Part shown: piece after piece, positions 1 to 36,298 of the stretch
How positions within the stretch are numbered: position 1 is the first letter of the stretch
Layout: every line of letters begins with the position of its first letter
Source of the DNA: Alphaproteobacteria bacterium
GTDB taxonomy: Bacteria; Pseudomonadota; Alphaproteobacteria; Rhodospirillales; Magnetovibrionaceae
Direction of reading: 5' to 3'
Length of the DNA stretch: 36,298 bases
NCBI GenBank assembly: GCA_015231605.1
Contig: JADGBG010000018.1
Span: forward strand, 1 to 36,298
The notes under the pieces: model-generated
Databases searched by the model: none
Told to the model about the DNA's origin: nothing
What the model saw: only the letters and a program-made list of their open reading frames with translations
Program-made: the position numbers and the translations under genes

Positions 1-578
1 CCGCCATCGACGTCAACGCCGGCTCCGGCGGGGCTGGGGGGCGGGGCGCGGATTTGGCGCTCGCCGTCAACCTGCGCGCCGCCGCCGAGGCCGCGCGCCA
101 GATGCGCCTGCGCAATCTGGCGGGGCTGATCGTCATCGACGTGTTGCCGATGAAGGGCGAAGGCGCGCCCGCGCGCGTCATCGGCGCGTTGAAGGATGCC
201 TTGGCCCGGGATCCGGCGGGCGCGCGGGTGCTGGGCATGACGCGCGGCGGCGTGTTGGAGGTGGTGCGTCCGCGCCGGGACGCGCCGTTGTCGGAAGTGC
301 TGCTGGCGGCCTGTCCGCGTTGCGCCACCGGCCGCGCGCCCGCGCCGTTGACGGCGGGCTTCACGGCGTTGGACCGCGTGTTGGCGGAAGTGTGGGCGAA
401 CCCGTCGCTGGTGCCGTCCCTGGCCGTGCCCGGTCCGGTGGCGGCGGCGTTGAAGAACACCGAGCGCGGCCGGTCCGCCCTGGCGGAAATCGAGGCCAAA
501 CTGGGCCATGCGTTGAACATAACCGTTGACGACGCCCTGGATGCGGACGCGTCCCGCATTGACGACGAGCGAGGATAA
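1..578 (+). CDS. Ribonuclease E/G family protein, C-terminal part (5' end outside window)
   Basis: This is the C-terminal part of an RNase E/G-type endoribonuclease, which cleaves single-stranded AU-rich RNA in rRNA maturation and mRNA decay. The reading frame is open from the first base (codons start at base 3). It begins with AIDVNAG, the counterpart of the TIDVNSG segment of the catalytic domain, followed by NLRAAAEAARQMRLRNLAGLIVIDVLPM, written here only as landmarks: NLxAAxEAARQ, then RLRNLxGLIVID. These match the DNase I-like subdomain that holds the metal-binding aspartates. The protein ends soon after this domain, so it is a short RNase G-like form without the long RNase E scaffold. 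It lies 6 bp upstream of yacG, probably in one operon. The family is clear; whether to name it rne or rng is not. Confidence 0.85.
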   Translation, partial: AIDVNAGSGGAGGRGADLALAVNLRAAAEAARQMRLRNLAGLIVIDVLPMKGEGAPARVIGALKDALARDPAGARVLGMTRGGVLEVVRPRRDAPLSEVLLAACPRCATGRAPAPLTAGFTALDRVLAEVWANPSLVPSLAVPGPVAAALKNTERGRSALAEIEAKLGHALNITVDDALDADASRIDDERG

Positions 579-584
579 AAGGCC

Positions 585-815
585 ATGAGCGAGGACAAGA
601 TCGTCAAGCTGCCGAACCGATCCAAGACCCCGAAAAAGCCCGGCGCGTGCCCGGTCTGCGGCAAGCCGCCGGGCGCGGGCCACAAGCCGTTCTGCTCCAA
701 GCGCTGCGCGGATCTGGATCTGGGGCGATGGCTGGACGGGGGCTACCGCATCCCCACCGCCGAGGTTCCCGGATGGGACGACGACGGCGAAGGAGGCCCC
801 GGGCCAAAAACGTGA
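585..815 (+). CDS. yacG: DNA gyrase inhibitor YacG (zinc finger)
   Basis: The 76-residue protein matches the YacG family. Members bind zinc through four cysteines and inhibit DNA gyrase by binding GyrB. The signature is visible: CPVCGKP near residues 22-28 and FCSKRCADLDLGRWL near residues 36-50, which gives the C-x2-C and C-x3-C ligand pairs. The tail is acidic, as is usual. The ATG at 585 lies 6 bp after the RNase stop, and a GAGGATAAAAGG purine stretch ahead of it can serve as ribosome binding site. RNase G next to yacG and a tRNA is a familiar alphaproteobacterial arrangement and marks this part as host chromosome. Confidence 0.93.
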   Translation: MSEDKIVKLPNRSKTPKKPGACPVCGKPPGAGHKPFCSKRCADLDLGRWLDGGYRIPTAEVPGWDDDGEGGPGPKT

Positions 816-874
816 AAAACCCCGTGGACAGGCCCGCGTTTATCCCCTATAAACCGTGCCGCGCCAACGCATAA

Positions 875-950
875 GCCCAGGTAGCTCAGTTGGTAGAGCA
901 GCGGATTGAAAATCCGCGTGTCGGTGGTTCAAATCCGCCCCTGGGCACCA
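875..950 (+). tRNA. tRNA-Phe (GAA)
   Basis: A complete 76-nt cloverleaf. The acceptor stem pairs GCCCAGG (875-881) with CCTGGGC (941-947 region), and CCA is encoded at 948-950. The D-arm reads AGCTCAGTTGGTAGAGC. The anticodon stem GCGGA/TCCGC (901-905 and 913-917) encloses the loop TTGAAAA, with anticodon GAA at 908-910, which reads UUC and UUU. The T-arm contains GGTTCAAATCC. No base looks damaged, so the prophage downstream has not disrupted it. Confidence 0.97.
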
Positions 951-958
951 TTATTCTC

Positions 959-991
959 AACCCCCTGAGGCCTTTATGGTTTCGGGGGGTT
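959..991 (+). terminator. Hairpin downstream of tRNA-Phe, probable host terminator
   Basis: AACCCCC (959-965) can pair with GGGGGTT (985-991) around a 19-nt loop, 8 bp after the tRNA CCA end. The expected T-run is missing: the next bases are CGCTG. The presumed prophage end begins at about 995, so the insertion may have cut the uridine tract away from the stem. The position and stem are seen; the terminator role is inferred. Confidence 0.5.
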
Positions 992-994
992 CGC

Positions 995-1058
995 TGTTAG
1001 GGACCACATAATATTAGAGTAAGCGGGATATGGCGGGATCTACCGGGATATGGTGGGA
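995..1058 (+). repeat. Presumed left end of prophage with transposase-site-like direct repeats
   Basis: The sequence starts TGTTAGGGACC at 995, consistent with the terminal 5'-TG of Mu-type ends. Two direct repeats of the form CGGGATATGGYGGGA lie at 1024-1038 and 1044-1058. They start 20 bp apart, about two helical turns, and differ only at the Y position. They lie between the host tRNA hairpin and the first prophage gene, where MuA-type transposases bind the end. The exact terminal base is a guess, because the right end needed for comparison is not in the window. Confidence 0.5.
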
Positions 1059-1148
1059 CAGGCCGCAGGAAACCGCCGTTTTTTATCGCCTGGCCGCTCA
1101 TCGCGTGCTGGGCGTTTTGTTTTTGGAGTGAAGGCGCAATTACCGATT

Positions 1149-1394
1149 TCAGCACTTGGAATTATAGTAGCCGCCGTTCAGGGGCGGGACCTTGTCCATG
1201 AGGGCCTTGTGCCTGATAAGGTAGGGCGGCGGATCGCGGCGTGTGACGGGGTTGACGGCGACGAAAGGGCGTGCGTCCACGACGATGGTGACTGGGCCAT
1301 TGAAGACGATCTGCGCGGCCCGGTTGGCCGCATTGTCATTCTGACCGGCGGCCGCCGCCAGGAAGTGGCGGGCCTTGTCTATGGGCATTTTCAT
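1149..1394 (-). CDS. Hypothetical protein downstream of the repressor
   Basis: An 81-residue reading frame that I do not recognise. It follows the repressor gene on the same strand after about 24 bp, so the two are probably co-transcribed leftward. Its codons end mostly in G or C, as in the other genes here, and this supports it over the overlapping frame on the other strand. I chose the ATG at 1394, which has GGGGG about 7 nt upstream; a TTG at 1409 would add five residues. No membrane segment or known motif is visible. By analogy with other Mu-like phages, a leftward gene next to the repressor may act in lysogeny, but nothing in the sequence shows this directly. Confidence 0.55.
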   Translation of the reverse strand: MKMPIDKARHFLAAAAGQNDNAANRAAQIVFNGPVTIVVDARPFVAVNPVTRRDPPPYLIRHKALMDKVPPLNGGYYNSKC

Positions 1395-1417
1395 TACGAG
1401 CACCCCCAAAAAGCATT

Positions 1418-1840
1418 CTACCTTTCAGAGATTATGGCCTCGTAAGTGATTAATATCAATTCAGTTTTTTGTGCAGGCGTGAAGTTAAAACCCTTCTCTA
1501 TCACGAGTTCCTCAACAGCCTGTATGGCGGCCGCCAGGTGTTCCTTGTCGAACGCCTGGGGTTGAATGCGCTCTTTTTGCCCTTCCCCAGAAACCAGCCA
1601 TTCCAGTGAAACGCCGCAGGCCCTGGCAATCTCAGCGAGCGTCACCGCTTTCGGCTCCCGTTCCCCATTTGCATAGTTGAATAGGGTTTGCCGCGTGACC
1701 CCGGTTTTTTTGGCGACATCTGTCGCCCCGCCCGATTCGCGAATTGCTTCATCGATTCGCGCCGCGATTTCGGTCTTTCGACCCGTAACTCCGAAATTGT
1801 CTTCGGAGTTTTCTTCGCGTTTCGGAGTTTTACCAACCAT
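1418..1840 (-). CDS. Prophage repressor, XRE/CI-type helix-turn-helix protein
   Basis: A 140-residue DNA-binding protein, expected to keep the lytic genes silent in the lysogen. Residues 22-86 form an XRE/Cro-type helix-turn-helix: two helices around GGATDVAKKTGVTRQTLFNY, then NGEREPKAVTLAEIARAC, then VSLEWLVSGEG, the usual end of this domain in CI-like proteins. The last 50 residues are helical and polar, probably for oligomerisation; no LexA-type peptidase motif is present, so RecA-driven self-cleavage is unlikely. It faces ner across an AT-rich control region. No Shine-Dalgarno sequence precedes the ATG at 1840, and the mRNA may be nearly leaderless. Repeats of TTCGGAGTTTT lie inside its 5' end. 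Confidence 0.85.
   Translation of the reverse strand: MVGKTPKREENSEDNFGVTGRKTEIAARIDEAIRESGGATDVAKKTGVTRQTLFNYANGEREPKAVTLAEIARACGVSLEWLVSGEGQKERIQPQAFDKEHLAAAIQAVEELVIEKGFNFTPAQKTELILITYEAIISER
1787..1831. promoter_or_regulatory. Cluster of TTCGGAGTT repeats, candidate repressor operators
   Basis: TTCGGAGTTTT occurs at 1802-1812 and 1821-1831, starting 19 bp apart, and its inverted form AACTCCGAA is at 1787-1795. All three lie within the first 55 bp of the repressor reading frame. Three copies in 45 bp, with two-turn spacing and both orientations, look like a cooperative operator. They also encode part of the poorly conserved N-terminus, so a pure coding explanation is possible. Confidence 0.35.
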
Positions 1841-1911
1841 TTGTTTTTAAACAATCATTTCCATTTACGACAACGAACTTCGACAAAAAGAAGTCAGAAA
1901 TTAAATTTTCG

Positions 1912-1940
1912 TTGACCGTGACAACATTTGTTTACATTCT
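1912..1940 (+). promoter_or_regulatory. Candidate early promoter for the ner operon
   Basis: TTGACC at 1912-1917 matches a sigma-70 -35 element, and 17 bp later CATTCT (1935-1940) is a weak -10. The segment lies in the AT-rich interval between the divergent repressor and ner genes, where the early promoter must be. A leftward candidate in the same interval is TTGTCG with 17-bp spacing to TTAAAA, just ahead of the repressor ATG. Confidence 0.4.
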
Positions 1941-1972
1941 TGGTTCAGAACCCAACCAAAATACCCCACAAA

Positions 1973-1992
1973 AAAGCGGCCCCAACCGCTTT
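1973..1992 (+). terminator. Hairpin in the ner leader, attenuator-like
   Basis: AAAGCGG (1973-1979) and CCGCTTT (1986-1992) form a 7-bp stem with a 6-nt loop. It is preceded by a run of A and followed by TTTC only on a short scale. It lies in the presumed 5' leader of the early transcript, 12 bp before the ner start, so it could attenuate early transcription or act as a bidirectional terminator between repressor and ner. Confidence 0.35.
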
Positions 1993-2004
1993 CTAGAGAG
2001 ACCG

Positions 2005-2307
2005 ATGGCAAGACGAATTGACACCCACTGGAGCGACGTAAAGGCGGCCCTTGAAAAGAAGGGATCATGCCTTGCTGAGGTGGCCCGTTCGCTGAGCGTA
2101 ACAGAGGCCGCCGTTCACAAGGTCAAGCGGCGTCCGAACCATCGGATCCAAACCGCCATCGCCGAAGCCCTGAGCATGAAGCCCGAAGCCATTTGGCCGA
2201 CCCGCTATTTCGTCGCCAGCGGCAAGCCGATTCGACCTGTCATCTGGTTGAACCAGAATAGCAGGCGCGCGGCCTCGGCACATGTCAAAAATCGAAAGGC
2301 CGCCTGA
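2005..2307 (+). CDS. ner: Ner/Nlp-family transcriptional regulator
   Basis: A 100-residue protein of the Ner (Nlp, SfsB-like) family. In Mu, Ner binds the repressor/early control region and dampens both promoters during lytic growth. The family pattern is easy to see: THWSDVKAALEKKG at residues 7-20, LAEVARSLSVTEAAVHKVKRR at 23-43 as the helix-turn-helix, and AEALSMKPEAIWPTRY at 53-68, which ends in the diagnostic IWPxRY. The ATG at 2005 is preceded by AGAGAG; the frame stays open upstream to 1912, but that part is control DNA and not Ner-like. The 30 residues after IWPTRY are basic and extend beyond the usual length. Confidence 0.9.
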   Translation: MARRIDTHWSDVKAALEKKGSCLAEVARSLSVTEAAVHKVKRRPNHRIQTAIAEALSMKPEAIWPTRYFVASGKPIRPVIWLNQNSRRAASAHVKNRKAA

Positions 2308-2308
2308 C

Positions 2309-2491
2309 ATGCCCAGCAACGACGAAAAGTCCTTCTTGATCGCCGAATTGGGCGTGTTGGCGAGTGAACTGGAGATTAACCAGATCAACGCCATCGTCAC
2401 CTTCGCCGTCATGTTGCGCCTGGGCGGCGTCACGCCCGCCTTTTTCAGCCAGATCGCCGACGCTCTTGAAGGTCGCGGAGGTGAGCAATGA
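2309..2491 (+). CDS. Small hypothetical early protein
   Basis: A 60-residue protein of unknown function, predicted fully helical, with a central hydrophobic stretch (NAIVTFAVMLRLGG). I prefer the ATG at 2309, just after the ner stop, with GAAAGG upstream; an ATG at 2282 would overlap ner and add nine residues. The region after LNQI, with its LRLGGVTPAFFSQIADAL pattern, resembles the short helical segment of the 3646-3891 product (LSEHQIDAVCAFAELL). The two may be distant paralogues, though this rests on a visual comparison. Its 3' end overlaps the leftward gene 2445-2699 by 47 bp. Confidence 0.6.
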   Translation: MPSNDEKSFLIAELGVLASELEINQINAIVTFAVMLRLGGVTPAFFSQIADALEGRGGEQ

Positions 2492-2699
2492 CGCTTTCGT
2501 GCATCGCCTTGATCCGCCGGTCCTTCGTCTTGTCGTTTTCGAATGAATTGATGAGGTCCGCGACCGTCACGGAATCCTGCGTTTCCAGCAGCTCAATCGC
2601 CCGCGCTCCGGCAGGCGTCTTCCAAAACGTATCGCCAGCCTGGCGAAAGGTCTGCTCCATCCTTGCCGCGATCTTTTCGACTTTGTCATCCATATCCAT
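2445..2699 (-). CDS. Hypothetical protein on the reverse strand within the early operon
   Basis: An 84-residue, charged, helical protein that I do not recognise. Its amino-acid composition and G/C-ending codons are typical of a real gene, while the frame on the opposite strand gives a serine-rich, unlikely product. The start is uncertain: ATGs at 2699 and 2693 follow GGGGT, and the same frame has ATGs at 2732 and 2759. It points against the surrounding early genes, and its end overlaps the gene at 2309-2491. A leftward transcript from here would be antisense to the early mRNA. No clear promoter is visible in front of it. Confidence 0.6.
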   Translation of the reverse strand: MDMDDKVEKIAARMEQTFRQAGDTFWKTPAGARAIELLETQDSVTVADLINSFENDKTKDRRIKAMHESVIAHLRDLQERRRSG

Positions 2700-2816
2700 T
2701 ACCCCGGTTGGTTGTTTTGCGCCATCAACCATAGGGGAACGCGCGCCGTTCGTCATCATGGGAACCCACGCTTCCCGTGAAGGCGGGCGGCGCGCGGCTT
2801 TCGCAGGGAGTCTGTC

Positions 2817-3653
2817 ATGAAGATCGAGCAAATCGCCATCGCCGACATCGAGGTCAAGGACCGTTTGCGCCCCGTTACGCTGGAGGCGGTGAAGGGGTTG
2901 GCGGAGGACATCCGCAATCGCGGTCTTCGCCAGCCCGTGGAAGTCGCGGCCATCGGAGGCGGCCGTTACCGTCTCGTCGCCGGGGCGCACCGGCTTGCCG
3001 CCTGTCAGTCGATCGACATGGAAACGATCCCGGCGTTTGTGGTGGTCGGCACTGAGGCCAATCTGCGGCGTAGTGAAATTCTGGAAAACATCACCCGGAA
3101 CGAACTCAACGTCTTGGAACGCGTGCAATTCCTGGCGGAGCTCAAGCGGCTGTACCAGGAAGAGAACCCCGAAGCCACCAAAGGCGGTGATCGGCGCAGC
3201 GAGGAATTTCAAAGTGCCAACGTTGGCACTTTGAAAGATTGGTACGCCGAAGTGGCCATCCGGTCCGATCGCGCCGTCCGCACCATCAAGCGGGAAGCGT
3301 CGATCGGTTTCCGCCTGGACAAGGAAGCCGTGGATGTGCTGCGCGCCACGGACATCGCGGACAATCAGAAAAAACTCGAGGCTCTGTCCCGCCTGGAGCC
3401 CAAGATGCAGAGGGAAATCGCCTTGACCTTCACCTATCTGCGCCCCCCGCGCTCCGTGGCCCAGGCCGTCAAGGCGATCGAGGGCCGTTCGGAGCCGGAT
3501 GAAACCGACCCGGTCGCGGTGCAGTTTCACAAGCTTCTGGACACCTGGACCCGCAACGACAACGCCAAGGCGCGACGCCAGTTCCTGGATCAGCTGATCG
3601 AGGACGGCGTTCTCGCCGAGGGCTGCATCAAAAAGGGGCGCTGTGATGGCTGA
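2817..3653 (+). CDS. ParB/Spo0J-type N-terminal domain protein
   Basis: A 278-residue protein whose first 110 residues match the ParB N-terminal (ParB/sulfiredoxin-like) domain: IEVKDRLRP, then LAEDIRNRGLRQPVEV, then YRLVAGAHRLAAC (the counterpart of the GERRxRA motif, here GAHRLAA) and ENITRNELNVLERV. True ParB uses this pocket for CTP and centromere spreading. A basic helix-turn-helix-like region follows at about residues 140-190. The ATG at 2817 overlaps no gene and follows GCAGGGAG. Similar proteins occur near the transposase in some Mu-like phages of alphaproteobacteria; the role there is unknown, with DNA binding or regulation the most likely. Residues 131-140 are encoded by a perfect 30-bp palindrome. 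Confidence 0.85.
   Translation: MKIEQIAIADIEVKDRLRPVTLEAVKGLAEDIRNRGLRQPVEVAAIGGGRYRLVAGAHRLAACQSIDMETIPAFVVVGTEANLRRSEILENITRNELNVLERVQFLAELKRLYQEENPEATKGGDRRSEEFQSANVGTLKDWYAEVAIRSDRAVRTIKREASIGFRLDKEAVDVLRATDIADNQKKLEALSRLEPKMQREIALTFTYLRPPRSVAQAVKAIEGRSEPDETDPVAVQFHKLLDTWTRNDNAKARRQFLDQLIEDGVLAEGCIKKGRCDG
3207..3236. repeat. Perfect 30-bp palindrome, codon-aligned within the ParB-like gene
   Basis: The left half reads TTTCAAAGTGCCAAC (3207-3221) and the right half is its exact reverse complement (3222-3236), with no central gap. The palindrome starts on a codon boundary of the ParB-like gene and spans exactly ten codons, FQSANVGTLK. Read on the other strand in the matching phase it gives the same peptide. 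It falls between the ParB-type domain and the helix-turn-helix region. I saw no other copy in the window. Confidence 0.95.
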
Positions 3654-3891
3654 CGTCGCGGACCGGTACAGGGATCGGGTCAGGGCGATCGAGCGCCCAC
3701 ACCCCATCCGCCGCCTTTTGACAGCGATCGATGGTCTGAGCGAACACCAGATCGACGCGGTGTGCGCCTTCGCCGAATTGCTGAACACGGAACACGCCAG
3801 CCCGGCCCTGTCCGATGCGGAATTTGTGCGCACCCGGCTGGGCGCATCGCGCGGACAAACCATCATTTTTCCGGTGAGGGGACGCTCATGA
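3646..3891 (+). CDS. Small hypothetical early protein
   Basis: An 81-residue protein not recognised. It has a basic N-terminus (RYRDRVRAIERPHP), a helical centre (LSEHQIDAVCAFAELLNTEHASPAL) and a basic tail. The ATG at 3646 overlaps the end of the ParB-like gene, and the stop overlaps the next gene by 4 bp (ATGA), so translation is probably coupled. The central helix resembles that of the 60-residue product at 2309-2491. Confidence 0.65.
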   Translation: MADVADRYRDRVRAIERPHPIRRLLTAIDGLSEHQIDAVCAFAELLNTEHASPALSDAEFVRTRLGASRGQTIIFPVRGRS

Positions 3892-4346
3892 TCCGGCGCG
3901 ACGACAAAACCCTCAACCTGTTCGACTGGACGCCGCCCAAGATCGTCAAGCGGTTCGACGATCAGCGGGTTCGGGCGGTCGAACTGCGCGACCTGATCTC
4001 GCGCGGCGTGGCCGAGACGTTGCGCAATTGCGAACTGCCCCGCGCCGAGATCGCCGAGAAGATGAGCTCATGGCTGGGCGAGGACGTGTCCGCCAACATG
4101 CTGGATCAGTACGCCAGCCCGGCCAAGGACGAGCACGTCATCCCGCTGCACCGCGCCCTGGCGCTGATCCATGTGACCGGCGACGACGTGCGGCTGTTGC
4201 AGCTGATGGCGGAAATGTTCGCCCACGCGGTCATCGAGAGCCGGTACGTCCACGCCGTCCATGAGGCCATCCTCACCGAACAGATGGAGACCCTGGCGCG
4301 CGAGCGCAAGCATCACCGCAAGGGCTGGAAAGGGAGCGTGTCATGA
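3888..4346 (+). CDS. Hypothetical protein upstream of the transposase, possible HTH
   Basis: A 152-residue, mostly helical protein. Residues 30-85 (ELRDLISRGVAETLRN, then AEIAEKMSSWLGEDVSANMLDQYAS, then VIPLHRALALIHVTG) have the spacing of a helix-turn-helix of the regulator type, where a sequence-reading helix is followed by a dimer or packing segment. Proteins of this kind lie directly before the transposase gene in Mu-like phages of related bacteria; their role is not established. Both ends overlap neighbouring genes by 4 bp (ATGA), so it is part of a tightly coupled early operon. Confidence 0.7.
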   Translation: MIRRDDKTLNLFDWTPPKIVKRFDDQRVRAVELRDLISRGVAETLRNCELPRAEIAEKMSSWLGEDVSANMLDQYASPAKDEHVIPLHRALALIHVTGDDVRLLQLMAEMFAHAVIESRYVHAVHEAILTEQMETLARERKHHRKGWKGSVS

Positions 4347-6487
4347 AGGATTGGTTCAACGCCGCCGAGTTGTCCGCCATGGCGCTGCCGGGGCTTCCGG
4401 GTACCGAACGCGGGATCCTTGACCGAGCTGAGCGCGAAGGCTGGCACACCCGCAAGAATATGGCCGGCGGCGCCCTGGCGCGCAAACGGTCCGGGCGCGG
4501 CGGCGGTGTCGAGTTCCACTACACGGTCCTGCCAACCAAGGCGCAGGCCAAGATCGCGGCGGAACTGGCCCCGGTGAAGGCCGACCTGGCCGCCGAAAAG
4601 TCCCAGTTCGCGTCCGAAGAAATGTGGGCGTTCTTCGATCGGCTCCCCGACACGCGCAAGGCCAAGGCGAAGCACTGCCTGGCCGTGATCGAAGAGGTCA
4701 ACGCGCTGTATCGCGGCGGGATGCCGAAGAACCTGGCGGTGCATGTCGCCGCCAAGCGCAACGGGATCAAATCTGAACAGACGATCTGGAACTGGTACAA
4801 CAAGATCGCAGGCGTGCCGCGCGCCGACTGGCTGCCGGCGCTCGCCCCGCGCAACACGGGGCGCACCGCGACGGTGGAATGCTCGCCTGAGGCCTGGGAC
4901 TTCATCAAGTCCGACTACCTACGCGCCGCGCGCCCAACGTTCGAGAGCTGCTATCGCCGCCTGGGCCATGCCGCCGAGGCCCACGGTTGGACGGTCCCGT
5001 CGATCGCCACGCTCAAGCGCCGGATCGAGCGCGAGGTTTCCAGGCCGGTGATCGTCCTGGCGCGCGACGGCATCGACGCGCTCAAGGCCATGTTCCCAGC
5101 CCAGGAACGCGACCGATCGATCTTTCATGCTCTGGAAGCGGTCAACGCCGACGGTCACAAGTGGGACGTCATGGTGCAATGGCCCGACGAGGACAAGCCC
5201 ATGCGCCCGATGATGGTGGCGATCCAGGATTTGTACTCGGGCAAGATCCTGGCCTGGCGCATCGACAAGTCCGAAAACAAGGAGGCCGTGCGCCTGGCGA
5301 TCGGCGACGTGGTCGAAACCTATGGCATTCCCGAGCACATCTGGCTGGATAACGGCCGCGCCTTCGCCTCCAAGTGGCTCACCGGCGGCATCGAGAACCG
5401 CTTCCGCTTCAAGATCAAGGAAGAGGAACCGGTCGGCATCCTCACCCAGCTGGGCGTCGAGGTGCATTGGACGCTGCCTTACAGCGGCCAGTCAAAGCCC
5501 ATTGAGCGGGCCTTTAGAGACCTGTGCGACAACGTCGCCAAGCATCCGGCCTTTGAAGGCGCTTACACAGGCAATTCGCCCATGAACAAGCCTGAAGATT
5601 ACGGGTCGCGCGCCGTGCCGATCGAGGACTTCATCCGCGTGGTCGACGAAGGCATCCGCGAACACAACCAGCGTCCCGGCCGCCGCGCCGCCGTATGCCG
5701 TGGGCGGTCCTTCGAGGAAACCTTCAACGCCTCATACGCCCAGGCTCCGATCAAGAAGGCCTCCGACGAACAGCGCCGCTTGTGGCTGCTGGCCGCCGAG
5801 GGTGTCACCGCCGCCAGCCGCGACGGGGCGCTCAAGCTCATGGGCAACCGGTATTGGGGCGATTTCCTGCATGGCCACATGGGCCAGAAACTGGTGGTCC
5901 GCTTCGATCCCGACAACCTGCACAGCGGCCTGCACGTCTACCGGCTGGATGGTTCTTATCTCGGCTGGGCGGATGCGATCGAAAAGGTTGGCTTCAACAG
6001 CGTCAGCGACGGCCGCGAACAGGCCCGCGATCGCGGCAAGTTCATGAAGGCAACGGCGGATCTGCGCGATCTTCACGTCAAGCTCACCGGCGAAGAGATC
6101 GCCGCGCACCTGCCCACGCCGCCGGCGCTTCCCGTGATGGAAAGCAAGGTGGTGCGCATGGCCGCCCCCGCTGGCTCCGATCCGCTGATGAAGCGTCCCG
6201 CCGCACCGCAGCCAGCAGGCCTCAGCGCCGAGGAAGAAGCGGAAGCCGATCGCATTCTGGCGGCCATGTCCGGCGCTGAAACCGAGGGGGCCGAGGTTGT
6301 GCGTCTGCAGGTGGTGCAGAACGGCCGGCCCAATTTTGAAACCGATGAGGAATTCGCGCGCTGGGTGTTCGACAACCCGGCCCTTGCGGATGAGGCGGAC
6401 CGCGCCCGGGTTGGCGAACTGATGAGCGACCCGTCGTTCCGTCTGTTGATGGGCCATGCGGCCCAAGAAAAAAGCCGCCGCGCCTGA
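4343..6487 (+). CDS. A: MuA-type DDE transposase
   Basis: A 714-residue transposase that joins phage ends to target DNA for integration and replicative transposition. The N-terminal part (about residues 1-60) is the Mu DNA-binding/winged-helix region: WFNAAELSAMALPGLPGTERGI. Residues 90-230 correspond to the end-binding domains. The RNase H-like catalytic core shows the DDE triad: D270 in VNADGHKWD, D336 in IWLDNGRAFAS and E388 in SKPIERAFRDLC. This is nearly the same spacing as in MuA (D269, D336, E392). The beta-barrel domain follows, and the C-terminal tail is where MuA contacts MuB. The length is close to that of MuA (663) with a longer tail. It starts within the previous gene's stop and precedes the B gene. 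Confidence 0.97.
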   Translation: MKDWFNAAELSAMALPGLPGTERGILDRAEREGWHTRKNMAGGALARKRSGRGGGVEFHYTVLPTKAQAKIAAELAPVKADLAAEKSQFASEEMWAFFDRLPDTRKAKAKHCLAVIEEVNALYRGGMPKNLAVHVAAKRNGIKSEQTIWNWYNKIAGVPRADWLPALAPRNTGRTATVECSPEAWDFIKSDYLRAARPTFESCYRRLGHAAEAHGWTVPSIATLKRRIEREVSRPVIVLARDGIDALKAMFPAQERDRSIFHALEAVNADGHKWDVMVQWPDEDKPMRPMMVAIQDLYSGKILAWRIDKSENKEAVRLAIGDVVETYGIPEHIWLDNGRAFASKWLTGGIENRFRFKIKEEEPVGILTQLGVEVHWTLPYSGQSKPIERAFRDLCDNVAKHPAFEGAYTGNSPMNKPEDYGSRAVPIEDFIRVVDEGIREHNQRPGRRAAVCRGRSFEETFNASYAQAPIKKASDEQRRLWLLAAEGVTAASRDGALKLMGNRYWGDFLHGHMGQKLVVRFDPDNLHSGLHVYRLDGSYLGWADAIEKVGFNSVSDGREQARDRGKFMKATADLRDLHVKLTGEEIAAHLPTPPALPVMESKVVRMAAPAGSDPLMKRPAAPQPAGLSAEEEAEADRILAAMSGAETEGAEVVRLQVVQNGRPNFETDEEFARWVFDNPALADEADRARVGELMSDPSFRLLMGHAAQEKSRRA

Positions 6488-6522
6488 TCCGCGCGACGAC
6501 TTGGTAGTCAAAAGGATAGACC

Positions 6523-7257
6523 ATGTATAGGCACAAGTTCGTTCACACGTCAAACGTTAAGCGCTTTCTGCTGGGGTCGGCGTCGCTCAATGAGCGCGGC
6601 GCACCCGAGGCCTCGATCCTGCTTTTGGAAGGCAATGCCGGTCTGGGCAAGAGCCGCACCGCCGAATGGTGGGCCATGCAGAACGACGCCATTTTCCTGC
6701 GCATCAAGGCCAAGTACACGCCGCACTGGCTGCTGACGGACCTGCTCACCGAACTGGGCGAGCAGGCTTCGGCGCACAGCTGTGAAAAGCTCTATAACCA
6801 AGCGGTCGGCATTCTCGCAAAGGAGCCGCGCCCCATCGTTCTCGATGAGGTCGAGGCGGGTCTGAAGAACATCGAAGTTCTCGAGACCGTCCGCGATCTT
6901 TCCGATCTGGTGGAGCTCCCAGTCATTTTCGTCGGGCGCGAATATGTGTGGGGAAAGCTGGCGAAACACCCGCAATTCCGCACGCGCATCGGCGCACGGG
7001 TTTCGTTTTCCGCCTGCGCCATCGAGGACGTGCGGCTGTGCTTCGACGAGCTTTGCGAGGTCAAGGTCGACGACGGCATCATCGAGACGACTCATAAGCA
7101 ATCCGACGGGCACATCCGCGAGATCATCAATGCCGTGGCCAACGCCGAGCGTATCGCCAAGCGCAAGCGCCTCGATCTGCTCACTGCGGCCGACGTCGAG
7201 GGCGTCCATCTGGTGCGTGAATTCCAGCGCGCCAAGGGCGGCGTGAAGGCGGCGTGA
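6523..7257 (+). CDS. B: MuB-type AAA+ ATPase, transposition target selector
   Basis: A 244-residue AAA+ ATPase. MuB binds DNA in an ATP-dependent way, delivers target DNA to the transposase and protects the phage's own DNA. Walker A is GNAGLGKS at residues 37-44, and Walker B is RPIVLDEVE with D108 and E109. Sensor and arginine-rich parts follow (FVGREYVWGKLAKHPQFRTRI). The tail (KQSDGHIREIINAVANAERIAKRKR) resembles the C-terminal helical part that holds the lid. It is shorter than Mu B (312), lacking the N-terminal DNA-binding region at that length. The ATG follows AAAGGATAGACC, 35 bp after A. Confidence 0.93.
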   Translation: MYRHKFVHTSNVKRFLLGSASLNERGAPEASILLLEGNAGLGKSRTAEWWAMQNDAIFLRIKAKYTPHWLLTDLLTELGEQASAHSCEKLYNQAVGILAKEPRPIVLDEVEAGLKNIEVLETVRDLSDLVELPVIFVGREYVWGKLAKHPQFRTRIGARVSFSACAIEDVRLCFDELCEVKVDDGIIETTHKQSDGHIREIINAVANAERIAKRKRLDLLTAADVEGVHLVREFQRAKGGVKAA

Positions 7258-7258
7258 C

Positions 7259-7840
7259 ATGGCGAGCATCAGCAACCAGCTATTCGAACAGATGCCTCCG
7301 CCCGGCGAACCCGTGACCATCGCGGGAATCGCCCGGACCGTGGGCATGCCGAACCGCAAGGTCGTAAAAGCCATGGACAAACTGCGCACGCAGGGGTTCG
7401 TGACGCGCCTGGAAACCGGCCGGTATCAGCTGACAGAACGCGGCCTTGAGGCCCGCGCCGCCGGCACACGCATCACCAGCGGCCCGCACGGCCATCTCAC
7501 CGGGCAACGCAAGCCCGGACGCAACACGCTTTACGCCAAGGTGTGGAAGGTTCTGCGTACACGCGGCAAGGCCACCATTGACGATCTGATGCAGTTGATC
7601 GGCGAGACGCGCCACAAGGATCCGCGCGGGTCCATCCACCGCTACCTTCACTACCTCGTCGGTGCGGGATACGTCACCTCTCTTAAAAACCGCCGCCCCG
7701 GTACCGAACCGACGTCGAACGGCTTCAAGGTCTACATGCTGTTGCCGGACAAGAACACCGGCCCGGCCGCGCCGTTCTACAGCACCAAGCAGGGCAGGAT
7801 CATCGATCCCAACATCCTGAACGAAGGAGGTGTCCAATGA
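7259..7840 (+). CDS. Winged-helix DNA-binding protein
   Basis: A 193-residue basic protein with two winged-helix-like units. The first, at residues 15-70, reads EPVTIAGIARTVGMPNRKVVKAMDKLRTQGFVTRLETGRYQLTERG, seen as short blocks: VTIAGIARTVGM, RKVVKAMDKLRTQGFV, GRYQLTERG. The second, at residues 90-160, has KVWKVLRTRGKATIDDLMQL and then IHRYLHYLVGAGYV. This is the shape of a phage replication/regulation protein. It starts 2 bp after the B stop and its end overlaps the next gene by 4 bp. The specific function is unknown. Confidence 0.75.
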   Translation: MASISNQLFEQMPPPGEPVTIAGIARTVGMPNRKVVKAMDKLRTQGFVTRLETGRYQLTERGLEARAAGTRITSGPHGHLTGQRKPGRNTLYAKVWKVLRTRGKATIDDLMQLIGETRHKDPRGSIHRYLHYLVGAGYVTSLKNRRPGTEPTSNGFKVYMLLPDKNTGPAAPFYSTKQGRIIDPNILNEGGVQ

Positions 7841-8229
7841 GCGCGCCCTTCACCAAGCGGGACGACCGCAGCAACATCGACAAGGCCCTCGCGGGCTGGG
7901 GCGATCCGTTGCCCGACTGGATCCAGGTCCTGGCCGAGGAATGCGACGCGACCTCGCAGGCCAAGGTTGGCCCGCGCCTCGGCTACAAGGGCGCCGGGGT
8001 GGTTTGCGCCGTCATCAACAACAACTACCCGGGCGACCTCGCCCGCGTCGAGGACGCGGTACGCGGCGCGCTGATGAACGCCACCGTCGAATGCCCCGTC
8101 GACGGGGAGATCACCAAGGATCTCTGCATCCGCAATCAGAAGACAAAGCTCGCCACCACCAGCAATCGGCGCATCCGTCTGTACCGGGCCTGCCGAGGCG
8201 GTTGCCAGCACTTCAAGTATGGAGGGTAA
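7837..8229 (+). CDS. Hypothetical early protein with HTH-like region and cysteine cluster
   Basis: A 130-residue protein. Residues 25-85 (PDWIQVLAEECDAT, QAKVGPRLGYKGAGVVCAVINNNYPGDL) have a helix-turn-helix character in which a host-type sequence-reading helix is replaced by AGVVCAVINNNYPG. The C-terminal half has cysteines in VECPVDGEI, KDLCIRNQ and ACRGGCQHF, which could bind zinc or iron. Homologues are found in early operons of Mu-like phages, without a known role. The start is translationally coupled to the previous gene, and RBS GGAGG lies at 7827-7831. Confidence 0.7.
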   Translation: MSAPFTKRDDRSNIDKALAGWGDPLPDWIQVLAEECDATSQAKVGPRLGYKGAGVVCAVINNNYPGDLARVEDAVRGALMNATVECPVDGEITKDLCIRNQKTKLATTSNRRIRLYRACRGGCQHFKYGG

Positions 8230-8233
8230 GCCC

Positions 8234-8458
8234 ATGTTGAGCAAAAACATCCAAGCCGTCGCCGACAAGCTCCGGCCCTATGCCGAGACCGGCATGGAGC
8301 TGGACGCCACCGCCGTGGGCGCGATCTGCGCGGTGCTGGACGCCGCCGCGGACGATGCCCGCGAGCTGGAAAACCGCCCCATGTCGCTGCTGGATCAAGT
8401 TCCCGAAGGCGGCCGCAACAACGTCGTGAAGTTTCCGGGCGGGGGGGATGCGGCATGA
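8234..8458 (+). CDS. Small hypothetical early protein
   Basis: A 74-residue acidic, helical protein, not recognised. The ATG at 8234 is chosen because GGAGGG lies 8 nt upstream; the ATG at 8219 would place that ribosome binding site inside the gene. The end, NVVKFPGGGDAA, resembles the short tails of small regulatory phage proteins. The last codons overlap the next gene by 4 bp. Confidence 0.65.
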   Translation: MLSKNIQAVADKLRPYAETGMELDATAVGAICAVLDAAADDARELENRPMSLLDQVPEGGRNNVVKFPGGGDAA

Positions 8459-8745
8459 ATGCCATGACCAAACCATCCCCTGCCGTGTTAGCGGACGTTC
8501 ACTGGCGGATCGGGTCGGCGTGTCCGTCCAGACCTTGTCGCGACTATACGATCGACATCGACCGCGGATACTCGATCATCGGTCCGCGTGTGGAATTTTA
8601 CGAAACGATCGAAGCCGCGCGTGAGGGTAGCCCGCAGATCCTGGAATTCTGGGATCGTCCGAGTTTCCGCAAGGTTTACCGCTACGCGCGGATATGGCGG
8701 ATCGGCGGGATCGGTCATCGTGTCCTGAAAGGCGGTGCGGCATGA
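8455..8745 (+). CDS. Small hypothetical early protein
   Basis: A 96-residue protein with no motif that I recognise. It contains three cysteine or proline-rich bits (ACPSRPCRDY) and a basic, tyrosine- and arginine-rich C-terminus (FRKVYRYARIWRIGG). It overlaps both neighbours by 4 bp (ATGA), which supports it as a real member of the coupled early operon. Its codon use is a little less GC-biased than that of the neighbours. Confidence 0.55.
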   Translation: MNAMTKPSPAVLADVHWRIGSACPSRPCRDYTIDIDRGYSIIGPRVEFYETIEAAREGSPQILEFWDRPSFRKVYRYARIWRIGGIGHRVLKGGAA

Positions 8746-9278
8746 AACCCATCGACCTGCACCCCGCCGACCTGGGCACGATCAAGGCCGTGACGGCGCG
8801 GTTCTTCGACGTGCGCCTGATCGAAATGACCAGCGACCGCCGCGCGCGCCGGTTCGCCCGCCCGCGCCAGGTCGCCATGTATCTGGCGACGCGGTTGACC
8901 AAGCACAGCCTGCCCCTGATCGGGCGGAATTTCGGCGGGCGCGACCACACCACGGTGATCCATGCCCGCGACAATATCGAGCGTCTGATGGTCCAGAATT
9001 GGGATTTACGCAAGGACGTCGAATATCTGGAAGCGCAGCTCAAGCAGCTGTCCGGCATCGAACACAAGCAGATCATCCAGGAGATCGACGACGCCCTGCT
9101 GATGTTGCGCCGCCGGTTGATCGCCGAGATACCCGGCACGCCCCCTGCGGCGCTCCGCCAAAGGCTCTGCAGCCTCACCGGACGGCCCTTTGGTCCGCAG
9201 ACCGCACCGGCCCACCAGGCGCACGGGTCGTCGATCGACACGGCCAGGCTTGAAGCCATGCGCAGCGCGGGACGGTGA
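8742..9278 (+). CDS. Free-standing DnaA domain IV-like DNA-binding protein
   Basis: A 178-residue protein whose first 95 residues match the DnaA C-terminal domain IV, the part that binds DnaA boxes at replication origins. The signature is clear: FFDVRLIEMTSDRRARRFARPRQVAMYLA (shown here as FFDVRLIEMTS, RRFARPRQVAMYLA), then TKHSLPLIGRNFGGRDHTTV and IHARDNIERL at residues 53-82. The FGGRDHTTV loop and basic RRAxRxARPRQ are the DnaA-box-reading residues. Domains I-III, including the AAA+ ATPase, are absent. A coiled-coil-like helix (residues 90-125) and a disordered tail follow. It could bind host or phage origin sites and alter initiation, or serve as a regulator. It is coupled to its neighbours by a 4-bp overlap. 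Confidence 0.87.
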   Translation: MKPIDLHPADLGTIKAVTARFFDVRLIEMTSDRRARRFARPRQVAMYLATRLTKHSLPLIGRNFGGRDHTTVIHARDNIERLMVQNWDLRKDVEYLEAQLKQLSGIEHKQIIQEIDDALLMLRRRLIAEIPGTPPAALRQRLCSLTGRPFGPQTAPAHQAHGSSIDTARLEAMRSAGR

Positions 9279-9281
9279 GCG

Positions 9282-9428
9282 ATGAAACTCAAGCGCACCA
9301 CCCGCATTCGGATCTTCAACCGTTTCATCGCCCCGCCTCTGGGACTGATCGAAGCCCTGTTGAGGGCCGTTCAACGGCCCTTCAAAGCCCTGTTCAATGG
9401 AAAGGAAAAGTCATGGCCAAGCGTGTGA
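9282..9428 (+). CDS. Small basic hypothetical protein
   Basis: A 48-residue reading frame starting at ATG 9282, three bases after the DnaA-like gene ends, and overlapping the start of gam by 16 bp. The protein is strongly basic (MKLKRTTRIRIFNRF) with an amphipathic middle (PLGLIEALLRAVQRPFKALF). The DNA for its second half has the inverted repeat TTGAGGGCC/GGCCCTTCAA around 9360-9385. Too short to be sure; the position and coupling to gam support it. Confidence 0.45.
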   Translation: MKLKRTTRIRIFNRFIAPPLGLIEALLRAVQRPFKALFNGKEKSWPSV

Positions 9429-9934
9429 AGGATTGGGCCCAGGACGCCGTGCCGCAAACCGATGACGCGGCCAACGCCGCCGTCGCGGAAATCGGCCGGT
9501 TGCAGCGTGCCCAAACCGAATTCAAGACCAAGATGGATGACGAACTGGAAGCCGTTCGCGCCCGGTACGCGGACGATCTCCGCCTTGTCTCAGACGCCAT
9601 CAAGGCGAAGGCCAAAGGCCTGCAGACCTGGTGCGAAGCCAACCGCGCCAAGCTGACCGACAACGGCAAGGTCAAAACCCATCGCTTCCTGGCCGGCGAG
9701 GTGAGCTGGCGCAACCGTCCCCCCAAGGTGAGCATCAGGGGCGTCCAGGCCGTGCTCGACAAACTGGTCGACTTGGGCCTGACGCAGTTCATCCGCACCA
9801 ACCAGGACATCGACAAAGCGGCCATGCTCAAGGACCCGGAAAAGGCGGCCGCCGTCGACGGGGTGTCGATCGGCTCGGCCGGGGAAGACTTCGTCATCAA
9901 ACCGAACGAAACGGACCAAGAGGCAATCGCCTAA
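9413..9934 (+). CDS. gam: Gam, host-nuclease inhibitor (Mu Gam-like)
   Basis: A 173-residue protein of the Mu Gam family. Gam is related to eukaryotic Ku: it binds double-stranded DNA ends and protects them from RecBCD and other exonucleases. The typical layout is present: a long N-terminal coiled coil (AEIGRLQRAQTEFKTKMDDELEAV, shown as EIGRLQRAQ...ELEAV, then VRARYADDLRLVSDAIKAKAKGLQTWCEANR), a beta hairpin around VKTHRFLAGEVSWRNRPPKVSI and a helical end (AVLDKLVDLGLTQFIRTNQDIDKAAML). The ATG at 9413 has AAAGGAAAAG upstream; the frame remains open further upstream, but this is only overlap with the small ORF. The length matches Mu Gam (174). Confidence 0.93.
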   Translation: MAKRVKDWAQDAVPQTDDAANAAVAEIGRLQRAQTEFKTKMDDELEAVRARYADDLRLVSDAIKAKAKGLQTWCEANRAKLTDNGKVKTHRFLAGEVSWRNRPPKVSIRGVQAVLDKLVDLGLTQFIRTNQDIDKAAMLKDPEKAAAVDGVSIGSAGEDFVIKPNETDQEAIA

Positions 9935-9944
9935 CACAACCGCC

Positions 9945-10029
9945 GATCCGGGTTCCCTTGTCCCGGATCCGCGCCCCGGAGTGGGAGGCCGCCCTCCACC
10001 TCCCAACCGCAGGGCCAACCGCTCCGGGG
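9945..10029 (+). promoter_or_regulatory. Two consecutive hairpins between gam and the next gene
   Basis: GATCCGGG (9945-9952) pairs with CCCGGATC (9962-9969) around a 9-nt loop. Immediately after it, CCCCGGAG (9974-9981) pairs with CTCCGGGG (10022-10029), and inside that TGGGAGG (9982-9988) pairs with CCTCCCA (9999-10005). The 126-bp gap is the largest in an otherwise overlapping early operon. It has no T-run, so it is more likely an mRNA processing or stability element, or a structured leader, than a plain terminator. Confidence 0.5.
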
Positions 10030-10060
10030 ACCGAACGCAGGACAGGAAAGGACACACGAC

Positions 10061-10363
10061 ATGACCATGAAGACGCTCACCGCTGCGGTTCTGGACCTGA
10101 CCGTGCTGTGTGGCCACTATTTTCCGCCGCATCGCAAAACGGACATGGGCCGGTCGTTTCTGGCCGCCACCCGCGCGATCCGCGCCGCCGCGCTGCGCGT
10201 TCAGTTCGGACAGCCAGACGCCGAGCCACGCAACCTGCTGCGCCTGGCGCTGGAGCAGTGTTCTGACCACGGCATTCCCGCGCAGGACATCGCCGACATT
10301 GTCAACGAACACCAGCGGGGCAATCCCGGCCACGCGCAGATCGCGGCGGGTGGTGTGCGATGA
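10061..10363 (+). CDS. Hypothetical protein
   Basis: A 100-residue helical protein not recognised. It has an N-terminal helix with a cysteine and histidine (LCGHYFPPHRKTDMGRSF) and a middle of RAIRAAALRVQFG. The ATG at 10061 follows AGGACAGGAAAGG; a second ATG sits two codons later. It restarts the operon after the structured gap, and its stop overlaps the following small membrane protein by 4 bp. Confidence 0.65.
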   Translation: MTMKTLTAAVLDLTVLCGHYFPPHRKTDMGRSFLAATRAIRAAALRVQFGQPDAEPRNLLRLALEQCSDHGIPAQDIADIVNEHQRGNPGHAQIAAGGVR

Positions 10364-10461
10364 ACCATATCCCTGTCCCGGCGTTCGTCCTCACCTTCGC
10401 CCTGACTTTCATCCTCGCCATCGTGGCGGTGGCCATCCAATCGGGAGTGATCGAATTATGA
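10360..10461 (+). CDS. Single-pass membrane micro-protein
   Basis: A 33-residue peptide with one hydrophobic helix from residue 8 to 27 (FVLTFALTFILAIVAVAIQS), a few residues before it and GVIEL after it. It overlaps both neighbours by 4 bp (ATGA at 10360 and again at 10458), which fits real translation by coupling. Micro-proteins of this kind occur in early and middle operons of many phages and may alter host membrane functions; no specific role can be assigned. Confidence 0.6.
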   Translation: MNHIPVPAFVLTFALTFILAIVAVAIQSGVIEL

Positions 10462-10640
10462 AACTCAAGAACGCACATTTTTTCGTCAAACACGGCTACG
10501 CCGGCGAAGCGGTCCTGGCGATCCGCCACGGCGGGAATGAATACGACATCGATCTGTGCCCGGCCGCGCGCCGCGCCCTGGGCCTGAGTTTGCTCGATCC
10601 GACGACGGCGGAACCCGACGCGCCGGAGGGAGAAGGTTGA
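10458..10640 (+). CDS. Small hypothetical protein
   Basis: A 60-residue protein with a beta-like first half (KNAHFFVKHGYAGEAVLAIRHGGNEYDIDLCPAA) and an acidic end. The pattern, short strands ending in a DIDLCPAA motif, looks like a small phage regulatory domain but I do not recognise it. Starts in ATGA overlap with the membrane peptide and ends in TGATG overlap with the methyltransferase, so all three are co-translated. Confidence 0.65.
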   Translation: MKLKNAHFFVKHGYAGEAVLAIRHGGNEYDIDLCPAARRALGLSLLDPTTAEPDAPEGEG

Positions 10641-11368
10641 TGCACTGGACCCGTGAAAAGATGGTTAGAGATTTCACGGCCTTGCGCCCGTCGGGGGGCT
10701 TCCGTGTCATCAGCGCCGATCCGGCCTGGCGGTTCAAGACCTATTCCGAAAAGGGGCAGGACAAATGCCCCGATTACGACACCATGACCATCGGTGAAAT
10801 CCGCGACATGCCTGTCGAGATACTGGCCGCCAAGGATTGCGTGCTGTTTCTGTGGGTCACCTGGCCGATGATGCCGGATTGGAATTCAGTGATCGAATCC
10901 TGGGGCTTCGAGTACGCCGGACTTGCTTGGGAGTGGCGGAAGTTCAATCCCGTCACCGGCAAGTACGCCTTCGGCCCTGGCTACGGCACCCGCAAAAACC
11001 TGGAACCTTGCCTGCTGGCGACGCGCGGCAACCCGCAACTGAAACCCGAGCTGCCCGACGATCTGTTCGGCCTTGGCCGCGTGCCGGAAGGCGTGCGCTC
11101 CGTACGCGACTGGATTGAATGCTGGCCCGATGAAGAGATCCGCGCCCCGCGTGATGTCGAGCATTCCCGCAAGCCGGACGAACAGTACGAACGCATCGAA
11201 ACCCTATTCGACGGCCCCTACGTCGAACTGTTCGCCCGCCAGAAATGGCCGGGCTGGAGAGGCTGGGGGAAGGAATACGGGAAACTGGCCTTACGTGATT
11301 ATCCCGCCCCCAAAACCGTCAAAGGCGCGTTCCGCTCAACCGGTGGCGCCGCGATATCAGGAGGATAA
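10640..11368 (+). CDS. MT-A70 family DNA N6-adenine methyltransferase
   Basis: A 242-residue SAM-dependent adenine methyltransferase of the MT-A70 class. The catalytic motif IV is ADPAWRF at residues 26-32, a DPAW variant of the usual DPPW that is also seen in other phage enzymes. Other family blocks are present: YDTMTIGEIRDMPV, DCVLFLWVTWPMMPD, WGFEYAGLAWEW, YGTRKNLEPCLLATRG, EHSRKPDEQYERIE and GPYVELFARQKWPGW. The product would methylate adenine in phage DNA, which could protect it from host restriction, a job that Mu does differently with Mom. ATG at 10640 overlaps the previous stop (TGATG), with GGAGGGAGAAGG upstream. Confidence 0.92.
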   Translation: MHWTREKMVRDFTALRPSGGFRVISADPAWRFKTYSEKGQDKCPDYDTMTIGEIRDMPVEILAAKDCVLFLWVTWPMMPDWNSVIESWGFEYAGLAWEWRKFNPVTGKYAFGPGYGTRKNLEPCLLATRGNPQLKPELPDDLFGLGRVPEGVRSVRDWIECWPDEEIRAPRDVEHSRKPDEQYERIETLFDGPYVELFARQKWPGWRGWGKEYGKLALRDYPAPKTVKGAFRSTGGAAISGG

Positions 11369-11369
11369 C

Positions 11370-12212
11370 ATGCCCAACGACATGACCACGCCCACCGAGC
11401 GCCGTGAGCTGTTCCGCCAGTGCATGCAAAGCTGCGGCGACACGAGCATGGCGCTGGAGAACGCAGCCGCCATCGTCCGCTTCATCGACCACGGGGAATA
11501 CGAGGCTCAGATGTCGTCCTGGCAGTTGCCGGGACCGAGCATCATCGGCAAGCCCATGTTTATCGGCATGGACTACGGCACGGAAGTGCACCCGAATCCG
11601 GCGGACGATGACGCCCCGGACCTTGGGCAACTGTTCGAACCCGAGGCCGATATCGGCGACGGCGCCGACGATGACGTCGAACCGGACGAGGAAGAGCCCG
11701 CCGCCGATGTGCAAGACGAAGAGCCGCCCGCCGGGATCACGGTGGCCTGGCGCGCCGAGCCTGTGCAGATCGAGCGCCTCGCTTCCGGCCTGGTGAAGTG
11801 GACCGACGCCAACACGACGCTGTTGCAAGAGGCCTTGCGTCACGGCGGGGTGGAGGAAGCCGAACGGGTGTTCGGCCTCAAGGCGTCTTCCATCCGCGTG
11901 AAGGCCACGCGGCTCGGTTTTTCCACCGTGCCCAACAAAGCTTGGAAAAAGGAAGAGCCCACCCGCGCCGCTCCTACGCCCGCACCGGTCCGTGCCCCCA
12001 AGGTCGAGGACACGCCCGTCATCACCTTGAGCGAACGCCGGGACGGCCAGCGCCATCGCGCCATCTTTTGGCTCGAGAAGAACAACTACGTCGTGCAGTT
12101 CTCCGAAGGCGCGTTCGACGCCTGGCTGGAAGAGGACGATGACGTCGGCGTGTTCGGCGTCACGGAAGCGGAACTGTTGCAGTTCGCCCGCGATCGGGGC
12201 TGGAAGGACTGA
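11370..12212 (+). CDS. Hypothetical protein with acidic linker and HTH-like region
   Basis: A 280-residue protein of unknown function. The N-terminal 80 residues are helical; residues 85-125 are a strongly acidic linker (EADIGDGADDDVEPDEEEP); residues 145-195 (VKWTDANTTLLQEALRHGG, EEAERVFGLKASSIRVKATRLGF) look like a SANT/homeodomain-like helix-turn-helix; a proline- and alanine-rich stretch and a C-terminal module (RHRAIFWLEKNNYVVQF... FGVTEAELLQFARDRGW) follow. The ATG at 11370 has a strong AGGAGGATAAC site. It lies between the methyltransferase and GemA. Likely DNA-binding. Confidence 0.65.
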   Translation: MPNDMTTPTERRELFRQCMQSCGDTSMALENAAAIVRFIDHGEYEAQMSSWQLPGPSIIGKPMFIGMDYGTEVHPNPADDDAPDLGQLFEPEADIGDGADDDVEPDEEEPAADVQDEEPPAGITVAWRAEPVQIERLASGLVKWTDANTTLLQEALRHGGVEEAERVFGLKASSIRVKATRLGFSTVPNKAWKKEEPTRAAPTPAPVRAPKVEDTPVITLSERRDGQRHRAIFWLEKNNYVVQFSEGAFDAWLEEDDDVGVFGVTEAELLQFARDRGWKD

Positions 12213-12215
12213 GCC

Positions 12216-13019
12216 ATGTCCGCAGCGCGCAAATTCAAAACCGAGGGGAACCGCAAGGGCCTGATCAGCAAGGTCAAGATCGGGCAGAAAGAGATTGGCT
12301 GGGATGATGACCTTTACCGTGACGTGCTCGAGCAGCGGTATGGCAAAACATCATCCACCCAGCTGACCTACCCCGAGCTGGAAGATCTGATCAACCACAT
12401 GAAGGAACAAGGCTTCAAACCCAAGCGCCGCGCCCCCGCCCGCGCGGGCGCGCGCACGCGGGCCGACGGATCGAAAGCTCCCCTGCGCCTGGCCGACGAC
12501 GAACAGTCGCGCAAGATGCGGGCGCTGTGGATCTCGCTCTACAACCTGGCCGTCGTTCGCGATCCGAAGGAGGCGGCGCTGATCGGGTTCGCCAGGCGCG
12601 TCTCCGGTGGGCGGGATTGCGGCAAGCAGGCGCTGCAATTCCTCGACGGTGAAGAGACTGTCAAGGTGATCGAGGCGCTGAAGGCCTGGGCCGTGCGCGA
12701 CGGTGGCGTGAGCTGGGAGCCGTACCGCCGTTTCATCGGATCCGGCGTGAACGATTTCGAAGCCATTCATCAGCCGCGCGCCCGCGTCATCGAAGCGCAG
12801 TGGAGAATCCTGCTGCAGCTCGGCGTCGTCTACGACCCCCGTGGCTACAACAACTACGCCGCGCGAATCAGCGGCAATCACGCCCACACGCACCTGATGG
12901 CGCTGACAGAGGACGAACTGGACAAGGCCGAAGAAGCGCTCGGTGCGCAGATCCGCAAGGCCCTCGCCACGATCGGATACGCCAGCTATCCGGACTGGAA
13001 AAAGGCGCGCGCGAAATGA
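12216..13019 (+). CDS. gemA: GemA-like regulatory protein (Mu gp16, DUF1018)
   Basis: A 267-residue protein whose N-terminal half is the DUF1018 domain of Mu gp16/GemA, a protein reported to affect host gene expression and DNA supercoiling. Landmarks: KGLISKVKIGQKEIGWDDDLYRDVLEQRYGKTSSTQLT, shown as GLISKVKIGQKEIGWDDDLY, then YPELEDLINHMKEQGF, and later RKMRALWISLYNLAVVRDP and GEETVKVIEALKAW. A basic linker (residues 70-85, RRAPARAGARTRADG) sits between the halves. After the usual end there is about 80 extra residues. It starts 4 bp after the previous stop. Confidence 0.88.
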   Translation: MSAARKFKTEGNRKGLISKVKIGQKEIGWDDDLYRDVLEQRYGKTSSTQLTYPELEDLINHMKEQGFKPKRRAPARAGARTRADGSKAPLRLADDEQSRKMRALWISLYNLAVVRDPKEAALIGFARRVSGGRDCGKQALQFLDGEETVKVIEALKAWAVRDGGVSWEPYRRFIGSGVNDFEAIHQPRARVIEAQWRILLQLGVVYDPRGYNNYAARISGNHAHTHLMALTEDELDKAEEALGAQIRKALATIGYASYPDWKKARAK

Positions 13020-13357
13020 ACCACGTCATTTACATGCCCGCGCGGCGATGCGGCACATGGGCGTTCAACCGTCTGCAAAGCCACCTGCATGCGGTCGCCC
13101 ACGCCAGCACGCGCGGCATCGACCTCGACCTCCAGGACCTGGATCGCATCGAACGATCCATCCGGCGCATGACGCCCGTGTTCAACCGTCCCGGACAGTC
13201 GCAGTACTTCATCACCACGCGCTACAAGGGCCAGCGCTTCGCCGTTCTGTTTGACGCGCAGCTGGAACACATCATCAGCGTCGGCCTGGCGCGGTCTCTC
13301 GTCTCACACGCCCATTGGATCGTGGCGGATGAATGGTCGAATGGGTCCGAAAGATGA
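13016..13357 (+). CDS. Hypothetical protein
   Basis: A 113-residue protein, not recognised. It reads as a mixed alpha/beta domain with VIYMPARRCGTWAFNRLQSHLHAV at the start, a segment GIDLDLQDLDRIERSIRRM and QYFITTRYKGQRFAVLFDAQLEHIISVGL in the second half. The pattern of a strand, basic residues and LFDAQ resembles small phage proteins at this site that are annotated only as hypothetical. It overlaps gemA by 4 bp and ends just before the reverse-strand gene, so it is the last member of this early block. Confidence 0.6.
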   Translation: MNHVIYMPARRCGTWAFNRLQSHLHAVAHASTRGIDLDLQDLDRIERSIRRMTPVFNRPGQSQYFITTRYKGQRFAVLFDAQLEHIISVGLARSLVSHAHWIVADEWSNGSER

Positions 13358-13362
13358 AGGTT

Positions 13363-13794
13363 TTAGCCGCCATACAGGGCAGCCCACGCAGAAGTGATAG
13401 CGAGAGATATCAACGTCTTTCCAGCCTCGGCACCGCCTGTTTTCATTGCCGAAAGCAACTGTTCGCCTGCCGGGTTTCCCAAGCTATCCGGCATGCCCTT
13501 GAGAACCTCCAGCCCCTTAACGGTCAAGACAACATTCGTGAAAGTAAGGTTGCCGGAAAGCCGGCGATTAGTGTTTGCGATCTTGATGTAACCCGCGCCT
13601 TCAAGCCATTGGATAGTGCCCGCACAGATAGCCGTTTGCACTTCAAGACTTATGTCGGGCATCTCTTTCGGCGGCGGGTACTGAACAACGATATCGCACG
13701 GCTCAAGCTTAATCCCCACCGGGAAGGCTTTGTAAAGATCAGCGAAGATGATCGCTGTATAGCGGTTAAAGAGATCAATGTTTGGCTCAGTCAC
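13363..13794 (-). CDS. Reverse-strand hypothetical protein, winged-helix-like (moron candidate)
   Basis: A 143-residue protein on the opposite strand to all surrounding genes. I place the start at GTG 13794 because GGAGGG lies just upstream; an ATG at 13806 is possible. The sequence has the shape of a winged helix: DLFNRYTAIIFADLYKAFP, LEVQTAICAGTIQWLEGAGYIKI, LTVKGLEVLKGMPDSL, followed by a helical C-terminus rich in Ala and Gly (AMKTGGAEAGKTLISLAITSAWAAL). Similar proteins are scattered in many proteobacterial genomes and prophages without a function. Lower GC content, reversed orientation and own promoter signature make it a likely moron. Its end lies 5 bp from the end of the rightward gene before it. 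Confidence 0.78.
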   Translation of the reverse strand: MTEPNIDLFNRYTAIIFADLYKAFPVGIKLEPCDIVVQYPPPKEMPDISLEVQTAICAGTIQWLEGAGYIKIANTNRRLSGNLTFTNVVLTVKGLEVLKGMPDSLGNPAGEQLLSAMKTGGAEAGKTLISLAITSAWAALYGG

Positions 13795-13817
13795 GACGCC
13801 CTCCATAAGTTCCCAAG

Positions 13818-13823
13818 TTTATA
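13818..13823 (-). promoter_or_regulatory. Candidate -10 element for the leftward gene
   Basis: TATAAA on the reverse strand, 24 bp before the GTG start of the reverse-strand gene. The -35 region (TTGTTT or TTTCCC at about 17-20 bp upstream) is weak. The interval between the leftward gene and the rightward gene at 13871 is the only place from which the gene can be expressed on its own. Confidence 0.35.
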
Positions 13824-13870
13824 CCAGACGATGTGAGCCGGGGAAACAAGTGCAACAAAACGAGACCGAT

Positions 13871-14074
13871 ATGAACCAGAAACCGCTCAACGAGATGATG
13901 GACAATGTCCTGGCGAAGATGCTTTCGGACATCTGCCTCGAGGTAGCCAACCAAAAAGACGGCGTCGGCGATTTCATTGATCGCGGATTGATCCTGCGCC
14001 GCCGACTTGAAGAAGAGGGTTTTGCATTAACAGTCATACCGGGGACTAAAGCCGCCCGGTATGTTCGCAAATGA
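13871..14074 (+). CDS. Small hypothetical protein
   Basis: A 67-residue protein not recognised, with a helical middle (MMDNVLAKMLSDICLEVANQ) and a basic C-terminus that ends in YVRK. ATG at 13871 has only a weak purine site (GAGACCGAT). It restarts rightward coding after the reverse-strand gene, leaving 76 bp for promoter sequences. Confidence 0.6.
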   Translation: MNQKPLNEMMDNVLAKMLSDICLEVANQKDGVGDFIDRGLILRRRLEEEGFALTVIPGTKAARYVRK

Positions 14075-14081
14075 GACAACC

Positions 14082-14189
14082 ATGAGACCTCTGAAAAAGA
14101 TGCTCGCGTTCCCGTTCATGATCGTCGCCTTGTCCTTTATTTGGATTGGCGGTTGGGCGGGGACCGCTGCGAACTACATTGAGAGATAA
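14082..14189 (+). CDS. Small membrane protein
   Basis: A 35-residue peptide with a basic start (MRPLKK) and one hydrophobic helix of about 22 residues (MLAFPFMIVALSFIWIGGWAG), orientation probably N-in. It is separated by 7 bp from the preceding gene and by 17 bp from the activator gene. Its position just upstream of the Mor/C-like gene suggests a member of the middle operon, but the role is unknown. Confidence 0.55.
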   Translation: MRPLKKMLAFPFMIVALSFIWIGGWAGTAANYIER

Positions 14190-14206
14190 GGAGCTGGTGT
14201 CGAGCT

Positions 14207-14587
14207 ATGTCCGATGACCGCCACAACCTTCCGCCTCTTCTCGCCGACGTCGCCGAGCGCGCCGGGGTGGGCGGCGCGCTCAAGCTGATGACGGAGTTCG
14301 GCGGCCAGGAGATCACCGTTCCCAAAATTCCTCGCCCTGGCCAGGTGCTCTATGAACGGTGCGGGCGCGACGTGGCAGAAGCACTTGCGGATCTGCGCGG
14401 CGGCGAGATCGTCCCCATCCCAAACGGCGCGTGTCTCAAATCCAAGAAGCGTGCGATCGCCGACGACGACGGACCCAGCAACACCCTTGCAAAACGCCAT
14501 GGCGTCACGTCCCGTTACGTTCGCCAGGTGCGCAATGCGACGCCCGCGCCGATGCCCCTGTTTGACAAGGGACATCGGCGGGATTGA
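14207..14587 (+). CDS. Mor/C-family transcription activator
   Basis: A 126-residue activator of the Mor/C type. In Mu, Mor activates the middle promoter and C the late promoters, binding DNA with a C-terminal helix-turn-helix. The family fold is visible: LADVAERAGVGGALKLMTEFGGQEITVPK (seen as VGGALKLMTEFGG and ITVPK), then VLYERCGRDVAEALADLRGGEIVPIPNG, and the DNA-reading region NTLAKRHGVTSRYVRQVRN at residues 91-109. The GG-x-E-I-x-[VI]-P strand occurs twice, as in Mor. Only one such gene is in the window, so it probably serves as the single switch to late genes. It is followed by a strong terminator and then the lysis genes. Confidence 0.85.
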   Translation: MSDDRHNLPPLLADVAERAGVGGALKLMTEFGGQEITVPKIPRPGQVLYERCGRDVAEALADLRGGEIVPIPNGACLKSKKRAIADDDGPSNTLAKRHGVTSRYVRQVRNATPAPMPLFDKGHRRD

Positions 14588-14635
14588 CGCGGACGTGTAT
14601 TCGCGGCAGGGTATTGCCACACTCTAAGGCCGCGC

Positions 14636-14661
14636 CCCCGGAACTTGTTCCGGGGTTTTTT
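14636..14661 (+). terminator. Rho-independent terminator after the Mor/C-like gene
   Basis: CCCCGGAAC (14636-14644) pairs with GTTCCGGGG (14647-14655) around TT, and TTTTTT follows (14656-14661). It is a textbook intrinsic terminator that ends the middle operon. The core CCCCGGAACTTGTTCCGGGG is repeated exactly at 22668-22687. Only 28 bp remain before the YkuD gene, so the late promoter must overlap this spot or lie upstream with transcription passing through the hairpin. Confidence 0.9.
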
Positions 14662-14689
14662 CATGCCCGCCGCGCGCCATTATCACGGC

Positions 14690-15184
14690 ATGAAAACCGA
14701 ACCCTACCACATCAGCGTCTTTGTGCCCGTCGATCGCCTGCTGCCCGGCTTCATGCGGGTGTTCGACCCGGACGGCGTCCGCGTTCTGTATGACCTGCCG
14801 TGCCGCACCAAGGCGGACGGCGCGGACGCCGCCGAACACGACAACCCTCACCGCGATCCCACCCGGCCCTACGGCGACACGCCGACGGGGCTTTACCGGC
14901 CGACGTGGATCTCGCGCTACATCGCACGGCACCGGACGTTTGGCCACCACGCCATTCTGCTGGAAGGGCAAACCGGCGATGCGCTCAAGGCGGCGCAAAA
15001 CGGCCGCACCGGCCTGGCGATCCACGGCGGACGCGGGGACGACAAGCTGATGGCCACCTACGGCTGCATCCGCATGTTCGACCGCGACATCGCGATGTTG
15101 GCCGAGGAGGTCGGCCAGGCGGCGGTGGTGGTGGAAGTCATCGAAAGCGGCCCGTGGCCGCCCATTTTTGCGAAAGGCGAATGA
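14690..15184 (+). CDS. L,D-transpeptidase-like (YkuD) enzyme, probable endolysin
   Basis: A 164-residue protein with the YkuD-fold active site: H112 in LAIHGGRGDD and C126 in TYGCIRM, the H-x13-C spacing plus GCIR that characterise L,D-transpeptidases. The upstream PTGLYRP segment resembles the TPxGxY strand of the family. Such enzymes act on the peptide crosslinks of peptidoglycan. It takes the place that a lysozyme (gp22) has in Mu, next to holin-like genes, so it probably degrades or alters the cell wall for lysis. No signal peptide is seen, so it would depend on a holin. The start is uncertain: ATG 14690 gives a family-like start; ATG 14663 adds nine residues right behind the terminator. 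Confidence 0.8.
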   Translation: MKTEPYHISVFVPVDRLLPGFMRVFDPDGVRVLYDLPCRTKADGADAAEHDNPHRDPTRPYGDTPTGLYRPTWISRYIARHRTFGHHAILLEGQTGDALKAAQNGRTGLAIHGGRGDDKLMATYGCIRMFDRDIAMLAEEVGQAAVVVEVIESGPWPPIFAKGE

Positions 15185-15185
15185 C

Positions 15186-15491
15186 ATGTCTTTTTGGGAA
15201 CTGATGAAGCACGGCGCAATGAACGCCTGGCTGCTGCTGGGGCTCAAGGGGCGGGTGCTGCTGGCGCTCGTCGTCGCCGGTCTGCCCACAATCCTGTTCG
15301 CCGCGACCTGGGCCGTGGGGGCGTTGTTCTTCGACGCGCCGGACTGGGGTACGACGGCGGCGTATGTGGGCGGCGTGATCGACCTGGCGCTGCTCATCCT
15401 GTTGCAGGTCCTGGCCGTGACGGTTCCCGCCGCATACGACCCCGAAGGCCGCACGCTGTGGAGCGAATACAAGAACCGGAAGGGCCACTGA
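15186..15491 (+). CDS. Two-helix membrane protein, holin-like
   Basis: A 101-residue protein with two hydrophobic helices, about residues 24-48 (VLLALVVAGLPTILFAATWAV) and 58-83 (GGVIDLALLILLQVLAVTV), a basic N-terminal part and a charged, basic tail (WSEYKNRKGH). It starts 2 bp after the YkuD gene and ends just before the 3TM holin gene. Two membrane helices and a lysis-cassette position fit a holin or holin regulator, though no named holin family is recognised. Confidence 0.65.
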   Translation: MSFWELMKHGAMNAWLLLGLKGRVLLALVVAGLPTILFAATWAVGALFFDAPDWGTTAAYVGGVIDLALLILLQVLAVTVPAAYDPEGRTLWSEYKNRKGH

Positions 15492-15492
15492 C

Positions 15493-16131
15493 ATGGCCCC
15501 CTTGCTTGCGGCCCTGAAGTTCGCCCCGCCTATTCTTTCCGCCGGGCGGGCCATCTATGAAGCGTTCACCGGCGAAACCGTCGCGGCCAACGTAACGCCC
15601 GACGATTTGGCGCAGAAGATCGAGGCTCTGCCCGCCGACCAGCGGGAGGCCGTCATCGTCCGTGTTCTCGAACTGCACGCGGAAATGCAGGCCTATGACA
15701 CCCAGCGCTTCGTGAGCATGAACGACGGCGACGCCGACAAGATCCGCGCCACCGCGCGGCCCGAGATCGCGCTGCGCGCCATGGCCGTGATCGAGACCTT
15801 CGCCTGGGTCTTCAAGGCGCTCATGGCCGTAACCGTCATCGAATGGGCGGGGCGCATGGTGGTCGCCTCTTTCGGACTGGCTTGGCCCGAGGTGTCCTTG
15901 TGGGCGCTGATCGCCAAGGCGGAGCCGGTCACCACGATGATCTGGCCGCCGCTGATCGCCAGCTTCTGGGCCTGCCTCGAGATCATCAGGAAATACATGG
16001 GCGTGCGCGAACGCGACAAGGCCCAGGAATACGAAATCAAGGCCGGCCGCCCGCTTGAAAGCGCCGCCGCCACCGTCGCCGCCGCTGGCGGCGGGATCGC
16101 CGACATTATCAAAGCCATCCGGGGGAAATAA
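15493..16131 (+). CDS. 3TM-type holin
   Basis: A 212-residue protein resembling the 3TM holin family also found in gene transfer agents. It starts with a soluble helical region (residues 1-95), which includes a conserved-looking LPADQREAVIVRVLELHAEM (20 residues), followed by three hydrophobic segments at about 97-120 (AMAVIETFAWVFKALMAVTV), 127-145 (VVASFGLAWPEVSLWALI) and 152-170 (TTMIWPPLIASFWACLEII), then a charged tail. It would assemble in the inner membrane and time release of the YkuD-like enzyme. It is 2 bp from the preceding gene and 2 bp from the DUF2730 gene. Confidence 0.78.
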   Translation: MAPLLAALKFAPPILSAGRAIYEAFTGETVAANVTPDDLAQKIEALPADQREAVIVRVLELHAEMQAYDTQRFVSMNDGDADKIRATARPEIALRAMAVIETFAWVFKALMAVTVIEWAGRMVVASFGLAWPEVSLWALIAKAEPVTTMIWPPLIASFWACLEIIRKYMGVRERDKAQEYEIKAGRPLESAAATVAAAGGGIADIIKAIRGK

Positions 16132-16132
16132 C

Positions 16133-16507
16133 ATGGCGCTGCCGAGCGATGTCGGGATCGACGCCAAGCTTGCCTACACCGTCGTTCGGGATGTGGCTAC
16201 GTTGGCTTTTTTCGCCTGGATGATCATCACCAATCGGGCACGGGCGAACCGTTCCGAGATCGATGCCGTGCGCAAGGAATACGGCGCGCGCCTCGACCGT
16301 CATGGCGAACGCTTGACCACCATCGACACCCGCATGGAAGCCATGCCCCGGCATGGGGATCTGGAAAATATTCACGAACGCATCAACCGGGTCATCACCA
16401 GTGTAAGCGACGTGGGCAAAAACGTATCCGGCATCCAGGGGGCCATGGACGGCATCAAGAATCAACTCACCCTTTTGACGAACCATCACATCGGGGGGAA
16501 AGACTGA
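16133..16507 (+). CDS. DUF2730 family protein (Mu gp25-like)
   Basis: A 124-residue protein with one N-terminal membrane helix (residues 17-33, RDVATLAFFAWMIITN) followed by a long coiled coil with many charged residues, ending in GIKNQLTLLTNHHIGG. This is the DUF2730 layout at its standard position between lysis and packaging genes in Mu-like phages (Mu gp25). Some members may act as spanin-like or lysis accessory proteins, but the role is not established. The ATG at 16133 follows GGGGGAAATAAC. Confidence 0.8.
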   Translation: MALPSDVGIDAKLAYTVVRDVATLAFFAWMIITNRARANRSEIDAVRKEYGARLDRHGERLTTIDTRMEAMPRHGDLENIHERINRVITSVSDVGKNVSGIQGAMDGIKNQLTLLTNHHIGGKD

Positions 16508-16803
16508 TGAGCTTCAAAGACCTGGTGTCCGCCAACCGCCGCATCATCATTCTCCAGGTTCTTTCCGAGGATGGCGATTACGCCCACAACGACGGCGTCC
16601 TGCGCTCAGCCCTAGCGGGACTTGGCCACGATGTATCGGCCGACGCCATGCGCACGGAGCTGGCCTGGCTCGCCGAACAAGGCCTGATCACGAGCGAAAC
16701 GGTCGGACCCTACACCGTGGCCCGCCTTACCGAGCGCGGCCTGGACGTGGCGCACGGCCGAGCCCTCGCGCCCGGCGTGGAACGCCCCGGCCCCGGCCGT
16801 TGA
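16507..16803 (+). CDS. Winged-helix phage protein (Mu gp26-like)
   Basis: A 98-residue protein of the VpaChn25_0724-like family that corresponds to Mu gp26. The winged helix is visible: RRIIILQVLSEDGDYAHNDGVLRSALAGLG (seen as RRIIILQVLSEDG, HNDGVLRSALAG), then AMRTELAWLAEQGLITSE, and a wing VGPYTVARLTERGLDVA. Its role in the packaging cluster is unknown. It overlaps the previous stop by one base (TGATGA). Confidence 0.8.
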   Translation: MSFKDLVSANRRIIILQVLSEDGDYAHNDGVLRSALAGLGHDVSADAMRTELAWLAEQGLITSETVGPYTVARLTERGLDVAHGRALAPGVERPGPGR

Positions 16804-16814
16804 AGGGGGCTTTA

Positions 16815-17369
16815 ATGGCCCAACAAAGCAACATCAAGCGCCAGCTGACGGACGAACATATTGCCGAATTGAACCGGCGGATCGGCAAGGGCGCGCACAC
16901 CATCGACGACCTGTTCGAATGGCTGACCGAACTGGGTTACGAGGTCTCCCGCTCCTCCGTTGGGCGCTACTCGCAGTCCATCAGAACGATTGGCGAACGG
17001 CTGCGCCGGTCCCGCGAGGTGGCCGGGGCCTTGGTGGACAAATACGGAGAGGCCGAACCAAGCCGAGCCCTCCAGCTCAACGTCGAACTCATGCATGACG
17101 TGATCATGCAAATGTTCGACGGCGAGGACGGGGCGCCCGTGGTGCTTACCCCCGAACAGGCCATGTTCATGTCCTCGGCGCTGCGCAACCTGGCCAACGC
17201 CTCAAAAACCGATGCCGAGCACGTTCGCAAGATCGAGGAAGCGGCCGAGAAGAAGGCACGAGAAGAAGCCGCCGCACGCGTCAAGGAAGTCCTCAAGGAC
17301 AAAAAGTCCAAGGGCATGTCGAAGGAAATGGAAAACGCCATCATCGACGGCATCCTCGGGAGGGCCTGA
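16815..17369 (+). CDS. Small terminase-like protein (Mu gp27, DUF3486)
   Basis: A 184-residue protein of DUF3486. It has an N-terminal helix-turn-helix (AELNRRIGKGAHTIDDLFEWL, then GYEVSRSSVGRYSQSI), a helical middle (VELMHDVIMQMFDGEDG, PEQAMFMSSALRNLANASKTDAEHV) and a Lys- and Glu-rich coiled coil. This is the phage's DNA-recognition subunit for packaging, acting with gp28. The ATG at 16815 is 11 bp after the previous stop, and the stop overlaps the large terminase by one base. Confidence 0.86.
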   Translation: MAQQSNIKRQLTDEHIAELNRRIGKGAHTIDDLFEWLTELGYEVSRSSVGRYSQSIRTIGERLRRSREVAGALVDKYGEAEPSRALQLNVELMHDVIMQMFDGEDGAPVVLTPEQAMFMSSALRNLANASKTDAEHVRKIEEAAEKKAREEAAARVKEVLKDKKSKGMSKEMENAIIDGILGRA

Positions 17370-18895
17370 TGGACGACAGCGCCGCCGCCGGGACCAAAGG
17401 CTTTATCCGCTATCAGCAAAAGCTTCTGAGCTCCGTTTCCGAGTTCGCGGTCACGGTCTACGAGAAGTCGCGCCGCATCGGCGTCAGCTGGGCGCTGGGC
17501 GCGATCGCCGTGCTTCATGCCGCCAAGCGCAAGTCGGCGGGCGGCATGAACGTCTTCTACATGGGCTACAACCTGGAAATGGCGCGCGAGTTCATTTCGG
17601 TGTGCGCCTGGTGGGCGGGGCTGTTCGACAAGGCCGCCGCCGAGGTCGAGGAAGTCGTTCTCGAGGACGGCGATAAAGGCGTCAAGGCCTTCCGCATCGC
17701 CTTCGACAGCGGCTTCGAGATCATCGCGCTGCCGTCCAACCCGCGCTCTCTGCGCGGCACGCAGGGTCTGGCGATCCTGGACGAGGCGGCGTTCCACGAC
17801 GATCTGGAAGAGGTGCTCAAGGCCGCGTTCGCGCTTTTGATCTGGGGCGGCAAGGTGGTGGTCGTGTCCACCCACGACGGCGACACCAACCCGTTCAACA
17901 CGCTGGTCAACGACATCCGCGCCGGGCGCAAGGACTATAACCTGCTGCGCACCGACTTCGACGACGCCCTGGCCGACGGCCTTTACAAGCGCATCTGCGA
18001 GACCCAGGGCAAGAAATGGACACAGGAAGCCGAAGACGCCTGGCGCGCCGGCATCGTCAACTTCTACGGCGAAGGGGCCGACGAAGAACTGTTCTGCGTG
18101 CCCAGCGAAGGCTCCGGAACCTATCTCTCGGGCGCGCTGATCGAGGCGCGCATGGACGCCGCCAGTCCGGTGGTGCGTTGGGAACAGCCCTCCAGCTTCG
18201 CCGAGCTTCCCGACCGCATCCGCGAGGCCGAATGCCGGGATTTCTGCGAGCGGGAACTGGGCCCGCTTTTGCAAGCCCTGGATCCCAAGCTGCGCCATGT
18301 GCTCGGCGAGGACTTCGGGCGCAGCGGCGACTTGACCGTCTTGATGCCGTTCGTGATCGACCAGAACCTGACCCGCCGCGCGCCGTTCACGGTGGAGTTG
18401 CGCAATATCCCGTTCCAGCAGCAGGAACAGATCCTGTACTACATCTGCGACCGGCTGCCCCGCTTCGGCGCGGCCGGGTTCGACGCGCGCGGCAACGGCC
18501 AGTACCTGGCGGAACGCGCCATGCAGCGCTACGGGTCCGAGCGCATCTTCCAGGTGATGCTCACCGCCGAGTGGTACCGGGAAAACATGCCCCCTTATAA
18601 AGCGGCCTTCGAGGACGGCGGGATCATCCTGTCCAAGGACGCCGACATCCTGACCGACCACCGCGCCATCGTCATGGACAAGGGCGTGGCGCGGATCCCC
18701 GAGAACGCCCGGACCAAGGACAAGAAAGGCGGACAGCGCCACGGCGACAGCGCCATCGCCGGGGCGATCGGTTACTTCGCCAGCCGCCAGGACACCACGG
18801 AATACGGCTACATGGCCGCGCACGAAGTCGAGCGCGGCCGCGCCGGACATGACGGCCTGGCCGGGCGCGCCACGTTTGGGAAAGGAGCCTGGTGA
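17369..18895 (+). CDS. Large terminase subunit (Mu gp28-like)
   Basis: A 508-residue packaging motor. The ATPase half shows an atypical Walker A, KSRRIGVSWALG at residues 33-44, that is usual in this family, and Walker B GLAILDEAAF around residues 133-142, plus the STHDG motif (about residue 168). The nuclease half starts at about 300 with GEDFGRSGDLTVLMPF, in which the acidic residues coordinate metal. It cuts and pumps phage DNA into the prohead with host DNA attached at the ends, as in Mu headful packaging. A basic end (KDKKGGQRHGDSAIAGAIGY) precedes the tail. It overlaps the portal gene. Confidence 0.93.
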   Translation: MDDSAAAGTKGFIRYQQKLLSSVSEFAVTVYEKSRRIGVSWALGAIAVLHAAKRKSAGGMNVFYMGYNLEMAREFISVCAWWAGLFDKAAAEVEEVVLEDGDKGVKAFRIAFDSGFEIIALPSNPRSLRGTQGLAILDEAAFHDDLEEVLKAAFALLIWGGKVVVVSTHDGDTNPFNTLVNDIRAGRKDYNLLRTDFDDALADGLYKRICETQGKKWTQEAEDAWRAGIVNFYGEGADEELFCVPSEGSGTYLSGALIEARMDAASPVVRWEQPSSFAELPDRIREAECRDFCERELGPLLQALDPKLRHVLGEDFGRSGDLTVLMPFVIDQNLTRRAPFTVELRNIPFQQQEQILYYICDRLPRFGAAGFDARGNGQYLAERAMQRYGSERIFQVMLTAEWYRENMPPYKAAFEDGGIILSKDADILTDHRAIVMDKGVARIPENARTKDKKGGQRHGDSAIAGAIGYFASRQDTTEYGYMAAHEVERGRAGHDGLAGRATFGKGAW

Positions 18896-20496
18896 TGGCC
18901 GACACGAACACTTTCAAGGGACTCGTCGATCAGTGGGGACGGCCCATCCGCAAGAGCGAGCTGACCGAGGAACTGGCCGGGCCGACCGTCGCGGGCGTGC
19001 GCCAGTATCATTCCGGCCACCCGGCTCAGGGCCTCACGCCACCGCGCCTGGCGTCGATCCTGCGCGAGGCAGAGATGGGCGACGCCACCCGCTATCTGGA
19101 GTTGGCCGAGGAGATGGAGGAAAAGGATCTCCACTACCTGGGCGTTCTCGGCACCCGCAAGCGCCAGGTGGCGCAGCTGGAAATCAACGTCATCGCCGCC
19201 AGCGACGACAAGCACGATCAGGACAACGCGGACTTGATCCGCGACTGGCTGGGCCGCGACGAGATCGAGGACGAGCTGTTCGACATCCTGGACAGCGTCG
19301 GCAAGGGCTACTCCGTCACGGAGATCATGTGGCAGCTCGATTCCGGTCAATGGATGCCCGAGCGGCTGGAGTTCCGCGATCCGCGCTGGTTCCGGTTCGA
19401 CCCCGACGACGGCAAGACGCTGCGCCTGATCGACGAGCACGGACAGCTCTCGCCGCTCGCGCCCTACAAGTTCATCCGCCACGTCACCCGGGCCAAGAGC
19501 GGCCTGCCGATCCGGGGCGGTCTGGCCCGCGCGGCGGCCTGGGGATACCTGTTCAAGAACTTCACCGTGCGCGACTGGGTGATCTTCGTCGAACGCTACG
19601 GCCACCCGCTGCGCCTGGGCCGTCACGGCCCCAACGCGACCGACGAAGAAAAGAAGACGCTTTTGCGCGCGGTGACGAACATCGCCTCCGACGCCGCCGC
19701 CATCATCCCCCAGGGGATGGAGATGGAATTCATCGAAGCCAAGATCTCGGGCAACATGGAGCTGTTCGAACGCTTCGCCGACTGGATCGACCGCCAGATC
19801 TCCAAGGCCGTGCTGGGCCAGACGCTGACCACCGAAGTCAAGGGCGGCTCGTTCGCCGCGGCGAAGGTGCACGGCGAGGTCAAGGACGACATCGAACGGT
19901 CCGATGCCAAGGATCTGAGCGCCACCCTCAACCGCGACCTGGTGCGACCGATCGTCGATCTGAACCGGGGCGTTCAGAAACGCTACCCCAAGATCCGCAT
20001 CGGCCGCCCGGACGAGATCGACGTCGAACAGTTCACCAAGTCGCTCGCCGTCGTCGTGCCGATGGGCCTGAAGGTTTCCGCCAAGGATGTGCGCGACAAG
20101 CTCAATTTCAAGGAACCTGACGGCGAAGACGACGTGTTGCACGCGCCAGGCGCCCAGCAGGCCGCACCTCAAGAACCCCAGCCTGAAAAGGCCGAAGCCA
20201 TGGCGATGGCCGCCGCCGCCGACAACCCGGGAACGCCGGATGCCATCGAATCCTTCATCGAGCAGCTGGCGGCCGCGGGCGATCTCGGTGCTGCGTTTGA
20301 ACCGCTTGCAGCGCCCCTTGAACAGGCCCTTGAAACCGCGTCGAGCTTCGAAGAATTCCAGGCGGCCTTGATCCCGTCCCTAGCCGGCATGAACGCGGAA
20401 GAGCTGGCCAAGCTCATCGCGCGCGCGACGTTCCAGGCGCGGATCGCCGGCGCCGTCGAGGCCGACCTCGAGGATAGCCGCGATGGCGACCATTGA
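18895..20496 (+). CDS. Portal protein (DUF935, Mu gp29-like)
   Basis: A 533-residue portal. The DUF935 core is clear: DQWGRPIRKSELTEELAG at the start, ASILREAEMGDATRYLELAEEMEEKDLHYLGVLGTRK (seen as LASILREAEMGDA, EEMEEKDLHYLGVLGTRKR), WFRFDPDDGKTLRLID and LFERFADWIDRQISKAVLGQTLTTE. It forms the vertex ring through which DNA enters the head and the tail attaches. The C-terminal 110 residues (from about 420) are Ala/Glu-rich and helical. ATG at 18895 follows AAAGGAGCC. It overlaps MuF by 14 bp. Confidence 0.93.
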   Translation: MADTNTFKGLVDQWGRPIRKSELTEELAGPTVAGVRQYHSGHPAQGLTPPRLASILREAEMGDATRYLELAEEMEEKDLHYLGVLGTRKRQVAQLEINVIAASDDKHDQDNADLIRDWLGRDEIEDELFDILDSVGKGYSVTEIMWQLDSGQWMPERLEFRDPRWFRFDPDDGKTLRLIDEHGQLSPLAPYKFIRHVTRAKSGLPIRGGLARAAAWGYLFKNFTVRDWVIFVERYGHPLRLGRHGPNATDEEKKTLLRAVTNIASDAAAIIPQGMEMEFIEAKISGNMELFERFADWIDRQISKAVLGQTLTTEVKGGSFAAAKVHGEVKDDIERSDAKDLSATLNRDLVRPIVDLNRGVQKRYPKIRIGRPDEIDVEQFTKSLAVVVPMGLKVSAKDVRDKLNFKEPDGEDDVLHAPGAQQAAPQEPQPEKAEAMAMAAAADNPGTPDAIESFIEQLAAAGDLGAAFEPLAAPLEQALETASSFEEFQAALIPSLAGMNAEELAKLIARATFQARIAGAVEADLEDSRDGDH

Positions 20497-21763
20497 GTTT
20501 CACAACCTGCCGCCCAAGGAAGCCGTCGCCTATTTCGAGCGCAAGGGCTACGCCGTCAGCTTCGCTTGGCAGGATGTGTGGAAGGAAGAGCACGCCCGCG
20601 CCTTTACCGTCGCCAAGGCCATGCGCCTGGATATCCTGGAAGACATCCGCAACGCGACCGAGCTGGCCATCAAGAACGGGCTGACGTTTCAACAGTTCCA
20701 GAAACAACTCGCCCCGATCCTGCAGGCCAAGGGGTGGTGGGGCAAGCAGGACATGGTCGATCCGCTCACCGGAAAAACCCGCAAGGTGCAGCTCGGATCA
20801 GGCCGGCGTCTGAAAACGATCTTCGACACCAACATGCGCACGTCCTACGCCGCCGGGAAGTGGGAACGGATCCAGCGCGTCAAAGACAGGCGGCCGTATC
20901 TGCGCTACATCGCCATCCTGGACGGGCGCACCCGCCTGCAGCACAAGACCTGGCACGGCACGGTGCTGCCTGTCGATCACCCGTTCTGGAAAACCCACTA
21001 CCCGCCCAACGGCTGGCGTTGCCGGTGCACGGTGCAGCAGCTCTCCGATCGTGATCTCAAGCGCTTTGGACACGAGGTCTCGCCGTCCCCGGCCATCCAG
21101 ACCCGCAAATGGGGAAACCCGCGCACCGGCGAGATCATGGACGTGCCGATCGGCATCGATCCCGGGTTCGATTACAACGTCGGCCTGGCGCGCGACCGCG
21201 CCTTCACGCCGCCGCCGCAGGGGGGCGGATTGCCGACGTCGTTCCCGACCGGCGTCAACCTGCCGCCGCTGCCCGCGCCGCGCCCGGCCCCGGCGCAGGT
21301 GTTGCCGGACGGACTGGGCGACGACGCTTACATCGACGCATTTCTCGATCCGTTCGGCACCCGCCGCGGCATGCCGGCCGTCCACTTCACCGACAAGGCT
21401 GGCGAGCGCCTGGTGATTTCCGAGGATCTGTTCCGCGCCGCCGACGGCACGCTGAAGCTGACCAAGGACGGCAGGCATCTCTATGCCGGGCTGCTGGCCG
21501 CCGCGATCCGCGAGCCCGACGAGATCTGGTGGGTATGGGAAGAGCTGCACAATAAGCCGGGAACATGGATCCTACGCCGCCGCCACATCGCCCGCTGGGA
21601 TCTGGGCAACGGACAGGCCCCGGCGCTGAGCGTGTTCGAACATGGCCAGGACGGCTGGACCGACACCACCGTGTTCGCGCCCAAGGCATCGCGCACCGTC
21701 AAGGCGCAGGACGATTATCTCGACCGCTGGCGTGGTGGCACGCTGGCCTGGCGCCGGCGCTGA
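20483..21763 (+). CDS. F: MuF head morphogenesis protein fused to a PBECR2-type nuclease domain
   Basis: A 426-residue fusion. Residues 1-200 are the Mu F-like minor head domain, with FDTNMRTSYAAGKWERIQ (114-131), HGTVLPVDHPFW (158-169) and PPNGWRCRCTVQQLS (174-188). A Pro-rich linker follows at 243-274. The C-terminal part, about 277-426, resembles PBECR2 (phage Barnase-EndoU-ColicinE5/RelE-like nuclease 2): GERLVISEDLFR, EPDEIWWVWEELHNKPGTW, LRRRHIARWDL and YLDRWRGGTLAWRRR. MuF proteins carrying toxin domains are known as a family of polymorphic toxins carried by temperate phages. The toxin activity and target are inferred. No small dedicated immunity gene is obvious downstream. It overlaps the portal gene by 14 bp. 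Confidence 0.87.
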   Translation: MATIEFHNLPPKEAVAYFERKGYAVSFAWQDVWKEEHARAFTVAKAMRLDILEDIRNATELAIKNGLTFQQFQKQLAPILQAKGWWGKQDMVDPLTGKTRKVQLGSGRRLKTIFDTNMRTSYAAGKWERIQRVKDRRPYLRYIAILDGRTRLQHKTWHGTVLPVDHPFWKTHYPPNGWRCRCTVQQLSDRDLKRFGHEVSPSPAIQTRKWGNPRTGEIMDVPIGIDPGFDYNVGLARDRAFTPPPQGGGLPTSFPTGVNLPPLPAPRPAPAQVLPDGLGDDAYIDAFLDPFGTRRGMPAVHFTDKAGERLVISEDLFRAADGTLKLTKDGRHLYAGLLAAAIREPDEIWWVWEELHNKPGTWILRRRHIARWDLGNGQAPALSVFEHGQDGWTDTTVFAPKASRTVKAQDDYLDRWRGGTLAWRRR

Positions 21764-21766
21764 CCC

Positions 21767-21797
21767 AAAAGTAAAACCCCGCCGGTGATCGACGGGG
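21767..21797 (-). terminator. Leftward terminator for the DUF4145 gene
   Basis: On the reverse strand CCCCG-T-CG and CG-G-CGGGG form a stem (21777-21781 with 21793-21797, with an inner 2-bp pair) around a 5-nt loop, followed by TTTTACTTTT. It is the only T-rich intrinsic terminator pointing left in the late region, and it lies just behind the end of MuF. It would stop leftward transcripts before they run antisense through the head genes. Confidence 0.7.
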
Positions 21798-22014
21798 CTT
21801 GCGCCTCGGCCCTTGGACGCGGATCACCCGCTGGGCTCCGAAGCTCGTTCATTATAGCGTTTTGCGCAGGAAAAATCCAGATCGCCCGTAAATCGCCGGA
21901 GAGGCGCTTTCTTGCCCGGCGGCACCCATCATGGCTCCCCACCCCGTCAAACCATTCAAGACCCCGTTAAATGAGCCTTGTGCGGGCGGTTTAAGAGAAA
22001 GGTCGGGGTGGTTT
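21798..22014. other. Non-coding gap after MuF; no gene recognised
   Basis: About 217 bp between the leftward terminator and the end of the DUF4145 gene. No plausible rightward gene is seen. Leftward, a 27-residue frame begins at the ATG near 21934 behind GGGGAG, but it is short and its codon use is mixed. The stretch could hold a leftward non-coding RNA or simply the 3' untranslated region. Confidence 0.4.
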
Positions 22015-22644
22015 TCAGACTTCCCCTGGATTGGCGTCTTCTCGGCCACGGCGGACCCTGGCCGGCAACACGAACAGAATGTCCCCAAGCGCGCGGGCAA
22101 AATCCACGATCCGGCGGGCGTCATCCTCATTGGGCAATTCGGCATTCATATCGGCGTGGCGTTGGTCGTTGGCGTCAAGCCTCACCTCATGCGCCCATTC
22201 CGCCATGTCCGGGGTGATCAGATGATCATCACGGGCCTGGTTGATGCGATTGTAGAGCTTTCCGTCGATGTATCCACGCTGCTTGAGCATTTCGTCCACG
22301 GCGCAGGCCGCCAGCATGACAGAACCAGCCGGGGCGTGGATGGTCTCCATGGCTTGCTGCATGTAGCTTTTGACTTTGTCCGGCAACGCCGCATCGGCGA
22401 TGGGGATTTTGGGGAAGTATTCTCGCACCGACGAATCGACACGGCCGTTTTTGTAATATGCCCAGGCCGCAACGGCGCCACCGCAAGAGCGGCATTCATA
22501 AAAACTCCAGCGCCGCATAATCGGTCCACCGCCGGGTGTCTTTTCCGTATCAAAACTGGTCTGCCGAAGCAAAGAAGGATGCGCCTTGCCGCAGTGCGGG
22601 CAGCGGTCCAGGTCCAAAGAGTCGATAAACTGCAGATCGTCCAT
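22015..22644 (-). CDS. DUF4145 domain protein with zinc ribbon, reverse-strand moron
   Basis: A 209-residue protein on the reverse strand within the head gene block. The N-terminus is a zinc ribbon: CPHCG at residues 14-18 and CRSCG further along (YECRSCGGAV). The second half (VKSYMQQAMETIHAPAGSVMLAACAVDEMLKQRGY, seen as KSYMQQAMETIHAPAGSV, then LYNRINQARDDHLITPDMAEWAHEVRLDAND and RIVDFARALGDILFVLPARV) is the DUF4145 helical domain. ATG at 22644 has GGGAGGGGCGG upstream. Such proteins occur in prophages and near defence genes with no settled role. It has its own terminator behind (21767-21797) and a hairpin in front (22663-22692), so it looks like an independent cassette. Confidence 0.85.
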   Translation of the reverse strand: MDDLQFIDSLDLDRCPHCGKAHPSLLRQTSFDTEKTPGGGPIMRRWSFYECRSCGGAVAAWAYYKNGRVDSSVREYFPKIPIADAALPDKVKSYMQQAMETIHAPAGSVMLAACAVDEMLKQRGYIDGKLYNRINQARDDHLITPDMAEWAHEVRLDANDQRHADMNAELPNEDDARRIVDFARALGDILFVLPARVRRGREDANPGEV

Positions 22645-22662
22645 TCCGCCCCTCCCAAACCA

Positions 22663-22692
22663 GAACACCCCGGAACTTGTTCCGGGGTGTTC
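22663..22692. repeat. 14-bp-stem hairpin sharing the 20-bp core of the 14636 terminator
   Basis: GAACACCCCGGAAC (22663-22676) pairs with GTTCCGGGGTGTTC (22679-22692) around TT. The core CCCCGGAACTTGTTCCGGGG (22668-22687) is identical to the terminator core at 14636-14655. It has no T-run on either side. It lies 19 bp upstream of the DUF4145 start on the leftward strand and 72 bp upstream of the gpI gene on the rightward strand. It could be a protein-binding operator, an mRNA processing site or a weak terminator. Confidence 0.85.
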
Positions 22693-22764
22693 CTGTTCTC
22701 GCGTCACCATAAGCTGCCACCACTCACTCTGAGACGCAAGCCTCAACTTCGGAACGGGGACTAC

Positions 22765-23802
22765 ATGAAGCTCAAACTGGCCACTTGCACCAGCACTCTA
22801 CCGGATGGCGCGCCTACCGTCATCAAGCTGATCCCGATGGGTGACATCGTCGCCGCGGACGGCCGCAAGTGGACCCTTACCGACGCGGAGGCCGTGGTCG
22901 CCGCCAGCGCCGCGGGGATCGACCTGGTGATCGACTACGGCCACCAGACCGACCTCGCCCAGAAGAATGGCCAGCCCGCGCCCGCCGCCGGTTGGATCTC
23001 CAAACTGGAAGCGCGTGCTGACGGCATCTACGGCCAGGTGGAATGGACCGAAAAGGCCAAGGCCCACCTGGAAGGCAAGGAATACCGCTACCTCTCGCCG
23101 ACGTTCTACCACGACAAGGCCGGAAACGTTCTGCGCATCGTTCGCGCCGCGCTGACCAACAATCCGGCCATTCATGAGCTCCCCGCTTTGGCGGAGGCGC
23201 AAGACGAAGGAAACCAGATCATGGATGAAGAACAGTTCCTGGCCTTGTGTCAGGCCCTCGGCCTGCCCGAGGACACGGCGGTGGACAAGGTGATCGCCGC
23301 CGCCAAGGCGCTGAAGGCGGGCGAAGCCGCCGCCGGCGCCGACGGCGAAACCGTCAAGGCGGTGTGTTCCGCTCTCGATCTCGGCGACAACGCCAAGGCC
23401 GAGGACATCACCCAGGCCATCACCGGCCTCAAGGACGGCGCCCAGCCGGATCCCAAGGAATTCGTTTCCATGGCGTCCTACCGGGATCTGTCCGGCCAGC
23501 TCGACGCCCTGCAGAAGCAGGTGAACGGCGACAAGGCCGCCGACGCCGTCGAAAAGGCCATGGCCTCCGGCAAGGTCACTCCCGCCCAGAAGAGCTGGGC
23601 GCTGTCCTTCGCCAGCAAGGACCTCAAGGGCTTCAACGAATTCCTTGAAACCCAGCCGGTCATCGTGGCCCCGGGTTCCGCCATGTCCGGCGACACCCCG
23701 GCCAAGGCCAGCGCGCTCGATGCCGAACAGAAAGCGCTCTGCTCGGCAATGGGCATTTCCGAGGATGACTTCCTCAACACCATGAACGAAGGGACCGCGT
23801 AA
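22765..23802 (+). CDS. I: Head protease/scaffold protein (Mu gpI-like)
   Basis: A 345-residue protein similar to Mu gpI, which processes the head during assembly. The N-terminal 150 residues are the protease-like domain: IPMGDIVAADGRKWTLTDAEAVVAA, seen as IPMGDIVAADGRKW, then IDLVIDYGHQTDLAQKNGQPAPAAGWISKLE, shown as LVIDYGHQTDL and PAAGWISKLEAR, then EGKEYRYLSPTFYHD. The C-terminal part is helical, scaffold-like (ALCQALGLPEDTAVDKVIAAAKALKAG as ALCQALGLPEDTAVDKV). The ATG at 22765 follows GGAACGGGGAC. The frame is open upstream to 21931, but that part is the reverse complement of the DUF4145 gene. An internal start at 23221 could give a separate scaffold. Confidence 0.88.
   Translation: MKLKLATCTSTLPDGAPTVIKLIPMGDIVAADGRKWTLTDAEAVVAASAAGIDLVIDYGHQTDLAQKNGQPAPAAGWISKLEARADGIYGQVEWTEKAKAHLEGKEYRYLSPTFYHDKAGNVLRIVRAALTNNPAIHELPALAEAQDEGNQIMDEEQFLALCQALGLPEDTAVDKVIAAAKALKAGEAAAGADGETVKAVCSALDLGDNAKAEDITQAITGLKDGAQPDPKEFVSMASYRDLSGQLDALQKQVNGDKAADAVEKAMASGKVTPAQKSWALSFASKDLKGFNEFLETQPVIVAPGSAMSGDTPAKASALDAEQKALCSAMGISEDDFLNTMNEGTA
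23221..23802 (+). CDS. Possible internal start for a scaffold (Mu gpZ-like)
   Basis: ATG 23221 is in frame with the gpI gene and has GAAGGAAACC upstream. It would give the C-terminal 193 residues alone, beginning MDEEQFLALCQALGLPED. In Mu, gene Z is an internal in-frame start within I that gives the scaffold, and the present spacing and ribosome binding site fit that. No direct evidence of use is available from the sequence. Confidence 0.4.
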   Translation: MDEEQFLALCQALGLPEDTAVDKVIAAAKALKAGEAAAGADGETVKAVCSALDLGDNAKAEDITQAITGLKDGAQPDPKEFVSMASYRDLSGQLDALQKQVNGDKAADAVEKAMASGKVTPAQKSWALSFASKDLKGFNEFLETQPVIVAPGSAMSGDTPAKASALDAEQKALCSAMGISEDDFLNTMNEGTA

Positions 23803-23803
23803 C

Positions 23804-24211
23804 ATGGCTCTCTCTGCTGATCGCAACACGCCCGAAAAAGACGGCGTCATGCGCGACGTCGGCGTCGCCGCCACCGCCGTGTGCTACGCTGGCGGACTCG
23901 CCTGCCGCAACGCCACGGGCTACGCCACGCCCGGCGCCACCGCCACGACGCTCAAGGCCATCGGCCGTTTCGAGGAAACGGTGGACAACAGTGCCGGCGC
24001 CGACGGCGCGGTGACCGTCAAGGTCAAGAAGGGCGTCTTCCGCTTCGCCAACTCCGCCGCCGGCGACGCCATCGCCGCCGCCGACATCGGCAACGACTGC
24101 TACATCGTCGACGACGAAACGGTGGCCAAGACCGACGGCACCGGCACCCGCTCGATCGCCGGCAAGATCTTCGACGTGGACGCCCAGGGCGTCTGGGTCG
24201 CGGTCGGCTGA
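23804..24211 (+). CDS. Head decoration-like protein
   Basis: A 135-residue, beta-rich protein with many small residues: GGLACRNATGYATPGATATTLKAIGRFEETVDNS, seen as ACRNATGYATPGATA and GRFEETVDNSAGADGA, VTVKVKKGVFRFAN, and CYIVDDETVAKTDGTGTRS. This resembles small structural cement or decoration proteins that lie between the protease and the major head gene. The family could not be fixed. It starts 2 bp after gpI and ends 31 bp before the major head gene. Confidence 0.65.
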   Translation: MALSADRNTPEKDGVMRDVGVAATAVCYAGGLACRNATGYATPGATATTLKAIGRFEETVDNSAGADGAVTVKVKKGVFRFANSAAGDAIAAADIGNDCYIVDDETVAKTDGTGTRSIAGKIFDVDAQGVWVAVG

Positions 24212-24242
24212 TCCGAACAACCGCAAGAAAAGGGATAGACCC

Positions 24243-25298
24243 ATGAGTAAGTTTACCAAGATCGCGGCGTTCGGCTTCGCCTTTGCCGCCATCGCCGGCC
24301 TGGCGCTCTTCGGCGCCGGCCCGGCCGACGCCTCCGCCGCGCATGCGGCCATTGGCGACCCGCTCGACCTCGGCGTTGCCGGCGTGTCGTTTCTCGGCGC
24401 GGGCCTGATCGTCAACCGTTCCACCCTCAACAACCTCTTCACCAGCTTCAAAACGCTATTTCTCAGCGCCTTGGGTAAGGCGACGCCGCAGTGGCAATCC
24501 GTCGCCATGCTGGTCCCCAGCACGACCAAGTCTAACGACTACGGCTGGCTGGGCAAGTTCCCGAACGTGCGGGAATGGGTCGGCGACCGCGTCGTGCACA
24601 ACATCGCGGCGCACAAGTACACCATCACCAACAAGGACTACGAACTCACCATCGGCGTCGACCGCAACGACATCGACGACGACAACATCGGCATCTACAG
24701 CCCGATGTTCTCGGAGATGGGCGACGCCATCATGGCCAAGCCCGACCAGCTGGTGTTCGATCTTCTGAAGTCCGGCTTTTCCAACATCTGCTACGACGGA
24801 CAGAATTTCTTCGACACCGACCACCCGGTGCTCGACGAAAACGGCGGCGTCATTTCGATGGCCAACACCGACGGCGGGGCGGGCAATGCCTGGTTCCTGT
24901 TGGACGATTCCCGCGCCGTGAAGCCGATCATCTTCCAGGAACGCAAAAAGCCCGATTTCACTGCGATGGACCAGGACACCGACGAACAGGTCTTCGCCTC
25001 GCGTCGGTACCGCTACGGCACGCACTCGCGCTGCAACGTCGGCTTCGGTTTCTGGCAGCTGATCTGGGGCTCCAAACAGACCCTGGACGCGGCCCACTTC
25101 AAGACCGCTTTCGAGACGCTGGGCGGCAACAAGGGCGATTACGGCCGCCCGCTTGGCATCCGTGGCCGCAAGCTCGTTGTCGGCATGTCCAACTTCGAGG
25201 CCGCGAAGAAGATCGTTGGCGCGAAGGAGCTGGCCGGCGGCGGCGACAACCCGTGGTACGGCATGGCCGAGGTCGTCCTCGTGTCGTGGCTGGACTAA
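24243..25298 (+). CDS. T: Major head protein (Mu gpT-like) with hydrophobic leader-like N-terminus
   Basis: A 351-residue major capsid protein. From about residue 56 (IVNRSTLNNLFTSFKTLFLSALG) it follows the gpT family: WLGKFPNVREWVGDRVVHNI, YTITNKDYELTIGVDRNDIDDDNIGIYSPMF, seen as YELTIGVDRNDIDDDN, and YDGQNFFDTDHPV. The first 55 residues are unusual: a Lys-containing start, a hydrophobic stretch at 7-24, ADASAAHA at about 28-35 which resembles a signal-peptidase site, and another Gly-rich hydrophobic part. Usual gpT proteins begin near the IVNRSTL block. The ATG at 24243 has a good AAAAGGGATAG site, so the leader is probably translated. Confidence 0.93.
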   Translation: MSKFTKIAAFGFAFAAIAGLALFGAGPADASAAHAAIGDPLDLGVAGVSFLGAGLIVNRSTLNNLFTSFKTLFLSALGKATPQWQSVAMLVPSTTKSNDYGWLGKFPNVREWVGDRVVHNIAAHKYTITNKDYELTIGVDRNDIDDDNIGIYSPMFSEMGDAIMAKPDQLVFDLLKSGFSNICYDGQNFFDTDHPVLDENGGVISMANTDGGAGNAWFLLDDSRAVKPIIFQERKKPDFTAMDQDTDEQVFASRRYRYGTHSRCNVGFGFWQLIWGSKQTLDAAHFKTAFETLGGNKGDYGRPLGIRGRKLVVGMSNFEAAKKIVGAKELAGGGDNPWYGMAEVVLVSWLD

Positions 25299-25325
25299 CC
25301 CAAGGCCATAAGGAGCAGATGAACC

Positions 25326-25544
25326 ATGGCTAAGAAAATCCGCATCGTCTCCCGGATCGACGGGTTCCGCCGCGGCGGCAAAGCCCATCCGAAGACGGTA
25401 ACCTTCCACGACCTCGATGCCTTCACGAAGGAACAGCTCGAAGCGATCAAAACCGAGCCCAACCTGATCGTCGACGAGGTGGACGTGGAGGACGACACCA
25501 AGGAAAGCGGCGACGCGAAGAAGGCGCCGCCGTCGAAGAAATAA
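25326..25544 (+). CDS. Small head-region protein (Mu gp35/HI1506-like)
   Basis: A 72-residue protein. It starts with MAKKIRIVSRIDGFRRGGKAHPKTV, seen as IRIVSRIDGFRRGGKAHPK, which matches the small gp35-like (HI1506-related) proteins after gpT in Mu-like phages, and ends in an acidic and lysine-rich tail (DEVDVEDDTKESGDAKKAPP). The role is unknown. RBS AAGGAGCAGATGAACC lies upstream of ATG 25326. Confidence 0.78.
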   Translation: MAKKIRIVSRIDGFRRGGKAHPKTVTFHDLDAFTKEQLEAIKTEPNLIVDEVDVEDDTKESGDAKKAPPSKK

Positions 25545-25619
25545 CCTCAGAGCAAAAGCCCAGTGCGTGCGGGTCGGGCGGTGATCCGCGCACACATCCG
25601 AAGGGCCGATCACCACAGT

Positions 25620-25653
25620 CCCCGGGAGAGCCGCCGCCCCGTCTCTCCCGGGG
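25620..25653 (+). terminator. Terminator-like hairpin between head and tail genes
   Basis: CCCCGGGAGAG (25620-25630) pairs with CTCTCCCGGGG (25643-25653), an 11-bp perfect stem with a 12-nt loop. It lies in the 136-bp gap between the gp35-like gene and gp36. The following TGTTTAAA is a poor T-run, so it may be a partial terminator or an mRNA processing signal that separates abundant head mRNA from tail mRNA. Confidence 0.6.
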
Positions 25654-25680
25654 CATCGTGTTTAAAGGACGCCCCTCGTC

Positions 25681-26103
25681 ATGTATGCCAATCAACAGAA
25701 CATGGTCGACCGCTTCGGTAGCACCGAGCTGATCGAGATCACCGATCGGGAAGAGCCGTACACCGGCGCGATCGTGGCTTCTGTCATGACGGGCGCCCTG
25801 GAGGATGCCTCGGCCGAGATCGACAGCTACATCGCCGTGCGTTACGACCTGCCGCTGCCGTCCACGCCGAAGATGCTTGAAAAGGTCTGCTGCGATATCG
25901 CGCGCAAGAACCTTTACAAGGATCGGCCGCTCGAGGAAGTCGTCAACAATTACAAGTCCGCCGTGGCCTGGCTGCGCGACGTGTCCAAGGGCGTGTCCGA
26001 GCTGGATATCGGCGGGACCGAGCCCGCCGGCGACACCACCGGCGCGCCGGTGCTCAACAGCCCGTCCCAGACCTTCACCAAAACCAGCATGCAGGGGTTC
26101 TGA
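25681..26103 (+). CDS. Head-tail connector protein (Mu gp36, DUF1320)
   Basis: A 140-residue protein of DUF1320. Landmarks: MYANQQNMVDRFGSTELIEIT, seen as DRFGSTELIEITDRE, then GALEDASAEIDSYIAVRYDLPLPSTP (seen as DASAEIDSYIAVRYDLPLP), MLEKVCCDIARKNLYK and AVAWLRDVSKGVSELDIG. It forms part of the neck between head and tail. It is the first gene after the 25620 hairpin, with GAC as the only spacer before the next gene. Confidence 0.9.
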   Translation: MYANQQNMVDRFGSTELIEITDREEPYTGAIVASVMTGALEDASAEIDSYIAVRYDLPLPSTPKMLEKVCCDIARKNLYKDRPLEEVVNNYKSAVAWLRDVSKGVSELDIGGTEPAGDTTGAPVLNSPSQTFTKTSMQGF

Positions 26104-26104
26104 C

Positions 26105-26557
26105 ATGAGCGCCGCGGTTCTCCATATCGACGCCACGGGCCTGAACGGCATTGCCGAGAAGTTCGAGCGCCTGCAGCGCCGCGTCGCCGACGTCTCGCCC
26201 CTGATGGATGAGATCGGCTCCATGCTGGTGGCCTCCACCCAGGACCGTTTTGAGCGCGGCGTCGATCCGGACGGTCGGCCGTGGACCCCGTCTGGGCGCG
26301 TGAACATGTCCCAAGGCACCGCCAAGACGCTGCTCGATTCCGGACGCCTGATGAGCTCCATCACCCATGAGCCCGGCAACAGCCAGGTCGAGGTCGGGTC
26401 CAACGTGATCTACGCCGCCATTCATCAACTGGGCGGCCAGGCCGGGCGCGGGTTGGCCGCGACCATTCCCGCCCGCCCGTATCTCGGCGTCTCTGCCGAG
26501 GACGAGCGCGAGATCGGCAACATCGTCGACGACTACCTGGCGGAGGCGCTGCAATGA
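26105..26557 (+). CDS. G: Tail completion/virion morphogenesis protein (Mu gpG-like)
   Basis: A 150-residue phage virion morphogenesis protein that completes the tail for head joining. Family features: LQRRVADVSPLMDEIGSMLVASTQDRFERGVDPDG (seen as LMDEIGSMLVASTQDRF), GRPWTPSGR, LLDSGRLMSSI, VEVGSNVIYAAIHQLGGQAG and IPARPYLGVS. It starts 2 bp after gp36 and overlaps gp37 by 4 bp. Confidence 0.93.
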   Translation: MSAAVLHIDATGLNGIAEKFERLQRRVADVSPLMDEIGSMLVASTQDRFERGVDPDGRPWTPSGRVNMSQGTAKTLLDSGRLMSSITHEPGNSQVEVGSNVIYAAIHQLGGQAGRGLAATIPARPYLGVSAEDEREIGNIVDDYLAEALQ

Positions 26558-27162
26558 TCGGCAACATCGAGCAGGCCATGATCGACGCCGTCAAGGCGGT
26601 CAACGGAACCGACGCCGGAAAGCTCGGCTACCAGATCCTCACCATCGGCAGCTATGGCGGCGAGTTCGCGAGCGAGGAAGGGATCTCCCGCGCCGTCCGA
26701 ACCTTTCCGGCCGTGCTGTTCGTCTACCTTGGGGAGCCCAAGCCCGTCGAAGGGCCGAACGGCGGCTTGTGGCGTCGGCCGTCCTGGGCGGCGTTCGTCG
26801 CTCAGGACAACCGCCGCAATGAATCGTCCGTGCGTCATGGCGCGGACGGCAAGGTCGGCTCCTATCAGATGGCCGAGGACATCGCCGCACTGTTTTTCCG
26901 CAAGGATCTGGGACAGGCCATCCAGCCCATCGTGCCTGGCGCGGTCCGCTCGATCAGAAACGCCGGCAGCGTCTCTATATATAGTGTCGAGCTCACCACT
27001 GAGTTCCTGTGGAACCCGGCGCTGGCCGATGCCGCCGCGCTCAACGATTTCTCGACCTTCCACGCCGATTGGGACATGCCGCCGCATGGCAACGTCACCG
27101 CGCCTCTGCCCGCCGCCGAGGCGGATGCATCCGACACCCTCACCAACCTGGAGACTTCCTGA
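26554..27162 (+). CDS. Tail terminator-like protein (Mu gp37, DUF1834)
   Basis: A 202-residue protein of DUF1834, which in Mu-like phages is part of the tail connector. Landmarks: MIGNIEQAMIDAVKAVNG, then FPAVLFVYLGEPKPV, WRRPSWAAFVAQDNRRNESSVRHG, seen as SWAAFVAQDNRRNES, and the late block SVSIYSVELTTEFLWNPA. It overlaps G by 4 bp and ends in one-base overlap with gp38. Confidence 0.88.
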   Translation: MIGNIEQAMIDAVKAVNGTDAGKLGYQILTIGSYGGEFASEEGISRAVRTFPAVLFVYLGEPKPVEGPNGGLWRRPSWAAFVAQDNRRNESSVRHGADGKVGSYQMAEDIAALFFRKDLGQAIQPIVPGAVRSIRNAGSVSIYSVELTTEFLWNPALADAAALNDFSTFHADWDMPPHGNVTAPLPAAEADASDTLTNLETS

Positions 27163-27353
27163 TGTTGACGCAGTTCGTACAGCCCGCGGACGGGCTCAAG
27201 GTCCGCGATCCCGAAAAGGGCGGTCACCTGCCGGCCGTCGGCCGCGAGGTGCCGCTCACGCCCTACTGGCGTCGCCGCCTGAAGGATGAGGACGTCGTCA
27301 AGGCGTTCAAGCCCAAGGCCGAAAAGCCGTCTTCCGGCAAGACCAAGGAGTAA
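27162..27353 (+). CDS. DUF2635 family protein (Mu gp38-like)
   Basis: A 63-residue protein that fits DUF2635: FVQPADGLKVRDPEKGGHLPA, seen as QPADGLKVRDPEKGGHLP, then GREVPLTPYWRRRLKDEDVV and a Lys-rich tail. Role unknown. It lies at its usual position right before the sheath gene, with 7 bp between the two. Confidence 0.85.
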   Translation: MLTQFVQPADGLKVRDPEKGGHLPAVGREVPLTPYWRRRLKDEDVVKAFKPKAEKPSSGKTKE

Positions 27354-27360
27354 CTGACCC

Positions 27361-28833
27361 ATGATCTCGTTCGATCAAATTCCCATCGACCTGCGCGTCC
27401 CCGGCGCGTACCTGGAATACAACAACACCGCCGCCAACCGGGGTCTGCCCGGCATGCCGTCGCGGATCCTGGTGATCGGCCAGCGCCTGGCTGCCGGCAC
27501 CCAGGCCGCCGGGGCCGCCGTCAAGGTTCTCGACGTTGCCCAGGCCGAGGCGTTGTTCGGGCGCGGCTCGATGCTGCATCTGATGTTCCGCGCGCTCAAA
27601 GCCGCCAACACCTGGACCGAGAGCTGGGCCATCGCGCTCGATGACGACGGCGCGGCGAACGCGGCCGGCGGATCCGTGCTGTTCGGTGGCGCGGTGACCG
27701 GCGCGGGGACGGTGAACCTCTACATCGCCGGACAGCGCGTGCGCATCGGCGTGGCCTCCACCGACACCCCGGCCGCCGTGGCCACCGCCGCCGCCGCCGC
27801 GATCAACGCCACCACCGATCTTCCGGTGACCGCCGCGGTCAACGGCGTGACGGCTGAACAGGTGGACATCACCGCCCGCAACAAGGGCGAAGCCGGCAAC
27901 GCCACCGACATTCGCGTCAACTACAACTTCGGCGAAGTGCTGCCCGCAGGCCTCACGGCGGCCATCACGGCCATGAGCGCCGGCGCCGCCAATCCGGACA
28001 TCGCCACCGCCATCGCGGCGTTCGGCGACACCTGGTACACCGACATCGCCATGCCCTATACCGACGCGGCCAACCTGGCGGCGCTGGAAGGCGAGTTGGA
28101 AAATCGTGCCGGACCCACGGTGATGATGGACGGCCACGCTTATGCGGCCGCCACCGGCACGCACGCCACGCTCACCACGCTGGGCAATTCCCGCAACTCC
28201 GAACATCTGTCGATCATGGCCGCCTCGGACAGTCCCTCGGCCCCGTGGGCCTGGTCGGCGGCGCTCACCGGCGTGGCGGCCTACCATACCCGCATCGACC
28301 CGGCGCGTCCGCTGCAGACCCTGGTGCTGGACAGCATTTTGCCGCCGGTACCGGGCGACCGCTTCACGCTGGAAGAGCGCAACCTGCTGCTGTTCGACGG
28401 CATCGCCACCTTCAAGGTGGACGATGGCGGCCGCGTGCTGATCGAGCGCGTGATCACGACCTATGAGACCAACGCCTCGGGCATCGATGATCCCAGTTAC
28501 CTCGATCTCACCACCATGAAGACGCTGGCCTACCTGCGCTATTCGGTGCGGGCGCGGATCCTGCAGAAGTACCCGCGCCACAAGCTGGCCAGCGACGGCA
28601 CCGCCTATGGCGCCGGCCAGGCCATCGTGACGCCCAGCGTGATCCGCGCCGAGCTGATCGCGCTGTTCAAGGACTGGGAGTCGGCCGGGCTGGTGGAAGG
28701 CATCGACCAGTTCAAGGCGGACCTCATCGTCGAACGCGACGCCAGCGACGTGAACCGCGTCAACGCCCTGATCCCGCCCGACGTCGTCAACCAGTTCCGC
28801 GTCTTCGCGGGCCAGGTCCAATTCCGCCTTTAA
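27361..28833 (+). CDS. L: Tail sheath protein (Mu gpL-like)
   Basis: A 490-residue contractile tail sheath. Landmarks of the Mu sheath family: FDQIPIDLRVPGAYLEYNNT, then GMPSRILVIGQRLAAGTQAA, AEALFGRGSMLHLMFRAL, NRVLIERVITTYETNASGIDDPSYLDLTTMKTL (seen as RVITTYETNASGIDDPSYLD), and at the end FRVFAGQVQFRL. Its middle (about residues 100-210) is an Ala/Thr-rich surface domain. It is the most abundant tail protein and contracts to drive the tube. The ATG is 7 bp from gp38. Confidence 0.95.
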   Translation: MISFDQIPIDLRVPGAYLEYNNTAANRGLPGMPSRILVIGQRLAAGTQAAGAAVKVLDVAQAEALFGRGSMLHLMFRALKAANTWTESWAIALDDDGAANAAGGSVLFGGAVTGAGTVNLYIAGQRVRIGVASTDTPAAVATAAAAAINATTDLPVTAAVNGVTAEQVDITARNKGEAGNATDIRVNYNFGEVLPAGLTAAITAMSAGAANPDIATAIAAFGDTWYTDIAMPYTDAANLAALEGELENRAGPTVMMDGHAYAAATGTHATLTTLGNSRNSEHLSIMAASDSPSAPWAWSAALTGVAAYHTRIDPARPLQTLVLDSILPPVPGDRFTLEERNLLLFDGIATFKVDDGGRVLIERVITTYETNASGIDDPSYLDLTTMKTLAYLRYSVRARILQKYPRHKLASDGTAYGAGQAIVTPSVIRAELIALFKDWESAGLVEGIDQFKADLIVERDASDVNRVNALIPPDVVNQFRVFAGQVQFRL

Positions 28834-28858
28834 GGCGCCTTGAAGGGAGTTTGAAAGC

Positions 28859-29224
28859 ATGAACCCGAATAAGAAACTGGGCCGCGTGACCATCAAGGTC
28901 AATGGCGACGTGATCGAGAGCTATCCTGACGCGGAGATCGATGTCGGCGGCGCCGTCCGCAAGGACTTGGAGAACGGCAATCATCCCGGCCATTTCACCG
29001 AAGCGCTGAAGGGCGGCTCGGTCAAGTGCGCCATCAACTGGGGCGCCGGCCGTTCCACCGCCGCCATGAACGGCTGGTCTGACGTGACGCTGGTCTGCGA
29101 GATGGACACCGGCCAGATCTTCGTCGGCAACCACTACTACCTCGAAGAGGTGCCGCCGATCAAAAGCGACAAGGTCGAACTCATGTTCCGTGGTCCCGAG
29201 ATGGAGGAAATGAGCGTTGGTTGA
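28859..29224 (+). CDS. M: Tail tube protein (Mu gpM-like)
   Basis: A 121-residue tail tube protein. Features: KKLGRVTIKVNGDVIESYPDAEIDVGG, seen as LGRVTIKVNGDVIESYPDA, HFTEALKGGSVKCAINW, MNGWSDVTLVCEMDTGQ and VELMFRGPEMEEM. It forms the inner tube that is pushed through the cell envelope. The stop overlaps the downstream tail chaperone start (TTG) by 8 bp. Confidence 0.93.
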   Translation: MNPNKKLGRVTIKVNGDVIESYPDAEIDVGGAVRKDLENGNHPGHFTEALKGGSVKCAINWGAGRSTAAMNGWSDVTLVCEMDTGQIFVGNHYYLEEVPPIKSDKVELMFRGPEMEEMSVG

Positions 29225-29543
29225 CAACATCACGGTTGAGCTCAAACACCCCATCCCGGTGATCCTGACGAAGAGATCCTCCGGCGAACAACGCGAGGAC
29301 GTGATTGATCGTGTCACGGTGCGTCGTCCCAAGCTGAAAGACCTGCGCGGCTTCAGCCTGAGCGAGCTCGAAAATATCGACCTCGGGAAAATGGAACTGC
29401 TCATCCGGCGGTTGACGGGGCTGAGCGAAGACGAAGCCGGCGCCCTTGATTTTGACGATCTGGGCGACATCGCGGATGCACTCAACAGTTTTTTTCCGAA
29501 ATCGGCGGACGGGGCGACATCACCGGAGACGCCTGGCGGTTAG
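29217..29543 (+). CDS. Tail assembly chaperone, short form (Mu gp41/E-type)
   Basis: A 108-residue protein of the tail assembly chaperone E/41/14 family: ITVELKHPIPVILTKRSSGEQREDVIDRVTVRRPK (seen as VELKHPIPVILTK, IDRVTVRRPKLKDL), then FSLSELENIDLGKMELLIRRLTGLSEDEAGALD (seen as LLIRRLTGLSEDEAG) and a short C-terminus. It starts at TTG 29217 behind GGAGG, inside the tube gene; no in-frame ATG fits. Near its end, AGT TTT TTT at 29487-29495 is a slippery run that lets part of the ribosomes continue in the -1 frame and make the longer gp41-42-like form. Confidence 0.87.
   Translation: MVDNITVELKHPIPVILTKRSSGEQREDVIDRVTVRRPKLKDLRGFSLSELENIDLGKMELLIRRLTGLSEDEAGALDFDDLGDIADALNSFFPKSADGATSPETPGG
29489..29495 (+). 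promoter_or_regulatory. Programmed -1 ribosomal frameshift site (T TTT TTT)
   Basis: Seven consecutive T at 29489-29495 are read in the zero frame as AGT TTT TTT CCG. Slipping one base back keeps perfect codon-anticodon pairing in both sites, which is the X XXY YYZ rule. The zero frame ends 48 bp later (29543), while the -1 frame stays open for 59 further codons and encodes a recognisable tail chaperone C-terminus. The stimulatory structure has not been worked out. Confidence 0.85.
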
Positions 29544-29674
29544 CCGCCGAGCTGGCATACGGATATCACTTCGGACCAGCGGAAATTTGGAACTTGGATG
29601 TCGCGGATGCGCTCCGCTGGCATGAGGAACTGAGACACATCAATGAGCGGATTGAAGGCCACGCTGAGACTTGA
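29495..29674 (+). CDS. -1 frameshift extension of the tail assembly chaperone (gp42/E'-type)
   Basis: This segment has no start of its own and is read only after a -1 shift at 29495. It adds 59 residues: SEIGGRGDITGDAWRLAAEL, then YGYHFGPAEIWNLDVADALRW and HEELRHINERIEGHAET. The GPAEIWNLDVxDALRWHE block is the counterpart of the WPFSELxxLDLDELLWW region in P2 E+E' and Mu gp42-type proteins. The full fusion is 152 residues. Its end overlaps the tape measure gene start by 32 bp. Confidence 0.82.
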   Translation, partial: SEIGGRGDITGDAWRLAAELAYGYHFGPAEIWNLDVADALRWHEELRHINERIEGHAET

Positions 29675-31430
29675 TTTCGCCGACCGCCTCACCGGTCCGT
29701 TCCGGCGCATGACCAGACAAATGGAAGTGAGCCTGGGGCGGTCCATTCAGGCGGCGGAGAAGGCGGCGCAAAGCCTCGAAAACGTGAAGAAGGCCGCCGG
29801 CGCGGTCGGCGATGTGGGCAAGTCCCTTTCCCTCAAAATGACCGCGCCAATCGTGGGCTTTGGCGCGCTGACGCTAAAATCCGCCGCCGACTTCGAAGCC
29901 GCCATGAACACACTCGGCGCGATCAGCGGGGCGACCGGTGAGGACCTCAAGGCGCTTGAACGTCAAGCCCGGGATCTGGGAGAAACAACGAGCTTTACCG
30001 CCAGCCAAGCGGCGGAGGCGCAAACTTTCCTCGCCATGGCCGGGTTCAATACCCAGAAAATCATGGCCGCCATGCCCGGCACCCTGCAACTCGCGGCGGC
30101 GGCTAATCTCGATCTTGGTCGCGCCGCTGACATTACCTCTAACATCCTGACGGGCTATGGCAAGGACGCCGCAGAGTTGGGCCACGTCAACAATGTTCTG
30201 GTGTCCACGTTCACGGGCTCCAACACCACGCTGGAGATGCTGGGCGATTCGATGAAATACGTCGCCCCCGTGGCCAAGGGCGCAGGGTTGGCGTTTGAGG
30301 AAACCGCAGCCACCATCGCCCTGATGGGCAACGCCGGCATCCAGGGATCCATGGCGGGGCGGTCGTTGCGCATGGCCATCGCGCAATTGCTGAAACCGAC
30401 GGCACAGACCAAGGCCGCGCTCAAAGGTCTGGGCGTGAGCAAGTCGGATCTCTACGATTCGACTGGACAGCTGAAGTCGCTCAGTTCAATCCTCAAGGTG
30501 CTGGCGGATCGTGGCGCGAACACGGCCCAAATCATGGCCATCTTCGGCACCGAGGCCGGTCCCGCCATGCAGGCGGTTATGGATCAGGGTATCCCCGAGC
30601 TTGAAAAGTTCACGGATCGACTGGTCAATGTTGGCGACGTCGCCGCCAATGTGGCCGACGCGCAGATGAAGGGCGCGCGCGGCGGGATGAAAAAGCTCGC
30701 GTCGGCGTTCGAGGGGTTGCAGCTGGCAATTGCCGATTCCGGTTTGTTGTCCGCGTTCACGGATCTCATCAACACCGTGACGAGCTGGATCAGCGCAATG
30801 TCCAAATCGTCCCCGGGCATGTTCAAGTTTCTCACCGTGCTGGCGCTCATCGTCGCGGCCGTCGGCCCGGTGCTGATGGTCATCGGCCAACTGGGCATGG
30901 GGTTCTATGGGGTGTCGGTGGCCATCGCCGCGTTCAAGGCCATGCAGGTGGCGTCGTTGTTTCTGTCCATCGCCGGTGCGGTCAAGGCCCTGGGCGTCGC
31001 CCTGTTGACCACGCCGTTGGGGCTGGTCGTCGCGGCCATTGCCGGCGCGGTCTACCTGCTCATCACCCGGTTTGACGATTTTAAGAAGGGATTGGGCGCG
31101 GTCATCGGGTTCGCCAAGTTGGGCCTTGACTGGTTGTTGAAAAAAATCACGTCGATTGGATCCGCCATCGCATCGGTGATCCCTGACTGGGTCAAGGATA
31201 AGATGGGCATTAGCGTCGAAAACGAGTCCACCGTCCATGCGGCCGGGCCGGACCATGGCTTTAAAAGTGCCTTGCCGTCCGCGCCGTCCATCCCGGGTCG
31301 CACAGAGGTCGGTGGCGCATTGCATATCAAAATTGACAGCGAGGGCCGTGCGAACGTCACGAAGCTGCAAAGCAACAACCCGAACTTCGGCCTCGACGTC
31401 GATGCCGGCCTTGTGATGAACGGAGGGTGA
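29643..31430 (+). CDS. Tape measure protein
   Basis: A 595-residue tail length tape measure protein. The N-terminal coiled-coil part (LGRSIQAAEKAAQSLENVKKAAGAVGDVG, seen as AAEKAAQSLENVKKAAGAV) leads to the TP901-like core: AMNTLGAISGATGEDLKALERQARDLGETTSFTASQAAEA (seen as MNTLGAISGATGEDLKAL, GETTSFTASQAAEAQ) and MLGDSMKYVAPVAKGAGL, ATIALMGNAGIQGSMAGRSLRMAI (seen as LMGNAGIQGSMAGRSLRMA). Three hydrophobic helices at about 395-480 may cross the inner membrane during injection. The length corresponds to a tail of roughly 90 nm by the usual 0.15 nm per residue rule. It ends 4 bp from the stop of the reverse-strand gene. Confidence 0.93.
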   Translation: MSGLKATLRLDFADRLTGPFRRMTRQMEVSLGRSIQAAEKAAQSLENVKKAAGAVGDVGKSLSLKMTAPIVGFGALTLKSAADFEAAMNTLGAISGATGEDLKALERQARDLGETTSFTASQAAEAQTFLAMAGFNTQKIMAAMPGTLQLAAAANLDLGRAADITSNILTGYGKDAAELGHVNNVLVSTFTGSNTTLEMLGDSMKYVAPVAKGAGLAFEETAATIALMGNAGIQGSMAGRSLRMAIAQLLKPTAQTKAALKGLGVSKSDLYDSTGQLKSLSSILKVLADRGANTAQIMAIFGTEAGPAMQAVMDQGIPELEKFTDRLVNVGDVAANVADAQMKGARGGMKKLASAFEGLQLAIADSGLLSAFTDLINTVTSWISAMSKSSPGMFKFLTVLALIVAAVGPVLMVIGQLGMGFYGVSVAIAAFKAMQVASLFLSIAGAVKALGVALLTTPLGLVVAAIAGAVYLLITRFDDFKKGLGAVIGFAKLGLDWLLKKITSIGSAIASVIPDWVKDKMGISVENESTVHAAGPDHGFKSALPSAPSIPGRTEVGGALHIKIDSEGRANVTKLQSNNPNFGLDVDAGLVMNGG

Positions 31431-31434
31431 CGTG

Positions 31435-31815
31435 TCAGAATGTGTGCGTCACGATCATAAGGGCGTTCGCTTTTTCCTTCCCAACGGGCAAGGCGTTCAG
31501 TTCCGTGCACAGCTCCTTTCCGCCTTCGGCGACCATGCCGTACTTTGCGTGGCGGTTAAGAACGCGCATTTCCCGTATGCCGTCCAGTGCGGCGTCGTCA
31601 CTGAACAGGGCCATGCAGACACCTCCAATGGCCGTGGTGTAGATGGGGTGGGTGATGCGGTCCTGGGGCAACACCACGGTCAAGGTCTCCCCCGTTTGTT
31701 CGACCTGAAGGGGCGACATGGACGCCAGCGTTTGTTCGATCGCCGCTTGGGCCAGAGTGTCCGTGGCCGTTGCAATGGCAAGCGCGGTCGCCATGGCGGC
31801 AATAACCATTTTCAT
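31435..31815 (-). CDS. Exported reverse-strand protein (moron candidate)
   Basis: A 126-residue protein with a Sec-type signal peptide at residues 1-24 (MKMVIAAMATALAIATATDT then LAQA, cleaved before A25) and a mature part of about 100 residues with two cysteines (C67 and C103) that could form a disulphide. I do not recognise the family. It is opposite in direction to the tail genes and sits between the tape measure and N genes, with no space wasted: its stop is 4 bp from the tape measure stop, and its start region is shared with the N gene leader. GGAGGGAG lies 10 bp upstream of the ATG at 31815. A periplasmic product expressed from a prophage may alter the host envelope or block superinfection; this is a guess. 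Confidence 0.78.
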   Translation of the reverse strand: MKMVIAAMATALAIATATDTLAQAAIEQTLASMSPLQVEQTGETLTVVLPQDRITHPIYTTAIGGVCMALFSDDAALDGIREMRVLNRHAKYGMVAEGGKELCTELNALPVGKEKANALMIVTHTF

Positions 31816-31856
31816 GATGCGTCTCCCTCCAAAGTTGATCTTGGGAGGGTATCACA

Positions 31857-33059
31857 ATGAGCTGGCGCGACAAGCTTCGTGAGGCGGCGTTCCGTGGCGT
31901 TCCGTTTTTTTGGACCGACACGGACGGGGAGATCGGTCGACGCTTCCAGGCGCACGAGTACCCGGGCCAAGATGACGTCTACCATGAGGATCTGGGGCTC
32001 AAGACCAAAACCCACCGCATGACGGCCTACGTCTGGGGCAAGGATGCCCTCGACCAGGCGGCCCGCTTGCGCGCGGTGATCAACCAGGAAGGCCCCGGCG
32101 TTCTGGTGCACCCCATCCTGGGCGAGATGACCGTCGCCTGCACCGAGGCCGCTGAGCGCCACTCCACCCGGGACGGCGGCTACGTCGCCTTCACGCTGAC
32201 CTTCGCCGAGACCGGCAAGATCAAGAACCCGCGCGTGAGCGTAGACACCGCCGCCCGCGTCGAAGCGGCGTCGAACGATGCTTTAAGCGCCGTTCAAGGG
32301 GCCTTTGAAGACGCGTTCAGCATCGACGGGCTGCCCGAGTTCGTGGCCATCGACGCCCAGGCCCAGGCCACGACGGCGATCGACACGCTGGCCGGTGCAT
32401 TTGCCGATCTGCGGCGCACGGAATCGCAAGCCGCCGCGTTCGTCAACCAACTGGCCGGCATCAAGGGCCGGGTGTCCAGCTTGGTGCGCGATCCCGCCGG
32501 GCTGGCCTATGAACTGGCCGACCTGATCGGCCTGCCCACCACGCTGCCGGGCGCGCAAGTGGCCCGGGCGTTGTCCCGCCTGTTCGACTTCGGCGCCACC
32601 ACGCCGGCGCTGCCGGCGGTGACCGCCACGCGTATCGCGCAGCAAACCAACCGCACGGCGCTGGCGTCCTATGTGCGCCAGGTCGCCGTGATCGAGGCCG
32701 CCCGCGCCACCCCGCGCGAGACCTTCGCCAACCGCACGGCCGCCATCGCGCGCCGCGACCAGGTGGCCGAGGTTCTGGAGGCGGAACTGATGACCGCGCC
32801 GGACGCCAGCTATCGTGCGCTGGCCGCCTTGCGGGCCGAGGTGGTCAAGGGCATCAACGTGCGCGCCGCCCGGCTGCCGCGCCTGACCACGGTCACGCCG
32901 ACGCAGACCCAATCCGCCCTGGTGCTGGCGCATGAGATCTACGGCGACGATCCGGTGCGCGCCGCGCGCCTGGCCGACGACGTGACGGCCCGAAACGCCG
33001 TGCGCCACCCCGGGTTCGTGCCCGGCGGGCAAGTGCTGGAGGTGACGATCGATGGCTGA
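31857..33059 (+). CDS. N: DNA circularisation/baseplate protein (Mu gpN-like)
   Basis: A 400-residue protein of the Mu N family. The conserved start is present: SWRDKLREAAFRGVPFFWTDTDGEIGRRFQAHEYPGQDD, seen as WRDKLREAAFRGVPFFWTD and RRFQAHEYPGQDDVYHEDLG, then RMTAYVWGKDALDQAARL and LVHPILGEMTVACTEAAERHS. Gp N was named a DNA circulation protein and is part of the baseplate hub in related phages. The C-terminal half is Ala/Arg-rich and helical. ATG 31857 follows GGGAGGGTATCAC. Confidence 0.93.
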   Translation: MSWRDKLREAAFRGVPFFWTDTDGEIGRRFQAHEYPGQDDVYHEDLGLKTKTHRMTAYVWGKDALDQAARLRAVINQEGPGVLVHPILGEMTVACTEAAERHSTRDGGYVAFTLTFAETGKIKNPRVSVDTAARVEAASNDALSAVQGAFEDAFSIDGLPEFVAIDAQAQATTAIDTLAGAFADLRRTESQAAAFVNQLAGIKGRVSSLVRDPAGLAYELADLIGLPTTLPGAQVARALSRLFDFGATTPALPAVTATRIAQQTNRTALASYVRQVAVIEAARATPRETFANRTAAIARRDQVAEVLEAELMTAPDASYRALAALRAEVVKGINVRAARLPRLTTVTPTQTQSALVLAHEIYGDDPVRAARLADDVTARNAVRHPGFVPGGQVLEVTIDG

Positions 33060-34095
33060 TCTCAACCTCATCATCGGCACTGAGGCCTGGCGCGGCTGGA
33101 AGGAGATATCCGTCACCCGCTCGATGGAACAGGCCGCCGGCACGTTCGAGCTGAAGCTTACCGACCGCTGGCCCGGCGTCGACGCCCCACGACCGATCGA
33201 CACCGGCGCGGCGTGCCGGGTGGAGATCCACGGCCGCCCCGTCATCACCGGCCACATCGACGACGTTGAAGAAACGATCGAGGAAACCGCCCACGACCTC
33301 GTGGTGCGCGGCCGCGACAAGGCGGGCGACCTGGTGGACTGCTCTGCGGTGCACAAATCCGGGGAGTGGAAGGACGCGAAGCTGGAGGATATCGCCGCCG
33401 ACCTGGCGCGGCCCTTCGGCGTCACGGTCCTGGCGCTGACCGCGACCGGCGCGCCGTTCGAGAATTTCCGCATCCAGGAAGGCGAGACGGCGTTTGAGGC
33501 GATCGAGCGCGCATGCCGCCAGCGCGCCATCCTGCCCCGCTCGGATGGACTGGGCAACCTGATCCTGACCAGCGGCAAGGGCATCGATGCGCCGGGCGCC
33601 GCGCTCAAGCTTGGCAAGGGCGGCAACGTCCTGACACTGTCCGCGACCTCTAGCCTTCGCGATCGCTTTTCCATGTACACGGTCAAGGGCCAGGACGCCG
33701 GTGGCGGATGGAAAACGGCAGAAGACATTGCCGGTGCGGACGCCACGGTCGAGGACGGTTCGGTCCCGCGCCACCGCCCCCTGATCCTCATTGCCGAAGA
33801 GCCCGGCAACGGTCCCACCTTCGAGGAACGGGCGCGCTGGGAACACACCGTCCGCCGGGCAAGAGCGAAACGCATCAGCGCCACCGTCCAGGGGTGGACC
33901 GACGCCGCGGGCGACGTGTGGCGGCCGGGCACGTTGGCGGCGTGCGAATTCCCCCGTTACACTGGCCAGATGCTGATCACGGCCGTGCGCCACGTCTTGG
34001 GCGCGAACGGCACCACCACGGCGCTCGAGCTGGTGCTGCCCGGCGCGTTCGACGTGCTGAAAGTGGCCGAGGACGATGGAGGCGCGTCATGGTAG
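33052..34095 (+). CDS. P: Baseplate hub protein (Mu gpP-like)
   Basis: A 347-residue tail hub protein of the gpP/gp44 (P2 D-like) class. Features: LIIGTEAWRGWKEISVTRSMEQAAGTFELKLTDRWPG (seen as WKEISVTRSMEQAAGTFEL), VEIHGRPVITGHIDDVEETI, VVRGRDKAGDLVDCSAVHKSGEW and TVQGWTDAAGDVWRPGTLA. It overlaps N by 8 bp and gp45 by 7 bp, so the three are translated together. Confidence 0.92.
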   Translation: MADLNLIIGTEAWRGWKEISVTRSMEQAAGTFELKLTDRWPGVDAPRPIDTGAACRVEIHGRPVITGHIDDVEETIEETAHDLVVRGRDKAGDLVDCSAVHKSGEWKDAKLEDIAADLARPFGVTVLALTATGAPFENFRIQEGETAFEAIERACRQRAILPRSDGLGNLILTSGKGIDAPGAALKLGKGGNVLTLSATSSLRDRFSMYTVKGQDAGGGWKTAEDIAGADATVEDGSVPRHRPLILIAEEPGNGPTFEERARWEHTVRRARAKRISATVQGWTDAAGDVWRPGTLAACEFPRYTGQMLITAVRHVLGANGTTTALELVLPGAFDVLKVAEDDGGASW

Positions 34096-34664
34096 ACGTC
34101 GTGCGCATCGCGTCCAAACTCACCCAGCCCTTGAAGCGCCGCGTGCAGCTGATGATCGGCCGCGCCGTGCTGCAGGCCGTCGACGACGGGGCCAAGTGCC
34201 AGACCGTGCAACTCATCGGCCTGCCCGGCGAGGTCCTCGATGGCGTGGAACACGTCCAGCCCTATGGCCTGACGGCCCATGCCCACCCGGGGGCCGAGGC
34301 CGTGCTGCTGGCCGTTGGCGGCAACCGCGATCACGGCGTGGCCATTGTCGTCGGCGACCGGCGCTACCGGCTCACCGGCCTCGCGGCGGGTGAGGTCGCG
34401 CTACACGACGATCAGGGCCAAGTCATCAAGTTGGCGCGCAGCGGTATCGAGATCACCGCCACCCAGGCCGTCGGCGTCACGGTCACGGCACCGCTCGCCA
34501 CCGTCACCGCCGACAAGGTCGTGATCGATTCCGCCGACATCAATCTGGGCGGCGAGGGCGGCGCACAAGTCGCGCGCATCGGCGACATGGTTGCCGTGAG
34601 CGGCGGGTCCAGCGCGGGCAACTGGCCGATCATTTCCGGCTCGGACAAGGTGAGGGCCTCCTGA
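34089..34664 (+). CDS. Baseplate spike protein (Mu gp45, V-like)
   Basis: A 191-residue protein of the Mu gp45/baseplate assembly V family, which forms the membrane-piercing central spike with an OB domain and a beta-helix. Landmarks: VLQAVDDGAKCQTVQLIGLPGEVLDGVEHVQPYGLTAHAHPGAEAV, shown as QLIGLPGEVLDGVEHVQPYG and HPGAEAVLLAVGGNRDHGVA, then repeats of I/V-T-x-T (ITATQAVGVTVTAPLATVTA) typical of the spike helix. It overlaps P by 7 bp and ends in a one-base overlap with gp46. Confidence 0.92.
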   Translation: MVDVVRIASKLTQPLKRRVQLMIGRAVLQAVDDGAKCQTVQLIGLPGEVLDGVEHVQPYGLTAHAHPGAEAVLLAVGGNRDHGVAIVVGDRRYRLTGLAAGEVALHDDQGQVIKLARSGIEITATQAVGVTVTAPLATVTADKVVIDSADINLGGEGGAQVARIGDMVAVSGGSSAGNWPIISGSDKVRAS

Positions 34665-35155
34665 TGGACGCGCTGCTCTTCCTCAACGGTGAGACCTTGA
34701 CCGGCGACGTGGTGCTGGACGGCGCGGGCCTGGCCGTCGACCGGGGCCTGGAAACCGCCATCGCCGTCTCGCTGTTCACCGACCGCCGCGCCGATCCCGA
34801 CGACGTTCTCCCTGATCCGAACGGCCAGCGCCGGGGCTGGTGGGGCGACGTGGTCCCGCCGACCGTCGACGGCACGCCGGCGGACGGCGACCGCATCGGT
34901 TCGCGCCTGTGGCTGTTGAGCCGCGAAAAGATCATCCCCGAGACCATCGCCCGCGCCCGCACCTATGCGCGCGAAGCCCTGCAATGGCTTATCGACGACG
35001 GCGTGGCCGCGCGGATCGACGTGGACGTCACGGTCCCCAAGACCCCCGTGGGGGGCGGCGTTCTGGCGCTGGCCATCACGGTCTATCGTCCCGACGGCGG
35101 CGCTGAAAACTATGACTACGCCTGGACCGGCCAGGCCCAAAAAGGGAGCGCATGA
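34664..35155 (+). CDS. Baseplate wedge protein (Mu gp46-like)
   Basis: A 163-residue protein of the Mu gp46 family (phage GP46). Features: LETAIAVSLFTDRRADPDDVLPD, then RRGWWGDVVPPTVDGTPADGDRIGSRLWLLSREK, seen as RRGWWGDVVPPTVDG and DRIGSRLWLLSREKI, and IARAREALQWLID. It is a wedge component of the baseplate. It overlaps gp45 and gp47 by 1 and 4 bp. Confidence 0.9.
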   Translation: MDALLFLNGETLTGDVVLDGAGLAVDRGLETAIAVSLFTDRRADPDDVLPDPNGQRRGWWGDVVPPTVDGTPADGDRIGSRLWLLSREKIIPETIARARTYAREALQWLIDDGVAARIDVDVTVPKTPVGGGVLALAITVYRPDGGAENYDYAWTGQAQKGSA

Positions 35156-36213
35156 TGCCGTTTCACCGTCCCACCCTTGAAGCCTTGATCCGCGCCGCCG
35201 AGGCGGAAATCGAAGCGAGCCTTCCCGGCGCCGACGCGTCCCTTCGCCGTACGGTGCTGGGCGTGCTGGCCCGCGTCTTGGCGGGGGGGGAACATGGACT
35301 GTACGGCTATCTCGATTTTATCGTGCGCCAGGCGCTGCCGGACACGGCCGAATCCGAATATCTGGACCGTCATGCCGACGTCTGGGGCATTGTGCGCAAG
35401 GCCGCCGCGTTCGCCGCCGGCGCCGTCGATTTCACCGGCGTCAACGGCACGGTCATTGCCGAGGGCACGGAACTCAAGCGCGCGGACGGCGTCAAGTACG
35501 CCACCGCGGCCGAGGCCACCATCGCGGGCGGATCCGCCACCGTCGCGGTGGTGGCCGTCGCGGCCGGGTCAGCCGGTTTGGCCAATGCGGGACAGACTCT
35601 TACCCTCACCACGCCGATCGCGGGGGTTGATTCCGCCGCTACTATCGCGGCCGGTGGGTTGATCGCCGGTGCTGACCAGGAGACCGATCCGGCGCTGCTA
35701 ATCCGGCTTCTGGCGCGCATCCAACAACCGCCCCACGGCGGCGCGGATTTCGATTACCCGTCATGGGCGCTCGCGGTCGCGGGCGTGACGCGGGCCTGGG
35801 TCTATGCCCAGGAACTCGGCATCGGCACCGTGACGGTTCGGTTCATGATGGACGCCACCTACGCCGATGGCATCCCCTTGGCCGCCGATGTGGCCGCCGT
35901 GCAGGCCGCCATTGACGCCGTGCGGCCGGTGACCGCCGACGTCACGGTGGTGGCCCCGGTGGCCGTGCCGCTGTCCTTCACGATTTCCGGTCTGAACCCG
36001 GCCACCCAGGCCGTCAAGGACGCCATCGAGGCCGAACTGAAGGATCTGATCCGGCGCGAGGCTGAGCCGGGTGGGACGTTGCTGGTCAGCCATATCCGCG
36101 AGGCGATCTCCATCGCGGCCGGCGAGAATGATCACTTTCTGGTCACGCCCGCCGCCGACGTCGTCAGCGCGACCGGCGAGATCTCCACCTTTGGCGACAT
36201 CACCTGGAGCTGA
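35152..36213 (+). CDS. Baseplate protein (Mu gp47, J-like)
   Basis: A 353-residue protein of the Mu gp47/P2 J family. Landmarks: RPTLEALIRAAEAEIEASLPGADASLRRTVLGVLARVLAGGEHGLYGYLDFIVRQALPDTAESEYLDRHADVWGI, seen as EHGLYGYLDFIVRQALPDT and YLDRHADVWGIVR, then EADFDYPSWALAVAGVTRAWV (DYPSWALAVAGVTRAWVY) and the end block DHFLVTPAADVVSATGEI. It forms the baseplate wedge together with gp46. The start may be ATG 35152 or ATG 35155. Confidence 0.92.
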   Translation: MMPFHRPTLEALIRAAEAEIEASLPGADASLRRTVLGVLARVLAGGEHGLYGYLDFIVRQALPDTAESEYLDRHADVWGIVRKAAAFAAGAVDFTGVNGTVIAEGTELKRADGVKYATAAEATIAGGSATVAVVAVAAGSAGLANAGQTLTLTTPIAGVDSAATIAAGGLIAGADQETDPALLIRLLARIQQPPHGGADFDYPSWALAVAGVTRAWVYAQELGIGTVTVRFMMDATYADGIPLAADVAAVQAAIDAVRPVTADVTVVAPVAVPLSFTISGLNPATQAVKDAIEAELKDLIRREAEPGGTLLVSHIREAISIAAGENDHFLVTPAADVVSATGEISTFGDITWS

Positions 36214-36218
36214 GATCG

Positions 36219-36298
36219 ATGATGGATCAATTCTTGTCCTGGCTGGCCTCTCAACCGTCGTGGGTTGCTGTTGAAGGATTCATGGCCTTCTTTGTGGC
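36219..36298 (+). CDS. Start of a further tail gene (cut by the window end)
   Basis: A frame opens at ATG 36219 (or 36222), 5 bp after gp47, and runs off the window: MMDQFLSWLASQPSWVAVEG then FMAFFV. In Mu the next gene is gp48 (DUF2313), but the visible 26 residues, with tryptophans and hydrophobic residues, do not clearly match that family. GGAG at 36206-36209 could be its ribosome binding site. Confidence 0.5.
   Translation, partial: MMDQFLSWLASQPSWVAVEGFMAFFV

Follow-up and report, generated by a model that had tools for sequence, protein, structure and literature searches.

A palindrome inside a ParB-like gene of a Mu-like prophage as the probable loading site of the encoded protein

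Results

The stretch of alphaproteobacterial DNA analyzed here (the window, 36,298 nucleotides) contains a perfect 30-bp palindrome, which is very probably the cognate loading site, comparable to parS, NBS or O_B, of the ParB-like protein in whose own linker codons it lies. Inverted repeats are conserved at this place in related genes and occur there in all three reading frames, their letters covary with specific residues of the recognition helix, the rules derived from this covariation succeeded in held-out genes, and site and helix were exchanged as one block. Such a coupling of position, letters and reader is what would be demanded of a protein that reads its own site. The best reading of these sequence comparisons is that site and reader form a self-contained specificity cassette within one gene, and they suggest that the protein physically binds the palindrome.

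A perfect palindrome in the codons of a ParB-like gene

The proposed site consists of TTTCAAAGTGCCAAC followed directly by GTTGGCACTTTGAAA (3207-3236), two arms of 15 nt that are 100% complementary and have no spacer. It coincides with the in-frame codons of residues 131-140 (FQSANVGTLK) of the ORF at 2817-3653, which confirms the original prediction of a perfect, unspaced palindrome of ten codons. The predicted placement in the linker applies to most of these codons, the last two belonging to the first HTH helix of the AlphaFold2 model (residues 139-150, 3231-3266, plus strand). A 24-bp core, CAAAGTGCCAA-CG-TTGGCACTTTG (3210-3233), was delimited by half-site comparison as the portion with counterparts in relatives and is of the even spacing class described below.

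At the base composition of the window, 0.0001 perfect 30-bp palindromes are expected, and 0 of 200 Markov-1 simulations yielded a 15-nt arm (longest arm 12 nt vs. 15 nt observed). A chance origin, which had been considered very unlikely beforehand, was ruled out by these two results. On the antisense strand, an open frame of 473 codons (2445-3866, minus strand) spans the whole ParB-like gene, and the palindrome gives this frame the identical decapeptide, as had been foreseen. The antisense frame is probably a by-product of the G + C-rich codons.

The encoded protein and its genomic context

The ParB-like gene (2817-3653, plus strand) encodes 278 aa, comprising a ParB_N CTPase-type domain (residues 3-92, 2823-3092, Pfam match), a linker, an HTH and C-terminal helices. 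The recognition helix of the HTH (residues 154-166, 3276-3314) was located with the AlphaFold2 model and by alignment with the HTH of Noc and Spo0J. The match to PF02195 (ParB_N) has an E-value of 9.3e-12 (45.3 bits, cut-off 26.3), and the gene was assigned to phrog_3264 ("ParB-like partition protein", E 9.3e-55). The AlphaFold2 model, based on 47 sequences, reached a pLDDT of 92.2, the palindrome codons coinciding with a less reliable part of the model (about 75 for blocks 121-140) and with the start of helix 139. Searching this model with Foldseek returned Noc (7nfu, E 5.2e-10), ParB (6t1f, E 1.1e-8) and KorB (8qa9, E 3.1e-8), and VIA-align superimposed 195 residues on 7nfu_B (Z 13.4, rmsd 7.1). 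Among solved structures, Noc, ParB, Spo0J and KorB come nearest, and sulfiredoxin does so for the N-domain taken by itself. The residues G56, R59, E90, N91 and R94 (GxxR and ENxxR), which we take to be the CTP nucleotide boxes, are the same in all 47 sequences aligned. By its ParB_N domain, fold and box residues, the protein is a member of the ParB/Noc/KorB CTPase-clamp family. A specific palindromic DNA site, as in other members of this family, is indicated by the coevolution described below, and CTP-dependent clamp loading and sliding would be expected from the family membership.

Downstream of the ParB-like gene, a CII-like regulator (phrog_2345; 3888-4346, plus strand, ATG at 3888 read from the sequence) is followed by a MuA-type transposase (phrog_310; PF02914, E 1.4e-56; 4343-6487, plus strand) and, in the place of MuB, by an AAA ATPase that matches TniB. 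RcapMu and RcWaterboi have the same gene order, and the element in the window is a Mu-like prophage. Among 99 related genes with at least 1.8 kb of downstream sequence, a MuA homologue follows on the same strand in 87 and one of the CII-like regulator in 67.

In L088, one of the twelve loci without MuA, a ParA-type ORF lies directly upstream (PF13614, CbiA/ParA family, E 5.7e-23). Together with the ParB-like gene and its embedded palindrome it occupies positions 2249-3855 of this locus, which may be a full ParABS system whose parS lies within parB. The ParB-like protein of L176 (2995-4170), also without MuA, is fused to an MT-A70 methyltransferase domain (E 4e-27), and its ParB_N match is slightly below the Pfam cut-off. 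In both genes the embedded dyad has 9/9 pairs, and its letters at positions 3 and 6 are those required by the rules given below. Dyads of 8/9 or 9/9 were also found in loci with the titles Clostridia, Oscillospiraceae and Planctomycetaceae; MuA was not observed in their vicinity, only some of these loci having enough flank.

Some further elements of the window were recorded. The 20-bp palindrome CCCCGGAACTTGTTCCGGGG occurs twice (14636-14655 and 22668-22687); TTTTTT comes directly after the first copy, the arms of the second reach 14 nt (22663-22692), and both look like intrinsic terminators. Within about 100 bp after a tRNA-Phe gene (875-950), GGGATATGG is present at 1025-1033 and 1045-1053, perhaps as transposase-binding repeats of the left prophage end. 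A 99-nt tRNA-Pro reported by ARAGORN (13134-13232, minus strand) overlaps open reading frames and is likely spurious.

Embedded inverted repeats in related genes

Relatives were drawn from phage records, IMG/VR contigs and genomes, giving 160 loci with the gene, of which 140 are distinct. After the incomplete L082 had been dropped, 139 genes were analyzed. Comparing the DNA of homologues, along the lines suggested with the prediction, revealed inverted repeats at the same spot, with letters varying by gene, e.g., CGGTGGGAAAACTTTTCCCACCG in RcapMu, AACAGGGTAATGATTACCCTGTT in phage StopSmel, ATCGAAGGGCACCGAGTGCCCTTCGAT in phage Aussie and CGACCAAACGGACACGATGTCCGTTTGGTCG in L015. What is conserved is the embedded dyad in general, not the perfection of the window copy. 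Close relatives of the window gene share its core in less perfect form: of the core pairs, L013 keeps 7/9, L047 8/9, L014 8/9, L046 9/9 and L001 5/9, L001 and L013 being the nearest.

In the linker, defined as the codons between the ENxxR motif and the HTH, a dyad score of at least 9 was reached by 56.1% of the 139 genes, compared with 0.74% of equal-length windows from other parts of these genes and 3.2% after synonymous-codon shuffling. For a score of at least 11, the values are 38.8% for the linkers, 0 for the control windows and 0.85% for the synonymous shuffles. The gene-by-gene test is weaker, with 71 of the 139 linkers beating all 40 of their own synonymous shuffles.

Nine core pairs were evaluated for each of the 139 distinct genes, of which 53 form 9/9, 59 form 8/9, 22 form 7/9 and 5 fewer; at least 8/9 are thus present in 112 genes. 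As a background, the best dyads in two other gene regions reach at least 8/9 in 15/94 and 13/94 genes, these 94 having been preselected for 8/9 in the linker. The 27 genes with at most 7/9 pairs stand outside the rule counts; when a relocated site was sought in them, other full dyads were found at some loci, none identifiable as the site.

The centres of the odd-type dyads fall in all three reading frames (64, 9 and 8 genes), and the same core GGACACGATGTCC lies inside TDTMS in L015 and, in a different frame, inside SGHDVH in L063. A peptide-level cause of the dyad was ruled out by these observations. The averaged half-site reads, from the centre outward, roughly (T/A)T(G/T)(T/G)C(G/C)(T/G)TTT(G/C), with T at position 2 in 90% and C at position 5 in 87%. 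Linker length varies among the relatives, and two spacing classes were distinguished (81 odd and 15 even of 96 genes), which would need some structural accommodation. The best columns for the spacing class are residues 150 and 163, with other columns nearly as strong.

The varying letters bear on two other explanations that had been offered for the palindrome. An mRNA hairpin controlling translation or stability of the early operon would agree with the strong RNA fold of the window site (-21.4 kcal/mol, z -6.3; z -6.6 and -4.6 in two relatives), but any comparable palindrome folds in this way. Structured cis-regulatory RNAs keep G.U pairs along with Watson-Crick changes, whereas G.T is not commoner than A.C (24 vs. 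25) among the 103 mismatched pairs counted over the 134 genes that reach 7/9 or better. As the letters also follow residues of the DNA-reading helix (see below), the hairpin is highly improbable.

The second explanation, a mobile palindromic element inserted in frame, would account for the common position across genes, the length of ten codons and the variable linker length. Elements of the Rickettsia type occur as many dispersed copies of one element per genome, whereas the proposed search of the host genome (3.18 Mb) found the palindrome in a single copy with up to three mismatches tolerated. One full copy of the cognate site is likewise present in each of seven phage records and in the window. 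The best second matches are slightly above the shuffle maximum, given here in brackets: 16/22 at 16190 in the window (15), 18/23 in L184 (16), 18/23 twice in L187 (16) and 18/23 in L189 (16). At the homologous position, the letters differ between relatives and yet obey the helix rules. An inserted element is, of all the explanations considered, the one with the least to commend it.

Covariation of the site with the recognition helix

Mutual information was calculated between each dyad position and 247 protein columns for 96 genes that are less than 80% identical and have at least 8/9 pairs. The best column is residue 159 for dyad position 3 (z 30.2, next 10.6), residue 158 for position 6 (z 17.1, next 4.0) and residue 155 for position 5 (z 8.8, next 4.3); position 7 likewise tracks residue 158 (z 11.7). 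The codons of residues 155, 158 and 159 lie outside the palindrome, the median distance from codon 158 to the dyad centre being 64 bp (interquartile range 55-71 bp). For positions 4, 8, 9 and 10, the best columns are residues 122-137, inside or just before the palindrome codons, and these signals may be a coding effect and no proof of reading. For positions 1 and 2, the strongest columns are residues 184 and 17 (z 9.4 each), which the proposed reading does not account for. Against residues 158 and 159, dyads taken as controls from two further regions of these genes yielded z-values between -1.1 and 2.0.

In the training table, Arg159 is accompanied by G at position 3 in 62/68 genes, other residues at 159 in 0/28. 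G at position 6 accompanies Gln158 in 26/29 and Glu158 in 18/18 genes, C at this position Arg158 in 24/25, the exceptions including one Arg158 with T6 and one Gln158 with A6. With Arg155, C is found at position 5 in 75/76 genes, with other residues at 155 in 8/18. Arg paired with guanine on either strand would be sensible chemistry. Counted over 112 genes, eight have Arg159 and T3 (L016, L017, L048, L053, L074, L076, L079 and L140) and two have Gln158 and C6 (L085 and L086). In the window copy, of the even spacing class, Arg155 (3279-3281, plus strand) and Arg159 (3291-3293, plus strand) predict C5 and G3, and both letters are present. The residue that predicts position 6 in relatives is Lys158 here (3288-3290, plus strand); it goes with A6, as in L046, and elsewhere Lys goes mostly with C, being weakly informative (training genes: A in 2, C in 6).

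A tree with 112 tips was calculated from the columns outside the linker and the HTH. On this tree, the class of residue 159 (Arg or not) changes at least 14 times and that of residue 158 (Gln/Glu or Arg; 84 tips) at least 24 times, compared with a mean of 24.2 for shuffled labels. Disjoint nearest pairs differing in class have both letters as predicted in 31/31 cases for residue 159 and in 27/28 for residue 158. Contrasting pairs may be near-identical elsewhere, as are L122/L124 (distance 0.02) and L015/L065 (0.01).

These data also speak to the view that site and helix are merely linked, by lineage or short-range recombination, and that another protein binds the palindrome. Their short distance and their joint exchange (see below) would fit such a linkage. 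The signal should then spread to neighbouring columns, whereas for positions 3 and 6 it is concentrated in single columns, and residue 158 changes as often as shuffled labels with the site still following it. Mere linkage is very unlikely on this evidence.

Verification in held-out genes

The rules were fixed first, and then 207 further loci, many of them the same contigs again, were added. With identity to any training gene limited to less than 90%, 107 genes remained, of which 88 are non-redundant and 86 could be parsed (all except L385 and L388). Scoring was carried out for the 62 genes with at least 8/9 pairs, the 24 of 86 below 8/9 being left unscored. Arg158 predicted C6 in 16/16 and Gln or Glu158 G6 in 30/30 genes. 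For Arg159, G3 was found in 27/28, and 32/34 genes with another residue at 159 lack it, the remaining two having one G and one asymmetric site. All 50 genes with Arg155 have C5 (50/50), compared with 0/12 of those without. Among other residues at 158, Asn goes with C (5/5), Phe or Tyr with A (4/4), Lys with C (3/3) and Ala with A (1/1); Asp is mixed (C once, T twice).

Three explanations had accompanied the original prediction. A parS-like or operator site for the gene's own protein is strongly supported by the coevolution with the recognition helix, whereas the inserted element and the hairpin were not borne out.

Exchange of site and reader

The genes of RcapMu and RcWaterboi, both phages of Rhodobacter capsulatus, share 25-30 of 30 bases per block (24/27 in the last), with the exception of five successive blocks with 22, 9, 13, 17 and 24 of 30 identical bases. 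As this divergent stretch of about 135 bp holds both the palindrome and the recognition helix, site and reader were replaced together. For the looser pair Aussie/StopSmel, the drop in identity is less sharp.

Co-resident copies of the gene have different sites in the window's own genome and in G055, G489, G490 and G492, and identical sites in G475; this count leaves out G038, G384, G461, G496 and G497 with weak dyads or unparsed copies. Since unrelated pairs usually differ as well, the differences between co-resident copies are no proof of selection for difference. The second ParB-like gene of the window's own genome (L235, G000:C171) is located near a run of N and has a different embedded site of the TGTCG type, with Glu158 and Arg159.

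Discussion

Proposed mechanism and function

According to the proposed mechanism, a dimer would place one recognition helix on each half-site, where residues 155, 158 and 159 would read dyad positions 5, 6 and 3. The CTP-dependent clamp would load at the site and then slide. The site may lie in the linker because the linker codons are least constrained, and about 64 bp from the reader codons because the linkage would then survive recombination. Most likely, the clamp would be loaded on the early operon, either for autoregulation or silencing or for marking of the phage DNA.

An autoregulatory or long-range silencing site on the early operon, in the manner of KorB, is a plausible function, if somewhat short of a probable one. 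It would suit the single full site per phage in an early gene and the absence of an annotated ParA gene from the seven phage records. KorB is moreover a structural match, and its long-range silencing has been published to involve a sliding clamp (PMC11790492). Less easily accommodated is the position of the palindrome about 390 bp inside the gene, and a simple promoter and terminator scan of 1800-4400 gave no match near it.

Marking of the phage DNA as self, for immunity against self-transposition or for synapsis of the phage ends, is rather unlikely. The MuA homologue downstream in 87 of 99 relatives is consistent with it, and most of the Mu genome immunity stems from factors other than MuB according to PMC7350765, but Mu itself lacks a ParB-like protein (PMC5488378). 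A true parS for partition is a degree less likely still: the ParA-type ORF upstream in L088 and the membership of ParB and Spo0J in the family point towards it, whereas the same seven phage records lack an annotated ParA and an integrated transposing phage would have little need of partition. We favour silencing or repression as the likeliest use, followed by self-marking, with partition less likely in the Mu-like members.

Comparison with known systems

The ParB-like protein resembles chromosomal ParB-parS in its ParB_N domain and HTH and in its palindromic site, and a site inside parB is known there as well: the Bacillus subtilis precedent named in the prediction is real, namely parS-359 (PMC4442127). 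In PMC7383237, site preference was conserved among 17 ParB and 4 Noc proteins tested, and the specificity of Noc for NBS is set by a few HTH residues, a likeness to the rules found here. The family of the window gene differs from chromosomal ParB-parS in that its site varies by gene, together with the reader, at a homologous linker position.

In the alignment, judged by eye, an Asn of Noc and Spo0J stands opposite residue 159 and is presumably the equivalent of N178 of Caulobacter ParB. N178 contacts parS and is conserved in ParB and Noc, as stated in PMC7383237. The switch residues known from there are 173, 179, 184 and 201, whereas those found here would be about 174, 177 and 178 in that numbering.

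The ParB-like proteins of the Mu-like phages RcapMu, vB_ThpS-P1 and POA1180 ("ParB-like nuclease", "partitioning protein") belong to the same family as the window protein. KorB of plasmid RK2, similar by its fold match, has a palindromic operator and forms a sliding clamp. Its operators are present in many copies on RK2, whereas here there is one full site per phage, within the gene.

An embedded site is not mentioned in the accessible portions of the vB_ThpS-P1 and vB_PeaS-P1 literature, and the main text of a ParB-fold survey (PMC12704722) does not contain "palindrom", "inverted repeat", "transpos" or "mu-like". The literature searched, which covers few subscription papers and some sources in part and includes PMC7333895, PMC12207404 and PMC2783167, yielded no description of phage parB genes with an embedded site that coevolves. 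Already known is a parS inside parB of Bacillus subtilis; new within this literature is that a whole family has a site embedded at one homologous place, varying by gene and travelling with its reader.

Significance

As a wider proposal, which is doubtful at present, transposable phages might carry a swappable and self-contained self-recognition cassette, a single gene in which about 130 bp hold both the reader and the site for clamp loading. It would diverge fast, each clamp would load only on its own genome and label this genome as self where several prophages reside together (for transposition immunity or incompatibility), and the design would recur in related ParB-like genes that are not from Mu-like phages.

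For a ParB-type HTH, a protein-DNA recognition code was derived from sequence alone and passed a held-out test. The evolution of protein and site can be traced here change by change, which is usually hard with sites lying elsewhere. A likely cognate site is supplied for about two hundred ParB-like proteins; those from phages currently carry no annotation beyond "ParB-like nuclease" or "partition protein". The embedded site thereby offers a direct way to ask what role a ParB clamp may have in a transposing phage, including the part of Mu-type immunity that is unexplained by MuB.
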